Source: Sphingomonas sp. PAMC26645
GTDB lineage: Bacteria > Pseudomonadota > Alphaproteobacteria > Sphingomonadales > Sphingomonadaceae
Direction of reading: 5' to 3'
Assembly: GCF_004795835.1 (NCBI RefSeq)
Contig: NZ_CP039249.1
Span: 1,670,501-1,734,500, forward strand
DNA: 64,000 nucleotides
This document shows, in pieces, positions 1 to 64,000 of this stretch; the first letter of the stretch is position 1; each line of letters opens with the position of its first letter. A model generated the notes under the pieces. That model was not told where the DNA came from and made no database searches. It saw nothing but the letters and a program-made list of their open reading frames with translations. The position numbers were made by a program, and so were the translations under genes.

Positions 1-417
1 GTTACCATTCTCTGTGGCCGGTTCGAGGGGTTCGACGAACGGCTGTTCGAGGCGCGGGAGATCGAGGAGGTCTCGATCGGCGACTACATTCTGTCGGGTG
101 GCGAGATGGGCGCGCTGGTGCTGCTCGATGCTTGCATTCGGCTGCTGCCCGGCGTAATGGGCGCGGCTTCTAGTGGGGATGACGAGAGCTTCGAAACGGG
201 GCTGCTCGAATATCCGCACTATACCCGACCTCAGATATGGGAAGGGCGCGCGATCCCGCAGGTGCTGCGATCGGGGGATCACGCGAAGATCGCTGCATGG
301 CGCAAACGCCGCGCGGAGATCGATACACGGTCACGGCGACCGGACCTTTGGGAGCGCCATGAGGGCGTTCGGGTCCAGTCGCCCTCTGGCGCGCAGCGAC
401 ACGAGGACGAGACATGA
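1..417 (+). CDS. trmD: tRNA (guanine37-N1)-methyltransferase TrmD, C-terminal part
   Basis: TrmD transfers a methyl group from S-adenosylmethionine to N1 of G37 in tRNAs, which prevents frameshifting. The frame is open from base 1, so the N-terminus lies outside the window; 138 residues are visible. The SPOUT trefoil-knot signature is clear: [13 protein letters not shown] followed by [14 protein letters not shown]. The later segment [15 protein letters not shown] is also typical of TrmD and its C-terminal tRNA-binding domain. The stop codon overlaps the rplS start (ATGA), the usual trmD-rplS pairing in proteobacteria, which implies translational coupling. Nothing unusual is visible in the part present. 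Confidence 0.95.
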
Positions 418-806
418 ACCTGTTGCAGACGATCGAAGCCGAGAACATCGCGAAGTTCCTGGCCAATAAGACGATCCCCGATTTCCGCCCCGGCGACACG
501 CTGAAGGTTGGCGTGAAGGTCGTCGAAGGCGAGCGCACGCGTATTCAGAACTACGAGGGCGTGTGCATCGCGCGCTCGAACAAGGGCATGGGCTCGAACT
601 TCACCGTGCGGAAGATGAGCTTCGGCGAGGGCGTCGAGCGCGTCTTCCCGCTCTACTCGCCGAACGTCGATTCGATCGAAGTCGTCCGCAAGGGCGCCGT
701 GCGTCGCGCCAAGCTGTATTACCTGCGTGGCCGTACCGGCAAGGCAGCACGTATCGCCGAGCGTCGCGACATGCGCCCTGCCAAGGGCACCGCAGCCGCC
801 GAGTAA
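414..806 (+). CDS. rplS: 50S ribosomal protein L19
   Basis: L19 sits at the 30S-50S interface of the ribosome. The 130-residue product has the full family pattern: an N-terminal helix ([16 protein letters not shown]), then [40 protein letters not shown] and [14 protein letters not shown]. The length is slightly above the 115-120 residues of many L19 proteins because of a short alanine-rich C-terminal tail, common in alphaproteobacteria. The ATG overlaps the trmD stop. A strong intrinsic terminator follows 25 bases after the stop, so this is probably the last gene of its operon. Confidence 0.97.
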
Positions 807-830
807 TCGGAGCCTGCTGGAGTTGGAGAA

Positions 831-864
831 GGGCGCGGGGGCGATGGTCCCCGCGCCCTTTTTC
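831..864 (+). terminator. Rho-independent terminator after rplS
   Basis: A perfect 10-bp GC stem (831-840 with 849-858) is followed at once by a run of five T. It sits 25 bases after the rplS stop and would end the trmD-rplS transcript. Confidence 0.9.
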
Positions 865-1174
865 GTTGTGCGCCTGAAATCAGTGTCTTGCGCCGATGCT
901 GCAGTGCGGAAGTTCACAGTCTCACAGCGTTCTACACATCGCCCGATATGGGGGCCGATAGGGGCGTTTTGGGCCGAGATGATGTATGCGGGATAGGCGA
1001 GGTTGGGCATCCGCTGAGGGTGCGCTCCGAGGCGCGTGTAGGACAGCGGATTAGCACGTCGGCTGGCGGCGCTGTGGTGGTGCCTGCACGCCTCCTCTGT
1101 CCTTCGGAGCATGGGGGCGGTGATTTGGTCGGACAGGGGCGCACATTTCTCCGTAGGCGCGACTTGCGCTTCCT

Positions 1175-1228
1175 TGTTCTCCCGCGAAGGCGGGAGCCCA
1201 GTCTGGGTCCCCGCCTTCGCGGGGAAAC
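1175..1228. repeat. REP-like inverted repeat, CGCGAAGGCGGG family
   Basis: Two arms built on CCCGCGAAGGCGGGAGCCCA and its near complement face each other across a short loop. Related arms occur at 15384-15480 and 26033-26110, so this is a dispersed family. Confidence 0.75.
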
Positions 1229-1308
1229 AACTCTTGCTGGCGGATTGGGATCGCCGCCTGCTTGGGCTGTACGGACCTTGCCACGCTGAGCGCGCTCGCG
1301 TGGACTTG

Positions 1309-1343
1309 CCCCACCCCGACCCTCCCCTGAAGGGGAGGGAGTT
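1309..1343. repeat. GC-rich hairpin (CCCTCCCCTGAAGGGGAGGG core)
   Basis: A short self-complementary unit with a CCTCCCCT/AGGGGAGG stem, similar in style to the CCCTCCC palindromes near dnaG and in carA but with a different loop. Confidence 0.55.
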
Positions 1344-1467
1344 TTCGTCGTACCACCATGCAATTTCGGCGCGTCACGCAACGTACTGACATCCCCGCGC
1401 GGGCGGGGAGCCCTCTCCTCCGGACTTATGATCACATTGCGCCACGGAGCGCAGCTCAAGGAATGGA

Positions 1468-1556
1468 TTCACGCGAAGGCGCTAAGGCGCGAAGAGAAGA
1501 CCGGGCAAGTGCGCTAATAAGCTGCTTCTCTTCGCGCCTTAGCGCCTTCGCGTGAA
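1468..1556. repeat. 32-bp perfect inverted repeat
   Basis: The arm at 1468-1499 is the exact reverse complement of 1525-1556, with a 25-bp spacer. The arm itself contains the sub-palindrome GGCGCTAAGGCGC. No gene lies inside. It would form a very stable cruciform or RNA hairpin. Confidence 0.85.
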
Positions 1557-1568
1557 CATGCCCTTCTC

Positions 1569-1651
1569 CGTCATCCTGACGAGAGTCAGGACCCAGGATC
1601 ACGAACGCCATGCTGCTTGGCTCTGGGTCCTGACTTTCGTCAGGATGACGG
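1569..1651. repeat. Inverted repeat, CGTCATCCTGACGAGAGTCA type
   Basis: Arms of about 30 bp, beginning with CGTCATCCTGACG and ending with CGTCAGGATGACG, face each other over a central part reading ACGAACGCCATGCTGC. The match between arms is imperfect. This is a common style of dispersed element in alphaproteobacteria. Confidence 0.7.
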
Positions 1652-1768
1652 CGTGGGTGGGGAGGCCTTCTGCTTGTAATCACGAACGCTGCCGTCTGTA
1701 GGGCGTGCCCATGGAGCGTACGCGCCTCCTATGGCCGCCCGCACCCGCCAGCCCGCCTCAAGCACCCG

Positions 1769-2308
1769 TCAGGCGTTGCGCCACGCGCCGGGCTCCAGAC
1801 CTGCCACGGTCCAGTCGCCGATGCTCCACCGGACCAGCCGCAGCGTGGGGTGGTCGATCGCCGCGGTCATGCGGCGGACTTGGCGGTTGCGGCCTTCGCG
1901 GATCGTTATCTTCAGCCAGCAATCGGGGATGCTCGCGCGGACCCGGATCGGCGGCACGCGCGGCCAGAGGTCGGGTGTGGCGATCCGCTCGACGTCGGCG
2001 CGGGCAGGGCCATCCTTCAGCAGGACGCCGCCCCGCAACCGATCGAGCGCGTCCTCGCCGGCATCGCCCTCGACCTGCACGAGATAGGTCTTGGCCAGCT
2101 TGAACTTCGGGTCCGCGATCCGCGCCTGGAGGCGGCCGTCGTCGGTCAGCAGCAACAGCCCTTCGCTATCGCGGTCGAGCCGCCCCGCCGGATAGACGCC
2201 CGGCACATCGACGAACTGCGACAGCGTCGCGCGCGGGGTCGGACTGTTCACGTCGGTGAACTGGCTGAGGACGTCGTACGGTTTGTTGAACAGGATTACC
2301 CGGGGCAT
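1769..2308 (-). CDS. rluE: RsuA/RluE-family pseudouridine synthase
   Basis: The enzyme isomerises a uridine of rRNA to pseudouridine; the RluE subgroup acts on 23S rRNA. The 179 residues open with the family strand [16 protein letters not shown] and carry the catalytic block [19 protein letters not shown] (aspartate in GRLDRDSEG). KTYLVQVEG and the C-terminal [11 protein letters not shown], another hallmark, follow. There is no N-terminal S4 domain, which fits RluE rather than RsuA or RluB. The choice between RluE and a closely related member rests on length and motifs only. The neighbouring DNA on both sides looks acquired or repeat-derived. Confidence 0.88.
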
Positions 2309-2484
2309 GCCGGGGCTTTAGAGGGATTGTCGATAAGCTTCGACTGTAATTCCTGTCCTTACGAGATATGGATTACGAAACTGAAGGGCCGCTCCAGTCT
2401 TTCGCTCAGAGACCAGTCCGACACCACCGCATAAGTTGCGCTCCGTTCATCGTCCTCTTAAGTTGACGTCAAACGGGGGTGAAG

Positions 2485-3099
2485 ATGGCTAAACAGTCTG
2501 TACCGAAAGCGGGTGTTACCAAGGTACGTTTCCTAATGCTGGAGGCGGAGGGGTCGGAAAGCGACTTGAGTCAAATCTTCGCGGCGATTCAAAGCGCGGT
2601 AAAGCCGACAACCCAGATCATTCAGCAGCGCCTTGCACCAAGCAATTCAGCGACATTTATCGAGCAGGCATCCACCGACGTTGAGGACGCCGACGACGAT
2701 TTTTCGCCTGAGCCGGATGAGGTTGCAACAACTACTCCAAAGCGAACTCCGTCCGTCCGCGTCCGGAAACCGACCACGCCAGATGTTCTCGAATTCGATT
2801 TCCTCTCGGAATTATCGCTTCAGGATTTCGCAGATCGTCATGTTGATGTTGATAACGAACCTGACCGGTATCTGATAATCGCGGCTTGGTTCAAAGACCA
2901 TAGGGATGTATCGGCAGTTACCACATCCCACATCTATACTGCTTACCGGACGTTAGAATGGCCGGCTGGAATTGAAGACTTTGGATGGCCCTTTAGGTAT
3001 CTTAAGAAACAAAAATTCTTGGGCAGCACGACGCGTGGTGAGTTTGAAATAAACCACCTTGGTCTGGCAAAGGCGAAAAAGCTGAGCAAGACTGCGTGA
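2485..3099 (+). CDS. Hypothetical protein, winged-helix-like C-terminus; partner of a HEPN protein
   Basis: I do not recognise this 204-residue protein. Residues 12-45 (VRFLMLEAEGSESDLSQIFA and on) look like a small folded segment. Residues 60-100 are acidic and then Thr/Pro/Arg-rich, probably a linker. Residues 128-200 (DRYLIIAAWF, AYRTLEWP, PFRYLKKQKFLG, GEFEINHLGLAKAKK) have the helix-helix-hairpin pattern of a winged helix and resemble residues 20-92 of the next gene's product. ATG 2485 was chosen over GTG 2479 because a GGGGG ribosome site ends just before it. The stop overlaps the next start (GTGA). Base composition is visibly poorer in GC than the neighbours, suggesting transfer. A DNA- or nucleic-acid-binding sensor or antitoxin role is only a guess. 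Confidence 0.8.
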   Translation: MAKQSVPKAGVTKVRFLMLEAEGSESDLSQIFAAIQSAVKPTTQIIQQRLAPSNSATFIEQASTDVEDADDDFSPEPDEVATTTPKRTPSVRVRKPTTPDVLEFDFLSELSLQDFADRHVDVDNEPDRYLIIAAWFKDHRDVSAVTTSHIYTAYRTLEWPAGIEDFGWPFRYLKKQKFLGSTTRGEFEINHLGLAKAKKLSKTA

Positions 3100-3848
3100 G
3101 CGAAATTGAGGATTTCGCTAACTCAGTTCCCGGTTTCTATAAGAAAAACGGGGTGGATCAATTGCTGCTCTTGGCGTGGTTCGTTGAAGCGCGCCGTCAA
3201 AAATCATGTTTTGACGGTGCATACATGCGTCAGTGTTTCCGGGACAGTGGGGCTGACGCACCGGATATGAGCGTTTACCTGCCGCGACTTGCAGCGAAAA
3301 AGCCACCTCAGCTAATCTGTGAAAAAGGTGGTTATCGGCTAGCTGCAACATTGCGTCGAGATTTCGACAAACGGTTCAATGGTGATGTAACTATCCGAGC
3401 TATTACCCAAACGCTAGCTGCTCTCCCTGCCCAAGTTCCAAATATAGATGAGCGTATCTTTCTAAATGAGACGCTAAGCTGCTACCGAGCCGGTGCGTTT
3501 CGTGCGGCAACAGTGATGGCATGGAATCTAGCATACGATCACTTGACCAAATGGGCGGTGTCTTCCCCGGACCGCCTCGATGCGCTGAACGACGGTATAA
3601 AGCGAAAGATGCAGGGTAAGGCTGTCGTAGTAAAAGGGCAGGAAGACCTTATTGCGCTGAACGAGCGCACCGTCGTTGATTGCTGTCAAGTCGGCGGACT
3701 GATTGATAAAAATCAGACAGAAATTTTGCAAGAAAAGTTGAAGAGAAGAAATGCCGCCGCACATCCTTCCAAGGTGGTAATTGGTCAGCACCAAATTGAC
3801 GATACAATTAGTGATCTCGTCACAAACGTGGTTCTCGCTCTCCGCTGA
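3096..3848 (+). CDS. HEPN-motif protein (putative RNase effector) of a two-gene cassette
   Basis: The 250-residue product has a winged-helix-like N-terminus (residues 20-92: DQLLLLAWFV, YLPRLAAKKP, ICEKGGYRLAATLRRDF) that parallels the upstream protein. Its alpha-helical C-terminal half ends in KRRNAAAHPSK. R218-N219-x3-H223 is the canonical R(N/D/H)x3H catalytic motif of HEPN ribonucleases, and the preceding helices (FRAATVMAWNLAYDHLTKWA) fit a HEPN or abortive-infection C-terminal domain. The GTG start overlaps the upstream stop, so the two proteins are made together. The low GC content and the position between two core genes fit a mobile cassette. An RNA-cleaving toxin or phage-defence effector is inferred from the motif, not shown. 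I cannot assign it to a named system. Confidence 0.82.
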   Translation: MSEIEDFANSVPGFYKKNGVDQLLLLAWFVEARRQKSCFDGAYMRQCFRDSGADAPDMSVYLPRLAAKKPPQLICEKGGYRLAATLRRDFDKRFNGDVTIRAITQTLAALPAQVPNIDERIFLNETLSCYRAGAFRAATVMAWNLAYDHLTKWAVSSPDRLDALNDGIKRKMQGKAVVVKGQEDLIALNERTVVDCCQVGGLIDKNQTEILQEKLKRRNAAAHPSKVVIGQHQIDDTISDLVTNVVLALR

Positions 3849-3917
3849 AATTCACAGCTACTCCGCGCAGAACGTCGATGCATAAATTACTAAGCTACGA
3901 ATCTCTCCCTGGTTCGA

Positions 3918-3954
3918 CTAAAGAAAAAGGGCCGCGGTGTTTCCACCGCGGCCC
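3918..3954 (-). terminator. Rho-independent terminator of rpoD
   Basis: An 11-bp perfect stem (3929-3939 with 3944-3954, GGGCCGCGGTG) lies just past the rpoD stop. On the minus strand it is followed by a CTTTTTCTTT tract. Confidence 0.9.
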
Positions 3955-3980
3955 GTTCGTTCGATCAGCATCTCAAACCC

Positions 3981-6008
3981 TTACTGGTCGAGGAAGCTCC
4001 GCATCTTCCGGCTACGCGACGGATGCTTCAGCTTCCGCAGCGCCTTCGCCTCGATCTGGCGGATGCGCTCGCGGGTCACCGAGAACTGCTGGCCGACTTC
4101 CTCGAGCGTGTGATCGGTGTTCATGCCGATGCCGAAGCGCATGCGCAGCACGCGCTCCTCGCGCGGGGTGAGCGACGCCAGCACCCGCGTGACCGTCTCC
4201 TTCAAGTTCGCCTGGATCGCGGCATCCACCGGGATGATCGCGTTCTTGTCCTCGATGAAGTCGCCGAGATGCGAATCCTCCTCGTCGCCGATCGGCGTTT
4301 CGAGGCTGATCGGCTCCTTGGCGATCTTCATCACCTTGCGCACCTTCTCGAGTGGCATGGAGAGGCGCTCGGCCATCTCCTCCGGGGTCGGTTCGCGGCC
4401 CTGCTCGTGGAGGAACTGGCGGCTGGTGCGGACCAGCTTGTTGATCGTCTCGATCATGTGGACCGGGATGCGGATGGTCCGCGCCTGGTCCGCGATCGAG
4501 CGGGTGATCGCCTGGCGGATCCACCAGGTCGCATAGGTGCTGAACTTGTAGCCGCGACGATACTCGAACTTGTCGACCGCCTTCATCAGGCCGATATTGC
4601 CCTCCTGGATGAGATCCAGGAACTGCAGGCCGCGGTTCGTGTATTTCTTGGCGATCGAGATCACCAGCCGCAGGTTCGCCTCGACCATCTCCTTCTTGGC
4701 GATACGCGCCTCGCGCTCGCCCTTCTGGACCATGTTGACGATCCGGCGGAACTCGGTGAGCGCCATGCCGGTCTGCTGCGTGATGTCGGCGATCTCGGCA
4801 CGGATGCGCTCGACCGCCTCGCCCTCGTTCGCAACGAACGCGGTCCACTTCTTGTCGACCTTGTTGACCGTGGTCAGCCAGTTCTCGTCGATCTCGTGAC
4901 CGATATAGCGATCAAGGAAGTCCTTGCGCGGCACCTTGTGGCGCTCGGCGAGGCGCAGCATCTGGCCGCCCAGCGCGGTCAGGCGACGGTTATAGGCATA
5001 GAGCTGATCGACCAGATATTCGATCTTGGCGTTGTGGAACTGGACGCTCTCGACCTCGGCCGTGAGTTCCTCGCGCAGCTTCTGGTATTTGCGCTCGTCG
5101 GCCGCCGAGAAATCGCCGCCGATGCCCATCGCGTCGACGCGGGCTTGCTGGATCTTGCTGAACTTCTTGTAGAGCGCGGTGATGCTGGCGAACCGCTCGA
5201 GCGCGATTGGTTTCAGCTGCTCTTCCATCTGCGCGAGGCTGAGGGTGTTGTCCTCCTCCTCGTCGTCCGATGCGCGCGGGGCACGGCGCTCGCCGTCCTC
5301 GTCCTCGTCGGCGGACGGCTCTTCGGGCTCAGCCTCTTCCTTGAACGAGGGGCCGGCGTTCTTTTCGCTGATCTCGCCGTCGTCGGCTTCGCCGTCCTCG
5401 GCCATCGCTTCGGGGGCGGGGTCCTTCGACAGCATCGCGTCGAGATCCATGATCTCACGCAGCTGCATCGTGCCCTCGTTCAGCGCGGTCGACCAGTCGA
5501 TGATCGCGTTGAAGGTGATCGGCGATTCGCACAGACCCAGGATCATCGTGTCGCGACCCGCCTCGATGCGCTTGGCGATCGCGATCTCGCCCTCGCGGCT
5601 GAGCAGCTCGACCGCGCCCATCTCGCGCAGGTACATGCGGACCGGATCGTCGGTGCGATCGATCGTCTCTTTCTTCTTCTCGATCGCGGGGCCTGTGTCG
5701 GCATCCGCGTCGGCGGCCTCCGGCTCGTCCTCGTCGTCCTTGGCGGGCTCGGTCTCGCCGTCCTCGCCGGCTTCGTCGTTCTCGACGATGTTGATGCCCA
5801 TCTCGCTCAGCGCGGCGCTGATGTCCTCGATCTGGTCCGACGACATCTCGCCCTGCGGCAGCGCTTCGTTGAGCTGCTCATAGGTGATGTAGCCGCGCTT
5901 CTTGGCGCGCGCGATGACCTTCTTGATCGACGCATCGTTCATGTCGATCAGCGGCGCATCGCCGGTTTCGTTCGTCTCGGCGGGTTCCGCCATGTTCGCC
6001 TTAGCCAT
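3981..6008 (-). CDS. rpoD: RNA polymerase primary sigma factor RpoD (sigma-70)
   Basis: Primary sigma factor that directs core RNA polymerase to housekeeping promoters. The product has 675 residues. Region 1.1 is at the N-terminus ([20 protein letters not shown]). A very acidic stretch (about residues 75-110) precedes region 1.2 ([20 protein letters not shown]). A long acidic non-conserved region lies at about 205-255. Regions 2.3-2.4 read [20 protein letters not shown] and [10 protein letters not shown], and region 4.2 [20 protein letters not shown]. The ATG at 6008 was chosen; it overlaps the dnaG stop (TGATG). An in-frame TTG just upstream would add one residue. The dnaG-rpoD order is the classical macromolecular-synthesis arrangement without rpsU. 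A strong terminator follows. Confidence 0.98.
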
Positions 6009-7870
6009 CAATCGCCCTCGGTACCCAACGCTCGGGCGTCTTCGTTCGACTGTACAAGATTTGCAAGTCGGACTTCCAACGCCTGTTTCTCTCTTACCAT
6101 AGCCACTTGTCGTTCGAACGCATCTTCGGTGAAGTGCGTCTGCATCGCCGCGGTCGCCTGCTTGAGTGCCGCGTCTACCTCAGGGCGGGCGACCATGATC
6201 GCGATCGCCTCGTCGAGGTCGGCACGGACGCGGGCTGGATCGGCCGTGGTCTGCGTGAACGAATAGGGCATCGTATCGGCTCTCAACAGGTCACTCGCGA
6301 CTGAATTGAAACCGGACCTCGCCAATATGGTGAGCAAGCGCCCGCTATCAAGCTTCTGGTCCTCAAGTGCAACATCTACGACCGCTTCGAACAATCGCCC
6401 GAGCGCGCCGTCGATCATTTGCAGCGAGCCTAGCACCTCCATGTGGCGCGCGATCTCGACCGGGTGGCGGATCAGGCCGGCGAGGACGGCCTTCGCCAGG
6501 ACGCGGTCGATGCCGGTGGCGAGGAAGGCCTTCGCGTCTTCGGTGACGGGCGCGGCGGGGGGCTTCCAGCCGCCTTTCGGGCGTTCACCGCGGGGGACGA
6601 AGGGCGCGCGGACGGGTTTGAAATGCTCGTAGAAGCGGTTCTTGAACTCGGCGTGATATTGCTGCTTCACCGACGGGTCGGCGATGCCTTCCGCGAGTTC
6701 GTGGAGGCGGCGCTTGAGGCCGGCGCGCTGTTCGGGGGTGTCGAGCGCCTCGGCGGCGACTTCGGACGCCCAGAGCCGGTCGACGAGCTGTTCGGGGGTT
6801 TTCAGCAACGCCTCGAAGGCGGCGGGACCGCCGGCGCGGACGAGGTCGTCGGGGTCCTGGCCTTGCGGGAGCGTGACGAAGGCGAGGCTGCGGCTGGGCG
6901 CCAGTAGCGGGAGCGCGCGGTGGGCGGCCCGGAGCGACGCCTTCTGGCCGGCGCCGTCGCCGTCGAAGCAGAGCAGGGGGACGTCGACCATCCGCCACAG
7001 TCGCTCGAGCTGCGCTTCGGTCAATGCCGTGCCGAGCGGGGCGACCGCTTCGCCGAAACCGGCCTGGGCGAGCGCGATGACGTCCATATAGCCTTCGACC
7101 ACCAGAACGCGGCCGGACTTGCGCGAGGCGGGGGCGGCCTTGTCGAGATTGTAGAGCGTGCGGCCCTTGTCGAAGAGCGGCGTGTCGGGGGAGTTGAGGT
7201 ATTTCGGCTCGCCGCCGTCGAGCACGCGCCCGCCGAACGCGATCGTCCGCCCGCGGGGGTCGCGGATCGGGATCATCAGGCGGCCGCGGAACCGGTCGTA
7301 CGGGTCCTTGCCCTCGACATTGATGAGCATGCCGGACTCGACCAGCATGGGGTCGCCGTACTCCTTCAGCGCGGTCTTGAGCTTGCCGCGTGAGTCCGGG
7401 GCGAACCCCATGCCGAACGCGCGCGCCGTCTCGGGCCTGATCCCGCGGCGGTCGAGGAGCGCGCGCGCGTCGGTGCCGGGGAGGCCGTTGAGTTGTTCCG
7501 TGAACCAGTCGGCGGCGTCCGACATGACCTCGTGCAGGCCCTTGGCGCGCTCGGCCTTGGCGGCGGACTGGCGGTCCATCGCCGGCATGTCCATCCCGGC
7601 GGCCTGCGCGAGCTCCTTCACCGCGTCCATGAAAGGGAGACCGCGCTGGTCGGTCATCCACTTGATCGCGTCGCCGTGCGCGGAGCAGCCGAAGCAATGG
7701 TAGAAGCCCTTGTCGTCGTTGACGTAGAACGAGGGCGTCTTCTCGTTGTGGAACGGGCAGCAGCCCTTGTGCTCGCGCCCGGCCTTGGTGAGCTTGGTGG
7801 TCTTGCCGACGAGCGCCGAGAGCGAGGTGCGGGCGCGGAGTTCGTCGAGGAATTGTGGGGTTAGCGCCAT
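6008..7870 (-). CDS. dnaG: DNA primase DnaG
   Basis: DnaG makes RNA primers for lagging-strand synthesis and interacts with the replicative helicase. The 620-residue product contains the N-terminal CHC2 zinc finger ([12 protein letters not shown] and [13 protein letters not shown]), the catalytic core with the RMMIPIRD-type segment ([20 protein letters not shown]), the Toprim block ([15 protein letters not shown], then [11 protein letters not shown]), and a C-terminal helicase-interaction domain. The stop overlaps the rpoD start. The 5' end overlaps the last ten bases of the upstream DUF559 gene, and REP-like palindromes lie immediately upstream in that gene's 3' end. A dnaG promoter may therefore lie inside the DUF559 gene. 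Confidence 0.97.
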
Positions 7871-8343
7871 GGGGTAACTTTGGTGGGGGTGTTTGCGGCG
7901 CTGCCCTCCCCCGACCCCTCCCGCAGGCGGGAGGGGAGCAGAAGGGGGGCAGGGCTATCACCGGACGCAACCAAGTCCCCCTTCCGCTTGCGGGAGGGGT
8001 TAGGGGAGGGGCGTTCCGCAAGCACGCGCCCGATCTCGGCCACCACGCCCTCCGTCCGCTCCAGCACGTCGTTGTTCCAGAACCGGATCACACGGTAGCC
8101 TTGCTGTTCGATGAAGCGCGTGCGCCGGGCGTCATCGTCGGAGTGCCAGTCATGCTGTCCGCCGTCGACCTCGATCACGAGCTTCGTTGCGCGGGAAACG
8201 AAGTCACAGATGAACGGGCCGATCGGGACTTGGCGGTTGAACCTCACGCCGGAAGTCCGACGCGCGGCCAGATGCTGCCATAGCGCGCTTTCGGCCCGCG
8301 TGGGGTGGGCGCGGAGGTCTCGGATTTGGGTGCGTTGTTCCAA
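7861..8343 (-). CDS. DUF559 (very-short-patch-repair-like) endonuclease-fold protein with repeat-derived C-terminus
   Basis: The 160-residue product starts MEQRTQIRDLRAHPTRAESA from a TTG codon with GGAG just upstream. The DUF559 core is clear in residues 12-110: ALWQHLAARRTSGVRFNRQ, FICDFVSRATKLVIEVDGGQ and RVIRFWNNDVLE. This is the PD-(D/E)XK-like fold related to Vsr (D48/E60-type acidic residues and the ExDGGQH motif). The family is common in bacteria and its role is poorly known. The last 45-50 residues (from RPSPNPSRKRKG) are encoded by two REP-like palindromes and have no sequence-family character, so the original stop was probably lost when repeats landed here. The gene overlaps the start of dnaG by ten bases. 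Confidence 0.85.
   Translation of the reverse strand: MEQRTQIRDLRAHPTRAESALWQHLAARRTSGVRFNRQVPIGPFICDFVSRATKLVIEVDGGQHDWHSDDDARRTRFIEQQGYRVIRFWNNDVLERTEGVVAEIGRVLAERPSPNPSRKRKGDLVASGDSPAPLLLPSRLREGSGEGSAANTPTKVTPWR
7903..8012. repeat. Pair of CCCTCCCGCAGGCGGGAGGG palindromes inside the DUF559 gene
   Basis: A 41-bp unit at 7903-7943 and a related, oppositely oriented unit at 7981-8012 flank a short unique segment, making a REP doublet. The 41-bp unit recurs identically at 8367-8407. The doublet encodes the odd C-terminus of the DUF559 protein. Confidence 0.85.
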
Positions 8344-8366
8344 TGCTCCGTTCCCTTTGCGACCAA

Positions 8367-8407
8367 GCCCTCCCCCGACCCCTCCCGCAGGCGGGAGGGG
8401 AGCAGAA
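8367..8407. repeat. REP-like 41-bp palindrome between DUF559 and YqeY genes
   Basis: Same 41-bp sequence as 7903-7943. Its CCCTCCCGC/GCGGGAGGG hairpin ends one base before the YqeY stop codon on the minus strand. It may serve as the 3' end structure of the yqeY transcript. Confidence 0.85.
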
Positions 8408-8408
8408 T

Positions 8409-8861
8409 TTACGACAGCGCTACCTTTACCAGGCCGCTTGCCTTGCTCATGTCCAGCTCGCTTGCGTGGCGTGCTTTCAGCTCCGCCATCACGCGGCCCA
8501 TGTCCTTCATGCCGGTCGCGCCGAGTTCCGCCTTGATCGCCTCGATCGCCGCCGATGTTTCCGCCTCACTCATCTGCTGGGGGAGGAAGCGTTCGATCAC
8601 CGCGACCTCGGCGGTCTCCGCATCGGCGAGTTCCTGGCGGCCGCCCTTGGTAAACATCTCGATCGACTCGCGGCGCTGCTTCACCATCTTCTGGAGCACT
8701 TCGACCACCAGCGCGTCGTCGCTCTCGGGCGCCTTTCCGGTGCGCGCTTCGATGTCGCGGTTCTTGATCGCGGCCTGGATCAACGAGATAGCGTTGCGGC
8801 TCTGCTTGTCGCCGGCCTTCATGGCGGTCAGCTGCGCAGCCTTGATGTCGTCGCGAATCAT
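8409..8861 (-). CDS. GatB/YqeY domain-containing protein
   Basis: The 150-residue product is a stand-alone YqeY protein, related to the tRNA-binding tail domain of the amidotransferase subunit GatB. Hallmarks are IRDDIKAAQLTAMKAGDKQS at the start, RNAISLIQAAIKNRDIEAR, VLQKMVKQRRESIEMF, VIERFLPQQMSE and a C-terminal GRVMAELKARH. The ATG at 8861 matches the usual family start; the frame is open further upstream but that part would read antisense through carA. It is divergent from carA across about 140 bp, a common arrangement in sphingomonads, where dnaG, yqeY and carA are often neighbours. The exact cellular role of the family is unsettled. Confidence 0.9.
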   Translation of the reverse strand: MIRDDIKAAQLTAMKAGDKQSRNAISLIQAAIKNRDIEARTGKAPESDDALVVEVLQKMVKQRRESIEMFTKGGRQELADAETAEVAVIERFLPQQMSEAETSAAIEAIKAELGATGMKDMGRVMAELKARHASELDMSKASGLVKVALS

Positions 8862-9002
8862 GTACTGGTCTTTCAGGTGGTTCGTGCGTAGCCCGACGGG
8901 ATAGCGCGTCCGCCGTCCGTTTAACAGATTGACGCTGCGGCACGCCGGCCTTAGCGGACACCACTTAGCGACATCGTCAACGTAAAGAGAGTGCCCAGCC
9001 TG

Positions 9003-10310
9003 ATGGCCGACGCCCAGCCTATAGCCATGCCTGCCGGTGCAACAGGCGTCCTCGTCCTCGCCAATGGCGACGTGATCTGGGGTCGCGGGTTCGGCGCAGA
9101 GGGCAGTGCGGTCGGCGAAGTGTGCTTCCACACCGCGATGACCGGCTATCAGGAGGTGCTGACCGACCCGTCGTTCGCCGGGCAGATGATCTGCTTCACC
9201 TTCCCGCACATCGGCAATGTCGGCGCGAACCCCGACGACGTCGAGGCGGACGACCCGCATGCGCTCGGCATCATCGTCCGCGAGGACGTGACGCAGCCGT
9301 CGAGCTTCCGCGCGGTCGAGGGGCTGGATGGCTGGATGAAGCGGCATGCGCGGATCGGTCTGTCGGGCGTCGACACGCGTGCGCTGACGCGGCGGATCCG
9401 GGTGGCGGGCGTGCCTAACGGCGTGATCGCGCATTCGGCGAGCGGCGAGTTCGACGTGGCTGCGTTGCTGGCGATGGCGCGCGCGTGGCCGGGGCTTGAG
9501 GGCATGGACCTCGCCAAGGACGTGTCGACCGAGATGCATTATGGCTGGGGTGAGGATGCGCCCGGCGGTGTCTGGAAGCTGGGCTTCGGCTATGGGGACA
9601 GCTCGCAAGCAGCAGAGGGCGCTTCTGCTCCCCTCCCGCAAGCGGGAGGGGTCGGGGGAGGGGCTGGCCAATCAGCGCCGACCCCGCCTGAGGCCATGCC
9701 CTCCCCCAACCCCTCCCGCGATGCGGGAGGGGAGCAGAAGACGCGCCCCCACGTCGTCGCGATCGATTATGGCTCGAAGCGCAACATCTTCCGCAACCTC
9801 GTCGCGGCCGGCGCGAAAGTCTCGGTCGTCAGCGCCACCGCGAGTTTCGACGACGTGATGGCGCTCGCCCCCGACGGCATCTTCCTGTCGAACGGCCCCG
9901 GCGATCCCGCCGCGACCGCCGAATACGCGGTGCCGGTGATCCGCCAGCTACTGGAGACGGGCAAGCCGCTGTTCGGCATCTGCCTCGGCCACCAGTTGCT
10001 CGGCCTCGCGGTCGGCGCGACCACGACCAAGATGTTCCAGGGCCACCGCGGCGCCAACCATCCGGTCAAGCGCCTGTCCGACGGCGCGGTCGAGATCACC
10101 AGCATGAACCACGGATTCGCAGTCGAGCGCGACAGCCTGCCGGCGAACGTCCGCGAGACGCATGTGTCGCTGTTCGACGGGTCGAACGCTGGGCTGGAAC
10201 TGACCGACAAGCCCGCGTTTTCCGTACAGTATCATCCGGAGGCTAGCCCGGGGCCGCAGGACAGCTTGTACCTGTTCGAGAAGTTCGTCGGACAACTCCC
10301 GCGTGCTTAA
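9003..10310 (+). CDS. carA: Carbamoyl-phosphate synthase small subunit, with in-frame repeat insertion
   Basis: CarA hydrolyses glutamine and channels ammonia to CarB for carbamoyl phosphate, the precursor of arginine and pyrimidines. The N-terminal domain is complete (GVLVLANGDVIWGRGFGAEG, VGEVCFHTAMTGYQEVLTDP). The class I amidotransferase domain has LFGICLGHQLLG with nucleophile Cys at about residue 327 and the partner YHPEASPGPQD. ATG 9003 was chosen because AAAGAGAG lies 11 bases upstream; GTG 8991 is possible. The oddity is residues 207-246, between the two domains: they are encoded by two facing REP-like palindromes and read SAPLPQAGGVGGG and so on, a proline/glycine-rich linker. The reading frame is kept, so the enzyme is probably functional. 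A small lipoprotein gene overlaps its stop. Confidence 0.95.
   Translation: MADAQPIAMPAGATGVLVLANGDVIWGRGFGAEGSAVGEVCFHTAMTGYQEVLTDPSFAGQMICFTFPHIGNVGANPDDVEADDPHALGIIVREDVTQPSSFRAVEGLDGWMKRHARIGLSGVDTRALTRRIRVAGVPNGVIAHSASGEFDVAALLAMARAWPGLEGMDLAKDVSTEMHYGWGEDAPGGVWKLGFGYGDSSQAAEGASAPLPQAGGVGGGAGQSAPTPPEAMPSPNPSRDAGGEQKTRPHVVAIDYGSKRNIFRNLVAAGAKVSVVSATASFDDVMALAPDGIFLSNGPGDPAATAEYAVPVIRQLLETGKPLFGICLGHQLLGLAVGATTTKMFQGHRGANHPVKRLSDGAVEITSMNHGFAVERDSLPANVRETHVSLFDGSNAGLELTDKPAFSVQYHPEASPGPQDSLYLFEKFVGQLPRA
9622..9739. repeat. REP-like doublet inserted in the carA coding sequence
   Basis: Two units of about 42 bp (9622-9664 and 9698-9739) face each other, each with the CCCTCCCGC/GCGGGAGGG hairpin and a TTCTGC/GCAGAA outer edge. 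They belong to the same family as 7903-7943 and 8367-8407. The intervening 33 bp are unique. The doublet stays in frame. Confidence 0.9.
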
Positions 10311-10601
10311 GAGCGGGGCGCTCGTGACATCAGGTTCGCTATTTTTAGTAGCTTGCGGTCAGAGCGCCCCTGCAATGCCGGAAACGATCTTCAAGAAGGC
10401 CGTGAACATCTGCGGCCTTAAGCAGACGACTTATCTCCGTAGAGATGGCTTGTTTCTCGACGAGCCACTTATCAATTTTTCCAAAGAGACACAGCCGAGT
10501 AACGCGCATCGCTGCTTCAATGCAGCCCTTAACAAGGTCGATGAGGCGCTAACGGCGGCTGGCGCGAAGCACGTCAGCTATATCTGGGAATGGACTGAGT
10601 A

Positions 10602-10602
<1 letters not shown>
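10303..10602 (+). CDS. Small hypothetical lipoprotein between carA and carB
   Basis: An unrecognised 99-residue product. It begins at GTG 10303, inside the end of carA, and has a short hydrophobic stretch ending in a lipobox (LFLVAC, Cys at residue 18), so it is probably an exported, lipid-anchored protein. The mature part ([20 protein letters not shown], then two more Cys) has no motif I know. Its stop overlaps the carB start (TAATG), so it sits inside the car operon and is likely co-translated. Base composition is clearly lower in GC than carA and carB, which suggests later acquisition. The true start could be the GTG at 10324 instead, which would leave the lipobox intact. Confidence 0.7.
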
Positions 10603-13934
<3,332 letters not shown>

Positions 13935-14009
13935 TCCCGACATGAGAATGATGTGTGGGCGGGGCTGGTACAGGGCCTCGCGCGGGGAAATGGATTTGGG
14001 GACGAGATG

Positions 14010-14486
14010 ATGGCGACCGTCGAAAAGATGCCGATGCTGCAGGAAGGCTATGAGACGCTGAGCGCGGATCTGAAGCGCCTGAAAGCCGAACGTCCGACGA
14101 TCGTCGACGCGATCGAAGAGGCGCGCGCACACGGTGACCTGAGCGAGAACGCGGAATATCATGCCGCGAAGGAGCGTCAGGGCCAGGTCGAGGCATCGAT
14201 CTCCGACATCGAGGACAAGCTGAGCCGCGCGCAGATCATCGATCCGAAGGATTTGTCGGGCGACAAGGTCGTGTTCGGCGCGACGGTGACGTTGCTCGAC
14301 GAGAACGACAAGCCGGTGAAGTATCAGATCGTCGGCCAGACCGAGGCTAACGCGAAGACGGGGCGGATCTCGTACAATTCGCCGCTGGGTCGCGGGCTGA
14401 TCGGGCGCAAGCTCGATGAAGAGGTCGAGGTCACGGTGCCGGCCGGCGAGCGTTACTACGTCGTCTCCAAGATCGAGTTCATCTGA
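14010..14486 (+). CDS. greA: Transcription elongation factor GreA
   Basis: GreA rescues backtracked RNA polymerase by stimulating cleavage of the nascent transcript. The 158-residue product has the N-terminal coiled coil ([20 protein letters not shown] to [19 protein letters not shown], with the acidic tip [11 protein letters not shown]) and the C-terminal FKBP-like domain ([20 protein letters not shown]). ATG 14010 gives the usual GreA length; ATG 14007 is directly adjacent, and GTG 13953 would add an unlikely tail. Downstream of carB, as in many alphaproteobacteria. Confidence 0.97.
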
Positions 14487-14491
14487 GCCTT

Positions 14492-15142
14492 ATGCAATTC
14501 TTCGAGACGCGGGCGACGGCGATCATCACGATCGTGACGGTCATCGTCTCGGGATTCTTGGTGCTGAGCGGGTCGCTTGGCTACTGGGCGGTGAACGCCG
14601 GGTTCATCCCGTTGCGGATGACCGATCTCGGTATTCCTAGCGAGCATATGTTCGTCGTGCCGTCCTGGGCGACGCCGCTGACTGCGACCCTGATCCATGG
14701 CGGTTGGGCGCACATCGCGCTGAACCTCGTGATGCTCGTGTATTGCGGTCAGTTCGTCGAGAAGGCGCTGGGGACTGTCGGGTTGGCCGTGCTGTACGTG
14801 CTGGGCGCGTATGCCGCGGCGGCGGGGCATTGGGCGTTCGGGCCTGAGTCCACCGCGCCGATGATTGGCGCTTCGGGTGCGATCTCCGCGGTTGTTGGGG
14901 CTTATGCGCTTTTGTATGGCGAGCGGCGAGCGCAGGCGATCGGGCCGGTGCCGGCTGGGGTCGTGCATGTCGTCTGGCTGGCTGCCGCCTGGATCGGGAT
15001 CCAGCTGCTGATGGGGCTGGCCGGGTTTGGGGCTTCGGTTGGGGCTAGTGGGCCTATTGCGATCGGTGCGCATATCGGGGGGTTCTTGGCGGGGCTGGTG
15101 CTGGCTCGGCCTTTGTTGCTCTGGCATTACCGGGCTGCTTAG
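14492..15142 (+). CDS. Rhomboid-family intramembrane serine protease
   Basis: The 216-residue membrane protein has at least six hydrophobic segments. The rhomboid motifs are present: GGWAHIALNLV with the oxyanion-side His and Asn78, GASGAISAVVGAY with nucleophile Ser128, and AHIGGFLAG with catalytic His194. Substrates of such proteases are membrane proteins; the physiological target here is unknown. The gene begins five bases after the greA stop, so the two are probably co-transcribed. The end of the gene drifts to GGT/GCT/GGG codons, an oddity shared by several genes here near repeat clusters. Confidence 0.92.
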   Translation: MQFFETRATAIITIVTVIVSGFLVLSGSLGYWAVNAGFIPLRMTDLGIPSEHMFVVPSWATPLTATLIHGGWAHIALNLVMLVYCGQFVEKALGTVGLAVLYVLGAYAAAAGHWAFGPESTAPMIGASGAISAVVGAYALLYGERRAQAIGPVPAGVVHVVWLAAAWIGIQLLMGLAGFGASVGASGPIAIGAHIGGFLAGLVLARPLLLWHYRAA

Positions 15143-15150
15143 GCGGCCAC

Positions 15151-15286
15151 ACCGTTCGTCCTGAGTAGCTGCTGAGCTTGTCGAAGCGGCTCATCGAAGG
15201 ACAGGTTGGCGCGCGGGACCTGTGCTTCGATACGAGCCCTCGATACGGCTCTTCGAGCCTACTCGGTCTCTACTCAGCACGAACGG
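15151..15286. repeat. Inverted repeat element, GTCCTGAG...CTTGTCGAAG type
   Basis: Outer arms (ACCGTTCGTCCTGAGTAG and CTACTCAGCACGAACGG) face each other, with nested GAGCTTGTCGAAG and CTTCGATACGAG segments. This is the style of a widespread dispersed palindrome in sphingomonads. Confidence 0.75.
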
Positions 15287-15383
15287 AAAGGGGGGGCCGC
15301 CTTTGGCGTCTCTCCCACTCCCGAACAGGAGTGGGGAGGCGCAGTTTTATACGAAATTGATGGTCAGAGAAGTACCGTCAAAT

Positions 15384-15480
15384 CCGTCATCCCCGCGAAG
15401 GCGGGGATCCATAGCCTATGTCGTTGCGATCGGATTGCTACGACAGCCACTATGGGTTCCCGCCTCCGCGGGAATGACGG
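15384..15480. repeat. REP-like inverted repeat, CGCGAAGGCGGG family
   Basis: Arms CCGTCATCCCCGCGAAGGCG and CGCCTCCGCGGGAATGACGG face each other around about 55 bp with an inner TAGCCTATG/CACTATGGG imperfect pairing. Related to 1175-1228 and 26033-26110. Confidence 0.8.
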
Positions 15481-15492
15481 CTCCGGAGTAGT

Positions 15493-15720
15493 TCAGGCTA
15501 CAGTCGCACCCAAGTTCGGCTCGAGCATCCGGTGCAGATGCACCACCACGAACTTCATCTCGGCATCGTCGACGGTACGCTGCGCCGCAGCACGCCAAGC
15601 CTTCTCGGCGCTGGTGTAGTCGGGGAATACGCCGACGAATTCGATCTTGCTCAGATCGTTGAAATCCAGGGTGCGCGGGTCGCTGACGCGGCCGCCGAAT
15701 ACGAGGTGGAGCTTGCTCAT
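15493..15720 (-). CDS. DUF4170 domain protein
   Basis: The 75-residue product (MSKLHLVFGGRVSDPRTLDF, then VGVFPDYTSAEKAWRAAAQR and KFVVVHLHRML) matches the small DUF4170 family that is essentially restricted to alphaproteobacteria. No biochemical role is known to me. The DYTSAEKAWRAAAQ stretch followed by a beta strand looks like the lineup seen in SPOR-like or inositol monophosphatase-linked small proteins, but that is only a shape resemblance. No close co-directional partner is coupled to it: the next gene upstream is 64 bases away. Confidence 0.85.
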   Translation of the reverse strand: MSKLHLVFGGRVSDPRTLDFNDLSKIEFVGVFPDYTSAEKAWRAAAQRTVDDAEMKFVVVHLHRMLEPNLGATVA

Positions 15721-15784
15721 GCGCTTGCTTTCCTAGGGAGGGGGTTGCCGCCTCCCTAGCGTGTTCGACCCGCGGTTTGAACCC

Positions 15785-16264
15785 TTAGACAGTAGGCTTT
15801 TGCGAAACCGCCTTCGCACCTGCGGTACCGGCCGTCGTGACCGCCTTGACGATACCCTCGAGCAAGCCCTTGGCCTGGTCGCGCGCATTGTCCTTGGTCA
15901 GGCCGAGTTCGCCAAGTTCCGAGCGGCCTGCATCCTTCGCTGCGGCAGTCGCCGCCACGAGCGTTTCGCTGAGACGCTTGCCGACGGGGGCGAGCAGTTC
16001 CTTCTCACGCGCGGAACGCGGGAGCAGCGCACCGGCGAGCGCGCCGACAGCGAGACCGCCGACCAGGATGCCGAGCGGGTTGGATTCGAGGTTGTTGACG
16101 ACGCGCTTGGTCTTCTCGCGCGAGACTTCGAGAACCTCGGAGGCCTTGTCGCCAGCGTCGTGATAGACCTTCGATGCGGTCTCGCGGACGGTGTCGAGGC
16201 CCTCGCGGAGACGGCTCTCGGTCTCGTGGGCGGCTTCGTTTGCGGTGGTCTTTGCGTCGGTCAT
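15785..16264 (-). CDS. Hypothetical stress/envelope protein with a glycine-zipper-like membrane segment
   Basis: The 159-residue product has a long charged amphipathic N-terminal helix (ETESRLREGLDTVRETASKV and on), then a short hydrophobic stretch with GxxxG spacing (PLGILVGGLAVGALAGALLP, about residues 62-81) and an alanine-rich C-terminal half. The layout resembles the DUF883/ElaB or YtxH-type proteins, which anchor at membranes and are often stress-induced. It belongs to a run of four small minus-strand genes of similar character (15785-17449). No catalytic motif is seen. Confidence 0.75.
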   Translation of the reverse strand: MTDAKTTANEAAHETESRLREGLDTVRETASKVYHDAGDKASEVLEVSREKTKRVVNNLESNPLGILVGGLAVGALAGALLPRSAREKELLAPVGKRLSETLVAATAAAKDAGRSELGELGLTKDNARDQAKGLLEGIVKAVTTAGTAGAKAVSQKPTV

Positions 16265-16333
16265 GGGAATGTCCTTCTGGTGGCAAGCTGCTCGTCATTC
16301 AACGCGAGCTGGGACTTCAAGGTTTCAATGCGG

Positions 16334-16606
16334 TCACCGCCCGCGGCGGAAGAGTCCGACGATCCGGTGGCGGGCGAGGAACAGCCCGGCGACCGCGGCG
16401 AACCCCGCGGTCGGCCCCGGATTGCGCTTCACCGTCTCGACGCTGGCGCTGAGTGCAGCGGTGCCGGCATCGGCGACGTCGCGGCTGGCGTTCAGCGCGA
16501 GCTTCCGCGGATTGAGCCGGTCCTGCAACTGCCCGAGCGTCATCATGACGCGCTGGCGGGCGAGGGCCGATTCGATCTCTGCGGCGGCGACTTTGGCGGA
16601 TGTCAT
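16334..16606 (-). CDS. DUF3618 domain protein
   Basis: The 90-residue product has the DUF3618 pattern: an N-terminal helix MTSAKVAAAEIESALARQRV, then LGQLQDRLNPRKLALNASRD, and a C-terminal hydrophobic segment (PGPTAGFAAVAGLFLARHRI) ending in basic residues. Start ATG 16606 overlaps the stop of the upstream holin-like gene (ATGA). DUF3618 genes usually accompany the DUF1469 holin-like gene, as here. A membrane-associated structural or stress role is likely but not established. Confidence 0.85.
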   Translation of the reverse strand: MTSAKVAAAEIESALARQRVMMTLGQLQDRLNPRKLALNASRDVADAGTAALSASVETVKRNPGPTAGFAAVAGLFLARHRIVGLFRRGR

Positions 16607-16980
16607 GATACGGGCTCGCTCTTCGTCTGAAGCTTCGACTTGCCGATCATCGCCAGGATCGCCGCCACTGCGAGGACGGCCACCACGACGATGGCGGTCG
16701 CCCATCCTGGCCCCACCAGCGTCGCCACCGTCAAGATCGCACCGACCAGCAGTGCGATCAGTGCGGCCAAAGCCAGCACGCCGGCGACCGCGAAGAACAT
16801 CGCGGCCGACTTGTACGCACTGGCGGTCTCACCGAACTTCGCCTTGTAGACAGCGACTTCCGCGGTCGCGAGACTCTTAGTTTCGGTCGCCAGACGACCG
16901 ACGATGGATGCAAGGCTCTCGTCTTCGCCGGTCGCGAACGTCAGTGGGTCGGACAAGACGTCAGACCTTCGAATTGGCAT
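16603..16980 (-). CDS. Phage-holin-family (DUF1469) membrane protein
   Basis: The 125-residue product (start ATG 16980, MPIRRSDVLSDPL) has an N-terminal amphipathic part (LASIVGRLATETKSLATAEV) and two close transmembrane segments (AAMFFAVAGVLALAALIALL and ATLVGPGWATAIVVVAVLAV). This matches the DUF1469 or Actinobacterial holin-X-like family, chromosomal membrane proteins that are not phage lysins. It overlaps the next gene by four bases and its own start overlaps the end of the upstream gene by 20 bases, so the set is an operon. Confidence 0.85.
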   Translation of the reverse strand: MPIRRSDVLSDPLTFATGEDESLASIVGRLATETKSLATAEVAVYKAKFGETASAYKSAAMFFAVAGVLALAALIALLVGAILTVATLVGPGWATAIVVVAVLAVAAILAMIGKSKLQTKSEPVS

Positions 16981-17449
16981 CGACGCCCGACTGCACCAGT
17001 CGCGCGACGACAAAGCCGATGGCGGCTGCTGCACCCACCGCGATGGCCGGCGACTTGCGAACGAGTTCGCGCGCGTCGTCGAACAGCTCGTCGATGTCCT
17101 TTGCCTTCACCTGGTCGGCGAAACCCGAGACGCTGTCGGCGGCGCTGCGGGCATAACCGCCATACTGAGACCCGAGCTTCTCATCGACCTGGCCTGCGGC
17201 GTCGGTCAGCAACTGTGCGACCTGCTCCAGCGCGCCACTTGCTCGTGCCTTGCCGTCCTCGGCGAAGGTGCGGACCTTGTCGGTCGCCTGTGCGGTGTAC
17301 TTGTTCGCACCGTCCTTAATCGCCTGCTTGGCGTCGCCGGCCTTGGCCGAGACATCGCCGTTATCGATCGTCTTGCTGAGCTCGGTCCCGACCTCGTTCA
17401 CGGTCGTTTTCAGGTCGTTGACGGTGTCGTTTACGCTGGTGTCGGCCAT
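16961..17449 (-). CDS. DUF883-like (ElaB/YqjD-type) membrane-anchored protein
   Basis: The 162-residue product starts MADTSVNDTVNDLKTTVNEV and is a long helical, lysine/aspartate-rich protein. Near the C-terminus it has LFDDARELVRKSPAIAVGAA followed by AAIGFVVARLVQSG, the signature of the DUF883/ElaB/YqjD family, whose E. coli members bind ribosomes and anchor to the inner membrane in stationary phase. It is probably the first gene of the minus-strand stress operon, divergent from eno across 142 bp. Confidence 0.8.
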   Translation of the reverse strand: MADTSVNDTVNDLKTTVNEVGTELSKTIDNGDVSAKAGDAKQAIKDGANKYTAQATDKVRTFAEDGKARASGALEQVAQLLTDAAGQVDEKLGSQYGGYARSAADSVSGFADQVKAKDIDELFDDARELVRKSPAIAVGAAAAIGFVVARLVQSGVDANSKV

Positions 17450-17579
17450 GACGGTCCCTTTCAGAATTGTTACGCACTCAACACCGTCGTTGGAGCGCGG
17501 TTCCCGAAGCGCGCGCGATTGCCCGATATGGCGTGAGACGGTAGAGGCGGCGCGAACGACCCGGCACCGGGATTTGTAG

Positions 17580-18872
<1,293 letters not shown>

Positions 18873-18896
18873 TAGGTTCGGAAACCGGAGGACGAC

Positions 18897-19223
18897 ATGG
18901 CACGCGTGACGACGAAGACCAGCAAGTTGCGGAAGACGATGCGCAAGGCCGCGTGGCCGGCGCTGGGGCTGACGCTGATGGCGTTCTTCGGCGCGTATGC
19001 CGTGCTCGGGCCGAACGGGATGTTCGCGTATGGCGATTACAAGCGCCAGCTTGCGAAGCGTGAGCAGGACTATGCCGCGCTCGATCGCAAGCGGGAGGTG
19101 TTGAAGAACCGGGTGGCGTTGCTGAACCCGGATCATGCGAACCCGGATATGGTCGACGAGATGGTCCGCAAGGAGCTTAACGTCGCGCATCCGGACGAGG
19201 TTATCGTGCCCTTGGGGAACTAG
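18897..19223 (+). CDS. ftsB: Septum formation initiator FtsB
   Basis: FtsB is a bitopic divisome protein that pairs with FtsL and FtsQ. The 108-residue product has a basic cytoplasmic tail, one transmembrane segment (AAWPALGLTLMAFFGAYAVL), then a heptad-like stretch (YKRQLAKREQDYAALDRKRE) and the DivIC-family motif ending ELNVAHPDEVIVPL. The position behind eno fits FtsB. A GGAGG ribosome site precedes the ATG. Confidence 0.9.
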   Translation: MARVTTKTSKLRKTMRKAAWPALGLTLMAFFGAYAVLGPNGMFAYGDYKRQLAKREQDYAALDRKREVLKNRVALLNPDHANPDMVDEMVRKELNVAHPDEVIVPLGN

Positions 19224-19230
19224 TGTTTCG

Positions 19231-19355
19231 ATCCTCCCCCGCCAGGGGAAGGTGTCACCGCAGGTGACGGAGGGGGAGGATACGAAACAGGTGTTTCCCG
19301 TTTCCCCCCTCCGTCAGGCAAGAGCCTGCCACCTCCCCCTTGCGGGGGGGAGGAT
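19231..19355. repeat. 125-bp dispersed element (copy 1), ATCCTCCCCC...GGGGGAGGAT
   Basis: Outer arms are inverted (ATCCTCCCCCGCC and GCGGGGGGGAGGATT). A mid-section reads GGTGACGGAGGGGGAGGATA with its inverted partner CCCCTCCGTC. A second copy of the same length and design lies at 44595-44719. It sits between convergent genes. Confidence 0.85.
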
Positions 19356-19362
19356 TCAAGAA

Positions 19363-20187
19363 TTACCGACCCAGGAACGTCAGCAGGTCGTTGGTGAAGC
19401 GATCGCTCTCCGTGATCGTTAGGCCATGCGGGGCGCCGTCATATTCGACCAGTTGCGAGTCCGCGATGCCCTTGGCGGCGGCGCGGCCGGTGGCGTCGAT
19501 CGGGACCGTCTTGTCGCTCGTCCCGTGCACGACCAGCGTCGGTACGCGGAAGGCGGCGAGATCCTGGCGGAAGTCGGTGTGGCCGAACGCCTTGGCGCAC
19601 TCCAGTGTCGGGTGAAGGCCCGCCTGCATCGCAAGGCTCCAGACCCAGTCTACCACCTCGTCGCTGACCGGCGAGGTGATGAACCCGACGCCGAGGAATT
19701 GCTGGAGGAAGGTCTTGAAGAACGCCGGGCGGTCGTCCTCGATACCCGCGCCGATGCTGGCGAGCGTCTCTTCGGGAACGCCGTCGGGATTGTCATCGGT
19801 CTTGAGCATGTACGGCACCACCGACGAGATCAGCCCGGCGGCGACCACGCCCTTGCCGTCGTAACGGCTCATGTAGCGCGCGATCTCGCCGCCACCCATC
19901 GAGAAGCCGACGATCGTCGCGTCGGTGTTCGCGCCGGTGGCTTCCATGACGTCGGCCAGATCGTCGGTCAGCGTGTCGTAATTGTAGCCGGTCCAGGGCT
20001 GGCCCGAGCGACCGAACCCGCGGCGGTCATACGCGATCGCGCGGAAGCCGGCGTGCGCGAGCGCCATCGCCTGCGCGTCCCAGCTGTCGGCGTTGAGCGG
20101 CCAGCCATGCGTCAGGATCACCGGGCGACCCGTGCCCCAGTCCTTGACGTAAATGTCTGTACCGTCACGGGTTTTTACGTAGGGCAT
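19363..20187 (-). CDS. Alpha/beta hydrolase (cofactor-free haloperoxidase/esterase type)
   Basis: The 274-residue product is a classic single-domain alpha/beta hydrolase: HGWPLNADSWDAQ near the start (oxyanion region), AYDRRGFGRSGQPW, the nucleophile elbow VGFSMGGGEIARY, the acid in VVHGTSDKTVP, and the base His in YDGAPHGL. The RRGFGRS and GGGEIARY patterns are typical of the non-haem chloroperoxidase or aryl esterase subgroup. No signal peptide is seen, so it is cytoplasmic. The in vivo substrate cannot be told from sequence. Divergent from the DUF885 gene; the gene ends just next to a 125-bp repeat. Confidence 0.88.
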   Translation of the reverse strand: MPYVKTRDGTDIYVKDWGTGRPVILTHGWPLNADSWDAQAMALAHAGFRAIAYDRRGFGRSGQPWTGYNYDTLTDDLADVMEATGANTDATIVGFSMGGGEIARYMSRYDGKGVVAAGLISSVVPYMLKTDDNPDGVPEETLASIGAGIEDDRPAFFKTFLQQFLGVGFITSPVSDEVVDWVWSLAMQAGLHPTLECAKAFGHTDFRQDLAAFRVPTLVVHGTSDKTVPIDATGRAAAKGIADSQLVEYDGAPHGLTITESDRFTNDLLTFLGR

Positions 20188-20312
20188 GCAAGTCTCCGGT
20201 CTGTCTTGGCAGATGCACGTTCAACGGCTCATCGTGCGCGCCGTTCCGCACGCTGGCGTACCAAGACTTCGACTGGCAGCATGGTCCCAGACGAATCGGA
20301 ATTGGAGACAGG

Positions 20313-22052
20313 ATGCGGATCGGACTTTTGACGACGGCGCTCGGCGCGGTCCTCGCCTTGAGCGCGTGCGGCCCTGCGCAGACGACCGCGAATACGCAGG
20401 CTCCTGCCGCGCCGACGACTGCTGCGACGGGCGACTGGGCGGGGTTCCGCGATGGCTTCATCGACGGCTGGTTCAAGATCGATCCGGCCAACGCGGTCTA
20501 TCAGGGCAAGCACGAATATGACGGCGGCTTGGGCGACTGGAGCGCGGCTGGGCTGAAGCGGCAGGCGGACTTCCTGCATGGCGCGATCGACAAGGCGGGC
20601 GCGTTCAAGGATCTGAAGCCCGCCGAGGCGTTCGAGCGCGACTATCTGGTGCAGGTCTCCAAGGGCAAGCTCTTCTGGCTGGAGGATGCCGACCAGCCGC
20701 ACCATAATCCGGCCTGGTATGTCAGCGCGGGGCTCGATCCGAACACGTATATCGCGCGCAACTATGCCGATGCGCCGACGCGGATGAAGGCGCTGACCGC
20801 GTTCCTGCAGAAGATCCCGGCGGCGGCGGGGAACATCAAGGCGAACCTCAAGACGCCGATGCCGCTGAGCTACGTCAATTACGGGACGGCGGCGTTCAAT
20901 GGCTTTGCCGACTATTATGCGGGCGACGCGGTGAAGGCGTTTGCGGGCGTGAAGGATGCGGCGGCGCAGAAACAGCTCACCGATGCGGCGCAGGCGGCGT
21001 CGAAGGCGATGCGCGATCTGGGGACGTGGACCGAGGGCCAGCGCGCGACCGCGACGCAGGACTTTGCGCTCGGGGCGGACAAGTTTTCGCGGATGGTGGC
21101 GATGACCGAGGGCGTCGATACGCCGCTCGACCAGCTCGAGGCGGCCGGTGTTGCCGACCTCAAGCGCAACCAGGCGGCGCTCGCGCAGGCGTGCGGGGTG
21201 TTCGCCAAGGGGCAGACGATCCTCGCGTGCATGGACAAGATGAACGCGAACAAGCCGGTCGGCGGCCCGGTTGCCGAAGCACGACGCCAGATCCCGATTT
21301 TGCGGAAATTCGTCGTTGATCATGATCTGGTGACGATCCCGGGGACCGAGCAGGCGCTGGTCGAGGAGTCGCCGCCGTATAACCGGCAGAACTCGGCGTA
21401 TATCGATCCGCCGGGGCCGTTCGATAAGGGCGTGCCGTCGATCTACTATATCTCGCCGCCCGATCCCGCGTGGACCAAGGCGGTGCAGGACGCGTTCGTG
21501 CCGGGCAAGAACGACCTGCTGTTCACGTCGGTGCACGAGGTGATGCCGGGGCATTTCGTCCAGTTCCTCCATGCGAACCGCTCGCCGTCGCTCTTCGGAC
21601 GACTGTTCGTGGGATATGCGTTTGCCGAGGGGTGGGCGCATTATGCCGAGGAAATGATGTGGGAGGCGGGGCTCAACAACGGCGATCCGGAGACGCATGT
21701 CGGGCAGATTTCGAACGCACTGCTGCGGGATTGCCGGTATCTGTCGGCGATCCGCATGCATGCGAAGGGGATGACGCAGGAGCAGTCGTTCCGGATGTTC
21801 GTCAACGAATGTTACCAGGACGAGGGGAATGCGAAGCAGCAGGCTGCTCGGGGGACGTATGATCCGGCGTATCTGAATTATACGATGGGTAAGCTGATGA
21901 TCCGGAAGTTGCGGTGGGATTGGACTGCGACGCGGGGTGGGCGGAAGGCTTGGAAGGCGTTCCATGATCAGTTTCTGAGTTATGGTGGACCGCCGATCCC
22001 CTTGGTGCGGGCGGCGATGATGGGGGAGGCTAAGGCGACGGCTGCTTTCTGA
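20313..22052 (+). CDS. DUF885 family lipoprotein (putative metallopeptidase)
   Basis: The 579-residue protein begins with a lipoprotein signal (MRIGLLTTALGAVLALSACG, lipobox LSAC, Cys about residue 19). The DUF885 domain covers the rest. The key motif HEVMPGHFVQ (H408, E409, H414) fits the family's zinc-binding HExxxGH, and the downstream YAFAEGWAHYAEEMMWEAGL supplies the third ligand region. DUF885 proteins are widely taken to be exported metallopeptidases. Sequence cannot show its substrate. The 3' end has unusual codon use (GGG, GGT) and runs into a repeat cluster. Confidence 0.88.
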   Translation: MRIGLLTTALGAVLALSACGPAQTTANTQAPAAPTTAATGDWAGFRDGFIDGWFKIDPANAVYQGKHEYDGGLGDWSAAGLKRQADFLHGAIDKAGAFKDLKPAEAFERDYLVQVSKGKLFWLEDADQPHHNPAWYVSAGLDPNTYIARNYADAPTRMKALTAFLQKIPAAAGNIKANLKTPMPLSYVNYGTAAFNGFADYYAGDAVKAFAGVKDAAAQKQLTDAAQAASKAMRDLGTWTEGQRATATQDFALGADKFSRMVAMTEGVDTPLDQLEAAGVADLKRNQAALAQACGVFAKGQTILACMDKMNANKPVGGPVAEARRQIPILRKFVVDHDLVTIPGTEQALVEESPPYNRQNSAYIDPPGPFDKGVPSIYYISPPDPAWTKAVQDAFVPGKNDLLFTSVHEVMPGHFVQFLHANRSPSLFGRLFVGYAFAEGWAHYAEEMMWEAGLNNGDPETHVGQISNALLRDCRYLSAIRMHAKGMTQEQSFRMFVNECYQDEGNAKQQAARGTYDPAYLNYTMGKLMIRKLRWDWTATRGGRKAWKAFHDQFLSYGGPPIPLVRAAMMGEAKATAAF

Positions 22053-22393
22053 GGGGTATCCTCCCCGGAACGGGGAGGGGGACCAGCGAAGCTGGTGGAG
22101 GGGGCTCACCCCGAGAGTTGCGGTCGTAAATGCTCGGGTTGCTACCTGTGGCTGTCAGCGGTTGCCGTATTCGTTCTTCGAAGCGGTACGCTCCGGGTGA
22201 TCCCCCTCCACCCCCGCTCTGCGAGCGGCGGTCCCCCTCCCCTTGCCGGGGAGGAATAGCAGGGTGAACATTCTTCTCCTGCTCCCTCTCCCCCTTCCGG
22301 GGAGAGGGCTGGGGTGAGGGGCTGTTCCGGGCGGAGCGCTGCTTGGCTGCCCCTCACCCCGACCCTCTCCCCGGAGGGGAGAGGGAGCAGCAG
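22053..22393. repeat. Cluster of two facing repeat pairs between convergent genes
   Basis: Two pairs of inverted elements fill this 341-bp gap. Pair one is 22057-22107 against 22199-22255 (TCCTCCCCGGAACGGGGAGG style). Pair two is 22277-22322 against 22348-22393 (CTCCCTCTCCCCCTTCCGGG style) and abuts the MFS stop codon. Pair two has arms of over 40 bp. No gene is seen. The bases between the pairs (about 22110-22195) are unique. Confidence 0.8.
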
Positions 22394-23809
22394 TTAGCGC
22401 GTCTGCTGGGCGGGTTGGACGTCCTGCGTTTCTTCGGTCGGCGGGTTGCGGATCGAGGGGCGGAGGCGGCTTAGGCTGCATAGGCCTGCCACTAGTGCTA
22501 GGCCGGCAGCTACGAGGGGCGGGGTCATGCCGGCGCCTACGCCCATGGCGAGGAGGGCGGCGACCAGGGTGGCACCTGTGGTCTGGCCTACCAAGCGCAC
22601 CGTCGAGACTAGGCCGCCAGCTGCAGCGGCGCGTTCGCGGGGGGCGCTGCCGATGATCAACCGCGCGTTCGGCGCCATGAACATTCCGAAGCCAGAGCCG
22701 CACAGCGCCATTCGCCATGCGATGTCAAAATAGCCGGGGTCCGCCGGCATGTATGCGATCAGCAGCAGCGCGCAGATCGACACGCCCATGCCGATCCCGC
22801 CGAGCAGCCCGGCCGGATAGCGATCCGACAACCAGCCGGAGAGCGGCGCGACGAACATGTTCGCCAGCGGCCACGGTGCGATCGCCGCGCCGACTTCCGC
22901 CGCGCTGAAGCCGTAGGCGTGGGTCAGGCGGAACGGGGTCGAGAGCAGCAGCGTCATCTGTGCGATGAACGCGGTGTAGGCACCGATCGCCGACAGCGCG
23001 AGGACGGGCCGGGCGAGCAGGTCGATCGGCAGGATCGGCTTGGTCTCGCCCTGTTCGCGTTTCACGAAGAACCAGCCGATCACCACGCCGGTCAGCACGA
23101 TCGCGGCCGAGACGATCGGGCTGTCGCCGTGGACCGCGCTCTCCGCGCCGCCGATGACGAGGCCGATCATCGCCGCGCACATCACCGCACCCAGCACGTC
23201 GAAGGGTTCGTCGTGCTTCCGTGGCTCGGGTAGCGCGCGGCCGAGCAAGAGCGACGCGATCGCGAACGGTACGGCGCTGGCGAACACCCAGGGCCAGGGG
23301 GCGATGGCGAGGACGAGGCCGCCGATCGTCGGGGCGAGTGCCGCGGAACTGGAGACGACGACCGAGTTGATCCCGAGGCCGCGACCGAGCTGCTTGGTCG
23401 GGTAGATCGAGCGGATCAGTGCCGACGAGACGCTCAGTGCCGCCGCGGCACCCAAAGCTTGTGCGGCGCGGACGACGAGCAGGAACGGCAGGCTCTTGGC
23501 GAAGAAGCAGAGCAACGTCGCGACCGTGAACAGCAGCTGGCCGTACTGGTACATGCGCTTCAGGCCGATCCGGTCGCCGAGCCCGGAGAACGGGAGCAGC
23601 GCCATCGCAAGGATCAGCTGGTACACCGTGACCACGGTCACCACCGCGCTGCTGCCTACGTGCAGGTCGCGCGCGATCGTCGGGAGTGCGACTGTGGCGA
23701 TGCCGCCGTCGATGATCGTCAGCGCGGTCCCTGCCGAGATCGCGGCGATCGCGACGAAGCGGCGGGGCTTGGGCAGGCCGTCGGCCGCGGATATCTGGTC
23801 CGGTTGCAT
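22394..23809 (-). CDS. MFS transporter, DHA2-type drug:proton antiporter family
   Basis: The 471-residue product has about 14 hydrophobic segments, the hallmark of the DHA2 (EmrB/QacA) subfamily. Motif A is present as FSGLGDRIGLKRMYQYG, and motif C-like GINSVVVSSSAALAPTIGG lies in the fifth segment. ALTIIDGGIATVALPTIARD near the start is the D1-type motif. The likely role is proton-driven export of toxic compounds, with no visible substrate clue. The reading frame ends in a Gln/Pro-rich tail next to the repeat cluster. Divergent from the prolyl oligopeptidase gene by 58 bp, so the two may share a regulatory region. Confidence 0.9.
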   Translation of the reverse strand: MQPDQISAADGLPKPRRFVAIAAISAGTALTIIDGGIATVALPTIARDLHVGSSAVVTVVTVYQLILAMALLPFSGLGDRIGLKRMYQYGQLLFTVATLLCFFAKSLPFLLVVRAAQALGAAAALSVSSALIRSIYPTKQLGRGLGINSVVVSSSAALAPTIGGLVLAIAPWPWVFASAVPFAIASLLLGRALPEPRKHDEPFDVLGAVMCAAMIGLVIGGAESAVHGDSPIVSAAIVLTGVVIGWFFVKREQGETKPILPIDLLARPVLALSAIGAYTAFIAQMTLLLSTPFRLTHAYGFSAAEVGAAIAPWPLANMFVAPLSGWLSDRYPAGLLGGIGMGVSICALLLIAYMPADPGYFDIAWRMALCGSGFGMFMAPNARLIIGSAPRERAAAAGGLVSTVRLVGQTTGATLVAALLAMGVGAGMTPPLVAAGLALVAGLCSLSRLRPSIRNPPTEETQDVQPAQQTR

Positions 23810-23867
23810 TGCGGACCGCGATAGACCTCGTCATGTATCCCGCCAAGCAAATCAGGGAGATACGACG

Positions 23868-25997
23868 ATGCGGGTTCTGGCTTCGATGCTTGCGGCGACG
23901 ATATTGAGCGGTGGCGCCGGCCTTGCGGGCGGTGCCGCGCTTGCCCAAGTCGCACCGATGACCAAAACGAACACCGCCGCCGACCCGTATATCTGGCTCG
24001 AGGACAAGGATGGCGCGAAGCCGCTCGCCTGGGTCGAGGCGGAGAATGCGAAGACGTTGCCGCGGCTCCAGAACGATCCGCGCTACAAGACTTTCTATGC
24101 CGAGGCGCTGGCGATCGCGTCGGCGAAGGATCGCATCCCGATGCCGAACCAGATGTTCGGGCGGATCTACAATTTTTGGCGCGATGCCGAGCATCCGCAT
24201 GGGCTTTGGCGTTGGACGAGCGCTGCCGATTACGCGAGCGCGACGCCGAAATGGACGACCGCGCTCGACCTCGATGCGCTGGGCAAGGCCGAGGGCAAGC
24301 AGTGGGTGTGGAAGGGGTCGACCTGCCTGCAGCCCGAGGAGCGGCTGTGCCTGGTCGCGCTGTCGGAGGGCGGCGAGGATGCGGTGACGTATCGCGAGTT
24401 CGACCTGTCGACCGGCGCGTTCGTCGAGGGTGGCTTCATGCTGCCGAAGTCAAAGCAGGATGCGAGCTGGGTCGACAAGGACACGCTGCTGGTCGCGCGC
24501 GACTGGGGGGCGGGGACGACGACGCAGTCGGGCTATGCGTTCGTGCTGAAGCAGGTGAAGCGTGGGGCACCGCTGACCGCCGCGACCGAGGTGTATCGCG
24601 GCGCGGCGACCGACCAGGGGGCGACCGGGGCGGACGTGCTGACCGACGAGAAGGGTAATCGCCTGATCGTGATCCAGCGGCGGAAGACGTTCTTCGGCGC
24701 GGACAAGCTGGTGTGGACGCCGGCGGGTACGCGGCCGCTCGCGTTGCCCGACCGGACGTTTCCGGCGGGGATGATTGACGGACAGGTGATCTTCTCGACC
24801 AGCGACCCGTGGGGCAAGATCCCGGAGGGGGCGGTTGCTTCCGCGCCGCTGGCCGAGGTGGAGAAGGGGACGATCAACCCGACGATCGTGTTCGCACCGG
24901 GGCCGCGCCAGTCGGTCGACGGGATGGCGCTGACCAAGTCGAAGTTGCTGCTCGTCGTGTCGGACAACGTCCGCGGCCGTGCGTCGGTCTATTCGCATGG
25001 CGCGAACGGCTGGACCGCTAAGCCGATCGCGTTGCCTGACAACGCCTCGATCGATGTCGCGAGCACGACTGATCGCAGCGACGACGCGTATCTGACGGTG
25101 ACCGGGTTCCTGACGCCGACGTCGCTCTATTCGCTGGATGCCGCGACGGGCGCTGCGCCGAAGCCGATCAAGACTTTGCCGGCGAAGTTCGATGCGTCGA
25201 ACGATGTCGTCGAGCAGTTCGAGGCGACCTCGACCGACGGGACGAAGGTGCCGTATTTCGTGGTCCACAAGAAGGGCATCGCGCTCGACGGGACGACGCC
25301 GACGATCATGACGGCGTATGGCGGCTTTCAGGTGTCGATGACGCCGAGCTATTCGGGGAGCACCGGCAAGCTGTGGCTGGAGCGGGGCGGGTCGTATGTG
25401 CTGGCGAACATCCGCGGGGGCGGGGAGTTCGGGCCGAAATGGCATGACGCCGGGCGGAAGACGAAGCGGCAGGTGATCTATGACGACTTCGCGGCGCTGG
25501 CGAAGGACCTGTTTGCGCGGAAGCTGACGAGCCCGGCCAAGTTGGGGATCTATGGCGGTTCGAACGGCGGGTTGCTGATGGGGGTCGAGTTCAACCAGCA
25601 TCCAGAGCTTTGGAAGGCGGTGACGATCCAGGTGCCGTTGCTCGACATGATCCGGTATGAGGGGATTGCGGCAGGGGCGTCGTGGGTCGACGAATATGGG
25701 TCGGTGACGGTGCCGGCGGAGAAGGCGTTCCTCGAGACGATCTCGCCGTATCAGAACATCAAGAAGGGCGTCGCGTATCCGGAGCCGTATATCTGGACGA
25801 CGACCAAGGACGACCGCGTCGGGCCGCAGCATGCGCGGAAGTTCGCGGCGCGGTTGAAGGAATATGGGCTGCCGTATCTGTATTATGAGGACACGGCGGG
25901 TGGCCATTCGGGCGATGCGGATATCGAGCAGGGGGCTCGGTTGCAGGCTTTGCAGATGACGTACTTCACGCAGAAGCTGGTCGGGGTGGCGAAGTAG
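23868..25997 (+). CDS. Prolyl oligopeptidase family (S9A) serine peptidase, exported
   Basis: The 709-residue product has a signal peptide (MRVLASMLAATILSGGAGLA, cleavage near AALAQ). The N-terminal beta-propeller half opens with ADPYIWLEDKDG. The C-terminal alpha/beta hydrolase domain has the nucleophile in GIYGGSNGGLLMG (Ser565), the acid in TTKDDRVGP and the base His in TAGGHSGDAD (His680). The family cleaves short peptides after proline. The ATG at 23868 is supported by an AGGGAGA ribosome site; the frame stays open for 370 bp upstream, but that part is the antisense of the MFS gene. It is periplasmic and could help to use short peptides. Confidence 0.92.
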   Translation: MRVLASMLAATILSGGAGLAGGAALAQVAPMTKTNTAADPYIWLEDKDGAKPLAWVEAENAKTLPRLQNDPRYKTFYAEALAIASAKDRIPMPNQMFGRIYNFWRDAEHPHGLWRWTSAADYASATPKWTTALDLDALGKAEGKQWVWKGSTCLQPEERLCLVALSEGGEDAVTYREFDLSTGAFVEGGFMLPKSKQDASWVDKDTLLVARDWGAGTTTQSGYAFVLKQVKRGAPLTAATEVYRGAATDQGATGADVLTDEKGNRLIVIQRRKTFFGADKLVWTPAGTRPLALPDRTFPAGMIDGQVIFSTSDPWGKIPEGAVASAPLAEVEKGTINPTIVFAPGPRQSVDGMALTKSKLLLVVSDNVRGRASVYSHGANGWTAKPIALPDNASIDVASTTDRSDDAYLTVTGFLTPTSLYSLDAATGAAPKPIKTLPAKFDASNDVVEQFEATSTDGTKVPYFVVHKKGIALDGTTPTIMTAYGGFQVSMTPSYSGSTGKLWLERGGSYVLANIRGGGEFGPKWHDAGRKTKRQVIYDDFAALAKDLFARKLTSPAKLGIYGGSNGGLLMGVEFNQHPELWKAVTIQVPLLDMIRYEGIAAGASWVDEYGSVTVPAEKAFLETISPYQNIKKGVAYPEPYIWTTTKDDRVGPQHARKFAARLKEYGLPYLYYEDTAGGHSGDADIEQGARLQALQMTYFTQKLVGVAK

Positions 25998-26032
25998 GGG
26001 GGGGCTCCTGCCGTCTCCCGCTACTCCCTGCC

Positions 26033-26110
26033 GTTCTCCCGCGAACGCGGGAGCCCAGGGTCACGAACGGTATCGCTTGTGATCTTGGGCCCCCGCGTTC
26101 GCGGGGGAAC
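26033..26110. repeat. REP-like inverted repeat, CGCGAACGCGGG family
   Basis: Arms GTTCTCCCGCGAACGCGGGA and CCCGCGTTCGCGGGGGAAC face each other with an inner CCCAGG/CTTGGG pairing. Sits in the 133-bp gap between convergent genes. Same family as 1175-1228 and 15384-15480. Confidence 0.8.
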
Positions 26111-26130
26111 AGTTAGCTCGCGGCATGAAC

Positions 26131-26682
26131 CTAGCGGCAGCGGACCTGGCTGTTGCTCTGCTCGACTGCACGCCCGGCGAGACCACCGGCTGCTGCACCG
26201 AGCAGCGAGCCGACGATCCGCGAACGGCCGCCGTCGATGACGTTGCCCAGGATGCCGCCGCCCGCTGCGCCGATGATCAGCCCGGTCGTGCCGTCATTGC
26301 GCTTACAGTAATATTTGCCGTCTTGGCCCGCATAGACGCGGTCGTTGGTCGCCAGCGTCCGCTCCTGGTAGTTCGGGCCCGCGCGATAGTAGCGCGAGGG
26401 GTCGTAGTTACCCTCGTCGCGCTCGTCCGGATAGGCTTCCTGATAGCCTCCGCTGCGATCTGGCGCGGTGCGATAGCCGCCCTGGGGCGCGTAGCCGCCG
26501 CGGTTGCCGCGGACCGACTGGTAGCGATCGAATTCCTGGCGGAAGATCTGCAATTCGCTGTCGAGGCGCGATTGGGCGGCGGCGAAGCGCGCGTCGTCGG
26601 CCTGCGACTGCGCGAGCGCGGGGGTGGCGGCGGAGAGGCAGGTCGCGGCGATCAGTGCAGCCGTACCGAGAAAACGCTTCAT
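26131..26682 (-). CDS. Exported glycine-zipper (2TM) protein
   Basis: The 183-residue product has a Sec signal peptide (MKRFLGTAALIAATCLSAAT, cleavage at ALAQ). A helical segment (FAAAQSRLDSELQIFRQEFD), a Gly/Tyr-rich repeat-like middle (GGYAPQGGYRTAPDRSGGYQ) and a short YYCKRNDGTTG segment follow. The C-terminal glycine zipper reads GLIIGAAGGGILGNVIDGGR and LLGAAAGGLAGRAVEQS. It matches the glycine-zipper 2TM family (SlyB/Rick_17kDa-like) in outline and probably inserts in the outer membrane or periplasm. The terminal Cys with the internal Cys may form a disulphide. Likely its own transcription unit. Confidence 0.85.
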   Translation of the reverse strand: MKRFLGTAALIAATCLSAATPALAQSQADDARFAAAQSRLDSELQIFRQEFDRYQSVRGNRGGYAPQGGYRTAPDRSGGYQEAYPDERDEGNYDPSRYYRAGPNYQERTLATNDRVYAGQDGKYYCKRNDGTTGLIIGAAGGGILGNVIDGGRSRIVGSLLGAAAGGLAGRAVEQSNSQVRCR

Positions 26683-26759
26683 GATCCGGATCCTTCTAAG
26701 AGGTCACAACGAGAGTGGGCGGCAGCATCGCGCCACCGCCCACTCGATTTCAAGAATTA

Positions 26760-27056
26760 TCAGCGGCAGATCTGCACGCGGCGGTTGTGGCGCCATTCGG
26801 TGCGGCAGCGGCGGTTGTTGTTCCAGTTGCGACGATCATGATCGCGGCCACGATAGCGACGGTCGTCATGACGATCGCCGCGATGGTCGTTGTGGCGATA
26901 GTCGCGGCGGTCGCCACGATGGTCGCGGTGGTCGCCGCGATGATCGTTGTCGCGATACTGCTGGCTGTAGCCGCGCTGTGCTTCTGCGGGAGCTGCGGCG
27001 CCGAGGCCGAGTGTCGCGAAGGCCAACCCGGCAGCGATGAGATGCGTAAACTTCAT
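26760..27056 (-). CDS. Small exported His/Asp/Arg-rich protein
   Basis: Unrecognised 98-residue product. A clear signal peptide (MKFTHLIAAGLAFATLGLGA, cleavage near PAEAQ) precedes a low-complexity part made of irregular RGD-H repeats (DHRGDHRDHRGDRRDYRHND, HRGDRHDDRRYRGRDHDRRN). The C-terminus carries two Cys (RRCRTEWRHNRRVQICR). The mature protein would be strongly basic and His-rich, suggesting metal or polyanion binding in the periplasm. This style is seen in small hypothetical proteins of sphingomonads. Start ATG 27056 was chosen because it gives a proper signal peptide. Same orientation as the glycine-zipper gene, 77 bp upstream of it. Confidence 0.8.
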   Translation of the reverse strand: MKFTHLIAAGLAFATLGLGAAAPAEAQRGYSQQYRDNDHRGDHRDHRGDRRDYRHNDHRGDRHDDRRYRGRDHDRRNWNNNRRCRTEWRHNRRVQICR

Positions 27057-27185
27057 GAGATGTCCTCTCGAACCCGACAATCGGGATGTGCCGTTGATAC
27101 GGCTATCGAGAGACATCGTTCCTGAACGGGGTTGTTGGCTGGCGTACAGGTTGGGTGCGCCAGCCGGGGATCGGTTGGCCCTATG

Positions 27186-27479
27186 TTAGCCGGGTAGCCC
27201 CTCGATCACGAACACGCGGTCGTCGGCACCCTTGAGACGGTGCTGCAACGCGTCCTGATAGGCCGGGCTGTCATACCAGGCATGCGCCTCGGCCACGTCG
27301 GGGAATTCGAGGATCACGGCGCCCTCGACAGCCTGACCTTCGAGCGTCTCGACGGCACCGTAGAACGCGAGCGGCTTCAGCGTGCGGCCTTCGCGGGCCA
27401 GGGGTGCCTTAGCCTGGTACTGCTTCATCTCTTCGGCATCGGTAACTTCGTTGCGCACGAATACGACATAGGCGGTCAT
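27186..27479 (-). CDS. DUF1330 domain protein
   Basis: The 97-residue product (MTAYVVFVRNEVTDAEEMKQ, then GAVETLEGQAVEGAVILEFP and AHAWYDSPAYQDALQHRLKG) is a typical DUF1330 protein, a small dimeric ferredoxin-like fold related to the Dabb/ABM group. The role is unknown. It lies 51 bp downstream of the fucosidase gene in the same direction, so it could be the tail of the glycosidase operon, but nothing ties it to glycans. Confidence 0.88.
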   Translation of the reverse strand: MTAYVVFVRNEVTDAEEMKQYQAKAPLAREGRTLKPLAFYGAVETLEGQAVEGAVILEFPDVAEAHAWYDSPAYQDALQHRLKGADDRVFVIEGLPG

Positions 27480-27530
27480 CTACATTCTCCTTCTGCGGCG
27501 GCAGGGTGGCAGCGAATATACCTATGCCCG

Positions 27531-29456
27531 TCAAGATGCGCCTGGTTTCGGCCTGAACGCGCCGAGGCCTGCGATCGCCAGCCGCTGTGCGGGGATCGCG
27601 GTTTCGGCGAACGAGAATCGCAGGTAGCGCGCAGTGGTCGGTCGGGCGAAGGCGATGCGCTGGGCGGCGAGCGCGTAGGCGATGTTGGGGAGTTCGCCCT
27701 TGGCGATGTCCTGCCACGTCTTGCCATCGGTGCTCGCCTCGACCCGGTAGCCTTTCGGCGGGGCCGTCTTTGCCATTACCGCGCGCGACGGAATCAGGAC
27801 GAAGCCGGCGAGCGTCTCGGTCGCGGCCAGGTCGATCGTGACCGAGGCGGGTGTGCCGGGCGCAGGCGCGGGCATGGTCCAGGCGGTCGCGCTGTCGTCG
27901 TCGAGCAGCGCCTTGGCACTCGGCGCGGTCGCGGTGACGATCGACCAGCGGCTGGTGATGACGGTCGTCGTATCGGTGTTGCGGACCGGCGCGACGGGAG
28001 CGGGCGCGACCTGGCGGAACAGCTCGACTTCGCTGATCGCGGGGCAGGCGGTGCCTTCGAGGATGCGCAGGCGGAGGCGGCGGGGGGCGATCGGTTTTTC
28101 GAGGCGGACGATCCGTTGCGAGCCGATCCCCGAATGCTCGGCGAGCTTGCGCCATTGTCCGCCGATCTCGGCGTCGATCGCGAACCGGGTCACGCGTATG
28201 CCGAGCGGGAGATACTCGCGGAGGCGGATGAGGTCGAACGCGCGACCCGGCGGGAGGTCGAGCGTCAGCGTCGGCGTGGTGACGGCGTCGGGCGTCGACC
28301 AGTAGGTGTCGCTGTTGCCGTCGAGCACCGTGCTGGCGGCATAGGTCTTCCCGCGGACGTGACTGGCCGATGCGACGGCGCCCTTGGCGAGATCGGTGGC
28401 GAAGGTCGCTCCTTGAGCAGCGCCGAACGACTTCAGCGTCTCAACATCGATATCGGCGAGGCGACCGCGACGGTCGGGCGGCAGGTTGAGGTTGAGGTTG
28501 GTGCCGCGACCGACCGACTCGTCGTGCAGCTTGATCAGGCGCGCGGGCGTCTTGACCTTCGAATCCTCGTCGGCGTGATAGAACCAGCCGGGCCGGATCG
28601 AGACGTCGGTCTCGGCAGGCCACCAGAGCGGCGCGCCGCGCACGCCCGAATTGCCCTCGGACTGGACATAGGGATGGTTCGGCATGGTCGGCCAGCACGG
28701 ATCGCCGGCGACGCCGTCCTCGTTCCCGACCCAGCGCAGGTCCGCGCCGAGCGGGTCGAAGGTGCAGGCCATCGGCTGATGCTCATGGACCAGCGCGACG
28801 ATCGACGGCCAGTTATAGTATTTCGGCGCGTCGATCTTCCGCGTGTCGCGCGCACCGCCATAATAGCCGTCGCCGCCGTTCGCGCCGTCGAACCAGAATT
28901 CGAACAGCGTGCCGTAGCGCGTGCAGAGTTCGACCACCTGCTTTCGGAAATACTCGACATAGGCGGGGCGGCCATATTCGGCGTGGTTGCGATCCCAGGG
29001 CGAGAGATACAGGCCGAAATCGAGCCCGGCCCGACGGGTGGCGCGCTCCATTTCGCCGACGATGTCGCCCTTGCCGCCCTTGTAGGGACTGTTGCGGATG
29101 CAGTGTTCGGTGAGCATCGTCGGCCAGAGGCAGAATCCGTCATGATGCTTGGCGGTCAGGATGATGCCGCGCATGCCGCCTGCCTTGGCCGCGGCGACGA
29201 TCTGGTCGGGCGAGAAGTCGGTCGGGTTGAACAGCTTCGGATCCTCGTCGCCATAACCCCATTCGCGATCGGTGAAGGTGTTGATCGAGAAATGGACGAA
29301 CGCGTATTGCTCGCGCGCGTGCCAGGCGAGTTGCCGCTTCGAGGGCGTCGCACCCCAGGGTTTCGGCGCGGTTTCGCGGCCGGCGCCGATCGCGGGCGTG
29401 GCGGTGGCGGCTAGACCCGAGGCGAGCAGCAGGCGGCGGGAAACATCGGTCATCAT
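27531..29456 (-). CDS. GH29 alpha-L-fucosidase with a discoidin-type domain, Tat-exported
   Basis: Removes alpha-linked fucose from glycans by a retaining mechanism. The 641-residue product starts with a Tat-like signal (SRRLLLASGLAATATPAIGA). The GH29 barrel runs from about 40 to 380 (YAFVHFSINTFTDREWGYGD, AKHHDGFCLW); the nucleophile is Asp190 in LFEFWFDGANGG. Repeated beta-rich segments follow, consistent with F5/8-type carbohydrate-binding domains (IRLREYLPLGIRVTRFAIDA). A run of such domains and the active-site style resemble NixL-type plant N-glycan fucosidases. It is the last gene of the six-gene glycosidase operon, 15 bp after the GH92 gene. Whether it prefers core alpha-1,3 or other fucose linkages cannot be read from sequence. 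Confidence 0.9.
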   Translation of the reverse strand: MMTDVSRRLLLASGLAATATPAIGAGRETAPKPWGATPSKRQLAWHAREQYAFVHFSINTFTDREWGYGDEDPKLFNPTDFSPDQIVAAAKAGGMRGIILTAKHHDGFCLWPTMLTEHCIRNSPYKGGKGDIVGEMERATRRAGLDFGLYLSPWDRNHAEYGRPAYVEYFRKQVVELCTRYGTLFEFWFDGANGGDGYYGGARDTRKIDAPKYYNWPSIVALVHEHQPMACTFDPLGADLRWVGNEDGVAGDPCWPTMPNHPYVQSEGNSGVRGAPLWWPAETDVSIRPGWFYHADEDSKVKTPARLIKLHDESVGRGTNLNLNLPPDRRGRLADIDVETLKSFGAAQGATFATDLAKGAVASASHVRGKTYAASTVLDGNSDTYWSTPDAVTTPTLTLDLPPGRAFDLIRLREYLPLGIRVTRFAIDAEIGGQWRKLAEHSGIGSQRIVRLEKPIAPRRLRLRILEGTACPAISEVELFRQVAPAPVAPVRNTDTTTVITSRWSIVTATAPSAKALLDDDSATAWTMPAPAPGTPASVTIDLAATETLAGFVLIPSRAVMAKTAPPKGYRVEASTDGKTWQDIAKGELPNIAYALAAQRIAFARPTTARYLRFSFAETAIPAQRLAIAGLGAFRPKPGAS

Positions 29457-29471
29457 CGTCTCCGGGAGGTA

Positions 29472-31769
29472 TCAGGCAGCGGGCTGGCCGAACGAGGGCG
29501 GTCGGTCGGCGAGCTTGGCGCCGAATGCAGGGTTCGGCGTGGCGGACATCGTGAAGCGGAGCGTGCCGCCAGCCGCGAGATCGGCGTGTGATATCCAGCT
29601 TTTCGTCCACGGCTTGCCGTTCCACTGGACCGCCGCGACGTAGGGCGTGTCGGCGCGGTTGCCGGGGGCTTCGACGACCAGCTTGCGACCCTTGCCGACG
29701 CGGACCTCGGCGTGGGTGAACAGCGGCGAGCCGAACACGTACACCGCCGCGACCGGATCGACCGGGTAGAAGCCGAGCGCCGACATCACGAACCATGCGC
29801 TCATCTGGCCGCAATCGTCGTTGCCGATGATCCCGTCGGGTGCGTTGCGGTACATCGTGTCGAGCAGCTTGCGGACCAGCGCCTGCGTCTTCCACGGCTG
29901 TCCGACATAGGCATAGAGATAGGGCACATGCTGGTCGGGCTCGTTGCCGTGCGCATATTGGCCGAGCAGCCCGGAGATGTCGGGCGGCGCGTCCTTGGGC
30001 AGCGTCGAGGGTGCGGCGAACAGCGCGTCGAGCCGGCTCGCGAACTTCGCGTCGCCGCCGAATTGCGCGATCTGGCCGTAGAGGTCGTGCTGGTTCAGGA
30101 AGGTCGTCTGCCAGCCATTCGCCTCGGTGAAGTCGCGGTAGCGCTTGGTGTGGCCGAGCTGGATCGGGTCGTAGGGCGTCAGCCAGCTGCCGTCGGCGAG
30201 CTTCGGTCGGGCGAGGCCGATCGCGGGATCGAGCACGTTACGGTAGTTGCGGCTGCGGAGACGCAGGCGATCGGCGTCTTCTTTAGCGCCAGCCTTCTGC
30301 GCGAGCGTGGCCATCGCCCAGTCGTCATAGGCGTATTCCTGCGTTCGGCTGACCGACTCGTCGACGACGTCCGCGGGCAGATAGCCGCGCTCGATATAGG
30401 TGCCGCGCGCGCGGCTGTTGACGAGGTCGGGTGCGGCGGGATCGAACGCGCGGGTTCGGATCGCGGGCCATGCCGCGGCATAATCGGCGTCGATGCCCTT
30501 TGCTGCGGCCTCGGCCATGATCGCGACCGAGTGCCAGCCGATCATCGTGCCGGTCTCGACCCCCTGGAGCGGCCAGCAGGGCGGGCCGTATGCGCTTTGC
30601 TGCGTCTGGCGGATCAGGTCGCGGACCAGCGACTTCGCGCGATCGGGGGCGACCAGCGTGAGCAGCGGGTGAAGCGTGCGATACGTGTCCCAGGTCGAAT
30701 AGGTGCTGTACGCCTGCTCGCCGGCGGGGACGCTGTGGACCTCGCGATCGAGCCCGACATAGCGGCCGTCGACGTCGGAGAAGAGCGTCGGGGCGATCAT
30801 CGCGTGATAGAGCGCGGTGGTCATGATGACGCGGGCGTCGTCGGTGCCGCCCTCGACCCGCACGACCTTGAGCGTGTCGGCCCAATTCCGGATCGCCTGG
30901 CGTCGCGCGACGTCGAACTCGCGGAAATAGGACGCGGCGAGGTTGGTCCGCGCGCCCGCCATGTCGACCGCGGAGACGGCGGTGCGGACGACGATCGGTG
31001 CGGCGCCTGCATTGTCGTAATGCAGCACCGCGCGGACGCGGTCGGCGGTGACGATCGCGCCGTTGACGCTCTGCGTGTCGGCGTAGAGCGTGATCCGGTC
31101 GGGCTTAGGGGACACGTGCATCGCGAAGTGGATGCGGCGACCCTTCGCCCAGCGGAACGTCCGGCGGCTGCCGGTGAGCGTGCCGTCGGTGTCGAGCTCG
31201 ATCCGGCTGTCGTCGATCAGCGGACCTTCGCCCGGGCGGCTGTCGCGGTAGTTGCCGAGATCGACCAGGAGGTGGCCGGGGCCGGCGGGAAAGTGGTGAC
31301 GATGCCACCCGACGCGGGTTTCCGCGGTCAGTTCGGAGCGGACGCCGTTGCCGAGCGTGACGGCGTAATAGCCGGGCTCGGTGACCTCCTGCGTGTAGGT
31401 CTGGCGATAGCCATCGCCCGGCTTGTCGGGTGCGCCGGGCAGCAGCTTGACCGCGCCGCGACCGGGGACGACCAGCACGTCCATCAGGTCGGCGATGCCG
31501 GTGCCCGACAGATGCGTGTGCGAGAAGCCCATCATGGTCGGGTCGCCGTGATGATAGCCTGAGCAGTTGGCCCAATTCTCGGTATCGGTGTCGGGGCTGA
31601 CCTGAACCATCCCGAACGGCATCGTCGCGCCGGGATAGGTATGGCCGTCGCCGCCGGTGCCGATCCAGAGGTTGGGCGCTGCTTTTGGAGATCGTGCGAT
31701 CGCGGGGATTGCGCCGGTGATCGCCAGCGCACCGCTGGAGCCAAGCAGGGCGCGTCGCGTGATCTTCAT
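29472..31769 (-). CDS. GH92 alpha-mannosidase, Tat-exported
   Basis: GH92 enzymes are calcium-dependent exo-alpha-mannosidases that invert the anomeric carbon. The 765-residue product has a Tat signal ([20 protein letters not shown]), then the N-terminal motif [20 protein letters not shown] and [20 protein letters not shown]. Its catalytic half has [19 protein letters not shown] [16 protein letters not shown], and the C-terminal [20 protein letters not shown] with the Asp pair used in this family. The start ATG overlaps the stop of the GH125 gene (ATGA). In the Xanthomonas nix model NixK (GH92) removes the alpha-1,3-mannose first; the same role is plausible here, by order and family only. Confidence 0.93.
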
Positions 31770-33211
31770 AAGGCGCTCGCCAATAGTGCGGGGCGGGTGT
31801 TCGCAAGCTGAACGATCAGTTCGCCGAACAGCCCGTTGGCCCAGGCGAACCAGGACCGCGTGAACTTGGCGGGATCGTCCTTGTCGAACGCCTCGTGGAT
31901 GAAGCCGGTGTCGGCGTCGGTGTCGCGCAGCATCCGCAGGCACGCGCGGACAGTGGCATCGTCTGCGCCTGCGAGCGCACGGACGATTAGCGACATCGGC
32001 CAGATCTGGCCGAGCCCGACATGCGGTCCGCCGATCCCCTCGGCCTTGGCGCCCTTGAAGAAATACGGGTTCGCGTCGCTCCAGGCGGCCTGCGCGGTGC
32101 GGTGCCAGAGCGGATCGGTGGCGGGGACGCAGCCCATATAGGCGAGGGCGGAGAGCGACGGCACGTTGGCGTCGTCCATGAAGACCGCGTTGCCGAAGCC
32201 GTCGACTTCGAAAGCCCAGACTTCGCTGCCGTCGCGCAGGCGCATCCGGCCGTGCGCGACCAGTGCCGCCTCGACTTCGTTCGCCAGCGCCGTGGCATCG
32301 GCGGCGAGCGCGGTGTCGTGGCGCGCTTCGTTCGCGACGACCGCGAGTTCGCGCAGGGTGGTGACCGCGAACAGGTTGGACGGGATCAGATACGGGTAGA
32401 CGCAGGCATCGTCGGAGGGGCGGAAGCCGCACTGGATCAGGCCGTTGGGCTTGGCGGGATTGCCCCAGCCTTCGAGCGCCATCGTCTCGGTGTTGCGGTT
32501 CGAGGACCGCAGGAAGCTGTAGGGGCCGCGATCGTCCTTGCGCTGTTGCTCGCGGTAGGTGCGGATGCTCGCGCGGGCGGCCTCGGCCCAGGTCGCATCG
32601 AACGGCGTCGCGTCGCGCGTCGCCTGCCAATACCCGTAGGCGAGGCGCATCGGATAGCAGAGCGAGTCGATCTCCCATTTGCGCTCCGCGACGCCGGGTT
32701 TCATCTCGGTCTGGTCCTTCAGCGCCCAGCTGAGGTTGGTCTTCGCCGTCGGGCTTTCCATGAACGCGTTGGCGTAGGGGTCGATCAGGATCGAGCGCGA
32801 CTGGCGTGCGATCAGGCCGCGGAAGAGCGTGCGCAACGCGGGGTCTTCGCGGACGAGGTGGAGATAGGGGCGAAGCTGCGCGGAGCTGTCGCGGAGCCAC
32901 AGGCAGGGGATGTCGCCGGTGATGACGAACGCATCGGGCGCGCCGCCGGCGGTCGACATGCGGACGGTGGTGTCGAGCGTGTTCGGGTAGCAGTTGCCGA
33001 ACATCCAGCGCAGCTTCGGGTCGCCGATCCGGGCCGAGACGCGCGCGATCTCGCGTTCGACCGAGCGGCTGGTGAAGTTGCGGTCGGCGAGCGCGGGGCG
33101 CTTGCTCGGCAGCGAGGGGCGGGCGGCGAAGGCGGGCGTGCCGACCAGCGCGAGGCCCCCGGCTACGCCGCCGGCCATGACGGTGCGGCGGTCCATGTTG
33201 GTGGCGCTCAC
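31766..33211 (-). CDS. GH125 exo-alpha-1,6-mannosidase, Tat-exported
   Basis: GH125 enzymes release alpha-1,6-mannose from N-glycans, inverting. The 481-residue product begins at GTG 33211, which overlaps the GH3 stop (GTGA). Five residues in, [19 protein letters not shown] makes a Tat signal. The family core includes [40 protein letters not shown]-like segments and [20 protein letters not shown], and it ends with the [15 protein letters not shown] block. In Xanthomonas NixJ (GH125) acts after NixI (GH3). Here the order GH3-GH125-GH92-GH29 is identical, so this is probably the same step. Confidence 0.92.
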
Positions 33212-35742
33212 TTGGGCAGCTCCACCGTTGCGCCGGTAATCGTCAGGTCGCTCCACTGGCCCGCGCCGTCGCCGGGTTGGCCGCTGCCGATATAGAGGCG
33301 GTAGGCGCCGGGGACGATGGTTCGCGTCCCGTCGCGCGCGACGCTGCTCATCGATCGCGGATCGATCGTGATCGGCACGGTGCGCGATTGGCCGGGCTTC
33401 AGCGCGACGCGGCCGAAGCCGACGAGCTGGCGCTGGAGGACGGGCGTGGTCGGGCCGCCGACCTTTGCTGGCGGTGCTACGAGGTAGGCCTGGACGACTT
33501 CTTCACCGGCGCGGTTGCCGGCGTTCGACAGCTTGGCGGTGACGGTGAGCGGCTGTCCGGCGGCGACGCTGAGCACGGGCTTGGTCGCAGCATACGCGAA
33601 GTTGGTGTAGCTCAGGCCGTGGCCGAAGCCCCAGAGCGGCGTGCCGGTGAAGTAGCGGTAGGTGCGCTCCTTCATCGTGTAGTCGGTGAACGCGGGCAGG
33701 TCGCCGGTGGTCTTGTAGAAGGTGACCGGCAGGCGGCCCGACGGGTTGTTGAGCCCCGCCAGCGTCTCGGCGATCGCGGTGCCGCCGGCCTGGCCGGGAT
33801 ACCAGGCGGCGAGGATCGCGTCGGCCGATGCCGGATCGACCGCGACCGCGCTGCCGCTGGTGAGGACGAGGACGATGGGCTTGCCGGTCGCCTTCAGCGC
33901 TTCGAGAAGGCGGACCTGCGCTGGAGGCAGGCCGATGTCGGTACGGTCGCCGCCGACGAAGCCGGGGACGCTGACCGAGAGTGCTTCGCCTTCGAGATCG
34001 GGCGACAGGCCCATCACCGCGACCACGACATCGGCGTCATGAGCGGTGGCGACGGCTTGGTCGAGCAATGGCTGTGAGGGTGGGCTCCAGAGCAGGCGGA
34101 CGCCTTCGTCGTCGCTGCGGTGATCGAGTTCGAGGCGGAACGGGACGGGCTTGCCGTCGCTGGTCAACGTGACCTCGACGCGGCCCTTCTTGACCTCGCC
34201 CGCCGAGAGCTGGCGATCACCGATCCAGAGCCGGACCGCGTCGTGTGTCGAGCAATCCTTCCAGCAGGCGGGGACGTCGACGACCAGCGGATAGGTACCG
34301 GCGGCGGGGGGCGTGAAGGTCCCGGTCCAGCGGACGCCGAACGTCTTGGCGAGGCCGGGCGCGGGGCTCGCACGGTTGTGGTCGATGTCGATGTGGCGAT
34401 CGGTGCGCGTCAGGGTCGGCGCGCCGACGCCGGCCTGCGCGGCGAAATATTCGGTCTTCAGGCCGCCGGCGAAGACGGTCTCGGGAACGGGGACGGCTGC
34501 ACCGTCGGCGAGCGACGAACCTTGGGCGTACCGGACGTTGGCGGTGCCGAACTGCTTGCGGATGCCCTCCAGCGGGGTGACGGGCGCGACCGCGGTGCCG
34601 TGGTAATTGCCTTGCAGTACGCCGAGATCGTCGGCGTCCGCACCGATCACCGCGATCCGACTGCCGGGTTTCAACGGCAGGCGGTTCGCGTCGTTCTTCA
34701 GCAAGACGATCGATTTCCGTGCCGCGTCGAGTGCGAGCGCACGGTGGGCGAGGGTGTCGACCTGGTCGGTGCCGATGCTGCGCCACGGATTGGCCGCACC
34801 GAACACGGTGCCGAGCGCGCGGCGTGCTTCGAGCGCGCGGATCAGCGCGGTGTCGACTTCGGCTTCGGTGACGAGACCCTGGCGGACCGCGGCGGGGAGG
34901 GCGGCATAGGCACTACCGCAATTGAGGTCGGTGCCGCCTCGTATCGCAGCGGCTGCGGCGCCCGCGGCGTCGAGGCGGTAATGGTGGTAGAGGCTGATGT
35001 TCGACACCGCGTCGCAGTCCGACACGGTGAAGCCCTTGAACCCCCAGTCGCGCCGCAGCCGGTCGATCATCAACGCCGATGACGCGCAGGCGGGGACGCC
35101 GTGGATCGAGTTGTACGCGCACATCAGCGACTGCGCCTTGCCCTCGGTGACGGCGAGCCGGAACGCGGGGAAGTAAGTCGCCTCCAGGTCATACGGGCTG
35201 GGATCGACGTCGAAGCTGTCGCGCCCGGCTTCGGGGCCGCTGTGCACCGCGAAATGCTTGGGGGTGGCGATAACCTTAGGGTGGAGGGGGTCGGGGCCCT
35301 GCAACCCGCCGATGAACGCGACGCCGAGGCGGCCGGTCAGATACGGGTCCTCGCCATACGTCTCCTGCCCGCGGCCCCAGCGTGGATCGCGGAAGATGTT
35401 GATGTTGGGCGACCAGATCGTCAGCCCCTCGTAGATCTTGCGGTTCGCGCCGACGTCCTGCGCATTGAAGCGCGCGCGCGCCTCGGTCGCGACGACATCG
35501 CCGATCTTCGCGACTAGCGCGGTGTCCCAGGTCGCGGCCATGCCGATCGCCTGCGGAAAGACGGTGGCGTGGCCGTTGCGCGCGAGGCCGTGGAGACCCT
35601 CGTTCCACCAGTCGTACGCGGGCAGGCCGGCTTTCGGATCGGCGGGGACGGTGCTCTGCAACTGCGCCGCCTTTTGTTCGAGCGACATTTGCGCGACGGC
35701 GGTCGCCACCGGATCGGCGGATGCGAGCAGGAGCCAGATCAT
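33208..35742 (-). CDS. GH3 glycosidase with PA14 insert (candidate beta-xylosidase of N-glycans)
   Basis: The 844-residue product has a short signal ([18 protein letters not shown]). The GH3 barrel includes [20 protein letters not shown] and the nucleophile Asp242 in [15 protein letters not shown]. The second alpha/beta domain is interrupted by a PA14 domain (about residues 390-560, [20 protein letters not shown]), and a fibronectin-like C-terminal domain follows. GH3 covers beta-glucosidases, beta-xylosidases and hexosaminidases; the NHEALHGL-type motif here is [14 protein letters not shown]. Its place beside GH125 and GH92 parallels NixI of Xanthomonas, which removes the core beta-1,2-xylose of plant N-glycans. 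That assignment is inference. The ATG overlaps the GH2 stop. Confidence 0.85.
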
Positions 35743-38324
35743 CGGGCGAGGGTCCTCAAGGTAAGCGCTTTTCGCAAGGTAGCGGCGGAGGCGTCGGAGA
35801 CGACATGGATGGTGACGCTCTCGCCCGGCAACAGGTCGAAGCCGTCGTCGGAGGGCTGGGCCGCGACCGCGCCGAAATCGAGCATCACTGCGCGGGCGAG
35901 GTTGGTCGCGGTGATCTTGACGTCGGTGCCGGTCCAGCGAACGCTGAGGCCGGGGTCGGGATACGCCATGTCCTTGGGCAGGGAGCGTTCGATGATCGCC
36001 CGGCTCGTGCCGCCGTTATCGAGCTGCAGATCGGCGACTGCGTAGCTGGCGGTGGGGGCCGCAGCCCCGAACAGCGCGTCGTCGGACAGCGTTGCGACCA
36101 GTCTCGACGAGAGCGGCTCGAGCATCAGCGCGGCGGTGGTGTCCTTCAACACCTTGCCGTCCATCGTCATCGTCCGGACCCGCCAGCGGGAGTCGACCAG
36201 CGTGGTCGCGTCGGAGATGAGCGAGATACCCGTCGCGCCGTCCTTGCGCTCGGCGACGATCGCTTGCGGCGCGAAGAACCGCCGGGCGGCGTAGTTGAGC
36301 AGCTTCCACCGGCCGGCATGATCGATGCTCGCCCAGCTGATCGAGGGCCAGACGTCGTTGAGCTGCCAGTAGAGCGAGCCCATCGTCACCGGGCGACAGG
36401 CGCGGTGATGCGAGGCGGCGATGCGGATCGCCTCGGCCTGGTTGACCTGCGTGAGGTAGACGAGATCGGCAAAATCGCGTGCGGGACGCAACCGATCCCG
36501 CAGGTACATCATCAGCCGCTCATTGCCTTCGCCGGCGAGGAACTTCTGGTGTGCCTTCATCACCGGGCTGTCCGCGGCGAGCGTGCCCTTGCCGGCGAAT
36601 TCGCGGATCGTCGACAGGTCCGGCATCGCCTGGAAGCCATATTCGGACATGAAGCGCGGGCAGCTGTCGAGATAGTTCTCGACCGGCTTGGAGCCCGACC
36701 AGACGTCCCAGAAGTGACGGTCGCCGTCCTTGTCGGTGTCGACCGGCCCCTCGTAATTGGTCGAGGGCGAGCCCGGCCAATAGGGCGTGCCGGGGGCGTT
36801 GCGCGTGACGGCTTCGCGCAGCACGCGGTCGAACAGCACGGCCATGCCGGCGCCGATGCGTTCCTGCTCGTCGGCACCGACCGCCTTCTTGAACGCCTTC
36901 CGGTCGGACCAGTTCTCCCAGCCCGACAGGACCTCGTTGCCACCGGCCCACAACACGACCGAAGGATGCGATCCTATCCGAGCGACCTGTTCCTCGGCCT
37001 CGATCCGAACGTTCTCGCGGAAGGCGGCGTCGGGCGGCGTGACGCTGCCGCCGAACATGAAGTCCTGCCACACCATCAGGCCCATCCGGTCGGCGATGTC
37101 GTAGAACGCGTCGTCCAGATAGGTCCCGCCGCCCCAGATACGGACCATGTTCATGTTGGCGTCGCGCGCGCCCTTCAGGATCGTCTCCATATAGGCGGGG
37201 GTGACGCGCGCCGGGAAACTGTCGAACGGGATGATGTTCGCGCCCTTGGCGAAGATCGGCGTGCCGTTGACCTTGAACCCGAAACTGCCGTCCTTGCGGA
37301 TCAGTTCGACCGTGCGCAGGCCGATCCGCTTGGTCACGCTATCCTCGGGCGTGGGCTCCGCGCCGCCCAGCGAGGCGGTGACGGTGTAGAGCGGCTGCGC
37401 GCCGTAGCCGACCGGCTGCCAGCGCTTGGGATCCGCGATCGCCAGCGGGATCGAGACCGCGTTGGTGCCCTTGACGAGCGTCACCGTCCGGTCGACCGAG
37501 ACCGTCTTGCCGTCCGGTCCGGTAACCGCGGCGCGGATCGTCGCGACGCCGGGCGTCTCGACGGCGATGTCGAGCTTTGCCGTCAGCCGCGCCTCGGTCG
37601 GCGTCAGCGCCTCCTGGTCGACCCGCAGCGTGTCGATCCGCGCGTCGTCCCAGATCTCCAGCCGCACCGGCCGCCAGATGCCGGTGTTGACGATGCGGGG
37701 ACCCCAGTCCCAGCCATAATTGTATTTGGGTTTGCGGATATAGGGCGAGGTCTGCTTGCCCTTGGGCTCATCGCCGAACGCGCTGTCATATTCGCCGGGC
37801 AGCGGGTTCTTCTCGGCGAGCACCATCGGCTGGAGGGTGCGGATCGGCGAGGCGATCGTCACCAGCACCTCGTTGCGTCCGACCTTCAGCACCGGCTGCG
37901 CATCCACGCGCCAGCGCCGGTGCGCGTTGTCGGTGGTCAGCAGGACCGTGCCGTTGACGCTGACCGTCGCGAACGTGTCTAGCCCGTCGAACACGAGGTC
38001 GAGGTGATTGCGCTGCATCATCGCCGGGGTGACGTCGAACACGCGACGGAACTGCCATTTGGTCAGCCCGGCCCACTGGATCGCCGCCTCGTTGGTACCC
38101 TTGAACGGATCGGGCACACGGTGCGCCGCGATCAGGTCCTGCTGCACCGATCCGGGGACGGCCGCCGGCAGCCACGTGGCCTCGCGCTTGTGCGCGGCAA
38201 TCGCGGCGGTGTCGGTCGGATCGATCCGCACCTGCCACGCGCCGTCGAGCGGCACGACGGTCTTGGGCGAGGCGAAGGCGGGCGCGGCGAGCGCGATCAG
38301 GGGAAGGACGAACCAGCGACGCAT
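35739..38324 (-). CDS. GH2 beta-mannosidase, exported
   Basis: Releases the beta-1,4-mannose that joins the N-glycan core to chitobiose. The 861 residues start with a Sec signal (MRRWFVLPLIALAAPAFAS). The jelly-roll N-domain carries PKYNYGWDWGPRIVNTGIW, the beta-mannosidase signature. The TIM barrel has acid/base Glu464 in LWAGGNEVLSGWE and the nucleophile in FMSEYGFQAMPD (about residue 557). The C-terminal domains are immunoglobulin-like. The start overlaps the GH20 stop (TGATG), and the stop overlaps the GH3 start, so the operon is tightly coupled. The order agrees with trimming from the outside inwards. Confidence 0.93.
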   Translation of the reverse strand: MRRWFVLPLIALAAPAFASPKTVVPLDGAWQVRIDPTDTAAIAAHKREATWLPAAVPGSVQQDLIAAHRVPDPFKGTNEAAIQWAGLTKWQFRRVFDVTPAMMQRNHLDLVFDGLDTFATVSVNGTVLLTTDNAHRRWRVDAQPVLKVGRNEVLVTIASPIRTLQPMVLAEKNPLPGEYDSAFGDEPKGKQTSPYIRKPKYNYGWDWGPRIVNTGIWRPVRLEIWDDARIDTLRVDQEALTPTEARLTAKLDIAVETPGVATIRAAVTGPDGKTVSVDRTVTLVKGTNAVSIPLAIADPKRWQPVGYGAQPLYTVTASLGGAEPTPEDSVTKRIGLRTVELIRKDGSFGFKVNGTPIFAKGANIIPFDSFPARVTPAYMETILKGARDANMNMVRIWGGGTYLDDAFYDIADRMGLMVWQDFMFGGSVTPPDAAFRENVRIEAEEQVARIGSHPSVVLWAGGNEVLSGWENWSDRKAFKKAVGADEQERIGAGMAVLFDRVLREAVTRNAPGTPYWPGSPSTNYEGPVDTDKDGDRHFWDVWSGSKPVENYLDSCPRFMSEYGFQAMPDLSTIREFAGKGTLAADSPVMKAHQKFLAGEGNERLMMYLRDRLRPARDFADLVYLTQVNQAEAIRIAASHHRACRPVTMGSLYWQLNDVWPSISWASIDHAGRWKLLNYAARRFFAPQAIVAERKDGATGISLISDATTLVDSRWRVRTMTMDGKVLKDTTAALMLEPLSSRLVATLSDDALFGAAAPTASYAVADLQLDNGGTSRAIIERSLPKDMAYPDPGLSVRWTGTDVKITATNLARAVMLDFGAVAAQPSDDGFDLLPGESVTIHVVSDASAATLRKALTLRTLAR

Positions 38325-40645
38325 CAGCGTGTCTCCGACAGGGTCATGCGCTCGACCGCGTAGAACGGGTCGGACGTGGGGGAGGTGAATTGCAGGCAGA
38401 TGTCGCGGTCTCCGGTGATCGTCGGCAAAATCCCCTTCACGCTGAAGCGGGTCGGCGCGGTCTTCGGATCGGGCAGCGGAAAGGTGCCGGCGATCACCGG
38501 TTTCGAGCCCGTCACGGTGCAGCCGACCAGCACCATCAGTTCGCCGTGCGGCGTCACGTTGTAATGCTGTCGAACCTTGGTGACGTCATGCGCGAGGCCC
38601 CAGTTGCGCGGCAGGCGGGCGATATCGATCGTGAACCCCTTGGCGACGTCCATCGGCGCGGCGGGGTAAGCGGTGCAGGTGTCGAAGATGTCGGCGTTGA
38701 ACACCGGCGCATTGACCTGTGCCTCTGACGTCAGCGGCAGGCGCAGGCCGAGCGACCCCTTGGGGCAAGCGATCATGTCGGACGCGGTGCGGGTCAGCAG
38801 CGCCTGGCGCCCGGTCTCGAACAGGCGGGGTTCGGCGACCGGCTGGCCGCTCGCATCGAACGCGGCGGCACGGATCGACACGCCGGGCTTGACCGAAATC
38901 GGTGCGGTGTAGGCGGGCGAGCGTGCGGTCGGGATCTTGCCGTCGAGCGTGTAGCGGATCGTGCCGTAAGGCGCCTGCGTGGCGAGCACGACTTTCGTGC
39001 GATTGGTGCGGAGCGCATCGCCGCGCGTGCCGTCGAGCGTGTAGCCGACCGCGAACGCACTATCCGCGACCTCCAGCCCCGATTTGCGCCAGCGCCGGAT
39101 CTGCGGCTGGACCCGGTCGAGGAAGCCGGCGAAGTCGCGCTTGTCCTTGCCCGACCACGTGATCTCCGCGAGTGCTGCGGCGCGCGGGAAGATCAGGTGC
39201 TGCATCTGGTACGGGGTGACGATGTACTCGCTCCACAGATTGGCCTGCGCGCCGAGCACGTGCTGCGCCTTGTCCGCCGAGATGCCCGCTGGCATCGGCT
39301 CGTAGTTATAGACGGTTGCGAGCGACTGGATTGCGAGGCGGCCGGGTGGTTCGTCGCGGCGATCGCTTTGCAAATTGTCGAAATACAGCGTCGGAGCGGG
39401 CGACAGCACGACGTCGTGGTTCTGGTTGGCGGCATCGACCGCGCCCTTTTCACCACGCCACGACATCACCGAAGCGGATGCGGGTAGGCCGCCTTCGAGA
39501 ATCTCGTCCCAGCCGATCAGGCGGCGCTTCTTGCTGGCCAGATAGGTGCCGAACTGGTCGATCATCCAGCTTTGCAGGCCGTTCTCGTCCTTGATGCCGA
39601 GCTTCGCCATCTGCGCCTGCACCTCTGGGCTGCGTTCCCACTGGTCCTTGACCGCCTCGTCGCCGCCGAGATGGATATAGGTGCCGGGGAATACCGCCAT
39701 CAGTTCGTCGAGCACCGTCTTGACGAAGGCGATGCCCTTGGGGCCGGGGTTGAAGAGGTACGGGTTGACGCCCCACGCGTTGCTGACCTGCGGCGTATCG
39801 CCGATCACGCCGAGCTCGGGATAGGCCGCGACGAGTGCCTGTGCATGGCCGGGCAGGTCGATCTCGGGGACGATCACGATGCCGCGCTCGGTGGCGTAGG
39901 CGACGAGCTTGCGCAGTTCGTCCTGCGTGTAGAAACCGCCGACGCGCGTGCCGGGGGCTTCGCCGGTCGACGGGCTGGTACGGATGCTGCCGATCTCGGT
40001 CAGCTTGGGATAGGCCTTCACCTCGAACCGCCAGCCCTGGTCGTCCGACAGATGGAGGTGGAGCGTGTTGAGCTTCACCGACGCCATCTGGTCGACGATC
40101 GCGTAGATCGAGGGCAGCGACTGGAAATGCCGTGCGGTGTCGACCATCAGCCCACGCCAGCCGAAGCGGGGGGCGTCGTCGATCGTCACCGCCGGGATGC
40201 GCACGGGCTGGCCGAACGCGCGATCGGGGCTGATGAGCTGGGCGAGCGTCATCGCTCCGTAGAGAAGCCCGGCGTCGCCCGATGCGGCGATCTTGGCCCC
40301 CGAAGCATCGACGACCAGCCGGTAGGCTTCGGCGCCCTTGATCGCGGCATCGCGGACGAAGCGGATATTGCCGTTAGGCGACGTCTGGAGAGCGAGCCCG
40401 CGCTCCGTCTTCACATGCGCGATGAGCAGGCGCGCGGCGGCTGTGGCACCCGCGTCGGATGGATCAGCTGCGATCGTCGCACCGTTGGCGATCGTGAAGC
40501 TGCCGGCGGTGCGAGTGATTGCCGAAGGTTGCGGTACCAGTGGCAGGCGGTCCTGCGCCTGGGCCGGGATCGCGCAGAAGGCGGCGGGAAGCAGCGCCGT
40601 TGCCGTCAGCCAGCGCCCGGCATTTCGGTTCGCGGTTGCACGCAT
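38324..40645 (-). CDS. GH20 beta-N-acetylhexosaminidase, exported
   Basis: Releases terminal beta-GlcNAc (or GalNAc), retaining, through substrate-assisted catalysis. Start ATG 40645 gives a good signal peptide (MRATANRNAGRWLTATALLP, cleavage at AQAQ), with AGGGAG upstream. The 773-residue product has the GH20b domain, then the barrel (RFGWRGLMVDTARHF, LNTLHLHLSDDQGWRFEVK, VPEIDLPGHAQALVAAYP) with the catalytic pair Asp329-Glu330 in IHLGGDEAVKDQW. A chitobiase C-terminal-like domain (YGTIRYTLDGKIPTARSPAY) and an extra beta-rich domain follow. It leads the six-gene operon. Likely role: clipping antennary GlcNAc and core GlcNAc residues. Confidence 0.93.
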   Translation of the reverse strand: MRATANRNAGRWLTATALLPAAFCAIPAQAQDRLPLVPQPSAITRTAGSFTIANGATIAADPSDAGATAAARLLIAHVKTERGLALQTSPNGNIRFVRDAAIKGAEAYRLVVDASGAKIAASGDAGLLYGAMTLAQLISPDRAFGQPVRIPAVTIDDAPRFGWRGLMVDTARHFQSLPSIYAIVDQMASVKLNTLHLHLSDDQGWRFEVKAYPKLTEIGSIRTSPSTGEAPGTRVGGFYTQDELRKLVAYATERGIVIVPEIDLPGHAQALVAAYPELGVIGDTPQVSNAWGVNPYLFNPGPKGIAFVKTVLDELMAVFPGTYIHLGGDEAVKDQWERSPEVQAQMAKLGIKDENGLQSWMIDQFGTYLASKKRRLIGWDEILEGGLPASASVMSWRGEKGAVDAANQNHDVVLSPAPTLYFDNLQSDRRDEPPGRLAIQSLATVYNYEPMPAGISADKAQHVLGAQANLWSEYIVTPYQMQHLIFPRAAALAEITWSGKDKRDFAGFLDRVQPQIRRWRKSGLEVADSAFAVGYTLDGTRGDALRTNRTKVVLATQAPYGTIRYTLDGKIPTARSPAYTAPISVKPGVSIRAAAFDASGQPVAEPRLFETGRQALLTRTASDMIACPKGSLGLRLPLTSEAQVNAPVFNADIFDTCTAYPAAPMDVAKGFTIDIARLPRNWGLAHDVTKVRQHYNVTPHGELMVLVGCTVTGSKPVIAGTFPLPDPKTAPTRFSVKGILPTITGDRDICLQFTSPTSDPFYAVERMTLSETR

Positions 40646-40896
40646 GTCGACTGCTCCCTGTATCGGCTCCTGACGGCCGCTGGTCGAGGAATGTAACCAA
40701 TATAAGTCCAGACACAACCCCGTCATTTGACAGCAAGCTTGTCCTGCTCTGACAAGGGATCGGGCGTGGGGCGGTCAGGGGACATACCAATATGGCCCAT
40801 GGATTTAGTCTGGTTGCCGACCACGCGGTCCTTGGCTACGCTACCATAAGGGACGCGGCAAGGCTCGCTTTGAGCTGCCGGTCGGAGGGGGAATAC
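40646..40896. promoter_or_regulatory. Divergent promoter region of the glycosidase operon and GntR gene, with candidate operators
   Basis: The 251-bp gap between the divergent GH20 operon and the gntR gene contains the repeated octamer ACCAATAT (within 40693-40706 and 40783-40795) and the palindrome TGGTTGCCGACCA at 40811-40823. GntR/HutC regulators such as DasR, NagQ and NagR bind TGGTCTAGACCA-like sites, so these are candidates for autoregulation and control of the operon. The evidence is motif resemblance only. An extra GTG/ATG frame running through part of this gap (40792-40896) lacks a ribosome site. Confidence 0.4.
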
Positions 40897-41634
40897 ATGG
40901 CGTTTTCCGATGACATCGGACGCTTTCGCAAGGGAAATCCATCGCCGCTCTACCTCCAGTTGCAGGAACTGATCCGCAACGCGATCGGCGAGAAGCTGTT
41001 GGTACAAGGCAATGCGATCCCGGCCGAGCGCGATCTCGCGATCGAGTACGACGTATCGCGGATCACCGTGCGCAAAGCGATCGGCGGACTGGTCGAGGAG
41101 GGGCTGCTCACGCGCAGGCGCGGCGCGGGGACGTTCGTCGCCGGGCGCGTCGAGAAAAGCTTCTCGAAGCTGTCGTCGTTCAGCGAAGACATGGCGGCAC
41201 GCGGGCGCACGTCGAGCAGCAGTTGGATCTCGCGCTCGGCGGGGCAGGTGAACCCGGAGGAGGCGATGGCGCTGGGGTTGTCGCCGGGCGCGGCAGTGTT
41301 CCGCTTCAACCGCATCCGCTATGCCGACGAAGAGGCGATGGCGCTCGAATTCTCGACGATCGCGGGATATTGCCTGCCGTCGGTCGAGGTGGTTGATGAC
41401 TCGCTCTACACCGCGCTCGAGAACGCCGGGAGCCGCCCGGTACGCGCGCTGCAACGCCTGCGTGCGGTGCCGTTCGGGGGCGAGCATGCGCGGATGCTGG
41501 GCGTCGACGCGGGCCATGCCGGTCTGCTGATCGAGCGCCGCGGCTTCCTGCGCGATGGCCGGGCCGCGGAGTTCACTCGCTCTTATTACCGCGGCGATGC
41601 GTACGACTTCGTCGCCGAACTCGCCGATATCTGA
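40897..41634 (+). CDS. GntR-family (HutC subfamily) transcriptional regulator
   Basis: The 245-residue product begins at ATG 40897 after a strong CGGAGGGGG ribosome site. The winged helix-turn-helix reads GNPSPLYLQLQELIRNAIGE to AIEYDVSRITVRKAIGGLVE, with TRRRGAGTFVAGR in the wing. The C-terminal UTRA ligand domain (YLPSVEV-like segments, FAFNRIRYADEEAMALEFST, SRRGFLRDGRAAEFTRSYYR) binds a sugar phosphate in HutC-type regulators. GlcNAc-6-P or glucosamine-6-P would be the natural effector here, as for NagQ and NagR; that is inferred from the neighbours. It is divergent from the glycosidase operon and is followed by a beta-galactosidase gene 21 bp downstream. Confidence 0.92.
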   Translation: MAFSDDIGRFRKGNPSPLYLQLQELIRNAIGEKLLVQGNAIPAERDLAIEYDVSRITVRKAIGGLVEEGLLTRRRGAGTFVAGRVEKSFSKLSSFSEDMAARGRTSSSSWISRSAGQVNPEEAMALGLSPGAAVFRFNRIRYADEEAMALEFSTIAGYCLPSVEVVDDSLYTALENAGSRPVRALQRLRAVPFGGEHARMLGVDAGHAGLLIERRGFLRDGRAAEFTRSYYRGDAYDFVAELADI

Positions 41635-41655
41635 CCTCCACTACCGAGAGTACCG

Positions 41656-44568
41656 ATGAACCGACGTGAGCTTCTTGTTGGCACGGCGGGCGCCGGTGCT
41701 TCTCTGTTCGTGGGGCCGATCGAGGCCGGGTTCGCGGCTGGCGTAGCGAAACAGGGCAGTGCCGGTGCGCTGCCCATGCCGCAGCCGTTGCGGACCTTGC
41801 CGTCGCGCGCGTTGGTGCAGGACCCATCGCGGACGCTGATCGAGCGGGGGTGGCTGTTCCACGAGGGCGACGTGATCGCGCCTGCGCCCGACGGCCACAA
41901 CGCGACGTATCTGAGCGTCAAGGCGGGCAATGCGCTGGGCGCGGCCGCGATGGCGTACGACGATTCCGACTGGCAGTCCGTGCGGTTGCCGCATGACTGG
42001 GCCTCCGCGCAGCCGTTCGTGAAGACCGCAAGCGTGTCGCAGGGCTTTCGCGCGCGGGGGATCGGCTGGTACCGGCGGACGCTGCGGCTCGATCCGGCGG
42101 ACCGCGGCAAGACGATCGGGCTGCAGTTCGACGGGATCGCGACCAACGCGACGGTCTGGGTCAACGGCAGCGTCGTCGCGCACAACTGGTCGGCGTATAA
42201 CAGCGTCGAGATCGACCTGACGCCGTTCGCGCGGTTCGGCGACGATCTCAACGTGATCGCGGTGCGCGTCGATGCGCAGGCGATGGAGGGCTGGTGGTAT
42301 GAGGGCGCGGGGATCTATCGCCATGCGTGGCTGATCCGCCGTGCGCCGGTGGCGATCGTGACGGACGGCGTGCACTGCGATCCGAGGCGGGCCGCGAATG
42401 GCGCGTGGAGCGTGCCGGTCGAAGTGAAGCTCGGCAGCATCGATCGCGCGGCGGTCGGCGTCACGGTGGACGTCGCGCTGCTCGATCCCGACGGCAAGCG
42501 CGTGGCGGGGGCGCAGGCGACCGCGACGGTGCTGTCGCTCGAGCGCGCGACCGCGACGATGACGCTGGCCGTGCCTGCGCCGCGCATTTGGTCGATCGAG
42601 ACGCCGACGCTCTATACCGTCGTGACGCACGTCCTGCGCGACGGCGCGATCGTCGACGAGCGGCGCATCCCGGTCGGCTTCCGCACGATCCGGTTCGATG
42701 CGGACCGTGGCTTCCTGCTCAACGACAAGTCGGTGAAGCTGAAGGGCGTGTGCCTGCATCAGGATCATGCCGGCGTCGGGACCGCGATCCCCGATGCGCT
42801 GCTGCGCTGGCGGCTGGAGCGGCTGAAGGCGATGGGCTGCAACGCAATCCGCTGTTCGCACAATGCGCCGGCCGCCGAGCTGCTCGACCTGTGCGACGAG
42901 ATGGGCTTCGTCGTGATGGACGAGAACCGCCAGTTCAATCCCGCGCCCGATTACATGGCGCAGCTCGAATGGATGGTCCGCCGCGATCGCAACCATCCGA
43001 GCGTCATCCTGTGGTCGGTGTTCAACGAGGAGCCGATGCAGGGCACCGAGGCGGGCGTCGAGATGCTGCGGCGGATGGCGCACGCGGCGCATGCGCTCGA
43101 CGACAGCCGGCCGGTGACGGGCGCGATGAACGGCGCGTTCTTCGATCCGATCAACGTGTCGAGCATTTTCGACGTGGTCGGCTTCAACTATTATCAGGGC
43201 GATTACGACCGGTTCCACCAGCTCAACCCGACCAAGCCGATGACGAGCTCGGAGGATACCAGCGCCTATGAAACGCGCGGCGCGTTCGCAAGCGATCCGG
43301 CCGCGCATGTCCAGTCGTCCTACGACGTCGAGGCGGCGAGCTGGGGCGATACGCACCGCGCGACGTGGAAGAAGATCGCCGATCGTCCGTTCGTCGCGGG
43401 CGGGTTCGTGTGGACCGGGTTCGATTATCACGGCGAACCGACGCCGCATGAATGGCCGACGATCTCCAGTTTCTTCGGCATCCTCGACCTGTGCGGGTTC
43501 CCGAAGACTGCGTTCGACATCCACCGCGCGCATTGGGTCGATGATGCGCCGGTCGTCGGCCTGACGCCGCACTGGACGTGGCCGGGACGCGAGGGGCAGC
43601 CGGTCGTGGTGCTGGTGATGAGCAACGCCGAGCGCGTCGCGTTGCGGTTGAACGGGCGGAAGGTCGGCGAGCAGGCGGTCGACCGGATCATGGGCAACGA
43701 GTTCAGCGTGCCCTATGCGCCGGGGCGGATCGAGGTGATCGCGTTGCGCGGCGGCAAGGTCGTCGCGACCGCCGCGCACGAGACCGTGGGCAAGCCAATT
43801 GCGCTGCGGTTGACGCCGGCGCGGACCGTAATGGCGGGCGACGACGAGGATACGCAGCCGGTGACGATCGACGCGATCGATGCCGCCGGGCGTCACGTAC
43901 CGACCGCGAACCTGCCGACGCAGTTCTCGGTCGAGGGCGCGGCGATCATCGGTGTCGGTAATGGCGACCCGAACAGCCACGAACCGGAGAAGGGCAACGC
44001 GCGGTCGTTGTTCAACGGGCTGGCGCAGGTGATCGTGCAGGCGGGGACGGGCCGGGGGCGGATCGTGATGACCGCGACTGCGCCGGGATTGAAGCCGGCG
44101 CGGCTGGTGATCGACCGGGCGGCGATCGCACCGCGGGCGCAGATGGCCGCGACCTATGGCGGGCAGGCGATCCGGGAGTGGCGTCGCTCGCCGGCGTTCG
44201 CTGCGCGGCCCGATCCTGCGCTGGCGCCGATCGATGGCGACAATAACAGCTGGGCATTCGTGCGGAGTGGCACGCCGGTCCAGGCTGCGGCGGAGGGCCG
44301 TTGGCGACTCTACCGGGCTAGCGTGACGCCGTGGCGGCGGATCGGTGCGGAGGGCGGCATGATCCGTTTCGCGTCGATCGCGGGGAAGGCCGAGCTGTGG
44401 GTGGATGGCCGGCGGCTTGCGTCGAAGACCGGGGTGGAGGCTGGGCCGCTGGAGGCGGCGTTGCCGGCGGGCGGCGGCGTGCGCCAGATCGTGCTGGTGG
44501 TGGAAGCTGCCGCGGACGGGGTTTCGGGTATCGTCGGCGCGGTAACGATGGAGCCGTTAGCGCGCTAA
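41656..44568 (+). CDS. GH2 beta-galactosidase, Tat-exported
   Basis: The 970-residue product begins with a Tat-type signal (MNRRELLVGTAGAGASLFVG). The GH2 sugar-binding domain contains DWQSVRLPHDWASAQPF and YEGAGIYRHAWLI. The barrel has acid/base Glu458 in VILWSVFNEEPMQG and a nucleophile candidate in TKPMTSSEDTSAYETRG. FVAGGFVWTGFDYHGEPTPH closes the active site. The C-terminal domains include DUF4982-like and beta-rich modules. This architecture is typical of exported beta-galactosidases of the GalB/DUF4982 type; it could remove the galactose of complex N-glycans before GH20 acts. It lies 21 bp after gntR, so the two form an operon. Confidence 0.9.
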   Translation: MNRRELLVGTAGAGASLFVGPIEAGFAAGVAKQGSAGALPMPQPLRTLPSRALVQDPSRTLIERGWLFHEGDVIAPAPDGHNATYLSVKAGNALGAAAMAYDDSDWQSVRLPHDWASAQPFVKTASVSQGFRARGIGWYRRTLRLDPADRGKTIGLQFDGIATNATVWVNGSVVAHNWSAYNSVEIDLTPFARFGDDLNVIAVRVDAQAMEGWWYEGAGIYRHAWLIRRAPVAIVTDGVHCDPRRAANGAWSVPVEVKLGSIDRAAVGVTVDVALLDPDGKRVAGAQATATVLSLERATATMTLAVPAPRIWSIETPTLYTVVTHVLRDGAIVDERRIPVGFRTIRFDADRGFLLNDKSVKLKGVCLHQDHAGVGTAIPDALLRWRLERLKAMGCNAIRCSHNAPAAELLDLCDEMGFVVMDENRQFNPAPDYMAQLEWMVRRDRNHPSVILWSVFNEEPMQGTEAGVEMLRRMAHAAHALDDSRPVTGAMNGAFFDPINVSSIFDVVGFNYYQGDYDRFHQLNPTKPMTSSEDTSAYETRGAFASDPAAHVQSSYDVEAASWGDTHRATWKKIADRPFVAGGFVWTGFDYHGEPTPHEWPTISSFFGILDLCGFPKTAFDIHRAHWVDDAPVVGLTPHWTWPGREGQPVVVLVMSNAERVALRLNGRKVGEQAVDRIMGNEFSVPYAPGRIEVIALRGGKVVATAAHETVGKPIALRLTPARTVMAGDDEDTQPVTIDAIDAAGRHVPTANLPTQFSVEGAAIIGVGNGDPNSHEPEKGNARSLFNGLAQVIVQAGTGRGRIVMTATAPGLKPARLVIDRAAIAPRAQMAATYGGQAIREWRRSPAFAARPDPALAPIDGDNNSWAFVRSGTPVQAAAEGRWRLYRASVTPWRRIGAEGGMIRFASIAGKAELWVDGRRLASKTGVEAGPLEAALPAGGGVRQIVLVVEAAADGVSGIVGAVTMEPLAR

Positions 44569-44594
44569 GGCAGTCGACCGATCCGTGATTTTGC

Positions 44595-44719
44595 GATCCT
44601 CCCCCGCAAGGGGGAGGATCGCCGAAGGTGACGGAGGGGGAGGATACGGAACAGGCGTTTTCCTTTCCTCCCCCTCCGTCTGGCAAGCGCCAGCCACCTC
44701 CCCCTTGCGGGGGAGGATC
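44595..44719. repeat. 125-bp dispersed element (copy 2), GATCCTCCCCC...GGGGGAGGATC
   Basis: Same length and layout as 19231-19355: inverted outer arms, a GGTGACGGAGGGGGAGGATA core, and the inverted CCCCTCCGTC partner, then GCAAGCGCCAGCCACCTCCC. It fills most of the gap between two convergent genes. Confidence 0.88.
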
Positions 44720-44731
44720 AGCCAGCGTCGT

Positions 44732-46435
44732 CTAGCGGGCCAGCGTCGTCAGGACTGCGTCGGTCGCGAGCACGTGAAGCTGGCCTGGCGCGGGGCGGGC
44801 GATCGCGCGGATACCGAGCTTTGCCAGCGCCGCATCGTCGGCCAGCGCTAGATCGCCCAGTTGGAGGCGCAGTCGACCGGTATGGCGGCTAGCGCGAAGG
44901 ACATTCGCTGCCCCGCCAAGCGCGCCCTCGGTTGCGGACGACAGGCTGATCATATCCTCAGCGACAGTCGCGGCAGGCTTGATCGCCACATTGCCACCCA
45001 GCGCCAACGCATCGCGGATTTCCATCGAGACGACATCGGCGATCGGCCCAAGTACGACCTGGAGCGCGGAGTTTGACGGGCGCAGGATGCCGCGCGCGCC
45101 GAGGGCCTTCAGCGCGGCGTCGTCGACCGCGGACTGGTCCACGACGATCAACCGCAACCGCGTCGTGCACGCGCTCACCGTGGTCAGGTTCGCCCCGCCG
45201 CCCAGCGCCTGCGCGAACGCCGCACCGCGCCCGCCTGCCGTGGGGGTCGCTACCGCGGCGACGGTCTCGGCTTCGCGCCCGGGCGTCGCGAGGTCGAACT
45301 TGCGGATGAAGAAGCGGAACAGCCCGTAATACAGCACGAAATACACCGCACCGACCGGCAGCAGGACGAGCGGTCGCGTCGCCTTGCCGAAGTTCAGCAC
45401 GTAGTCGAGCAGCCCCGCCGAGAAGCCGAAGCCCATTTTGACGCCGAGCACGTCCATCAGCGCCATCGACAGGCCGGTCAGCACCGCGTGCACCGCGTAG
45501 AGCACGGGCGCGAGGAACATGAAGCTGAACTCGATCGGCTCGGTGACGCCGGTCAGCGCCGAGGTGAGCGCGAGGCTGAGCAGCATGCCGCCGACCGCTT
45601 TCCGGCGCTCGGGCCTCGCGGAATGGTACATGGCGAGGCACGCGGCGGGCAGGCCGAACATCATCACCGGGAAGAAGCCGGCCATGAAGATCCCCGCCGA
45701 CGGATCGCCCGCAAAGAAGCGGCGCAGGTCGCCCGAGGTGCCGTGGTAGTCGCCGGCGACGAACCAGACGATGTTGTTGAGCAAATGGTGAAGCCCGGTG
45801 ACGAGCAGCAGGCGGTTGAGCAGCCCGAACACGAACACGCCGATCGCACCGCTGCCGGTGATCGCGACGCTCAACTGGTCGACGCCTTGGCTCAGCAGTG
45901 TGAAGCCGAAGCCGAACACCGCCGCGAGCACGAGGCCGGCCACGCCGCTGACGATCGGCACGAACCGGCGTCCACCGAAAAAAGCGAGATATTCGGGCAG
46001 CTTGATCGTCGAATAGCGATTGTAGAGCGTGCCGCCGGCGAGTCCCGACAGGATGCCGATCGGCACGTCGAGCCGCGCCATCGCCTTGGCCTTCCACGCC
46101 GCGATCGCGAGGTCGGCGGAGACGCCGGTCAGCCCTGCGGAGACTTCGGGTGCAACGGTGATCAGGACTTTGCCCGCTTCGGTCGCGACCAGGAAGCAGA
46201 CGACGCCGGCGAGGCACGCGGCACCGTTGCCGTCGCGGGCGAACCCGGTGGCGACGCCGATCGCGAAGAGCAGGCCGAGGTGCGAGAAGATCGCGTCGCC
46301 GGCCGCGCTGATGAAGGCGATGTCGAGCAGGTCGGGCTGGCCGAGGCGGAGCAGCAGGCCGGCGATCGGCAGCACCGCGATCGGCAGCATCAGCGCGCGG
46401 CCGAGCGGCTGGAGGGCTTCGAGGATCGATTTCAT
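44732..46435 (-). CDS. nagE: N-acetylglucosamine PTS transporter EIICB, with a second degenerate EIIB
   Basis: The protein imports GlcNAc with phosphorylation to GlcNAc-6-P. The 567-residue product (ATG 46435) has the EIIC membrane domain (MKSILEALQPLGRALMLPIA; GLHHLLNNIVWFVAGDY with the sugar-binding His; TSALTGVTEPIEFSFMFLAP). The first EIIB has phospho-Cys423 (TVSACTTRLRLIVVDQ). A C-terminal second EIIB-like copy (SRHTGRLRLQLGDLALADDA) has His where the Cys should be and ends the protein where some relatives carry EIIA. The start ATG overlaps the stop of the PTS fusion gene. EIIA is supplied by that fusion. Confidence 0.92.
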   Translation of the reverse strand: MKSILEALQPLGRALMLPIAVLPIAGLLLRLGQPDLLDIAFISAAGDAIFSHLGLLFAIGVATGFARDGNGAACLAGVVCFLVATEAGKVLITVAPEVSAGLTGVSADLAIAAWKAKAMARLDVPIGILSGLAGGTLYNRYSTIKLPEYLAFFGGRRFVPIVSGVAGLVLAAVFGFGFTLLSQGVDQLSVAITGSGAIGVFVFGLLNRLLLVTGLHHLLNNIVWFVAGDYHGTSGDLRRFFAGDPSAGIFMAGFFPVMMFGLPAACLAMYHSARPERRKAVGGMLLSLALTSALTGVTEPIEFSFMFLAPVLYAVHAVLTGLSMALMDVLGVKMGFGFSAGLLDYVLNFGKATRPLVLLPVGAVYFVLYYGLFRFFIRKFDLATPGREAETVAAVATPTAGGRGAAFAQALGGGANLTTVSACTTRLRLIVVDQSAVDDAALKALGARGILRPSNSALQVVLGPIADVVSMEIRDALALGGNVAIKPAATVAEDMISLSSATEGALGGAANVLRASRHTGRLRLQLGDLALADDAALAKLGIRAIARPAPGQLHVLATDAVLTTLAR

Positions 46436-48927
46436 GCGGTGAACTCCCGGGCGAGCGAGCGGACGTCGGCGGCGGACCCGCATTGCAGCGCGGCGGCGGC
46501 ATGCGCGCGGCACGCCTCCATCGTCAGCGTCGCGACCAGTGCCTTGATCTCGGGCACCAGCGCGGGTGCGGACGAGAGTTCGGTGACGCCGAGCCCGATC
46601 AGGATGGGAACGGCAAGCGGGTCGGAGGCGAGCCCGCCGCACACGCCGGTCCAGCGGCCATGCACCGCGCCGCCCTTGCAGGTCTGCGCGATCAGCCGGA
46701 GGACGGCGGGGTGCAACCCATCGATCCCGCTCGCGACCGCCGCGTTGCCGCGGTCCATCGCCAGCGCGTATTGCGTGAGGTCGTTGGTCCCGACCGACAG
46801 AAAATCTGCTTCCGCGGCGATCAGGTCGGCGGTGACGGCGGCGGCCGGGGTCTCTATCATCACGCCGACGGGAACGCGGTCGCCGATGCCGATCTCGGCG
46901 GCGACGCGGTCGACCACCGCGCGGACGGCGCGCAGTTCGTCGAGGCTGGCGATCATCGGCACCATGATCCGGCATTGCCCGGCGGGCTTTACCGACAGGA
47001 TCGCGCGGACCTGGTCCTCCAGGATCTGCGGGTGCGCGAGGCCGACGCGGATGCCGCGCAGGCCGAGTGCGGGGTTCTCTTCCGGCGCCATCGGCAGATA
47101 CGGCGCGGGCTTGTCGCCGCCGATGTCGAGCAGTCGGACGATCAGCGGGCGGCCGTCGAGCGCGTCGGCGATCGCTTGGTAATCGGCGGTCTGTTCGGCG
47201 ACCGTCGGTGCGGCGTCGCGTTCGAGGAACAGGAATTCGGTGCGCAACAGGCCCGAGCCTTCCGCGCCGTTCTCGACCGCGAGATGAGCATCGCCGAGCG
47301 CGCCGAGATTGGCGAACGCCTCGATCCGGGTGCCGTCGGCCATGCGGCAAGGTTCGCCGGCCCGCGCGAGCGCTTCGGTGCGGCGGACCTGCGCCTGGAC
47401 GATCCGGACTTGCGTGGCGACGAGCGTGTCGGCGTCGGGATCGATCCGCAACAGGCCTTCGCTGGCGTCGAGGATCACTGGCGTATCGTCGGTGACGGCG
47501 TTCAACGGCGACCCGATCGCGACCAGCGCGGGGAGGCCCATCGTCGCGGCGAGGATCGCGACGTGCGAGGTCGGACCGCCGCGCTCGACGCAGAAGCCGA
47601 CTATGTTCGCGCGGTCGAGCGACAGGACGTGCGACGGCAGCAGATCGTCCGCGAGCAGGATCGTGTCGGGCGGGAACGACAGCGGCGTGGTCTCGACCCC
47701 GGCGATCAGCGCGAGCAACTGGCGTTCGAGATCGAGCATGTCGTCGGCGCGCGCGGCAAGCCGCGGGTCGGTGCTGGTGCGCAACGCGTCGGCCTGCGGA
47801 CGGATCGCGGCGCGCCAGGCATGGCCCGCGCTCTCGCCGCTGGCGATGCCGCTGCGCGTCGTCTCGTGGAGCATGGGGTCGTCGAGCATCGCCGCATGCG
47901 CCTCGACGATCGCGCGTTCGGGACCGGTCGCGCTGCGGGCGCGGTCCGCGAAACGGGTCGACAGCGTCGTGACGGCCGCATCGAAGCGAGCCTCCTCGGC
48001 GGCGATGCCTTCGCCCTGTTCGGGGACGACGATGTCGGCGGGGCGGAACCAGCGTGCCCGGCCGATTGCCAGGCCGGGCGCCGCGGTGACGCCGGTCAGC
48101 GCGCCGTCGACTGCGGGGCGGGCTGGCGAGGGGGCGATGGCGGGTGCGCGGACGGGGGCTTCGGCCGGCTCGTCCATGCCGCTCTCGATCAGGTCACAGA
48201 TGGCAGCGAGTGCCGCAGAGGCATCGGCGCCGGCTGCGGTCACGACGATCGTCTCGTTGTGGCGGATCGCCAAGGCTAGCAAGGCTATCGGGCTGCGGAC
48301 GTTGGCGGTCTTGTCGTCGGATGCGAGCGTCACGTCGGCGTCGAAGCGCTTGGCGGTCGCGGCAAGGCGCGCGGCCGGGCGGGCGTGGATGCCGTGCGGG
48401 AGGGGCACGACGACGGTGCGTGTGTGCGTCGCGCCGTCCTGGCTCGTCTCGCGGCGTGCGACCGCGTCGCTGGGTTCGAGCGTCATCAGCGGATCGCCGA
48501 CCGCGACCAGTTCGCTGGAAACGGCGTGGACGATCCTGAACCGGTCGGGGTTCACGATGACGATCGGCGTGACGACCGCGCGAGCTTCTTGCACGAGCAG
48601 GTCTAGGTCGAAGCGGATCAGCGGTGCGCCGCGCTCGACCGTGTCGCCGACCGCGACGCACGGGGTGAAGCCGCGTCCGCCGAGTGCGACCGTGTCGAGC
48701 CCGATGTGGATCAGGATCTCCGCACCCTCGGGCGTGGCGAGCGTGATCGCGTGGCCGCTCGGCAACAGCGTCAGCACGGTGCCGGCGCAAGGAGCATAGA
48801 GGCAGTCGCCGGTCGGATCGATCGCGACGCCGTCCCCCAGCATCCGCTCCGAGAACACCGCGTCGGGCACCTCGTCGATCGGCGTTGCCCAGCCCTGCAT
48901 CGGCGCGGTCAGGAGGATGGAGGCCAT
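46432..48927 (-). CDS. PTS EIIA-HPr-EI fusion protein
   Basis: A phosphoenolpyruvate-dependent phosphotransfer relay fused in one 831-residue protein. EIIA (residues 1-150) has VPDAVFSERMLGDGVAIDP and the phospho-His74 in ILIHIGLDTVALGG. HPr (about 168-255) has LPHGIHARPAARLA with His181. EI follows a Pro/Ala linker and starts GVTAAPGLAIGRARWFRP; it has the phospho-His region GPTSHVAILAATMGLP, the PEP-binding barrel (GSGLLRTEFLFLERD), and CGGLASDPLAVPIL with the catalytic Cys. ATG 48927 was chosen by homology to EIIA. It supplies phosphate to the neighbouring NagE, so the GlcNAc PTS here is self-contained. The nagA gene lies 73 bp upstream in the same direction. Confidence 0.95.
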   Translation of the reverse strand: MASILLTAPMQGWATPIDEVPDAVFSERMLGDGVAIDPTGDCLYAPCAGTVLTLLPSGHAITLATPEGAEILIHIGLDTVALGGRGFTPCVAVGDTVERGAPLIRFDLDLLVQEARAVVTPIVIVNPDRFRIVHAVSSELVAVGDPLMTLEPSDAVARRETSQDGATHTRTVVVPLPHGIHARPAARLAATAKRFDADVTLASDDKTANVRSPIALLALAIRHNETIVVTAAGADASAALAAICDLIESGMDEPAEAPVRAPAIAPSPARPAVDGALTGVTAAPGLAIGRARWFRPADIVVPEQGEGIAAEEARFDAAVTTLSTRFADRARSATGPERAIVEAHAAMLDDPMLHETTRSGIASGESAGHAWRAAIRPQADALRTSTDPRLAARADDMLDLERQLLALIAGVETTPLSFPPDTILLADDLLPSHVLSLDRANIVGFCVERGGPTSHVAILAATMGLPALVAIGSPLNAVTDDTPVILDASEGLLRIDPDADTLVATQVRIVQAQVRRTEALARAGEPCRMADGTRIEAFANLGALGDAHLAVENGAEGSGLLRTEFLFLERDAAPTVAEQTADYQAIADALDGRPLIVRLLDIGGDKPAPYLPMAPEENPALGLRGIRVGLAHPQILEDQVRAILSVKPAGQCRIMVPMIASLDELRAVRAVVDRVAAEIGIGDRVPVGVMIETPAAAVTADLIAAEADFLSVGTNDLTQYALAMDRGNAAVASGIDGLHPAVLRLIAQTCKGGAVHGRWTGVCGGLASDPLAVPILIGLGVTELSSAPALVPEIKALVATLTMEACRAHAAAALQCGSAADVRSLAREFTA

Positions 48928-49000
48928 GGGTGCGTTCTCGATACCAGAAGGGATGGGCTCGATCCCAAAAGGGAAGGGCGCAAAAGCAGGGTGGAGGCGG

Positions 49001-50143
49001 TCAGGCCGCGCTCGCCCCGCCGATCCATGTGCCGACCGGATGCAGGTCGCGGGTGAGCATGACCCAATCGGCGGTACGGCCGACCTGCAACGTGCCGCGC
49101 TCCTGCGACAGCCGCAGGAACGCCGCCGGATAGGTCGCCGCCATCGCCGCGGCGACCTCGGGGGCAACGCCGAGCCGGTCTACCGTGTTGCGGACCGCAC
49201 CGGCCATGTCGAGATCGGAGCCCGCCAGCGTGCCGTCGGCACCCACACAGCGGCCGCCTTCGACATGAATCTCGCGGCCCTGCAGCACGAACGACTTCTC
49301 GGCCGCGCCGACGCAGGGCATCGCGTCGGATACCAGCATGAAACGGTCGTGCGGCCGTGCGCGCAACGCGATCCGCAGCACCGCATCGTCGACATGGAAG
49401 CCGTCGACGATGATCCCGCAATACACCGCCTGGTCGTCGAGAACCGCGCCGACCACGCCCGGTGCGCGGTGAACCAGCGGCGACATCGCGTTGAACAGGT
49501 GCGTCACGCCGGTGATCCCGGCGGCCATGCCGGCGCTCGCGGTGGCGTGATCCGCATCGCTATGGCCGATGCTGATGAGCACGCCCGCGGCGGTCAGCGT
49601 CGCGATCTGTGCCGCGGTCACGCGCTCGGGGGCGAGCGTCACCATGACCCGGCCGAGGCGGGGGCGGGTCAGCAGCGCGAGCAGGTCGTCGTCGAGATCC
49701 TGGAAGCGCGTCGGGTCGTGGATGCCCTTGCGTGCCGGGCTGATCACGGGCCCCTCGATATGGATGCCCAGCACGCCGGGGACACCCGCGAGGATCGCCG
49801 CGTCGACGGCCTCGAGTGCGAGCGCGATCACGTCGGGCGTGTCGCTGATCAGCGTCGGCAGAAACGCGGTGGTGCCGAACGGCCGGTGCGCCGCGCCGAT
49901 CGCGGCGATGCCCTCGACCGTGGGCGTGTCGTTGAACAGCACGCCGCCGCCGCCGTTGACCTGCGTATCGACGAAGCCCGGCATCAGCCAGCCGCCATCG
50001 AGATCGATCGCGTGCTCGGCAGTTAGATCGGTGGTTGCGTCGTCGATCCGGGCGATCCGCCCGTCCTCGACGACGATCGTCGCGTCGTTCAGGACGCCCG
50101 CTGGGGTGACCACATGGCCATTCGAAAACCGGAAGATCGTCAT
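49001..50143 (-). CDS. nagA: N-acetylglucosamine-6-phosphate deacetylase
   Basis: NagA removes the acetyl group of GlcNAc-6-P produced by the PTS. The 380-residue product has the metal-dependent barrel: GWLMPGFVDTQVNGGGGVLF, LGIHIEGPVISPARKGIHDP (with the metal-binding Glu), GHSDADHATASAGMAAG, THLFNAMSPLVHRAPGVVGA, and catalytic Asp in MLVSDAMPCVG. Both ATG and stop are clean. The ATG overlaps the stop of the SIS-type deaminase gene by four bases. Confidence 0.95.
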   Translation of the reverse strand: MTIFRFSNGHVVTPAGVLNDATIVVEDGRIARIDDATTDLTAEHAIDLDGGWLMPGFVDTQVNGGGGVLFNDTPTVEGIAAIGAAHRPFGTTAFLPTLISDTPDVIALALEAVDAAILAGVPGVLGIHIEGPVISPARKGIHDPTRFQDLDDDLLALLTRPRLGRVMVTLAPERVTAAQIATLTAAGVLISIGHSDADHATASAGMAAGITGVTHLFNAMSPLVHRAPGVVGAVLDDQAVYCGIIVDGFHVDDAVLRIALRARPHDRFMLVSDAMPCVGAAEKSFVLQGREIHVEGGRCVGADGTLAGSDLDMAGAVRNTVDRLGVAPEVAAAMAATYPAAFLRLSQERGTLQVGRTADWVMLTRDLHPVGTWIGGASAA

Positions 50144-51216
50144 AACGTGCGCGTCACCTTGCTGAGATGCGACGGAGCGTCGGGGTTGAACCCGCGCGCG
50201 AGCGAGAGGGCGTTGACCATGCGATAGAAGCTCTGGATCATCAGGATCGGCTCGATCGCCGGATGCGCTTTCAAGGCGGGCAGGACGCCGTCGTCGCTGC
50301 TGCCGTCGAGCCCCGCATCGGCGAGCAACACGCCTGCGCCACGCTCGGCGAACTCGCGCGCCGCATCGCGCACGCCGTCGCCGGCTGCATCGGAGGTCGC
50401 GAGCGCCAGCAACGGGAAGCCGTCCTCGACCAGCTGCATCGGGCCGTGGCGGACCTCGGCCGAGCTGAACGATTCGGCATGCAGCGCGCAGGTTTCCTTC
50501 ATCTTCAGCGCCGCCTCGTTGGCGATGCCGAAGCCCATGCCGCGCGCGATCACGAACAGATTGGTCGCGGTGCGCAGCGGTGCGACGGCGGCCGACCAGT
50601 CGAGCGCCCAGGCGCGTGCGAGGTCGGCGGGAAGGGCCGTGACCGCGCTACGCAATGCGTCGTCGTCGGCCCATTCCGCGGTCAAAGCGGCGAAGGCGGC
50701 GAGCGAGCAGATATAGGATTTGGTCGCCGCGACCGACTTTTCCGGTCCGGCGCACAGCGGGATCAGCGTGTCGGCGGTTTCGGCGAGTGGCGAGGTCTCG
50801 TCGTTGACGAACGCGACGACATGCGCGCCGGCGGCTTTCTGCGCGGCGACTGCGGCGAGCAGGTCGGGGCTGCGACCGCTCTGCGATACCGCGATGCACA
50901 GCGTGTTCCGCGCGCCGAGCGGTGCGTCGTAGATCGACACGACCGACGGCGCCGCGGCGGCGACCGGGATGCCGGTCTTCGTCCAGATCAGATACTTGCC
51001 GTAAACCGCCGAGTGATCCGAAGAGCCGCGCGCGCAGGTCACGACGACCGCGGGCGGGGCGCTACGAAGACGCGCACCGAGCGCCGCGAACGCCGCGGCG
51101 TTGGTCGCGAGCATCCGCGCGACGGCCTCGGACGATTCCGCAGCCTCGCGGAACATCAGCGTTGCCGTTTCCGCGATCGGCGGCGGTGTTAGCGGAGGCG
51201 GGGTGGCGTCGTGCAT
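50140..51216 (-). CDS. SIS-domain glucosamine-6-phosphate deaminase (NagB-II type)
   Basis: The 358-residue product has two tandem SIS domains without the N-terminal glutaminase domain of GlmS: VVVTCARGSSDHSAVYGKYL and NTLCIAVSQSGRSPDLLAAV in the first, NLFVIARGMGFGIANEAALK and SFSSAEVRHGPMQLVEDGFP in the second, ending FNPDAPSHLSKVTRTL. This layout is that of AgaS/NagB-II deaminases, which convert glucosamine-6-P to fructose-6-P and ammonia, replacing classical NagB in many alphaproteobacteria. It is the first gene of the nag/PTS operon (nagB-II, nagA, EIIA-HPr-EI, nagE). Confidence 0.92.
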   Translation of the reverse strand: MHDATPPPLTPPPIAETATLMFREAAESSEAVARMLATNAAAFAALGARLRSAPPAVVVTCARGSSDHSAVYGKYLIWTKTGIPVAAAAPSVVSIYDAPLGARNTLCIAVSQSGRSPDLLAAVAAQKAAGAHVVAFVNDETSPLAETADTLIPLCAGPEKSVAATKSYICSLAAFAALTAEWADDDALRSAVTALPADLARAWALDWSAAVAPLRTATNLFVIARGMGFGIANEAALKMKETCALHAESFSSAEVRHGPMQLVEDGFPLLALATSDAAGDGVRDAAREFAERGAGVLLADAGLDGSSDDGVLPALKAHPAIEPILMIQSFYRMVNALSLARGFNPDAPSHLSKVTRTL

Positions 51217-51297
51217 GGCGGCTCGCTTCGATTGGCGTTCTGCGAGGAGCGAGAGGCCCCCCGACCCAGACCGGTTTGAGTAAGTTATGGATTGGTA
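51217..51297. promoter_or_regulatory. Promoter region of the nag/PTS operon with a candidate GntR site
   Basis: The 81-bp gap contains CAGACCGGTTTG at 51267-51278 and ATTGGTATTA at 51291-51300 (complement TAATACCAAT, sharing TACCAAT with the upstream region of the GH20/gntR pair). AGACCGGT also occurs at 53213-53220 upstream of the receptor. The shared words suggest one regulator, presumably the local GntR protein. Motif resemblance only. Confidence 0.35.
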
Positions 51298-52080
51298 TTA
51301 TTCAAGCGTCGGATGTCCGGCCACCATGTTCGCCAGTCGCTCTACCGCGTCGCGGTTCGTGGCTGCGCGCGCCGGCGAGGCGAAGCCGAAGCGTAGTTCG
51401 GCGGGATCGGCGGCGGTCGTCATGGGCGCGCGACACGAGGCGTGGACTTCGCGGACACCGGTTGCGAGGATCGTGGGCAAGGTCTCCGGCGAGACCCCGC
51501 TTCCCGCTAGCACAATGATCCGTCCTGCGGCTTGCTGGTGCAGTGCCGCCAGCATCGCGACGCCGTCGATCGCCTTGGGGGCGCCGCCCGAGGTCAGGAT
51601 TCGGTCGAAGCCAAGCGTGACGGCGGACTCGAGCGCTTCGGGCATGTCGCGGCACAGATCGAAGGCGCGGTGCAGCGTCAGCGAGAGTGGGCGTCCGCGA
51701 GCATCGCCCAACGACTTGGCGTGTGCGACCCAAGCGGCGAGGGCGGGCACGTCGAGCCGGTGGTCGGCGTCGAGCGCGCCGATGACGATTCCCGCCAATC
51801 CGGCTTCGGCTGCCGTGCGAATGTCGTCGGCGATCAGCGCCTGCTCACGCGGCGTATAGACGAAGCCGCCTTCGCGTGGCCGGGCCAGGAGGTGGACGGG
51901 TACGCCGGAGGCCTGCGACGACGCCGCCGCTGCCCGAATCAGCGACGCAGGCGGCGTCAGTCCGCCGACGCCGAGCGCCGCGCACAGTTCGATGCGATCC
52001 GCCCCGCCAGCGATGGCCGCGTCGATACCGTGCAGATCCTCGACGCAGACTTCGAGCATCGGTCGCGTACGACGTACCAT
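51298..52080 (-). CDS. cutC: CutC family protein
   Basis: The 260-residue product is a TIM-barrel CutC: MLEVCVEDLHGIDAAIAGGA, RIELCAALGVGGLTPPASLI, REGGFVYTPREQALIADDI, VIGALDADHRLDVPALAAWV, LTLHRAFDLCRDMPEALESA and ILTSGGAPKAIDGVAML. CutC is annotated for copper homeostasis, but direct copper binding has been disputed. Here it is 14 bp downstream of a glycosylasparaginase gene in a GlcNAc/glycan locus, which hints at a carbohydrate-related role. ATG 52080 was chosen because GGAAG precedes it by five bases; GTG 52098, overlapping the upstream stop, is an alternative. The C-terminal part (HPTLE) ends beside the nag promoter. Confidence 0.88.
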   Translation of the reverse strand: MVRRTRPMLEVCVEDLHGIDAAIAGGADRIELCAALGVGGLTPPASLIRAAAASSQASGVPVHLLARPREGGFVYTPREQALIADDIRTAAEAGLAGIVIGALDADHRLDVPALAAWVAHAKSLGDARGRPLSLTLHRAFDLCRDMPEALESAVTLGFDRILTSGGAPKAIDGVAMLAALHQQAAGRIIVLAGSGVSPETLPTILATGVREVHASCRAPMTTAADPAELRFGFASPARAATNRDAVERLANMVAGHPTLE

Positions 52081-52094
52081 GTCTTCCGGTACGC

Positions 52095-53117
52095 TCACGC
52101 CTGGAACAGCGACCGCGCCTTCAGCACCGTCGTCTTGCCGCGCGCGTCGGTGACCGCATAGGTAAAGCCCGGCAACAGGCAGAACGCGCCGACATTGCCC
52201 TTCGTGTCGAGCGCGAGGAAGCCGACCTGGATGCCGCGGATCGCATCGCCGCGCAGCTTGGCGATATGCCGGACGACCTCTTCGCATGCCTGTTGCGGCG
52301 TCGACCCGCCACGCATCGACGCGACGACGCGGGCCGAGCCTGCGACGCGAGTCACTTCTTCGCCAAGCCCGGTCGAAGTGGCACCACCGACGCCTGCCTC
52401 GACGTACAGCCCCGACCCGACCTGCGGCGAATCGCCGACCCGGCCGCGCATCTTGAACGCCATGCCGGAGGTCGTGCAGGCGCCCGCCATTCGCCCGTCG
52501 GCCGTCCGCGCGAGCAGGCCGATCGTGTCATGGTCGAGCGCGCCGCCGGGCGTGCGGGTGATGCGGTTCTCGCTATTGGCTTCGGGCTGATATTTTGCGG
52601 TCTTGAGCCAGTCGCGCCATGCCTTTTCCGATTCCGGGGTGAGCAGCGACTGTTGCGGAAACCCCTGGTCGCGCGCGAACCGTGTCGCGCCCTCGCCGAC
52701 GAGGAAGGTATGCGGCGTCCGCTCCATGACGCGGCGCGCGACGGAGATCGCATGCACCGTGTTCTCCAGCGCGGCGACGGCCCCGACGCCGCCGACATCG
52801 TCCATGATGACCGCGTCCAGAGTGACGTGGCCGTCGCGATCGGGATAGCCGGAATAGCCGACGCTATGATTGGTCGGGTCGGCTTCGGGTACCATCGCGC
52901 CGGCCTCGACCGCGTCGATCAGGGAGCCGCCCTTTGCGAGTTGCGCAAAGGCCACCGCGTTGGCGGCGGCGCCGAAGTCCCAGGTCGACAGGACCATCGC
53001 GCCGGTCGCCGAAGCGTCAGCCGCGGCACCTGATCGGGCAGCCGCCCGAGTCGCTACGAATGGTATCATGCCCAGGCCGCCCAAGCCGGCGAGCAACGAC
53101 CGTCGCGTGTTCTCCAT
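52095..53117 (-). CDS. N4-(beta-N-acetylglucosaminyl)-L-asparaginase (glycosylasparaginase)
   Basis: Cleaves the amide between GlcNAc and asparagine, the last step of N-glycoprotein breakdown. The 340-residue product starts at ATG 53117 after GGGGGATC and has a Tat-like signal (MENTRRSLLAGLGGLGMIPF, then VATRAAARSG). As an Ntn hydrolase it has the autocleavage site GALDHDTIGLLAR, with Asp197-Thr198 as scissile pair and Thr198 as nucleophile. Downstream motifs are CTTSGMAFKMRGRVGDSPQV and GLYVEAGVGGATSTGLGEEV. It is divergent from the receptor gene and followed by cutC. With no PNGase or ENGase in view, this gene supports a pathway that ends in GlcNAc-Asn. Confidence 0.93.
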   Translation of the reverse strand: MENTRRSLLAGLGGLGMIPFVATRAAARSGAAADASATGAMVLSTWDFGAAANAVAFAQLAKGGSLIDAVEAGAMVPEADPTNHSVGYSGYPDRDGHVTLDAVIMDDVGGVGAVAALENTVHAISVARRVMERTPHTFLVGEGATRFARDQGFPQQSLLTPESEKAWRDWLKTAKYQPEANSENRITRTPGGALDHDTIGLLARTADGRMAGACTTSGMAFKMRGRVGDSPQVGSGLYVEAGVGGATSTGLGEEVTRVAGSARVVASMRGGSTPQQACEEVVRHIAKLRGDAIRGIQVGFLALDTKGNVGAFCLLPGFTYAVTDARGKTTVLKARSLFQA

Positions 53118-53315
53118 CAGATCCCCCTTGCGTTCTTGTGTGCACGCTATCGCAAGGAGATGGCGACCGCCAGTAGTGACGCCGATTTGCAACATTCCAA
53201 CGCAAATGTTCTAGACCGGTATTGCTTCGGCATTGACTGGCGACGTGTTTTGACCAAACCAGTACGGGCAACCGGTATAGCGCTATCACGCAACCGGGCT
53301 TTTTTAGGGGTAGGT
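53118..53315. promoter_or_regulatory. Divergent promoter region of glycosylasparaginase and TonB receptor genes
   Basis: The 198-bp gap carries two ACCGGTAT words (53215-53222 and 53271-53278), CTAGACCGGT at 53211-53220, and GACCAAACCAGT at 53252-53263, whose complement ACTGGTTTGGTC resembles a DasR/NagQ-type half-site pair. They fit control by the local GntR protein. Motif resemblance only. Confidence 0.35.
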
Positions 53316-56300
53316 ATGAACTTCGGCCATTCTGTTTCGCGGATCGCGCTCGTCGGATCTCTCGTGTTTTCCGCTACCACGGCCTTTGCACAGGATGTGC
53401 CCGCGCAGGCCGTGACGCCCGCCCAGGCTGCCGCGAGCACGCCCGCCGAAGCCAAGGTCGAGGCGGATGCCACCACCGCAACCACTGCCGTCGATCGCGA
53501 CGCGCCGAAGGACGACACGATCGTCGTTACGGGATCGCGCATCCAGCGTCCGAACATGACGTCGGCGGCCCCGATCACCTCGGTCACCGCGCAGGACATC
53601 CGCGCACAGGCGGCGGTCAACGTCGAGGACGTGCTGAACCGCCTGCCGCAGATCGCGCCGGACAGCCAGCAGACCTATAACGACTCCGACGGTCGCCAGC
53701 GCATCAAGCTGCGCAGCCTCGGGTTCGAGCGGACGCTGGTCCTGATCGACGGCAAGCGCCTCGGCACGCAGAACGGCCAGGACGTCGGCATCATCCCGCC
53801 GTCGCTGCTCGAGCGGGTCGACGTGCTGACCGGCGGTGCATCGTCGGTCTACGGGTCGGACGCGGTCGCGGGCGTCGTCAACTTCGTCCTGAAGAAGGAT
53901 TTCGAAGGCATCCAGCTCGACGGCAACTATAATTTCTACAACCACAACAACAAGGACACGGTCGTGTCGTCGCTGGCGCGTTCGTCGGGCTTCAGCAGCC
54001 CGCGCGGCCTGACCAACGATGGCGGTCGTGCCGACGTCACGCTGACCGCGGGCAAGAAGCTGTTCGACGGCGCGCTGCGGATCAACGGCTTCGTCAACTA
54101 CAAGCATACCGACGAAGTGTTGTTGTCGGCGCGCTCGAACTCGGGCTGCTACCTGACGCAGACCAGCCTGAACGCGCCGCTGTCGTGCGGCCTGACGCCG
54201 AGCAGCTCGACGAGCGGCCTCATTTCGCCATTGGACGCGAAGGGCAATCAGCTCGGGCCACAGTACGTCAATAATCCGAACGGAACGCGGGCCTTCGTGC
54301 CTTACGGTCAAGGCGTAGGCAATGCGTCGAACTACTTCAGCAACTACGCCTATCAGCGTCCGTCGGAGCGCGTGAACGCAGGCGGCTTCGTCAGCCTGGA
54401 CATCGCACCAGACGCCGAACTGTACGCATCGGGCATCTGGTTCCGCGACAAGTCGTACAACAACTATCCGGCGATCGCGGGCGGGAAGGTTCAGGTCAGC
54501 TGCAACAACCCGTTCCTTTCGGGCGGTCAGGCTGCCGCGCTTTGCGGTACTAATGCAGGCACGGGGACGTCCGTTCCGATCGACCTGCGCTATCGTCTCG
54601 GCGAGGGCAACGACCAGCCCGACGCCTATCTGAACACCGGCGTTCGCCTGACCGGCGGCGTTCGCGGGAAGGTCGGCAGCGCGTGGACCTATGATGTCGG
54701 CGGCGTCTACGCCCGCAACCATCAGGATTACTCACCAAGCTTCGTCAACTCGGCCAACCTGCAGAACTCGATCAACGTCGGTGGCACGCGCGCAGCCCCG
54801 ACCTGCGCCACCACGACGGATGCCGCCTGCGTTCCCTTCGATATCTTCAGCGCCGGCAACACCAACCCTGCGCTGATCGATTATCTCTACAACCAGGGCA
54901 CGTCTGCGACTACCGGCACGCTGTACGACGTACAGGCCAACGTTACCGGCGATCTCGGCAAATACGGCATCACCTCGCCGTTCGCGGAGCAGGGCGTCGC
55001 GATCGCGCTGGGCACGGAATATCGCAAGGATACGCTCAAATCGACTGCCGACAGCGTGTATCGCGCAGGTCTTGGCGGCACCGACAGCTACCTGAAGCAG
55101 GACGTCTGGGAGGCCAATATCGAGGTCCAGGCGCCACTGGTCGAGCACAAGCGCTTCGCCGACCTGTTGCAGGTGAACGGCGGCTACCGCGTGTCGAAGT
55201 ACAGCAGCAATCCGAGCACGTTCAACACGTGGAAGGTCGAGGGCATCTACGCCCCCGTCAGCGATCTGACGTTCCGCGCCTCGTTCAACAAGGCGCAGCG
55301 CGCACCGACTGTCACCGAAATCCGCCAGGCGACCAACGTCGATTTCGCGTCGGGCGGCGCAGGCACGTTCAACGATTTCTGCGCACCGACGGTCGTCCGG
55401 AACGCCGACGGTACTGCCGTCAAAAATGCGAATGGTACGATCCAATACGGTGCACCAACCGCTTCGCGTGATGTCTGTCGGGCAACCGGCCTGTCCGATG
55501 CGCTCTACGGCAGCCAGACTCTGCTGTGCAGCAACGGCACCACCCCGAACGGCTCGGCGGCATGCACGGTACGCTCGGGCGGCTACACAGCCGATCCGGA
55601 AACCGCCTACACGCAGACCTATGGCCTGATCGTGAAGCCACGGTTCGTGCGTGGGCTGGTGTTCTCGGTCGATCGCTACAAGATCAAGATCAACGACTCG
55701 CTCGGGTATAACGACTACAGCTATTACACCGATGGCTGCCAGCGTTCGAACGGCGATGCGTTCTTCTGTCAGGGCATCGTCCGCAATCCGGGTACCGGTA
55801 CCCTGTATTCGACGGCCGGGAGCAACCCATCGACTGGTTTCATTCGCCAGGGCACGACGAACTATTACACGTCGATCGCACGCGGCTATGATTTCCAGGC
55901 ACAGTATACGCTCGACCTCGCCAGCGCCGGCAAGATCGACTGGAACTTCAACGGGTCGCTGACGACGTTCGCGGGCGGCCAGGACTCGCCGGTCCAGCCG
56001 GAGCGCAACTGCGCAGGCTATTACGGCAACGGCTGCGGCCAGCTGATCCCGAAATGGTCGCACGGCCTGCGCGCAACCTACACCACGCTCGACCGCGGCT
56101 TCAGCGCCTCGTTCAACTGGCGCTATGTCGGTTCGCTGACCAACGCGGACAATTCGGGTGATCCCGCGATCGGTGGCACGGACGCCCGCGCGCGGACCAG
56201 CTACTACCGCGTTTCGCCGAAGAGCTATTTCGACCTCGCGCTCAACTTCGCGATCGACAAGCAGTTCTCGCTGCGCCTGATCGCGAACAACCTGCTCGAC

Positions 56301-56420
56301 AAGAGCGCGCCGATCGTTCCGGACTCGTACAACGTCGCCCTCGCGCGCACGAACACGATCCCGCAGCGCTACGACTCGCTGGGCCGCAACCTGGCCGTGG
56401 GTGCGACCGTCCGGTTCTGA
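53316..56420 (+). CDS. TonB-dependent receptor
   Basis: Outer-membrane transporter. The 1034-residue product starts at ATG 53316 and has a signal peptide (MNFGHSVSRIALVGSLVFSA, cleavage at AFAQ). An Ala/Thr-rich stretch precedes the TonB-box/plug start DDTIVVTGSRIQRPNMTSAA. The plug has QAAVNVEDVLNRLPQIAPDS, SLGFERTLVLIDGKRLG and GGASSVYGSDAVAGVVNFVL. The C-terminal barrel ends NLAVGATVRF with terminal Phe. The large size and plug style match the CarO/Oar-like sphingomonad receptors. It is divergent from glycosylasparaginase, so N-glycopeptides or GlcNAc-Asn fragments are the likely ligands; this is inferred from context. A strong terminator follows. Confidence 0.93.
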   Translation: MNFGHSVSRIALVGSLVFSATTAFAQDVPAQAVTPAQAAASTPAEAKVEADATTATTAVDRDAPKDDTIVVTGSRIQRPNMTSAAPITSVTAQDIRAQAAVNVEDVLNRLPQIAPDSQQTYNDSDGRQRIKLRSLGFERTLVLIDGKRLGTQNGQDVGIIPPSLLERVDVLTGGASSVYGSDAVAGVVNFVLKKDFEGIQLDGNYNFYNHNNKDTVVSSLARSSGFSSPRGLTNDGGRADVTLTAGKKLFDGALRINGFVNYKHTDEVLLSARSNSGCYLTQTSLNAPLSCGLTPSSSTSGLISPLDAKGNQLGPQYVNNPNGTRAFVPYGQGVGNASNYFSNYAYQRPSERVNAGGFVSLDIAPDAELYASGIWFRDKSYNNYPAIAGGKVQVSCNNPFLSGGQAAALCGTNAGTGTSVPIDLRYRLGEGNDQPDAYLNTGVRLTGGVRGKVGSAWTYDVGGVYARNHQDYSPSFVNSANLQNSINVGGTRAAPTCATTTDAACVPFDIFSAGNTNPALIDYLYNQGTSATTGTLYDVQANVTGDLGKYGITSPFAEQGVAIALGTEYRKDTLKSTADSVYRAGLGGTDSYLKQDVWEANIEVQAPLVEHKRFADLLQVNGGYRVSKYSSNPSTFNTWKVEGIYAPVSDLTFRASFNKAQRAPTVTEIRQATNVDFASGGAGTFNDFCAPTVVRNADGTAVKNANGTIQYGAPTASRDVCRATGLSDALYGSQTLLCSNGTTPNGSAACTVRSGGYTADPETAYTQTYGLIVKPRFVRGLVFSVDRYKIKINDSLGYNDYSYYTDGCQRSNGDAFFCQGIVRNPGTGTLYSTAGSNPSTGFIRQGTTNYYTSIARGYDFQAQYTLDLASAGKIDWNFNGSLTTFAGGQDSPVQPERNCAGYYGNGCGQLIPKWSHGLRATYTTLDRGFSASFNWRYVGSLTNADNSGDPAIGGTDARARTSYYRVSPKSYFDLALNFAIDKQFSLRLIANNLLDKSAPIVPDSYNVALARTNTIPQRYDSLGRNLAVGATVRF

Positions 56421-56470
56421 TCCAACGCTGGCTCGTGTCGGTCGACGCGAGCCAACGGTGTCGAATGAAG

Positions 56471-56502
56471 ATCCTCCGTGCCCCATGGCGCGGAGGATTT
56501 TT
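56471..56502 (+). terminator. Rho-independent terminator of the TonB receptor gene
   Basis: ATCCTCCGTG (56471-56480) pairs with CGCGGAGGAT (56489-56498), followed by a T-run (56498-56502). It lies 50 bp after the receptor stop and closes the glycan locus. Confidence 0.9.
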
Positions 56503-56569
56503 CATGTCGGGGATGCTGGGGTTCGAACTCGAGCGCTAAGGATCAATGCCATGCAGGTGGCGGCGACAT

Positions 56570-56702
56570 TGTAACTCGGGGCATAAGCTGTGAACTATAT
56601 TGAGCGTCGCCCTCTTACCAAACTGCCTACGCACACATCGACCTGTCAACCGCATCCGGCATAAGCTGTGATTACATAGAAAAATCGGGCCAAAAGCTGT
56701 CA
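56570..56702. repeat. Three short direct repeats, candidate transposon end beside tniQ
   Basis: GCATAAGCTGTGA occurs identically at 56581-56593 and 56659-56671. A diverged copy (CCAAAAGCTGTCA) lies at 56690-56702, inside the 3' end of tniQ. The outermost copy is preceded by TGTAACTCGGG (from 56570). Tn7- and Tn5053-type elements end in 5'-TGT followed by several transposase-binding repeats with the same orientation, so 56570 may be the left tip of an element. No target duplication or partner end was found in the window. Confidence 0.55.
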
Positions 56703-58471
56703 TTTTGGTTGGGGGTGGTGGGCGTCGCGAGGGCGTTGCGCCATCCAGCTTCCTTGATCGTCACTTCAGGCGAGATACGGAAAATTTGATCGCTTTCCTG
56801 TTGTTGCACCCATTCAATGACGTCGCGCACTCGGTAATGCTTCTGGGGCATATCGTATTTCGGGCCGGTCCACATGACGATTCTTCTGTGCCATAGAGCC
56901 TTGTCGACCATCGCGTCGGCCTGCGCGACGCCGAGCCGAAGATACTTGCCCCAAATAGCCTCGATCTCGTCCGAAAGCCTTTTTATGGGTTGGTATTCGT
57001 CTCCCATCAGCCACCCAGCGACGATCGCCACGCGTCGTCGTCGCTGCAGGCTGGAGCGTGATACCCCGAGCGAGGCCAGACCTGAACGGGTGGGGTGCAT
57101 CCTAGTCGCGGTCACGTCGCCACACAAAAGATCGAGCACTAGGTCTTCGGGTCTATACGGCGGACGGACGAGACGTAACGTTTCCGCGATCTCCAACCAG
57201 TCGTCGTGATCGTTTTCAGCCCTTAGCGCCTCGATCCTGCGGACAACGTCAGCAACGTCCGCGCGTCGCACCACCAGGATATCATCTGCCAGCTTATGGA
57301 CAGGCAGGAGGCCCGTTTTCACCCAAGGTCGGATCCGTTGCGAGTTTACCTTGGCGGCGGTGCCTTGAAGCAGCGCCACGGCCTGCCCGGTGGAAATGGC
57401 CTCGTCTGCGGCAATGCTGCTCATCCCACTCGCCTTGGGAGCATGTCTAGCCAGTGTGGCCTGCGCTCCGAGCGTGCGGTTTCGCCGCGTCGTTGATCCC
57501 CCTATCTGAACCATGAAGTTTGAAGTGGGCTGGTCGACGAATCCTATGGGCGTTCCGTCGAGACCCAGCAGCTTCGACATCGCGAGGACGCCAGCGGGCG
57601 TTCCGAATCGGCTGATCAACCGGTCGCCGGGCATGGGCGGACCGTGCCTGTCTGAAATCAGAAACAGCAGCTCGATATACGCTTCCGGCCACCGCTTCAG
57701 CAGTCGATGCGCCCCGATCGTGATGGGCCTCGCGTCGTCAAGTCGGCGGCGCTTCGATATCTGATCGACTTTAGCGATCCTGTCGGGCCTGATCGGAGGC
57801 GCTGCTTCTGAAACGAGGGCTAGGCGGTGTATATTGCCCAGGCGCTCCACGACTGAGATCCTGTCGCTCAGGTCCAGCGACATGAAAGCCTGGGGAAAGG
57901 GCGAAAAGCCATATGCGGCTTGGGCGGGGGTAGGGGCAAACGCCGCCGCCATGTTCGTTTCCTCGATGCTGGCGGGAGTGCGAGGCGCGTCCGCGAGATG
58001 CGTGCCGCATTTCGGGCAGTTCCACACGAAGTTGGTGGCGCCCGTCGAGATCGGGTTCCCGCACGGGCAGCAATCGCTCAGCCGCACGCCGTGCTCGGCG
58101 CAAGCCGTCACGGGTTGCAAGGACCAGCTCTGACGCGAGTAGCCATGTTCCGCCAGGCAGGCCGGACAGATCCTCAGGAACGACCAGTTCAGGTAGGTGG
58201 CGCGAACTCGAGCGCCCGACATGACGACCCACCGATCGTCGCCTTCGCCGTGCAGGTCCCACCTCATCGGCGCCAGCACCGTGTCCGGCAGGCCAGTGAC
58301 CTCGGCGAATCTATTCCAAACCCCGTTGTCGCTGCGCGGGGTGAAGACCTTGCCGGTTCCCATCAAGGTCTGGAGCTGACCGATCGTGATCAACCCGTTT
58401 AGGGTGACGAGCCGCCGGAGATAGCTTCCCAGATGTTCGTCCGGGTATGGATGTGGAGCTTTGCCGAGCAT
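56672..58471 (-). CDS. tniQ: TniQ/TnsD-family transposition targeting protein
   Basis: TniQ proteins help Tn5053/Tn7-type transposons choose targets. The 599-residue product starts MLGKAPHPYPDEHLGSYLRR, the TniQ opening motif, and has a zinc-binding series C102-x2-C105 (CPACLAEHGYSRQSW), C124/H127 (VTACAEHGVRLSDCCPCGNP) and C152-x2-C155 (WNCPKCGTHLAD). The C-terminal half has a helix-turn-helix-like stretch (LASLGVSRSSLQRRRRVAIV). No tniA or tniB lies upstream; the next gene is a tcmP gene. It may be an orphan, or the other genes may be at the far end of an element extending past the window. GC is lower than in the core genes. Confidence 0.85.
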   Translation of the reverse strand: MLGKAPHPYPDEHLGSYLRRLVTLNGLITIGQLQTLMGTGKVFTPRSDNGVWNRFAEVTGLPDTVLAPMRWDLHGEGDDRWVVMSGARVRATYLNWSFLRICPACLAEHGYSRQSWSLQPVTACAEHGVRLSDCCPCGNPISTGATNFVWNCPKCGTHLADAPRTPASIEETNMAAAFAPTPAQAAYGFSPFPQAFMSLDLSDRISVVERLGNIHRLALVSEAAPPIRPDRIAKVDQISKRRRLDDARPITIGAHRLLKRWPEAYIELLFLISDRHGPPMPGDRLISRFGTPAGVLAMSKLLGLDGTPIGFVDQPTSNFMVQIGGSTTRRNRTLGAQATLARHAPKASGMSSIAADEAISTGQAVALLQGTAAKVNSQRIRPWVKTGLLPVHKLADDILVVRRADVADVVRRIEALRAENDHDDWLEIAETLRLVRPPYRPEDLVLDLLCGDVTATRMHPTRSGLASLGVSRSSLQRRRRVAIVAGWLMGDEYQPIKRLSDEIEAIWGKYLRLGVAQADAMVDKALWHRRIVMWTGPKYDMPQKHYRVRDVIEWVQQQESDQIFRISPEVTIKEAGWRNALATPTTPNQNDSFWPDFSM

Positions 58472-58563
58472 ATCGGCAATTTCATTGCAGGGCGCATGCT
58501 AAGGTCGCGTTAGCGAATGTCTTTATCTGTTCGTAGGCTTGAGAACGCGGCGGCGCGCTCGCG

Positions 58564-59727
58564 TCAGCGCGTGACCCGATACCCATCGTCCGGGACCTGT
58601 TTGCGATGTCCCCAGTCAAGAAAGCGTATGTCTCCTCGGTCTTTCAATTCGGCCGCGATGCGCCCGAGCCGCGTCTTTCGGACGCCATACTGGGCTAGAA
58701 TCGGTGGCCATAGAGCACCGTAGGCGATCGACTGCGGACCTATCGGCACCCTGTTCAACAGAGCCTCTCGTGCCAAAGCTTCCTGTTCCGCCATCCATCG
58801 CCCAGCGAACTCGTTTCCGGTCATGGGGCTGCCGAACATGTCGGCGGTGCCGAACAGGTCGTCTCGCTTGGCCGTCTGCAGATCGGCACGCACCTGATCC
58901 TGCGCCTTCAGAGTGGCGTGCTGGCAGTCTCGGAACACTTCGATGCCCTTGGTGCTGCGCGTCGCGTAGATCAGCGAATAGAAGGTTCGGTCCTTGGTCG
59001 GGAAGAGGACCGGGGTCTCCATCACGAAGGGGTATCCGCCTAGGCGTTCGACGACGGAACTGATCGCCGACACGAGCACCCGCTTGCGGGCTTCTGCGAC
59101 TGTCTCGCCGGCCACGACCTCAAGGTCGTCGAGTTTCGCCTTCCAAGCGGTCGCTGGCATTAAGGCCTCAAGGCCGGCTTGGATGGCGGCGTTCGGCATT
59201 GAGGCCGACCAGTTGATCATCGTGAACATGAAGTTGAATACGACTTCGCAGTTCGATCGACTAAGCAGCGGCGCAACCGCGTGCATGTCGATCTTCCACC
59301 CTTTGGGATCCATTAGAACGAAGGAGAACGCGTCGTCGGGTATCGCCGCGAGCAGATCCGGCACGACCTTCACGAAGTCATCGTTGAAGGTTGTGATCGT
59401 AATGTCTGGGTATCGAGGGATGATCTCCTGGAGGCGTTCGTAGGCTTGCGGGTCTTTCTCGACCAGTAGGGCGGTCATCTTCCGGTCGCCACGACCGAGC
59501 CGGGCCCAGGCCTGCTTCGCACGACGAAGAGCTTCGAGAGCGATGCCGAACGAGGTGTCCTCGAAATTCTCGCCCTGATCCTTCCAGGGCCCTGAGAACC
59601 CGTCGACGTAGACTACGTCGCGATGGCTCGCGACCTTGAACACGAGCTTCTCAACGTAGTCCGCGAGGAAGTGGTGCTTGACGTAGGCCTGCTCGCGGCC
59701 GCCGTAGTTCGCGATGTCCGGTCGCAT
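58564..59727 (-). CDS. tcmP: Three-Cys-motif partner protein TcmP (copy 1)
   Basis: The 387-residue product has the TcmP pattern: an N-terminal YGGREQAYVKHHFLADYVEK, the methyltransferase-like motif VVYVDGFSGPWKD (Asp42-Gly43-Phe44), LLVEKDPQAYERLQEII, and LMDPKGWKIDM (Asp140-Pro-Lys-Gly-Trp). It looks like a Rossmann-fold SAM-binding enzyme, and a helix-turn-helix-like tail ends the protein. TcmP is named for co-occurrence with three-Cys-motif proteins and has no assigned biochemistry that I know. Its ATG overlaps the stop of the DUF5131 gene (TGATG), so the two are made as a pair. A second TcmP gene lies on the other side of DUF5131. Confidence 0.88.
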   Translation of the reverse strand: MRPDIANYGGREQAYVKHHFLADYVEKLVFKVASHRDVVYVDGFSGPWKDQGENFEDTSFGIALEALRRAKQAWARLGRGDRKMTALLVEKDPQAYERLQEIIPRYPDITITTFNDDFVKVVPDLLAAIPDDAFSFVLMDPKGWKIDMHAVAPLLSRSNCEVVFNFMFTMINWSASMPNAAIQAGLEALMPATAWKAKLDDLEVVAGETVAEARKRVLVSAISSVVERLGGYPFVMETPVLFPTKDRTFYSLIYATRSTKGIEVFRDCQHATLKAQDQVRADLQTAKRDDLFGTADMFGSPMTGNEFAGRWMAEQEALAREALLNRVPIGPQSIAYGALWPPILAQYGVRKTRLGRIAAELKDRGDIRFLDWGHRKQVPDDGYRVTR

Positions 59728-60473
59728 CAGGCTGCTCGGGACGCCACCGGAACGGGCAGCTCGTTCCATTCTCGCCCGTCCAGGTCCCGCCCGCCCGTCT
59801 TTGGCCTGATGCCACCCCATTGCTTGAAGAAGAACGCCACGCCTTGCTGCGCGCACTGGTCGCGGATCTCGCGAGCCCATTCGATCGCCATGGGTCTGGC
59901 ACCGGGCCCGCTCTCGCCACCAGCGATCACCCAGTGGATGCCCGACAGGTCGATCTCGCCGACGGCACCGATGAGCGGTTCCACTGAAAGGAAGCGGACG
60001 GCGGCGGGTGCCTGACGGAGGTGCGTTACGCGTGCGCTGGAACGGCTGTCTTCAACGGAGACGCCGAACCACATGTGGTCCGGCGGCGTCGCATTGCGGT
60101 AACGACGCTTGAGGTAGTCCCGCATTAGCGAGCTCCGCTTCGTGAGCACCTGGAACACGTGCCAGTCGGCCTTCTCCATGGTGTCGAACACGCGATCGAT
60201 GAACTCCCGAGGGACATCCTTGTGGAACAGGTCGCTCATCGAGTTGACGAAGATCATCCTCGACCGCTTCCACGCGAGCGGTTGCTCGATGCGCTCAGGC
60301 CGCAACGTCAGATCGAAGCCGTTCTCGAAAGGATGTCCGGGTATGCCGCGCCAGCGCTCCGAGAAGCGAGCCGCATAGCAATTGTCGCAGCCAGCCGTGA
60401 TCTTCGTGCAGCCCGTCACCGGGTTCCACGTTGCGTCGGTCCATTCGATTGCACTGCCGTCGGCCATAGTCAC
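59727..60473 (-). CDS. DUF5131 (phage Gp37/Gp68-like) three-Cys-motif protein
   Basis: The 248-residue product begins SAIEWTDATWNPVTGCTKIT, followed by AGCDNCYAARFSERWRG. Its three cysteines (C22-x6-C29-x2-C32) are the family hallmark and resemble an iron-sulphur cluster motif of the radical-SAM type, although spacing differs from CxxxCxxC. Later parts (SMSDLFHKDVP, FQVLTKRSSLMRDYLKRR, WFGVSVEDS, RFLSVEPLIGAVG, VIAGGESGPGARPM and FFFKQWGG) make a barrel-like fold. The family occurs on phages and mobile elements; its activity is unproven. It overlaps tcmP copy 1 and is divergent from tcmP copy 2, so the three genes form one module. Confidence 0.9.
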   Translation of the reverse strand: MTMADGSAIEWTDATWNPVTGCTKITAGCDNCYAARFSERWRGIPGHPFENGFDLTLRPERIEQPLAWKRSRMIFVNSMSDLFHKDVPREFIDRVFDTMEKADWHVFQVLTKRSSLMRDYLKRRYRNATPPDHMWFGVSVEDSRSSARVTHLRQAPAAVRFLSVEPLIGAVGEIDLSGIHWVIAGGESGPGARPMAIEWAREIRDQCAQQGVAFFFKQWGGIRPKTGGRDLDGREWNELPVPVASRAA

Positions 60474-60645
60474 GCATCTCCGGAACGAACCGTGAATCTG
60501 CCATATCGCGACTCAAGGCGCAACGACAATGCGCTTCGATCGTGGCGAAAGCGAGAAGCGTGAAGGGCCGGGGGCTGGACAGAAGTCGAACAAAGCACCC
60601 ATAAGCTTGGTTCGCGACGACTGGACGTCGGAGAGGTGAATCTCG

Positions 60646-61926
60646 ATGGCGGCAAGTCTGGGATATGATTGGATCGTAGGTGGCGCTCTCCCTGAGCTGG
60701 GGCGACATAGCGTTGCCAAGCACGAGATCTTTGACCGATATGTCGGCGCCTACATTCAAACGTTGACGAAGAGCCACCGCGTCCGGGAACTCAATCTGAC
60801 GATCGTTGACGGCTTCTGCGGCGGCGGTCGGTATCTGCTAGATGGATCGGAAGTGGATGGATCTCCTTTGCGGATGCTTGCATCCGTCGAGCGGGCGCAG
60901 CTCGAGGTCGCGGCGGCACGGGCGAGGGGCGTCGAGATCAAGGCCGACTTCGTATTCGTAGACGCCAATAGCAACCACGTCGACTTCCTGAGGGATCTGC
61001 TGGAGCGGGAAGGGCATGGCGCGCGTATCGGGCGCGACATCCACATCGTGCCGTCAAAGTTCGAGGATGTCGCCGGCGAAGTGATCGAACGCATCCGGAA
61101 GAAGGGAACCGCACACCGGTCGCTGTTCTTCCTAGATCAATACGGTTGGAGCGCGGTCACGTTCGCGACGATCCGCGGCATCATGGGCGCGCTTCTGAAC
61201 CCGGAAGTCGTCCTGACCTTCATGGTCGACAATCTCGTGAACCTGCTCAACGACCGGATGATAGGCACTGCCGGGCTCGCCGCCATCGATTTGGACCGCG
61301 ATGACGTCCGAGACATGCTTCAGATGAAGGAGATGCGTGGTTGGAAGAGGCTCATCCAAAACACGCTTTACGAGCACATCCAACGCAATACCGGCGCGGA
61401 CTACTACACGCCCTTCTTCATCCATCCGGACGGCGGATCGAACCGGGACTACTGGCTGCTGCATCTGTCGAAGCATCACCAGGCACGCGAGGAGATGGGC
61501 AAGATCCACTGGTCGATGGAGAACACGTTCGAGCATTTCGGGCGAGCCGGGTTCAATTCGCTAGGGTTCCAACCTGACCAGGACGTCCGCGAGGACATGC
61601 TGGATTTCGGATTTAACGACAATGCTCGGACCAGATCCGAGGTGGCGGTGGTCGATCAGCTCGCCAGGATGCTTCATGCTCGCGCGCTTGCCGGCGCAGG
61701 GCCGTTGACCAAGAAGGCGCTCTTCGCGTCGCACTGCAACGAGGCGCCTGTGATAGCCAGCATCGTCGACGCGGCATTGGTGCAGCTCCGCGAGGCGAAG
61801 GACGTCATGATAGCCGCACCGACCGGCGCTCTGCGTCGGTCGGTCAGGAAGTTCGATTGGAACGACGAGATCAGCCTGTCTAGGCAGCCTGGACTGTTCT
61901 CGGTCTTCGATCGACAGGCCGCGTAG
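60646..61926 (+). CDS. tcmP: Three-Cys-motif partner protein TcmP (copy 2)
   Basis: The 426-residue product starts at ATG 60646 after GGAGAGG. It shares the TcmP signatures with copy 1 but is clearly diverged: ELGRHSVAKHEIFDRYVGAY, LTIVDGFCGGGRYLLDG (Asp55-Gly56-Phe57), FVFVDANSNHVDFLRDLLE, and SLFFLDQYGWSAVTFATIRG (Asp164-x2-Gly-Trp168). A bifurcated C-terminal part (LSKHHQAREEMGKIHWSMEN) is unlike copy 1. It is divergent from the DUF5131 gene with 172 bp between them. Two different TcmP proteins per three-Cys gene suggests distinct substrates or a heteromer. No further assignment is possible from sequence. Confidence 0.85.
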   Translation: MAASLGYDWIVGGALPELGRHSVAKHEIFDRYVGAYIQTLTKSHRVRELNLTIVDGFCGGGRYLLDGSEVDGSPLRMLASVERAQLEVAAARARGVEIKADFVFVDANSNHVDFLRDLLEREGHGARIGRDIHIVPSKFEDVAGEVIERIRKKGTAHRSLFFLDQYGWSAVTFATIRGIMGALLNPEVVLTFMVDNLVNLLNDRMIGTAGLAAIDLDRDDVRDMLQMKEMRGWKRLIQNTLYEHIQRNTGADYYTPFFIHPDGGSNRDYWLLHLSKHHQAREEMGKIHWSMENTFEHFGRAGFNSLGFQPDQDVREDMLDFGFNDNARTRSEVAVVDQLARMLHARALAGAGPLTKKALFASHCNEAPVIASIVDAALVQLREAKDVMIAAPTGALRRSVRKFDWNDEISLSRQPGLFSVFDRQAA

Positions 61927-62264
61927 CCCGGGACTATCCGGTGGCTTCTCGTCATTGAGCGCAGCTTTGAAAGCCGTGGCTATCTGGGTGTAGAAGCTTG
62001 GATGCGTGAAGCGAAGCGCCATCGCCACGACAGGTCCGAAGGCGACCAAGAACTGGTAGCGGATCGCACCGTGCGACTTCATCGACGTTTTCGACGATCT
62101 CGACCCGTGACGGTCTTCGCGACGTCTGCCGGCCCTGCCTCGCGCTACTCTGAGCGGGCCCCGATCAATGCAGATAGTTTAGGTGTGGAGTAGCAGCGAT
62201 TCGTCGTTAAAGTCCTTGTGGGCGCGACGGAACAGAGCGGAATCGCGCCGTGGATCACCGCGCG
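61927..62264. other. 338-bp intergenic region, possible gene remnant
   Basis: No complete gene. On the minus strand a frame from 62082 downwards reads GAIRYQFLVAFGPVVAMALR and FTHPSFYTQIATAFKAALND, which looks like natural protein sequence for about 50 codons before running antisense into the tcmP copy 2 gene. It could be a truncated gene start or chance. The remainder shows nothing recognisable. Confidence 0.4.
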
Positions 62265-62933
62265 CTACGTTTCTTGAGGGGATTGATTGAAACTTTCTAC
62301 GGCATCTGCGTTCGCGGGTGTTTCGAGATCAGGCGACGTGACATCCGGATCGATAGGTATGACCTCGACTGCCTCGGCTGGTTTCGCCGCCGGGAGTCTG
62401 GCCTGCATCGCCGCGATGCGTTCGTCTGCTTCCGCCGCCGAAGCGCCCGCTCCAGTGACGGCACCCAGATACCTGGCGGCTGCGACTTCGCTCTGGAAGT
62501 AGGCGATCTCTCGGCTCATCGCGGTGATGTCGTCCTCCGGCACGGATGCGATCGCCTTGAGGTCAGCAGCCCCACAGACGTCGAGGCGTCGCCAGCTGAA
62601 AGCTCGCGACAGCGCGTCGTAGCAGTTCTGGCTGTAGATCATCGCTCCCGACAGGCCTTCGGCAGAGACGGCCTTGCGCATGTTTGCAAAACCGATCGAC
62701 GCGCCCGCAGCGTTCAGGGCCTCTATGGGGGGCGGGGTCTGAGCGGCAACAGCTGAATTGAGCGTCTTTATCGGCGAATCGCTGATGGCCACGTCGGCAG
62801 CGCTGGGCGTCGAAGTCCTCGACGAGCACTTCGATATGTTTCCGATCAGGAAGAGTCCGCCGACAATCGCAATCAGCCAGCCTACGCCTGTTTTCGACGT
62901 CTTGGACGACGCAGGCGTTGTTCTCCCCGGCAT
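62265..62933 (-). CDS. Hypothetical membrane-anchored protein
   Basis: I do not recognise this 222-residue protein. A basic, Ser/Thr-rich N-terminus precedes a single hydrophobic segment (GVGWLIAIVGGLFLIGNI, about residues 16-33), and then a Ser/Thr-rich linker and a mostly helical domain with a few conserved-looking points (YSQNCYDALSRAFSWRRLDV, Cys pair, about residues 102-122). The C-terminus is acidic and Pro-rich. It probably sits in the inner membrane with the domain outside. The codon use differs from neighbours and it lies between the TcmP module and the Hxs genes, pointing the opposite way to both. Confidence 0.7.
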   Translation of the reverse strand: MPGRTTPASSKTSKTGVGWLIAIVGGLFLIGNISKCSSRTSTPSAADVAISDSPIKTLNSAVAAQTPPPIEALNAAGASIGFANMRKAVSAEGLSGAMIYSQNCYDALSRAFSWRRLDVCGAADLKAIASVPEDDITAMSREIAYFQSEVAAARYLGAVTGAGASAAEADERIAAMQARLPAAKPAEAVEVIPIDPDVTSPDLETPANADAVESFNQSPQET

Positions 62934-63073
62934 GGCAGTTCCCCTTTTCCGGTGTCGAACATAGCGGTCCTGCAGAAGTGCTCAACCGGCTTGTTCGCCT
63001 CGAAATCGATGTATCGGCGCTTGTGTCGCTGTTGTGTCACGCGTAGCCTTCAGCACTTGCACTCTGGGGGAGG

Positions 63074-63334
63074 GTGCATTGCTTGGGGACTGATCACATC
63101 GAAGAGCTGCGGATAGGCGCCGCCGGTCCGTTCGAGGCGGCATTATATTGGTTGATCGCGTTTTATCCTTCGATTTCGGCGGATGGTGCCGAAGACGGCG
63201 TCATGGTGCTGCGATCTTCGCTGCTCAGCCGAAGTCAGATGGAGGACGCGTGGGCCTGCGCGCTCGCGAACGAGCGGCTTCTGGCAGAAAACGCCGAAGG
63301 CCGTGAAGCCGTGCTTTCGAGCTTGATCGCGTGA
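63074..63334 (+). CDS. hxsD: His-Xaa-Ser system protein HxsD-like
   Basis: A small (about 86-residue) protein coupled to the radical-SAM gene that follows. FEAALYWLIAFYPSISADGA, VMVLRSSLLSRSQMEDAWAC and the C-terminal ALANERLLAENAEGREAVLS match the general pattern I know for HxsD (Tyr-Trp near the start of the fold, a beta strand, and a final charged helix). The start is uncertain: GTG 63074 sits directly on the GGGGGAGG ribosome site, so TTG 63083, nine bases downstream, may be the true start. The stop overlaps the next gene's GTG. HxsD function is unknown to me. HxsA and HxsC, if present, lie beyond the window. Confidence 0.6.
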   Translation: MHCLGTDHIEELRIGAAGPFEAALYWLIAFYPSISADGAEDGVMVLRSSLLSRSQMEDAWACALANERLLAENAEGREAVLSSLIA

Positions 63335-64000
63335 CGTTTCTCCCCGTCAAGGCGCGCCCCATATCGCCCGGTCGGATGCTGCTGGTCGGCGATTCCGGCG
63401 CCTTCGCGGTGGGCCCACGGTCGATCGTAGAGCGGCTCGGCACCGACGCGCTGACGCGTGAAGACCGGAAGTCGCTTGCCCGAGAAGGCCTGCTCGTGGC
63501 CGAAGGCGACGCTCTCGGACAGGTGGCGCACGGCCACGCAATTGCGCGCCGGGTCGGCGGTGCGGGGGCTCTCGACTATCTGATCCTCGTTCCCACGCTC
63601 CGATGCAATCTGAGCTGCAGTTATTGCCAGGTCTCTCGCGTGGCGGAGCGCAGCACGGGCTTCGACTGGAGCGACCGCACGCTGACGGCGGTCCTTGAGG
63701 TGATCGACGCGTTGGAGGTCGACCAGGTCAAGATAGAGTTCCAGGGCGGCGAGCCAACCCTGCGACCGGATCTGATCCGCGCGGTGATCGAGCGATGCGA
63801 ACGCTTCGCCAGGCGCCAGTTCGTGATCTGCACCAATTTGCAGCGCCTCGGCGACGAGGTGATCGCGCTGTTCGACCGGCCGGACGTGTTCATCAGCACG
63901 TCGCTCGATGGCGACGTGTCGACGCACGCGCGGCAGCGCACGGGCGACGCCGCCACGACGGACACGTTCCTCGAGAACCTGCGGTTCGTCGTTGATCGAT
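63331..64000 (+). CDS. hxsB: His-Xaa-Ser system radical SAM maturase HxsB, N-terminal part
   Basis: The first 223 residues of a radical-SAM enzyme that is thought to modify a His-Xaa-Ser repeat peptide (RiPP-like maturation). The GTG start overlaps the hxsD stop (GTGA). The N-terminal domain runs to about residue 80 (FLPVKARPISPGRMLLVGDS). The cluster motif is CNLSCSYCQVSR: Cys92, Cys96 and Cys99 bind the 4Fe-4S cluster, and CQVSR is an HxsB hallmark. IEFQGGEPTLRPDL and ISTSLDGDVSTHARQR follow, as in HxsB. The gene is cut by the window edge, so the C-terminal auxiliary-cluster region cannot be judged. Confidence 0.85.
   Translation, partial: MTFLPVKARPISPGRMLLVGDSGAFAVGPRSIVERLGTDALTREDRKSLAREGLLVAEGDALGQVAHGHAIARRVGGAGALDYLILVPTLRCNLSCSYCQVSRVAERSTGFDWSDRTLTAVLEVIDALEVDQVKIEFQGGEPTLRPDLIRAVIERCERFARRQFVICTNLQRLGDEVIALFDRPDVFISTSLDGDVSTHARQRTGDAATTDTFLENLRFVVDR

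Follow-up and report, generated by a model that had tools for sequence, protein, structure and literature searches.

A winged-helix and HEPN gene pair in a variable slot beside rpoD of a Sphingomonas strain is a candidate mobile anti-phage module

Results

A low-GC gene pair lies beside rpoD

Within the stretch of Sphingomonas sp. PAMC26645 DNA analysed here (64,000 nucleotides; hereafter the window), two plus-strand open reading frames, ORF1 (2485-3099; 204 aa, ATG start) and ORF2 (3096-3848; 250 aa, GTG start), overlap by 4 bp, with an in-frame GTG at 2479 as a possible alternative start for ORF1. They are flanked by two minus-strand genes, one at 1769-2308 whose product we take to be an RluB/E-RsuA-type pseudouridine synthase, and one at 3981-6011 that is presumably rpoD. 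The GC content of the cassette is 0.501, compared to a mean of 0.656 (sd 0.036) for same-size segments across the 64 kb; only 5 of 1253 such segments are as low, all five over the cassette, and every segment with a GC content below 0.55 starts within 2001-3101. At this segment size, the cassette is the sole low-GC part of the window. Coordinates and composition agree with an earlier, sequence-only reading of this DNA, which had described two overlapping low-GC genes between rluE and rpoD. Left of the slot that holds the pair (see below), a large imperfect inverted repeat, gtcatcctgacgagagtcaggaccc ... gggtcctgactttcgtcaggatgacgg, is found at 1571-1656 and looks REP-like by eye.

Both proteins contain a predicted winged helix and ORF2 ends in a HEPN domain

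ORF1 consists of an N-terminal segment (2515-2619, plus strand; residues ~11-45) that is conserved in the alignment of relatives and has low to middling pLDDT, an acidic low-confidence linker, and a C-terminal winged helix (2833-3096, plus strand; residues 117-204) defined by a predicted model of pLDDT 70.4; outside the winged helix, just ~40 other residues are conserved. Neither ORF1 nor its relatives match Pfam above cut-off, no family for ORF1 comes from Pfam, PHROGs, NCBIfam or PADLOC, and the ORF1 profile, searched against PDB sequences, gives a best E of only 0.52. A match to Mrr_N (0.0044) falls below the curated cut-off and is taken as winged-helix likeness only.

The ORF2 model shows a winged helix (3141-3383, plus strand; residues 16-96) followed by a HEPN domain (3432-3845, plus strand; residues 113-250), the latter delimited by the predicted model and by a sequence match to a solved HEPN domain. 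Two features by which the HEPN superfamily is recognised, a helical-bundle fold and an RX4-6H motif, are both found in ORF2, the first in the predicted model and the second as R218-x4-H223 (R218-N-A-A-A-H223; 3747-3764, plus strand), which we propose from its conservation to be catalytic. The earlier reading had recognised an R-N-x3-H HEPN signature in a helical C-terminus and had named a structure without a HEPN four-helix bundle as the result that would speak against it; the motif is present, and the predicted model has the HEPN bundle. An RX4-6H string alone is weak evidence, and the ORF2 open frame holds two; the motif carries weight because it is conserved. R218 and H223 are invariant in 13 of 13 rows of the ORF2 alignment, and all 26 sense frames found with the ORF2 profile, at 25 distinct places, keep RX4HP. 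One of these frames is a 53-aa fragment and four are longer proteins that resemble PD-T7-3; the count is favoured because the profile itself holds the motif.

The HEPN fold of ORF2 resembles that of HepT, and its fold matches include MtlR (6kcr) as well as YggD (3c8g), a possible regulator. Pfam, PHROGs, NCBIfam and PADLOC give weak matches only, the best being phrog_27609 (3e-4), of unknown function. The winged helices of the two proteins align with one another (hhalign E 6.5e-5, probability 64%; ORF2 residues 3-84 versus ORF1 residues 111-190), which makes the likeness between them, already noticed as similar winged-helix-like segments, real but weak.

ORF2 is related to, but distinct from, named HEPN defence proteins

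The HEPN domain of ORF2 is homologous to that of PD-T7-3 and Dandelion (PDB 9wx2, 9wxf), with RX4H followed by P. The ORF2 profile matches Dandelion-hepn at 2.8e-6, and the PADLOC PD-T7-3 profile matches ORF2 of loci L011 and L009 at 5.5e-8 and 1.2e-5, respectively, and window ORF2 at 0.003, covering profile positions 18-121 (L011) or 19-121 (window) of 432. However, the PD-T7-3 profile (432 positions) and the Dandelion chain (460 aa) describe single proteins with HEPN near the N-terminus, whereas ORF2 has a winged helix first and HEPN at its C-terminus, and 17 of 18 strong loci have a second gene upstream of it. ORF2 has neither this single-protein, N-terminal-HEPN layout nor the C-terminal part of the family, and we do not place it there. 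Dandelion and PD-T7-3 presumably form one family; PD-T7-3 is treated in the available parts of PMC9519451, PMC10799925 and PMC10952713, and we found no paper on Dandelion defence in the open-access literature.

AbiV is a different HEPN family, and ORF2 gives no match to Pfam HEPN_AbiV. In HEPN-MNT (HepT/MntA) systems the partner is a minimal nucleotidyltransferase; in contrast, the structured part of ORF1 is a winged helix, and ORF1 gives no minimal nucleotidyltransferase Pfam match at E up to 10, so that the pair falls outside this group as well.

The nearest working analogue that we found is Tha, a 301-aa Staphylococcus prophage defence protein with a C-terminal HEPN domain and an R-NSIM-H motif, described in the available part of PMC11087260 as a non-specific RNase that is activated by tail proteins and whose RX4H histidine is required for defence. 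Compared by description, Tha resembles ORF2 in its C-terminal HEPN domain with RX4H and in being prophage-borne, but no domain is recognised in its N-terminal part and its inhibitor is encoded in a noncontiguous operon rather than as an overlapping winged-helix partner. In the part available to us, a survey of HEPN proteins mentions winged helices as components of larger proteins, alongside REase, helicase or further parts (PMC3710099), and a term search of the DefensePredictor main text (PMC13092281) returns neither "winged" nor "wHTH". A description of the ORF1-ORF2 pair was not found in the open-access literature, a scope that leaves aside bioRxiv and most subscription papers. The earlier reading had matched no named system, and we likewise reach none with PADLOC 2023, Pfam or NCBIfam. 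We file the pair under HEPN-effector defence, outside PD-T7-3, HEPN-MNT and AbiV.

The pair is rare, patchy and carried by mobile elements

With the own genome included in every count, ORF2 as query is matched in 2 of 61 relatives. In the order, 6 of 296 genomes give a match, of which one is a fragment and one is distant (1e-24); in the phylum sample, 7 of 398 do (besides the own genome, one strong, one at 1.5e-28 and four between 1e-5 and 1e-9). Several of these matches are HEPN-level only. The pair is rare and patchy across genomes. A contig search gives seven loci, in Sinorhizobium, Novosphingobium, Mesorhizobium, a Rhodobacteraceae MAG and MAGs labelled Eremiobacterota, Opitutaceae and Gammaproteobacteria.

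There are 18 distinct strong ORF2 loci (E below 1e-50), spread over Alpha- and Gammaproteobacteria, MAGs labelled Eremiobacterota and Opitutaceae, a plasmid and viral contigs. An ORF1 match lies directly upstream of ORF2 in 17 of them, split over two frames in L004 and L008 and weak (1.3e-4) in L030; in the eighteenth, L028, which is located at the same place as L002, the related frame upstream is disrupted and lies beyond the reach of the ORF1 profile. More distant HEPN relatives of ORF2 are seen at L018 (767-2247), L028 (3946-4701), L032 (8031-8855) and L034 (7690-8718); by eye, the upstream partner in L018 and L032 starts with a short "..IEG/YEG.." segment, and the family is therefore wider than the pair described here.

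An alignment search reveals the pair on five viral contigs (a single-sequence viral scan gave none), and no named phage matches window ORF2 or L011 ORF2. In three of these contigs (L011, L012 and L013) the pair lies divergently beside a terminase small-subunit gene, with large-subunit and portal genes nearby. PHROGs identifies the small subunit (9.1e-4), large subunit (7e-138) and portal (8e-93) in L011 but gives no match for the small subunits of L012 and L013, the sole gene queried there; that of L013 is 81% identical to that of L011, and that of L012 is similar by eye. L013 also encodes an integrase (phrog_95, 2e-73), while an Erf-like gene is found near the pair in L014, and NinB and HNH genes in L015. 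One plasmid record, reached by two queries, carries the pair; L003 is a RepABC plasmid on which IS66, VapBC and an integrase are also present. In L010 the pair sits directly behind a phage-type integrase (Pfam 5.3e-26) near a tRNA-Ser, and in Novosphingobium huizhouense (L005) a DNA methylase and a NucS-like protein are encoded up to 5 kb upstream. Behind the pair in L008, 9029-10913 holds a MarR-like helix-turn-helix gene and a second gene that has no Pfam family and is nucleotidyltransferase-like by eye, together resembling an AbiE-type pair.

The neighbourhood survey that the sequence-only reading had suggested finds homologues on viral contigs, a plasmid, an integrase-linked island and a chromosomal slot shared with known defence families; linkage to mobile elements or defence genes is a feature by which defence systems are recognised. 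Solitary core genes unlinked to mobile regions, named beforehand as the outcome that would count against a defence module, are not what we see, as 17 of 18 strong loci are paired and the contexts are mobile.

The terminase-side position is a variable cargo slot

Ten viral records, among them that of L013 itself, encode a terminase small subunit that shares 80% identity or more with the L013 one (three records at ~40% identity were set aside). The records of L011 and L013 carry the pair, seven carry other genes and L136 offers too little sequence; the pair also adjoins the small-subunit gene in L012, which is not among the ten. The terminase-side gene of L132 matches HEPN_AbiV (1e-14) and that of L129 matches AAA_21 (1.5e-12), while a PDB sequence search with the AbiV-type protein of L132 gives nothing at 0.01. 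The terminase-side position in the L127-L136 phage group is itself variable in its cargo. By eye, P-loop and DUF2971-like proteins are also encoded upstream of the small subunit in L127-L136. The defence hotspots beside cos in P2/P4 phages, reported in the available part of PMC9122126, may be a plausible parallel, since they likewise place variable defence cargo by the packaging region and the pair adjoins the terminase small subunit; they differ in belonging to other phages, and the pair also has a chromosomal counterpart beside rpoD.

In five viral contigs the pair adjoins terminase or early genes, and this, along with two winged helices and the fold matches to MtlR and YggD, would suit a prophage regulatory pair whose winged helices bind DNA near the terminase/lysogeny region and whose HEPN domain is a non-enzymatic dimerisation domain. 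We regard this as improbable: a scaffold would not need the RX4HP motif kept in 26 of 26 profile matches, the pair also occurs outside phages at different chromosomal places, other phages of the group have different cargo at the terminase side, and no common operator 5' of ORF1 is evident by eye among 11 upstream regions compared.

The rpoD-side slot is occupied in all 24 genomes of the clade and holds known defence families

The pair fills a variable slot (2336-3923) between the pseudouridine-synthase gene and a GC-rich stem-loop downstream of rpoD (3929-3954, minus strand) that forms the right slot edge; a similar stem-loop is found beside rpoD in 11 compared genomes. The borders are set by flank homology with G018, a genome whose rpoD product is 99.5% identical over 570 aa: homology to the window ends at ~2335 and restarts at ~3924-3925, at the edge of the stem-loop, and the G018 slot holds a different low-GC two-gene cargo.

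Among 295 genomes of the genus, 24, the own included, have rpoD DNA matching at E 1e-262 or better. This cut was chosen after the GC data had been seen, just above G725 (3.9e-260), a genome without low-GC cargo, and the slot occupancy of 24/24 therefore describes the clade, not the genus. The pseudouridine-synthase gene is on the far side in all 24 (the match is partial in G738) and no empty slot is seen. Slots are 1032-2004 bp long, with the rpoD end placed only to within ~60 bp in three genomes, and have a GC content of 0.441-0.587, the upper value being that of G846, whose cargo is hardly low in GC. The 24 genomes hold 21 cargo kinds because three genome pairs share their main cargo; several other cargoes share terminal segments of 150-450 bp. 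Among 30 rpoD loci, 19 less related ones (L072-L090) have high GC in the 1500 bp beside rpoD, and five other genus members have no rpoD within the 16 kb retrieved with the pseudouridine-synthase gene. The 64-kb window contains no tRNA, none of the slot proteins is recognised as an integrase and, by eye, terminal repeats are not evident at the borders in 11 genomes compared; we therefore only infer that cargo may be exchanged by flank recombination. A published rpoD-side defence slot was not found in the open-access literature.

We scanned 20 cargo proteins, which cover 18 of the 20 kinds other than the pair; G868, G846 and certain small second genes are outside this set. Eight of the 18 match PADLOC at E 1e-4 or better, a raw, uncontrolled rate, and the other ten have no match at that level. 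The eight are bSEFIR (G867, 9.6e-63); NsnA (G800, 1.6e-20), with PD-T4-2_A, beside Pfam HEPN_MAE_28990 (5.4e-22); HNH effector models (G024, 4.2e-20, HNH part only); BstA (G916, 1e-14 over the C-terminal part), with KilA-N; PD-T7-4 (G785, 7.5e-12), with DUF4145; AbiZ (G788, 1.7e-10 over 68 residues); a TIR effector (G762, 1.9e-8); and AbiV (G756, 5.1e-5), with Pfam HEPN_AbiV (7.8e-16). bSEFIR and HEPN_AbiV, chosen for a placement check because they had already been seen in the slot, each occur at 3 places in the 24 genomes at E 1e-5, 1 of them in the slot, compared to ~0.001 expected by genome share; the ORF2 profile finds 1 place, the window's own. The pair and AbiV-type proteins are found at both the rpoD and the terminase sides, and both cargo kinds are therefore common to the two slots. 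By eye, slot proteins of G895, G873 and G034, all from kinds that PADLOC leaves unmatched, contain RN...H strings.

Carriage by phages beside structural genes might instead indicate a counter-defence or host-takeover pair rather than host protection, which we consider very improbable, as the pair is also found in bacterial chromosomes away from phage genes and shares a slot with known defence families. A stronger contender, if still a rather unlikely one, is a toxin-antitoxin pair of type II whose main role is to stabilise mobile elements, with ORF2 as HEPN toxin and ORF1 as antitoxin and winged-helix autorepressor. It would account for the order of ORF1 then ORF2 with a 4-bp overlap, the RepABC plasmid, the HepT-like fold of ORF2 and the winged helix in ORF1; however, usual antitoxins are smaller than the 204-aa, three-part ORF1, Pfam finds no MNT or other known antitoxin domain in ORF1, and other rpoD-slot occupants include abortive-infection and TIR/SEFIR families. 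The toxin-antitoxin and defence readings overlap because toxin-antitoxin pairs can defend.

Discussion

We consider it reasonably likely that the pair is a mobile two-gene anti-phage module of the abortive-infection type, in which a HEPN RNase effector, ORF2, is held by ORF1. The defence reading is supported by the predicted fold, the motif, the pairing, phage carriage and slot sharing. The sequence-only reading had proposed a toxin or phage-defence module, and pairing, mobile contexts and slot sharing lend support to it; the function itself, namely RNase activity, inhibition by ORF1, the trigger and phage protection, is what we infer. ORF2 would act as effector, probably as a dimer formed through the HEPN domain, with RX4H as the putative catalytic site and the N-terminal winged helix as a docking or nucleic-acid-binding part. 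ORF1 would keep ORF2 inactive and relay an infection cue, and infection would then release the nuclease, leading to cleavage of RNA and a halt to phage growth. Temperate phages may spread the pair, which in its own genome occupies a one-cargo slot beside rpoD.

A bolder proposal, to which we give somewhat less than an even chance, is that the two proteins form an immune system so far undescribed, whose related winged helices pair with each other to keep a HEPN RNase gated, and that it is swapped between two one-cargo slots, one on the terminase side of temperate phages and the other on the rpoD side of a sphingomonad clade, the latter occupied in every genome compared and refilled with different defence modules. 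As the phage and chromosomal slots share two cargo kinds, the route of this defence-gene traffic is testable.

The pair adds a two-gene HEPN architecture that is absent from the defence libraries used, and the rpoD-side slot constitutes a compact screen, with 21 cargo kinds of 1-2 kb at one site in 24 related genomes. Since eight of the 18 scanned kinds other than that of the window match PADLOC, the unmatched cargoes, the pair included, are ready candidates for direct testing. The ten of 18 cargo kinds unmatched by PADLOC at 1e-4 (window gap 2309-3980, with L055, L091-L099 and L113-L125) may be new systems.
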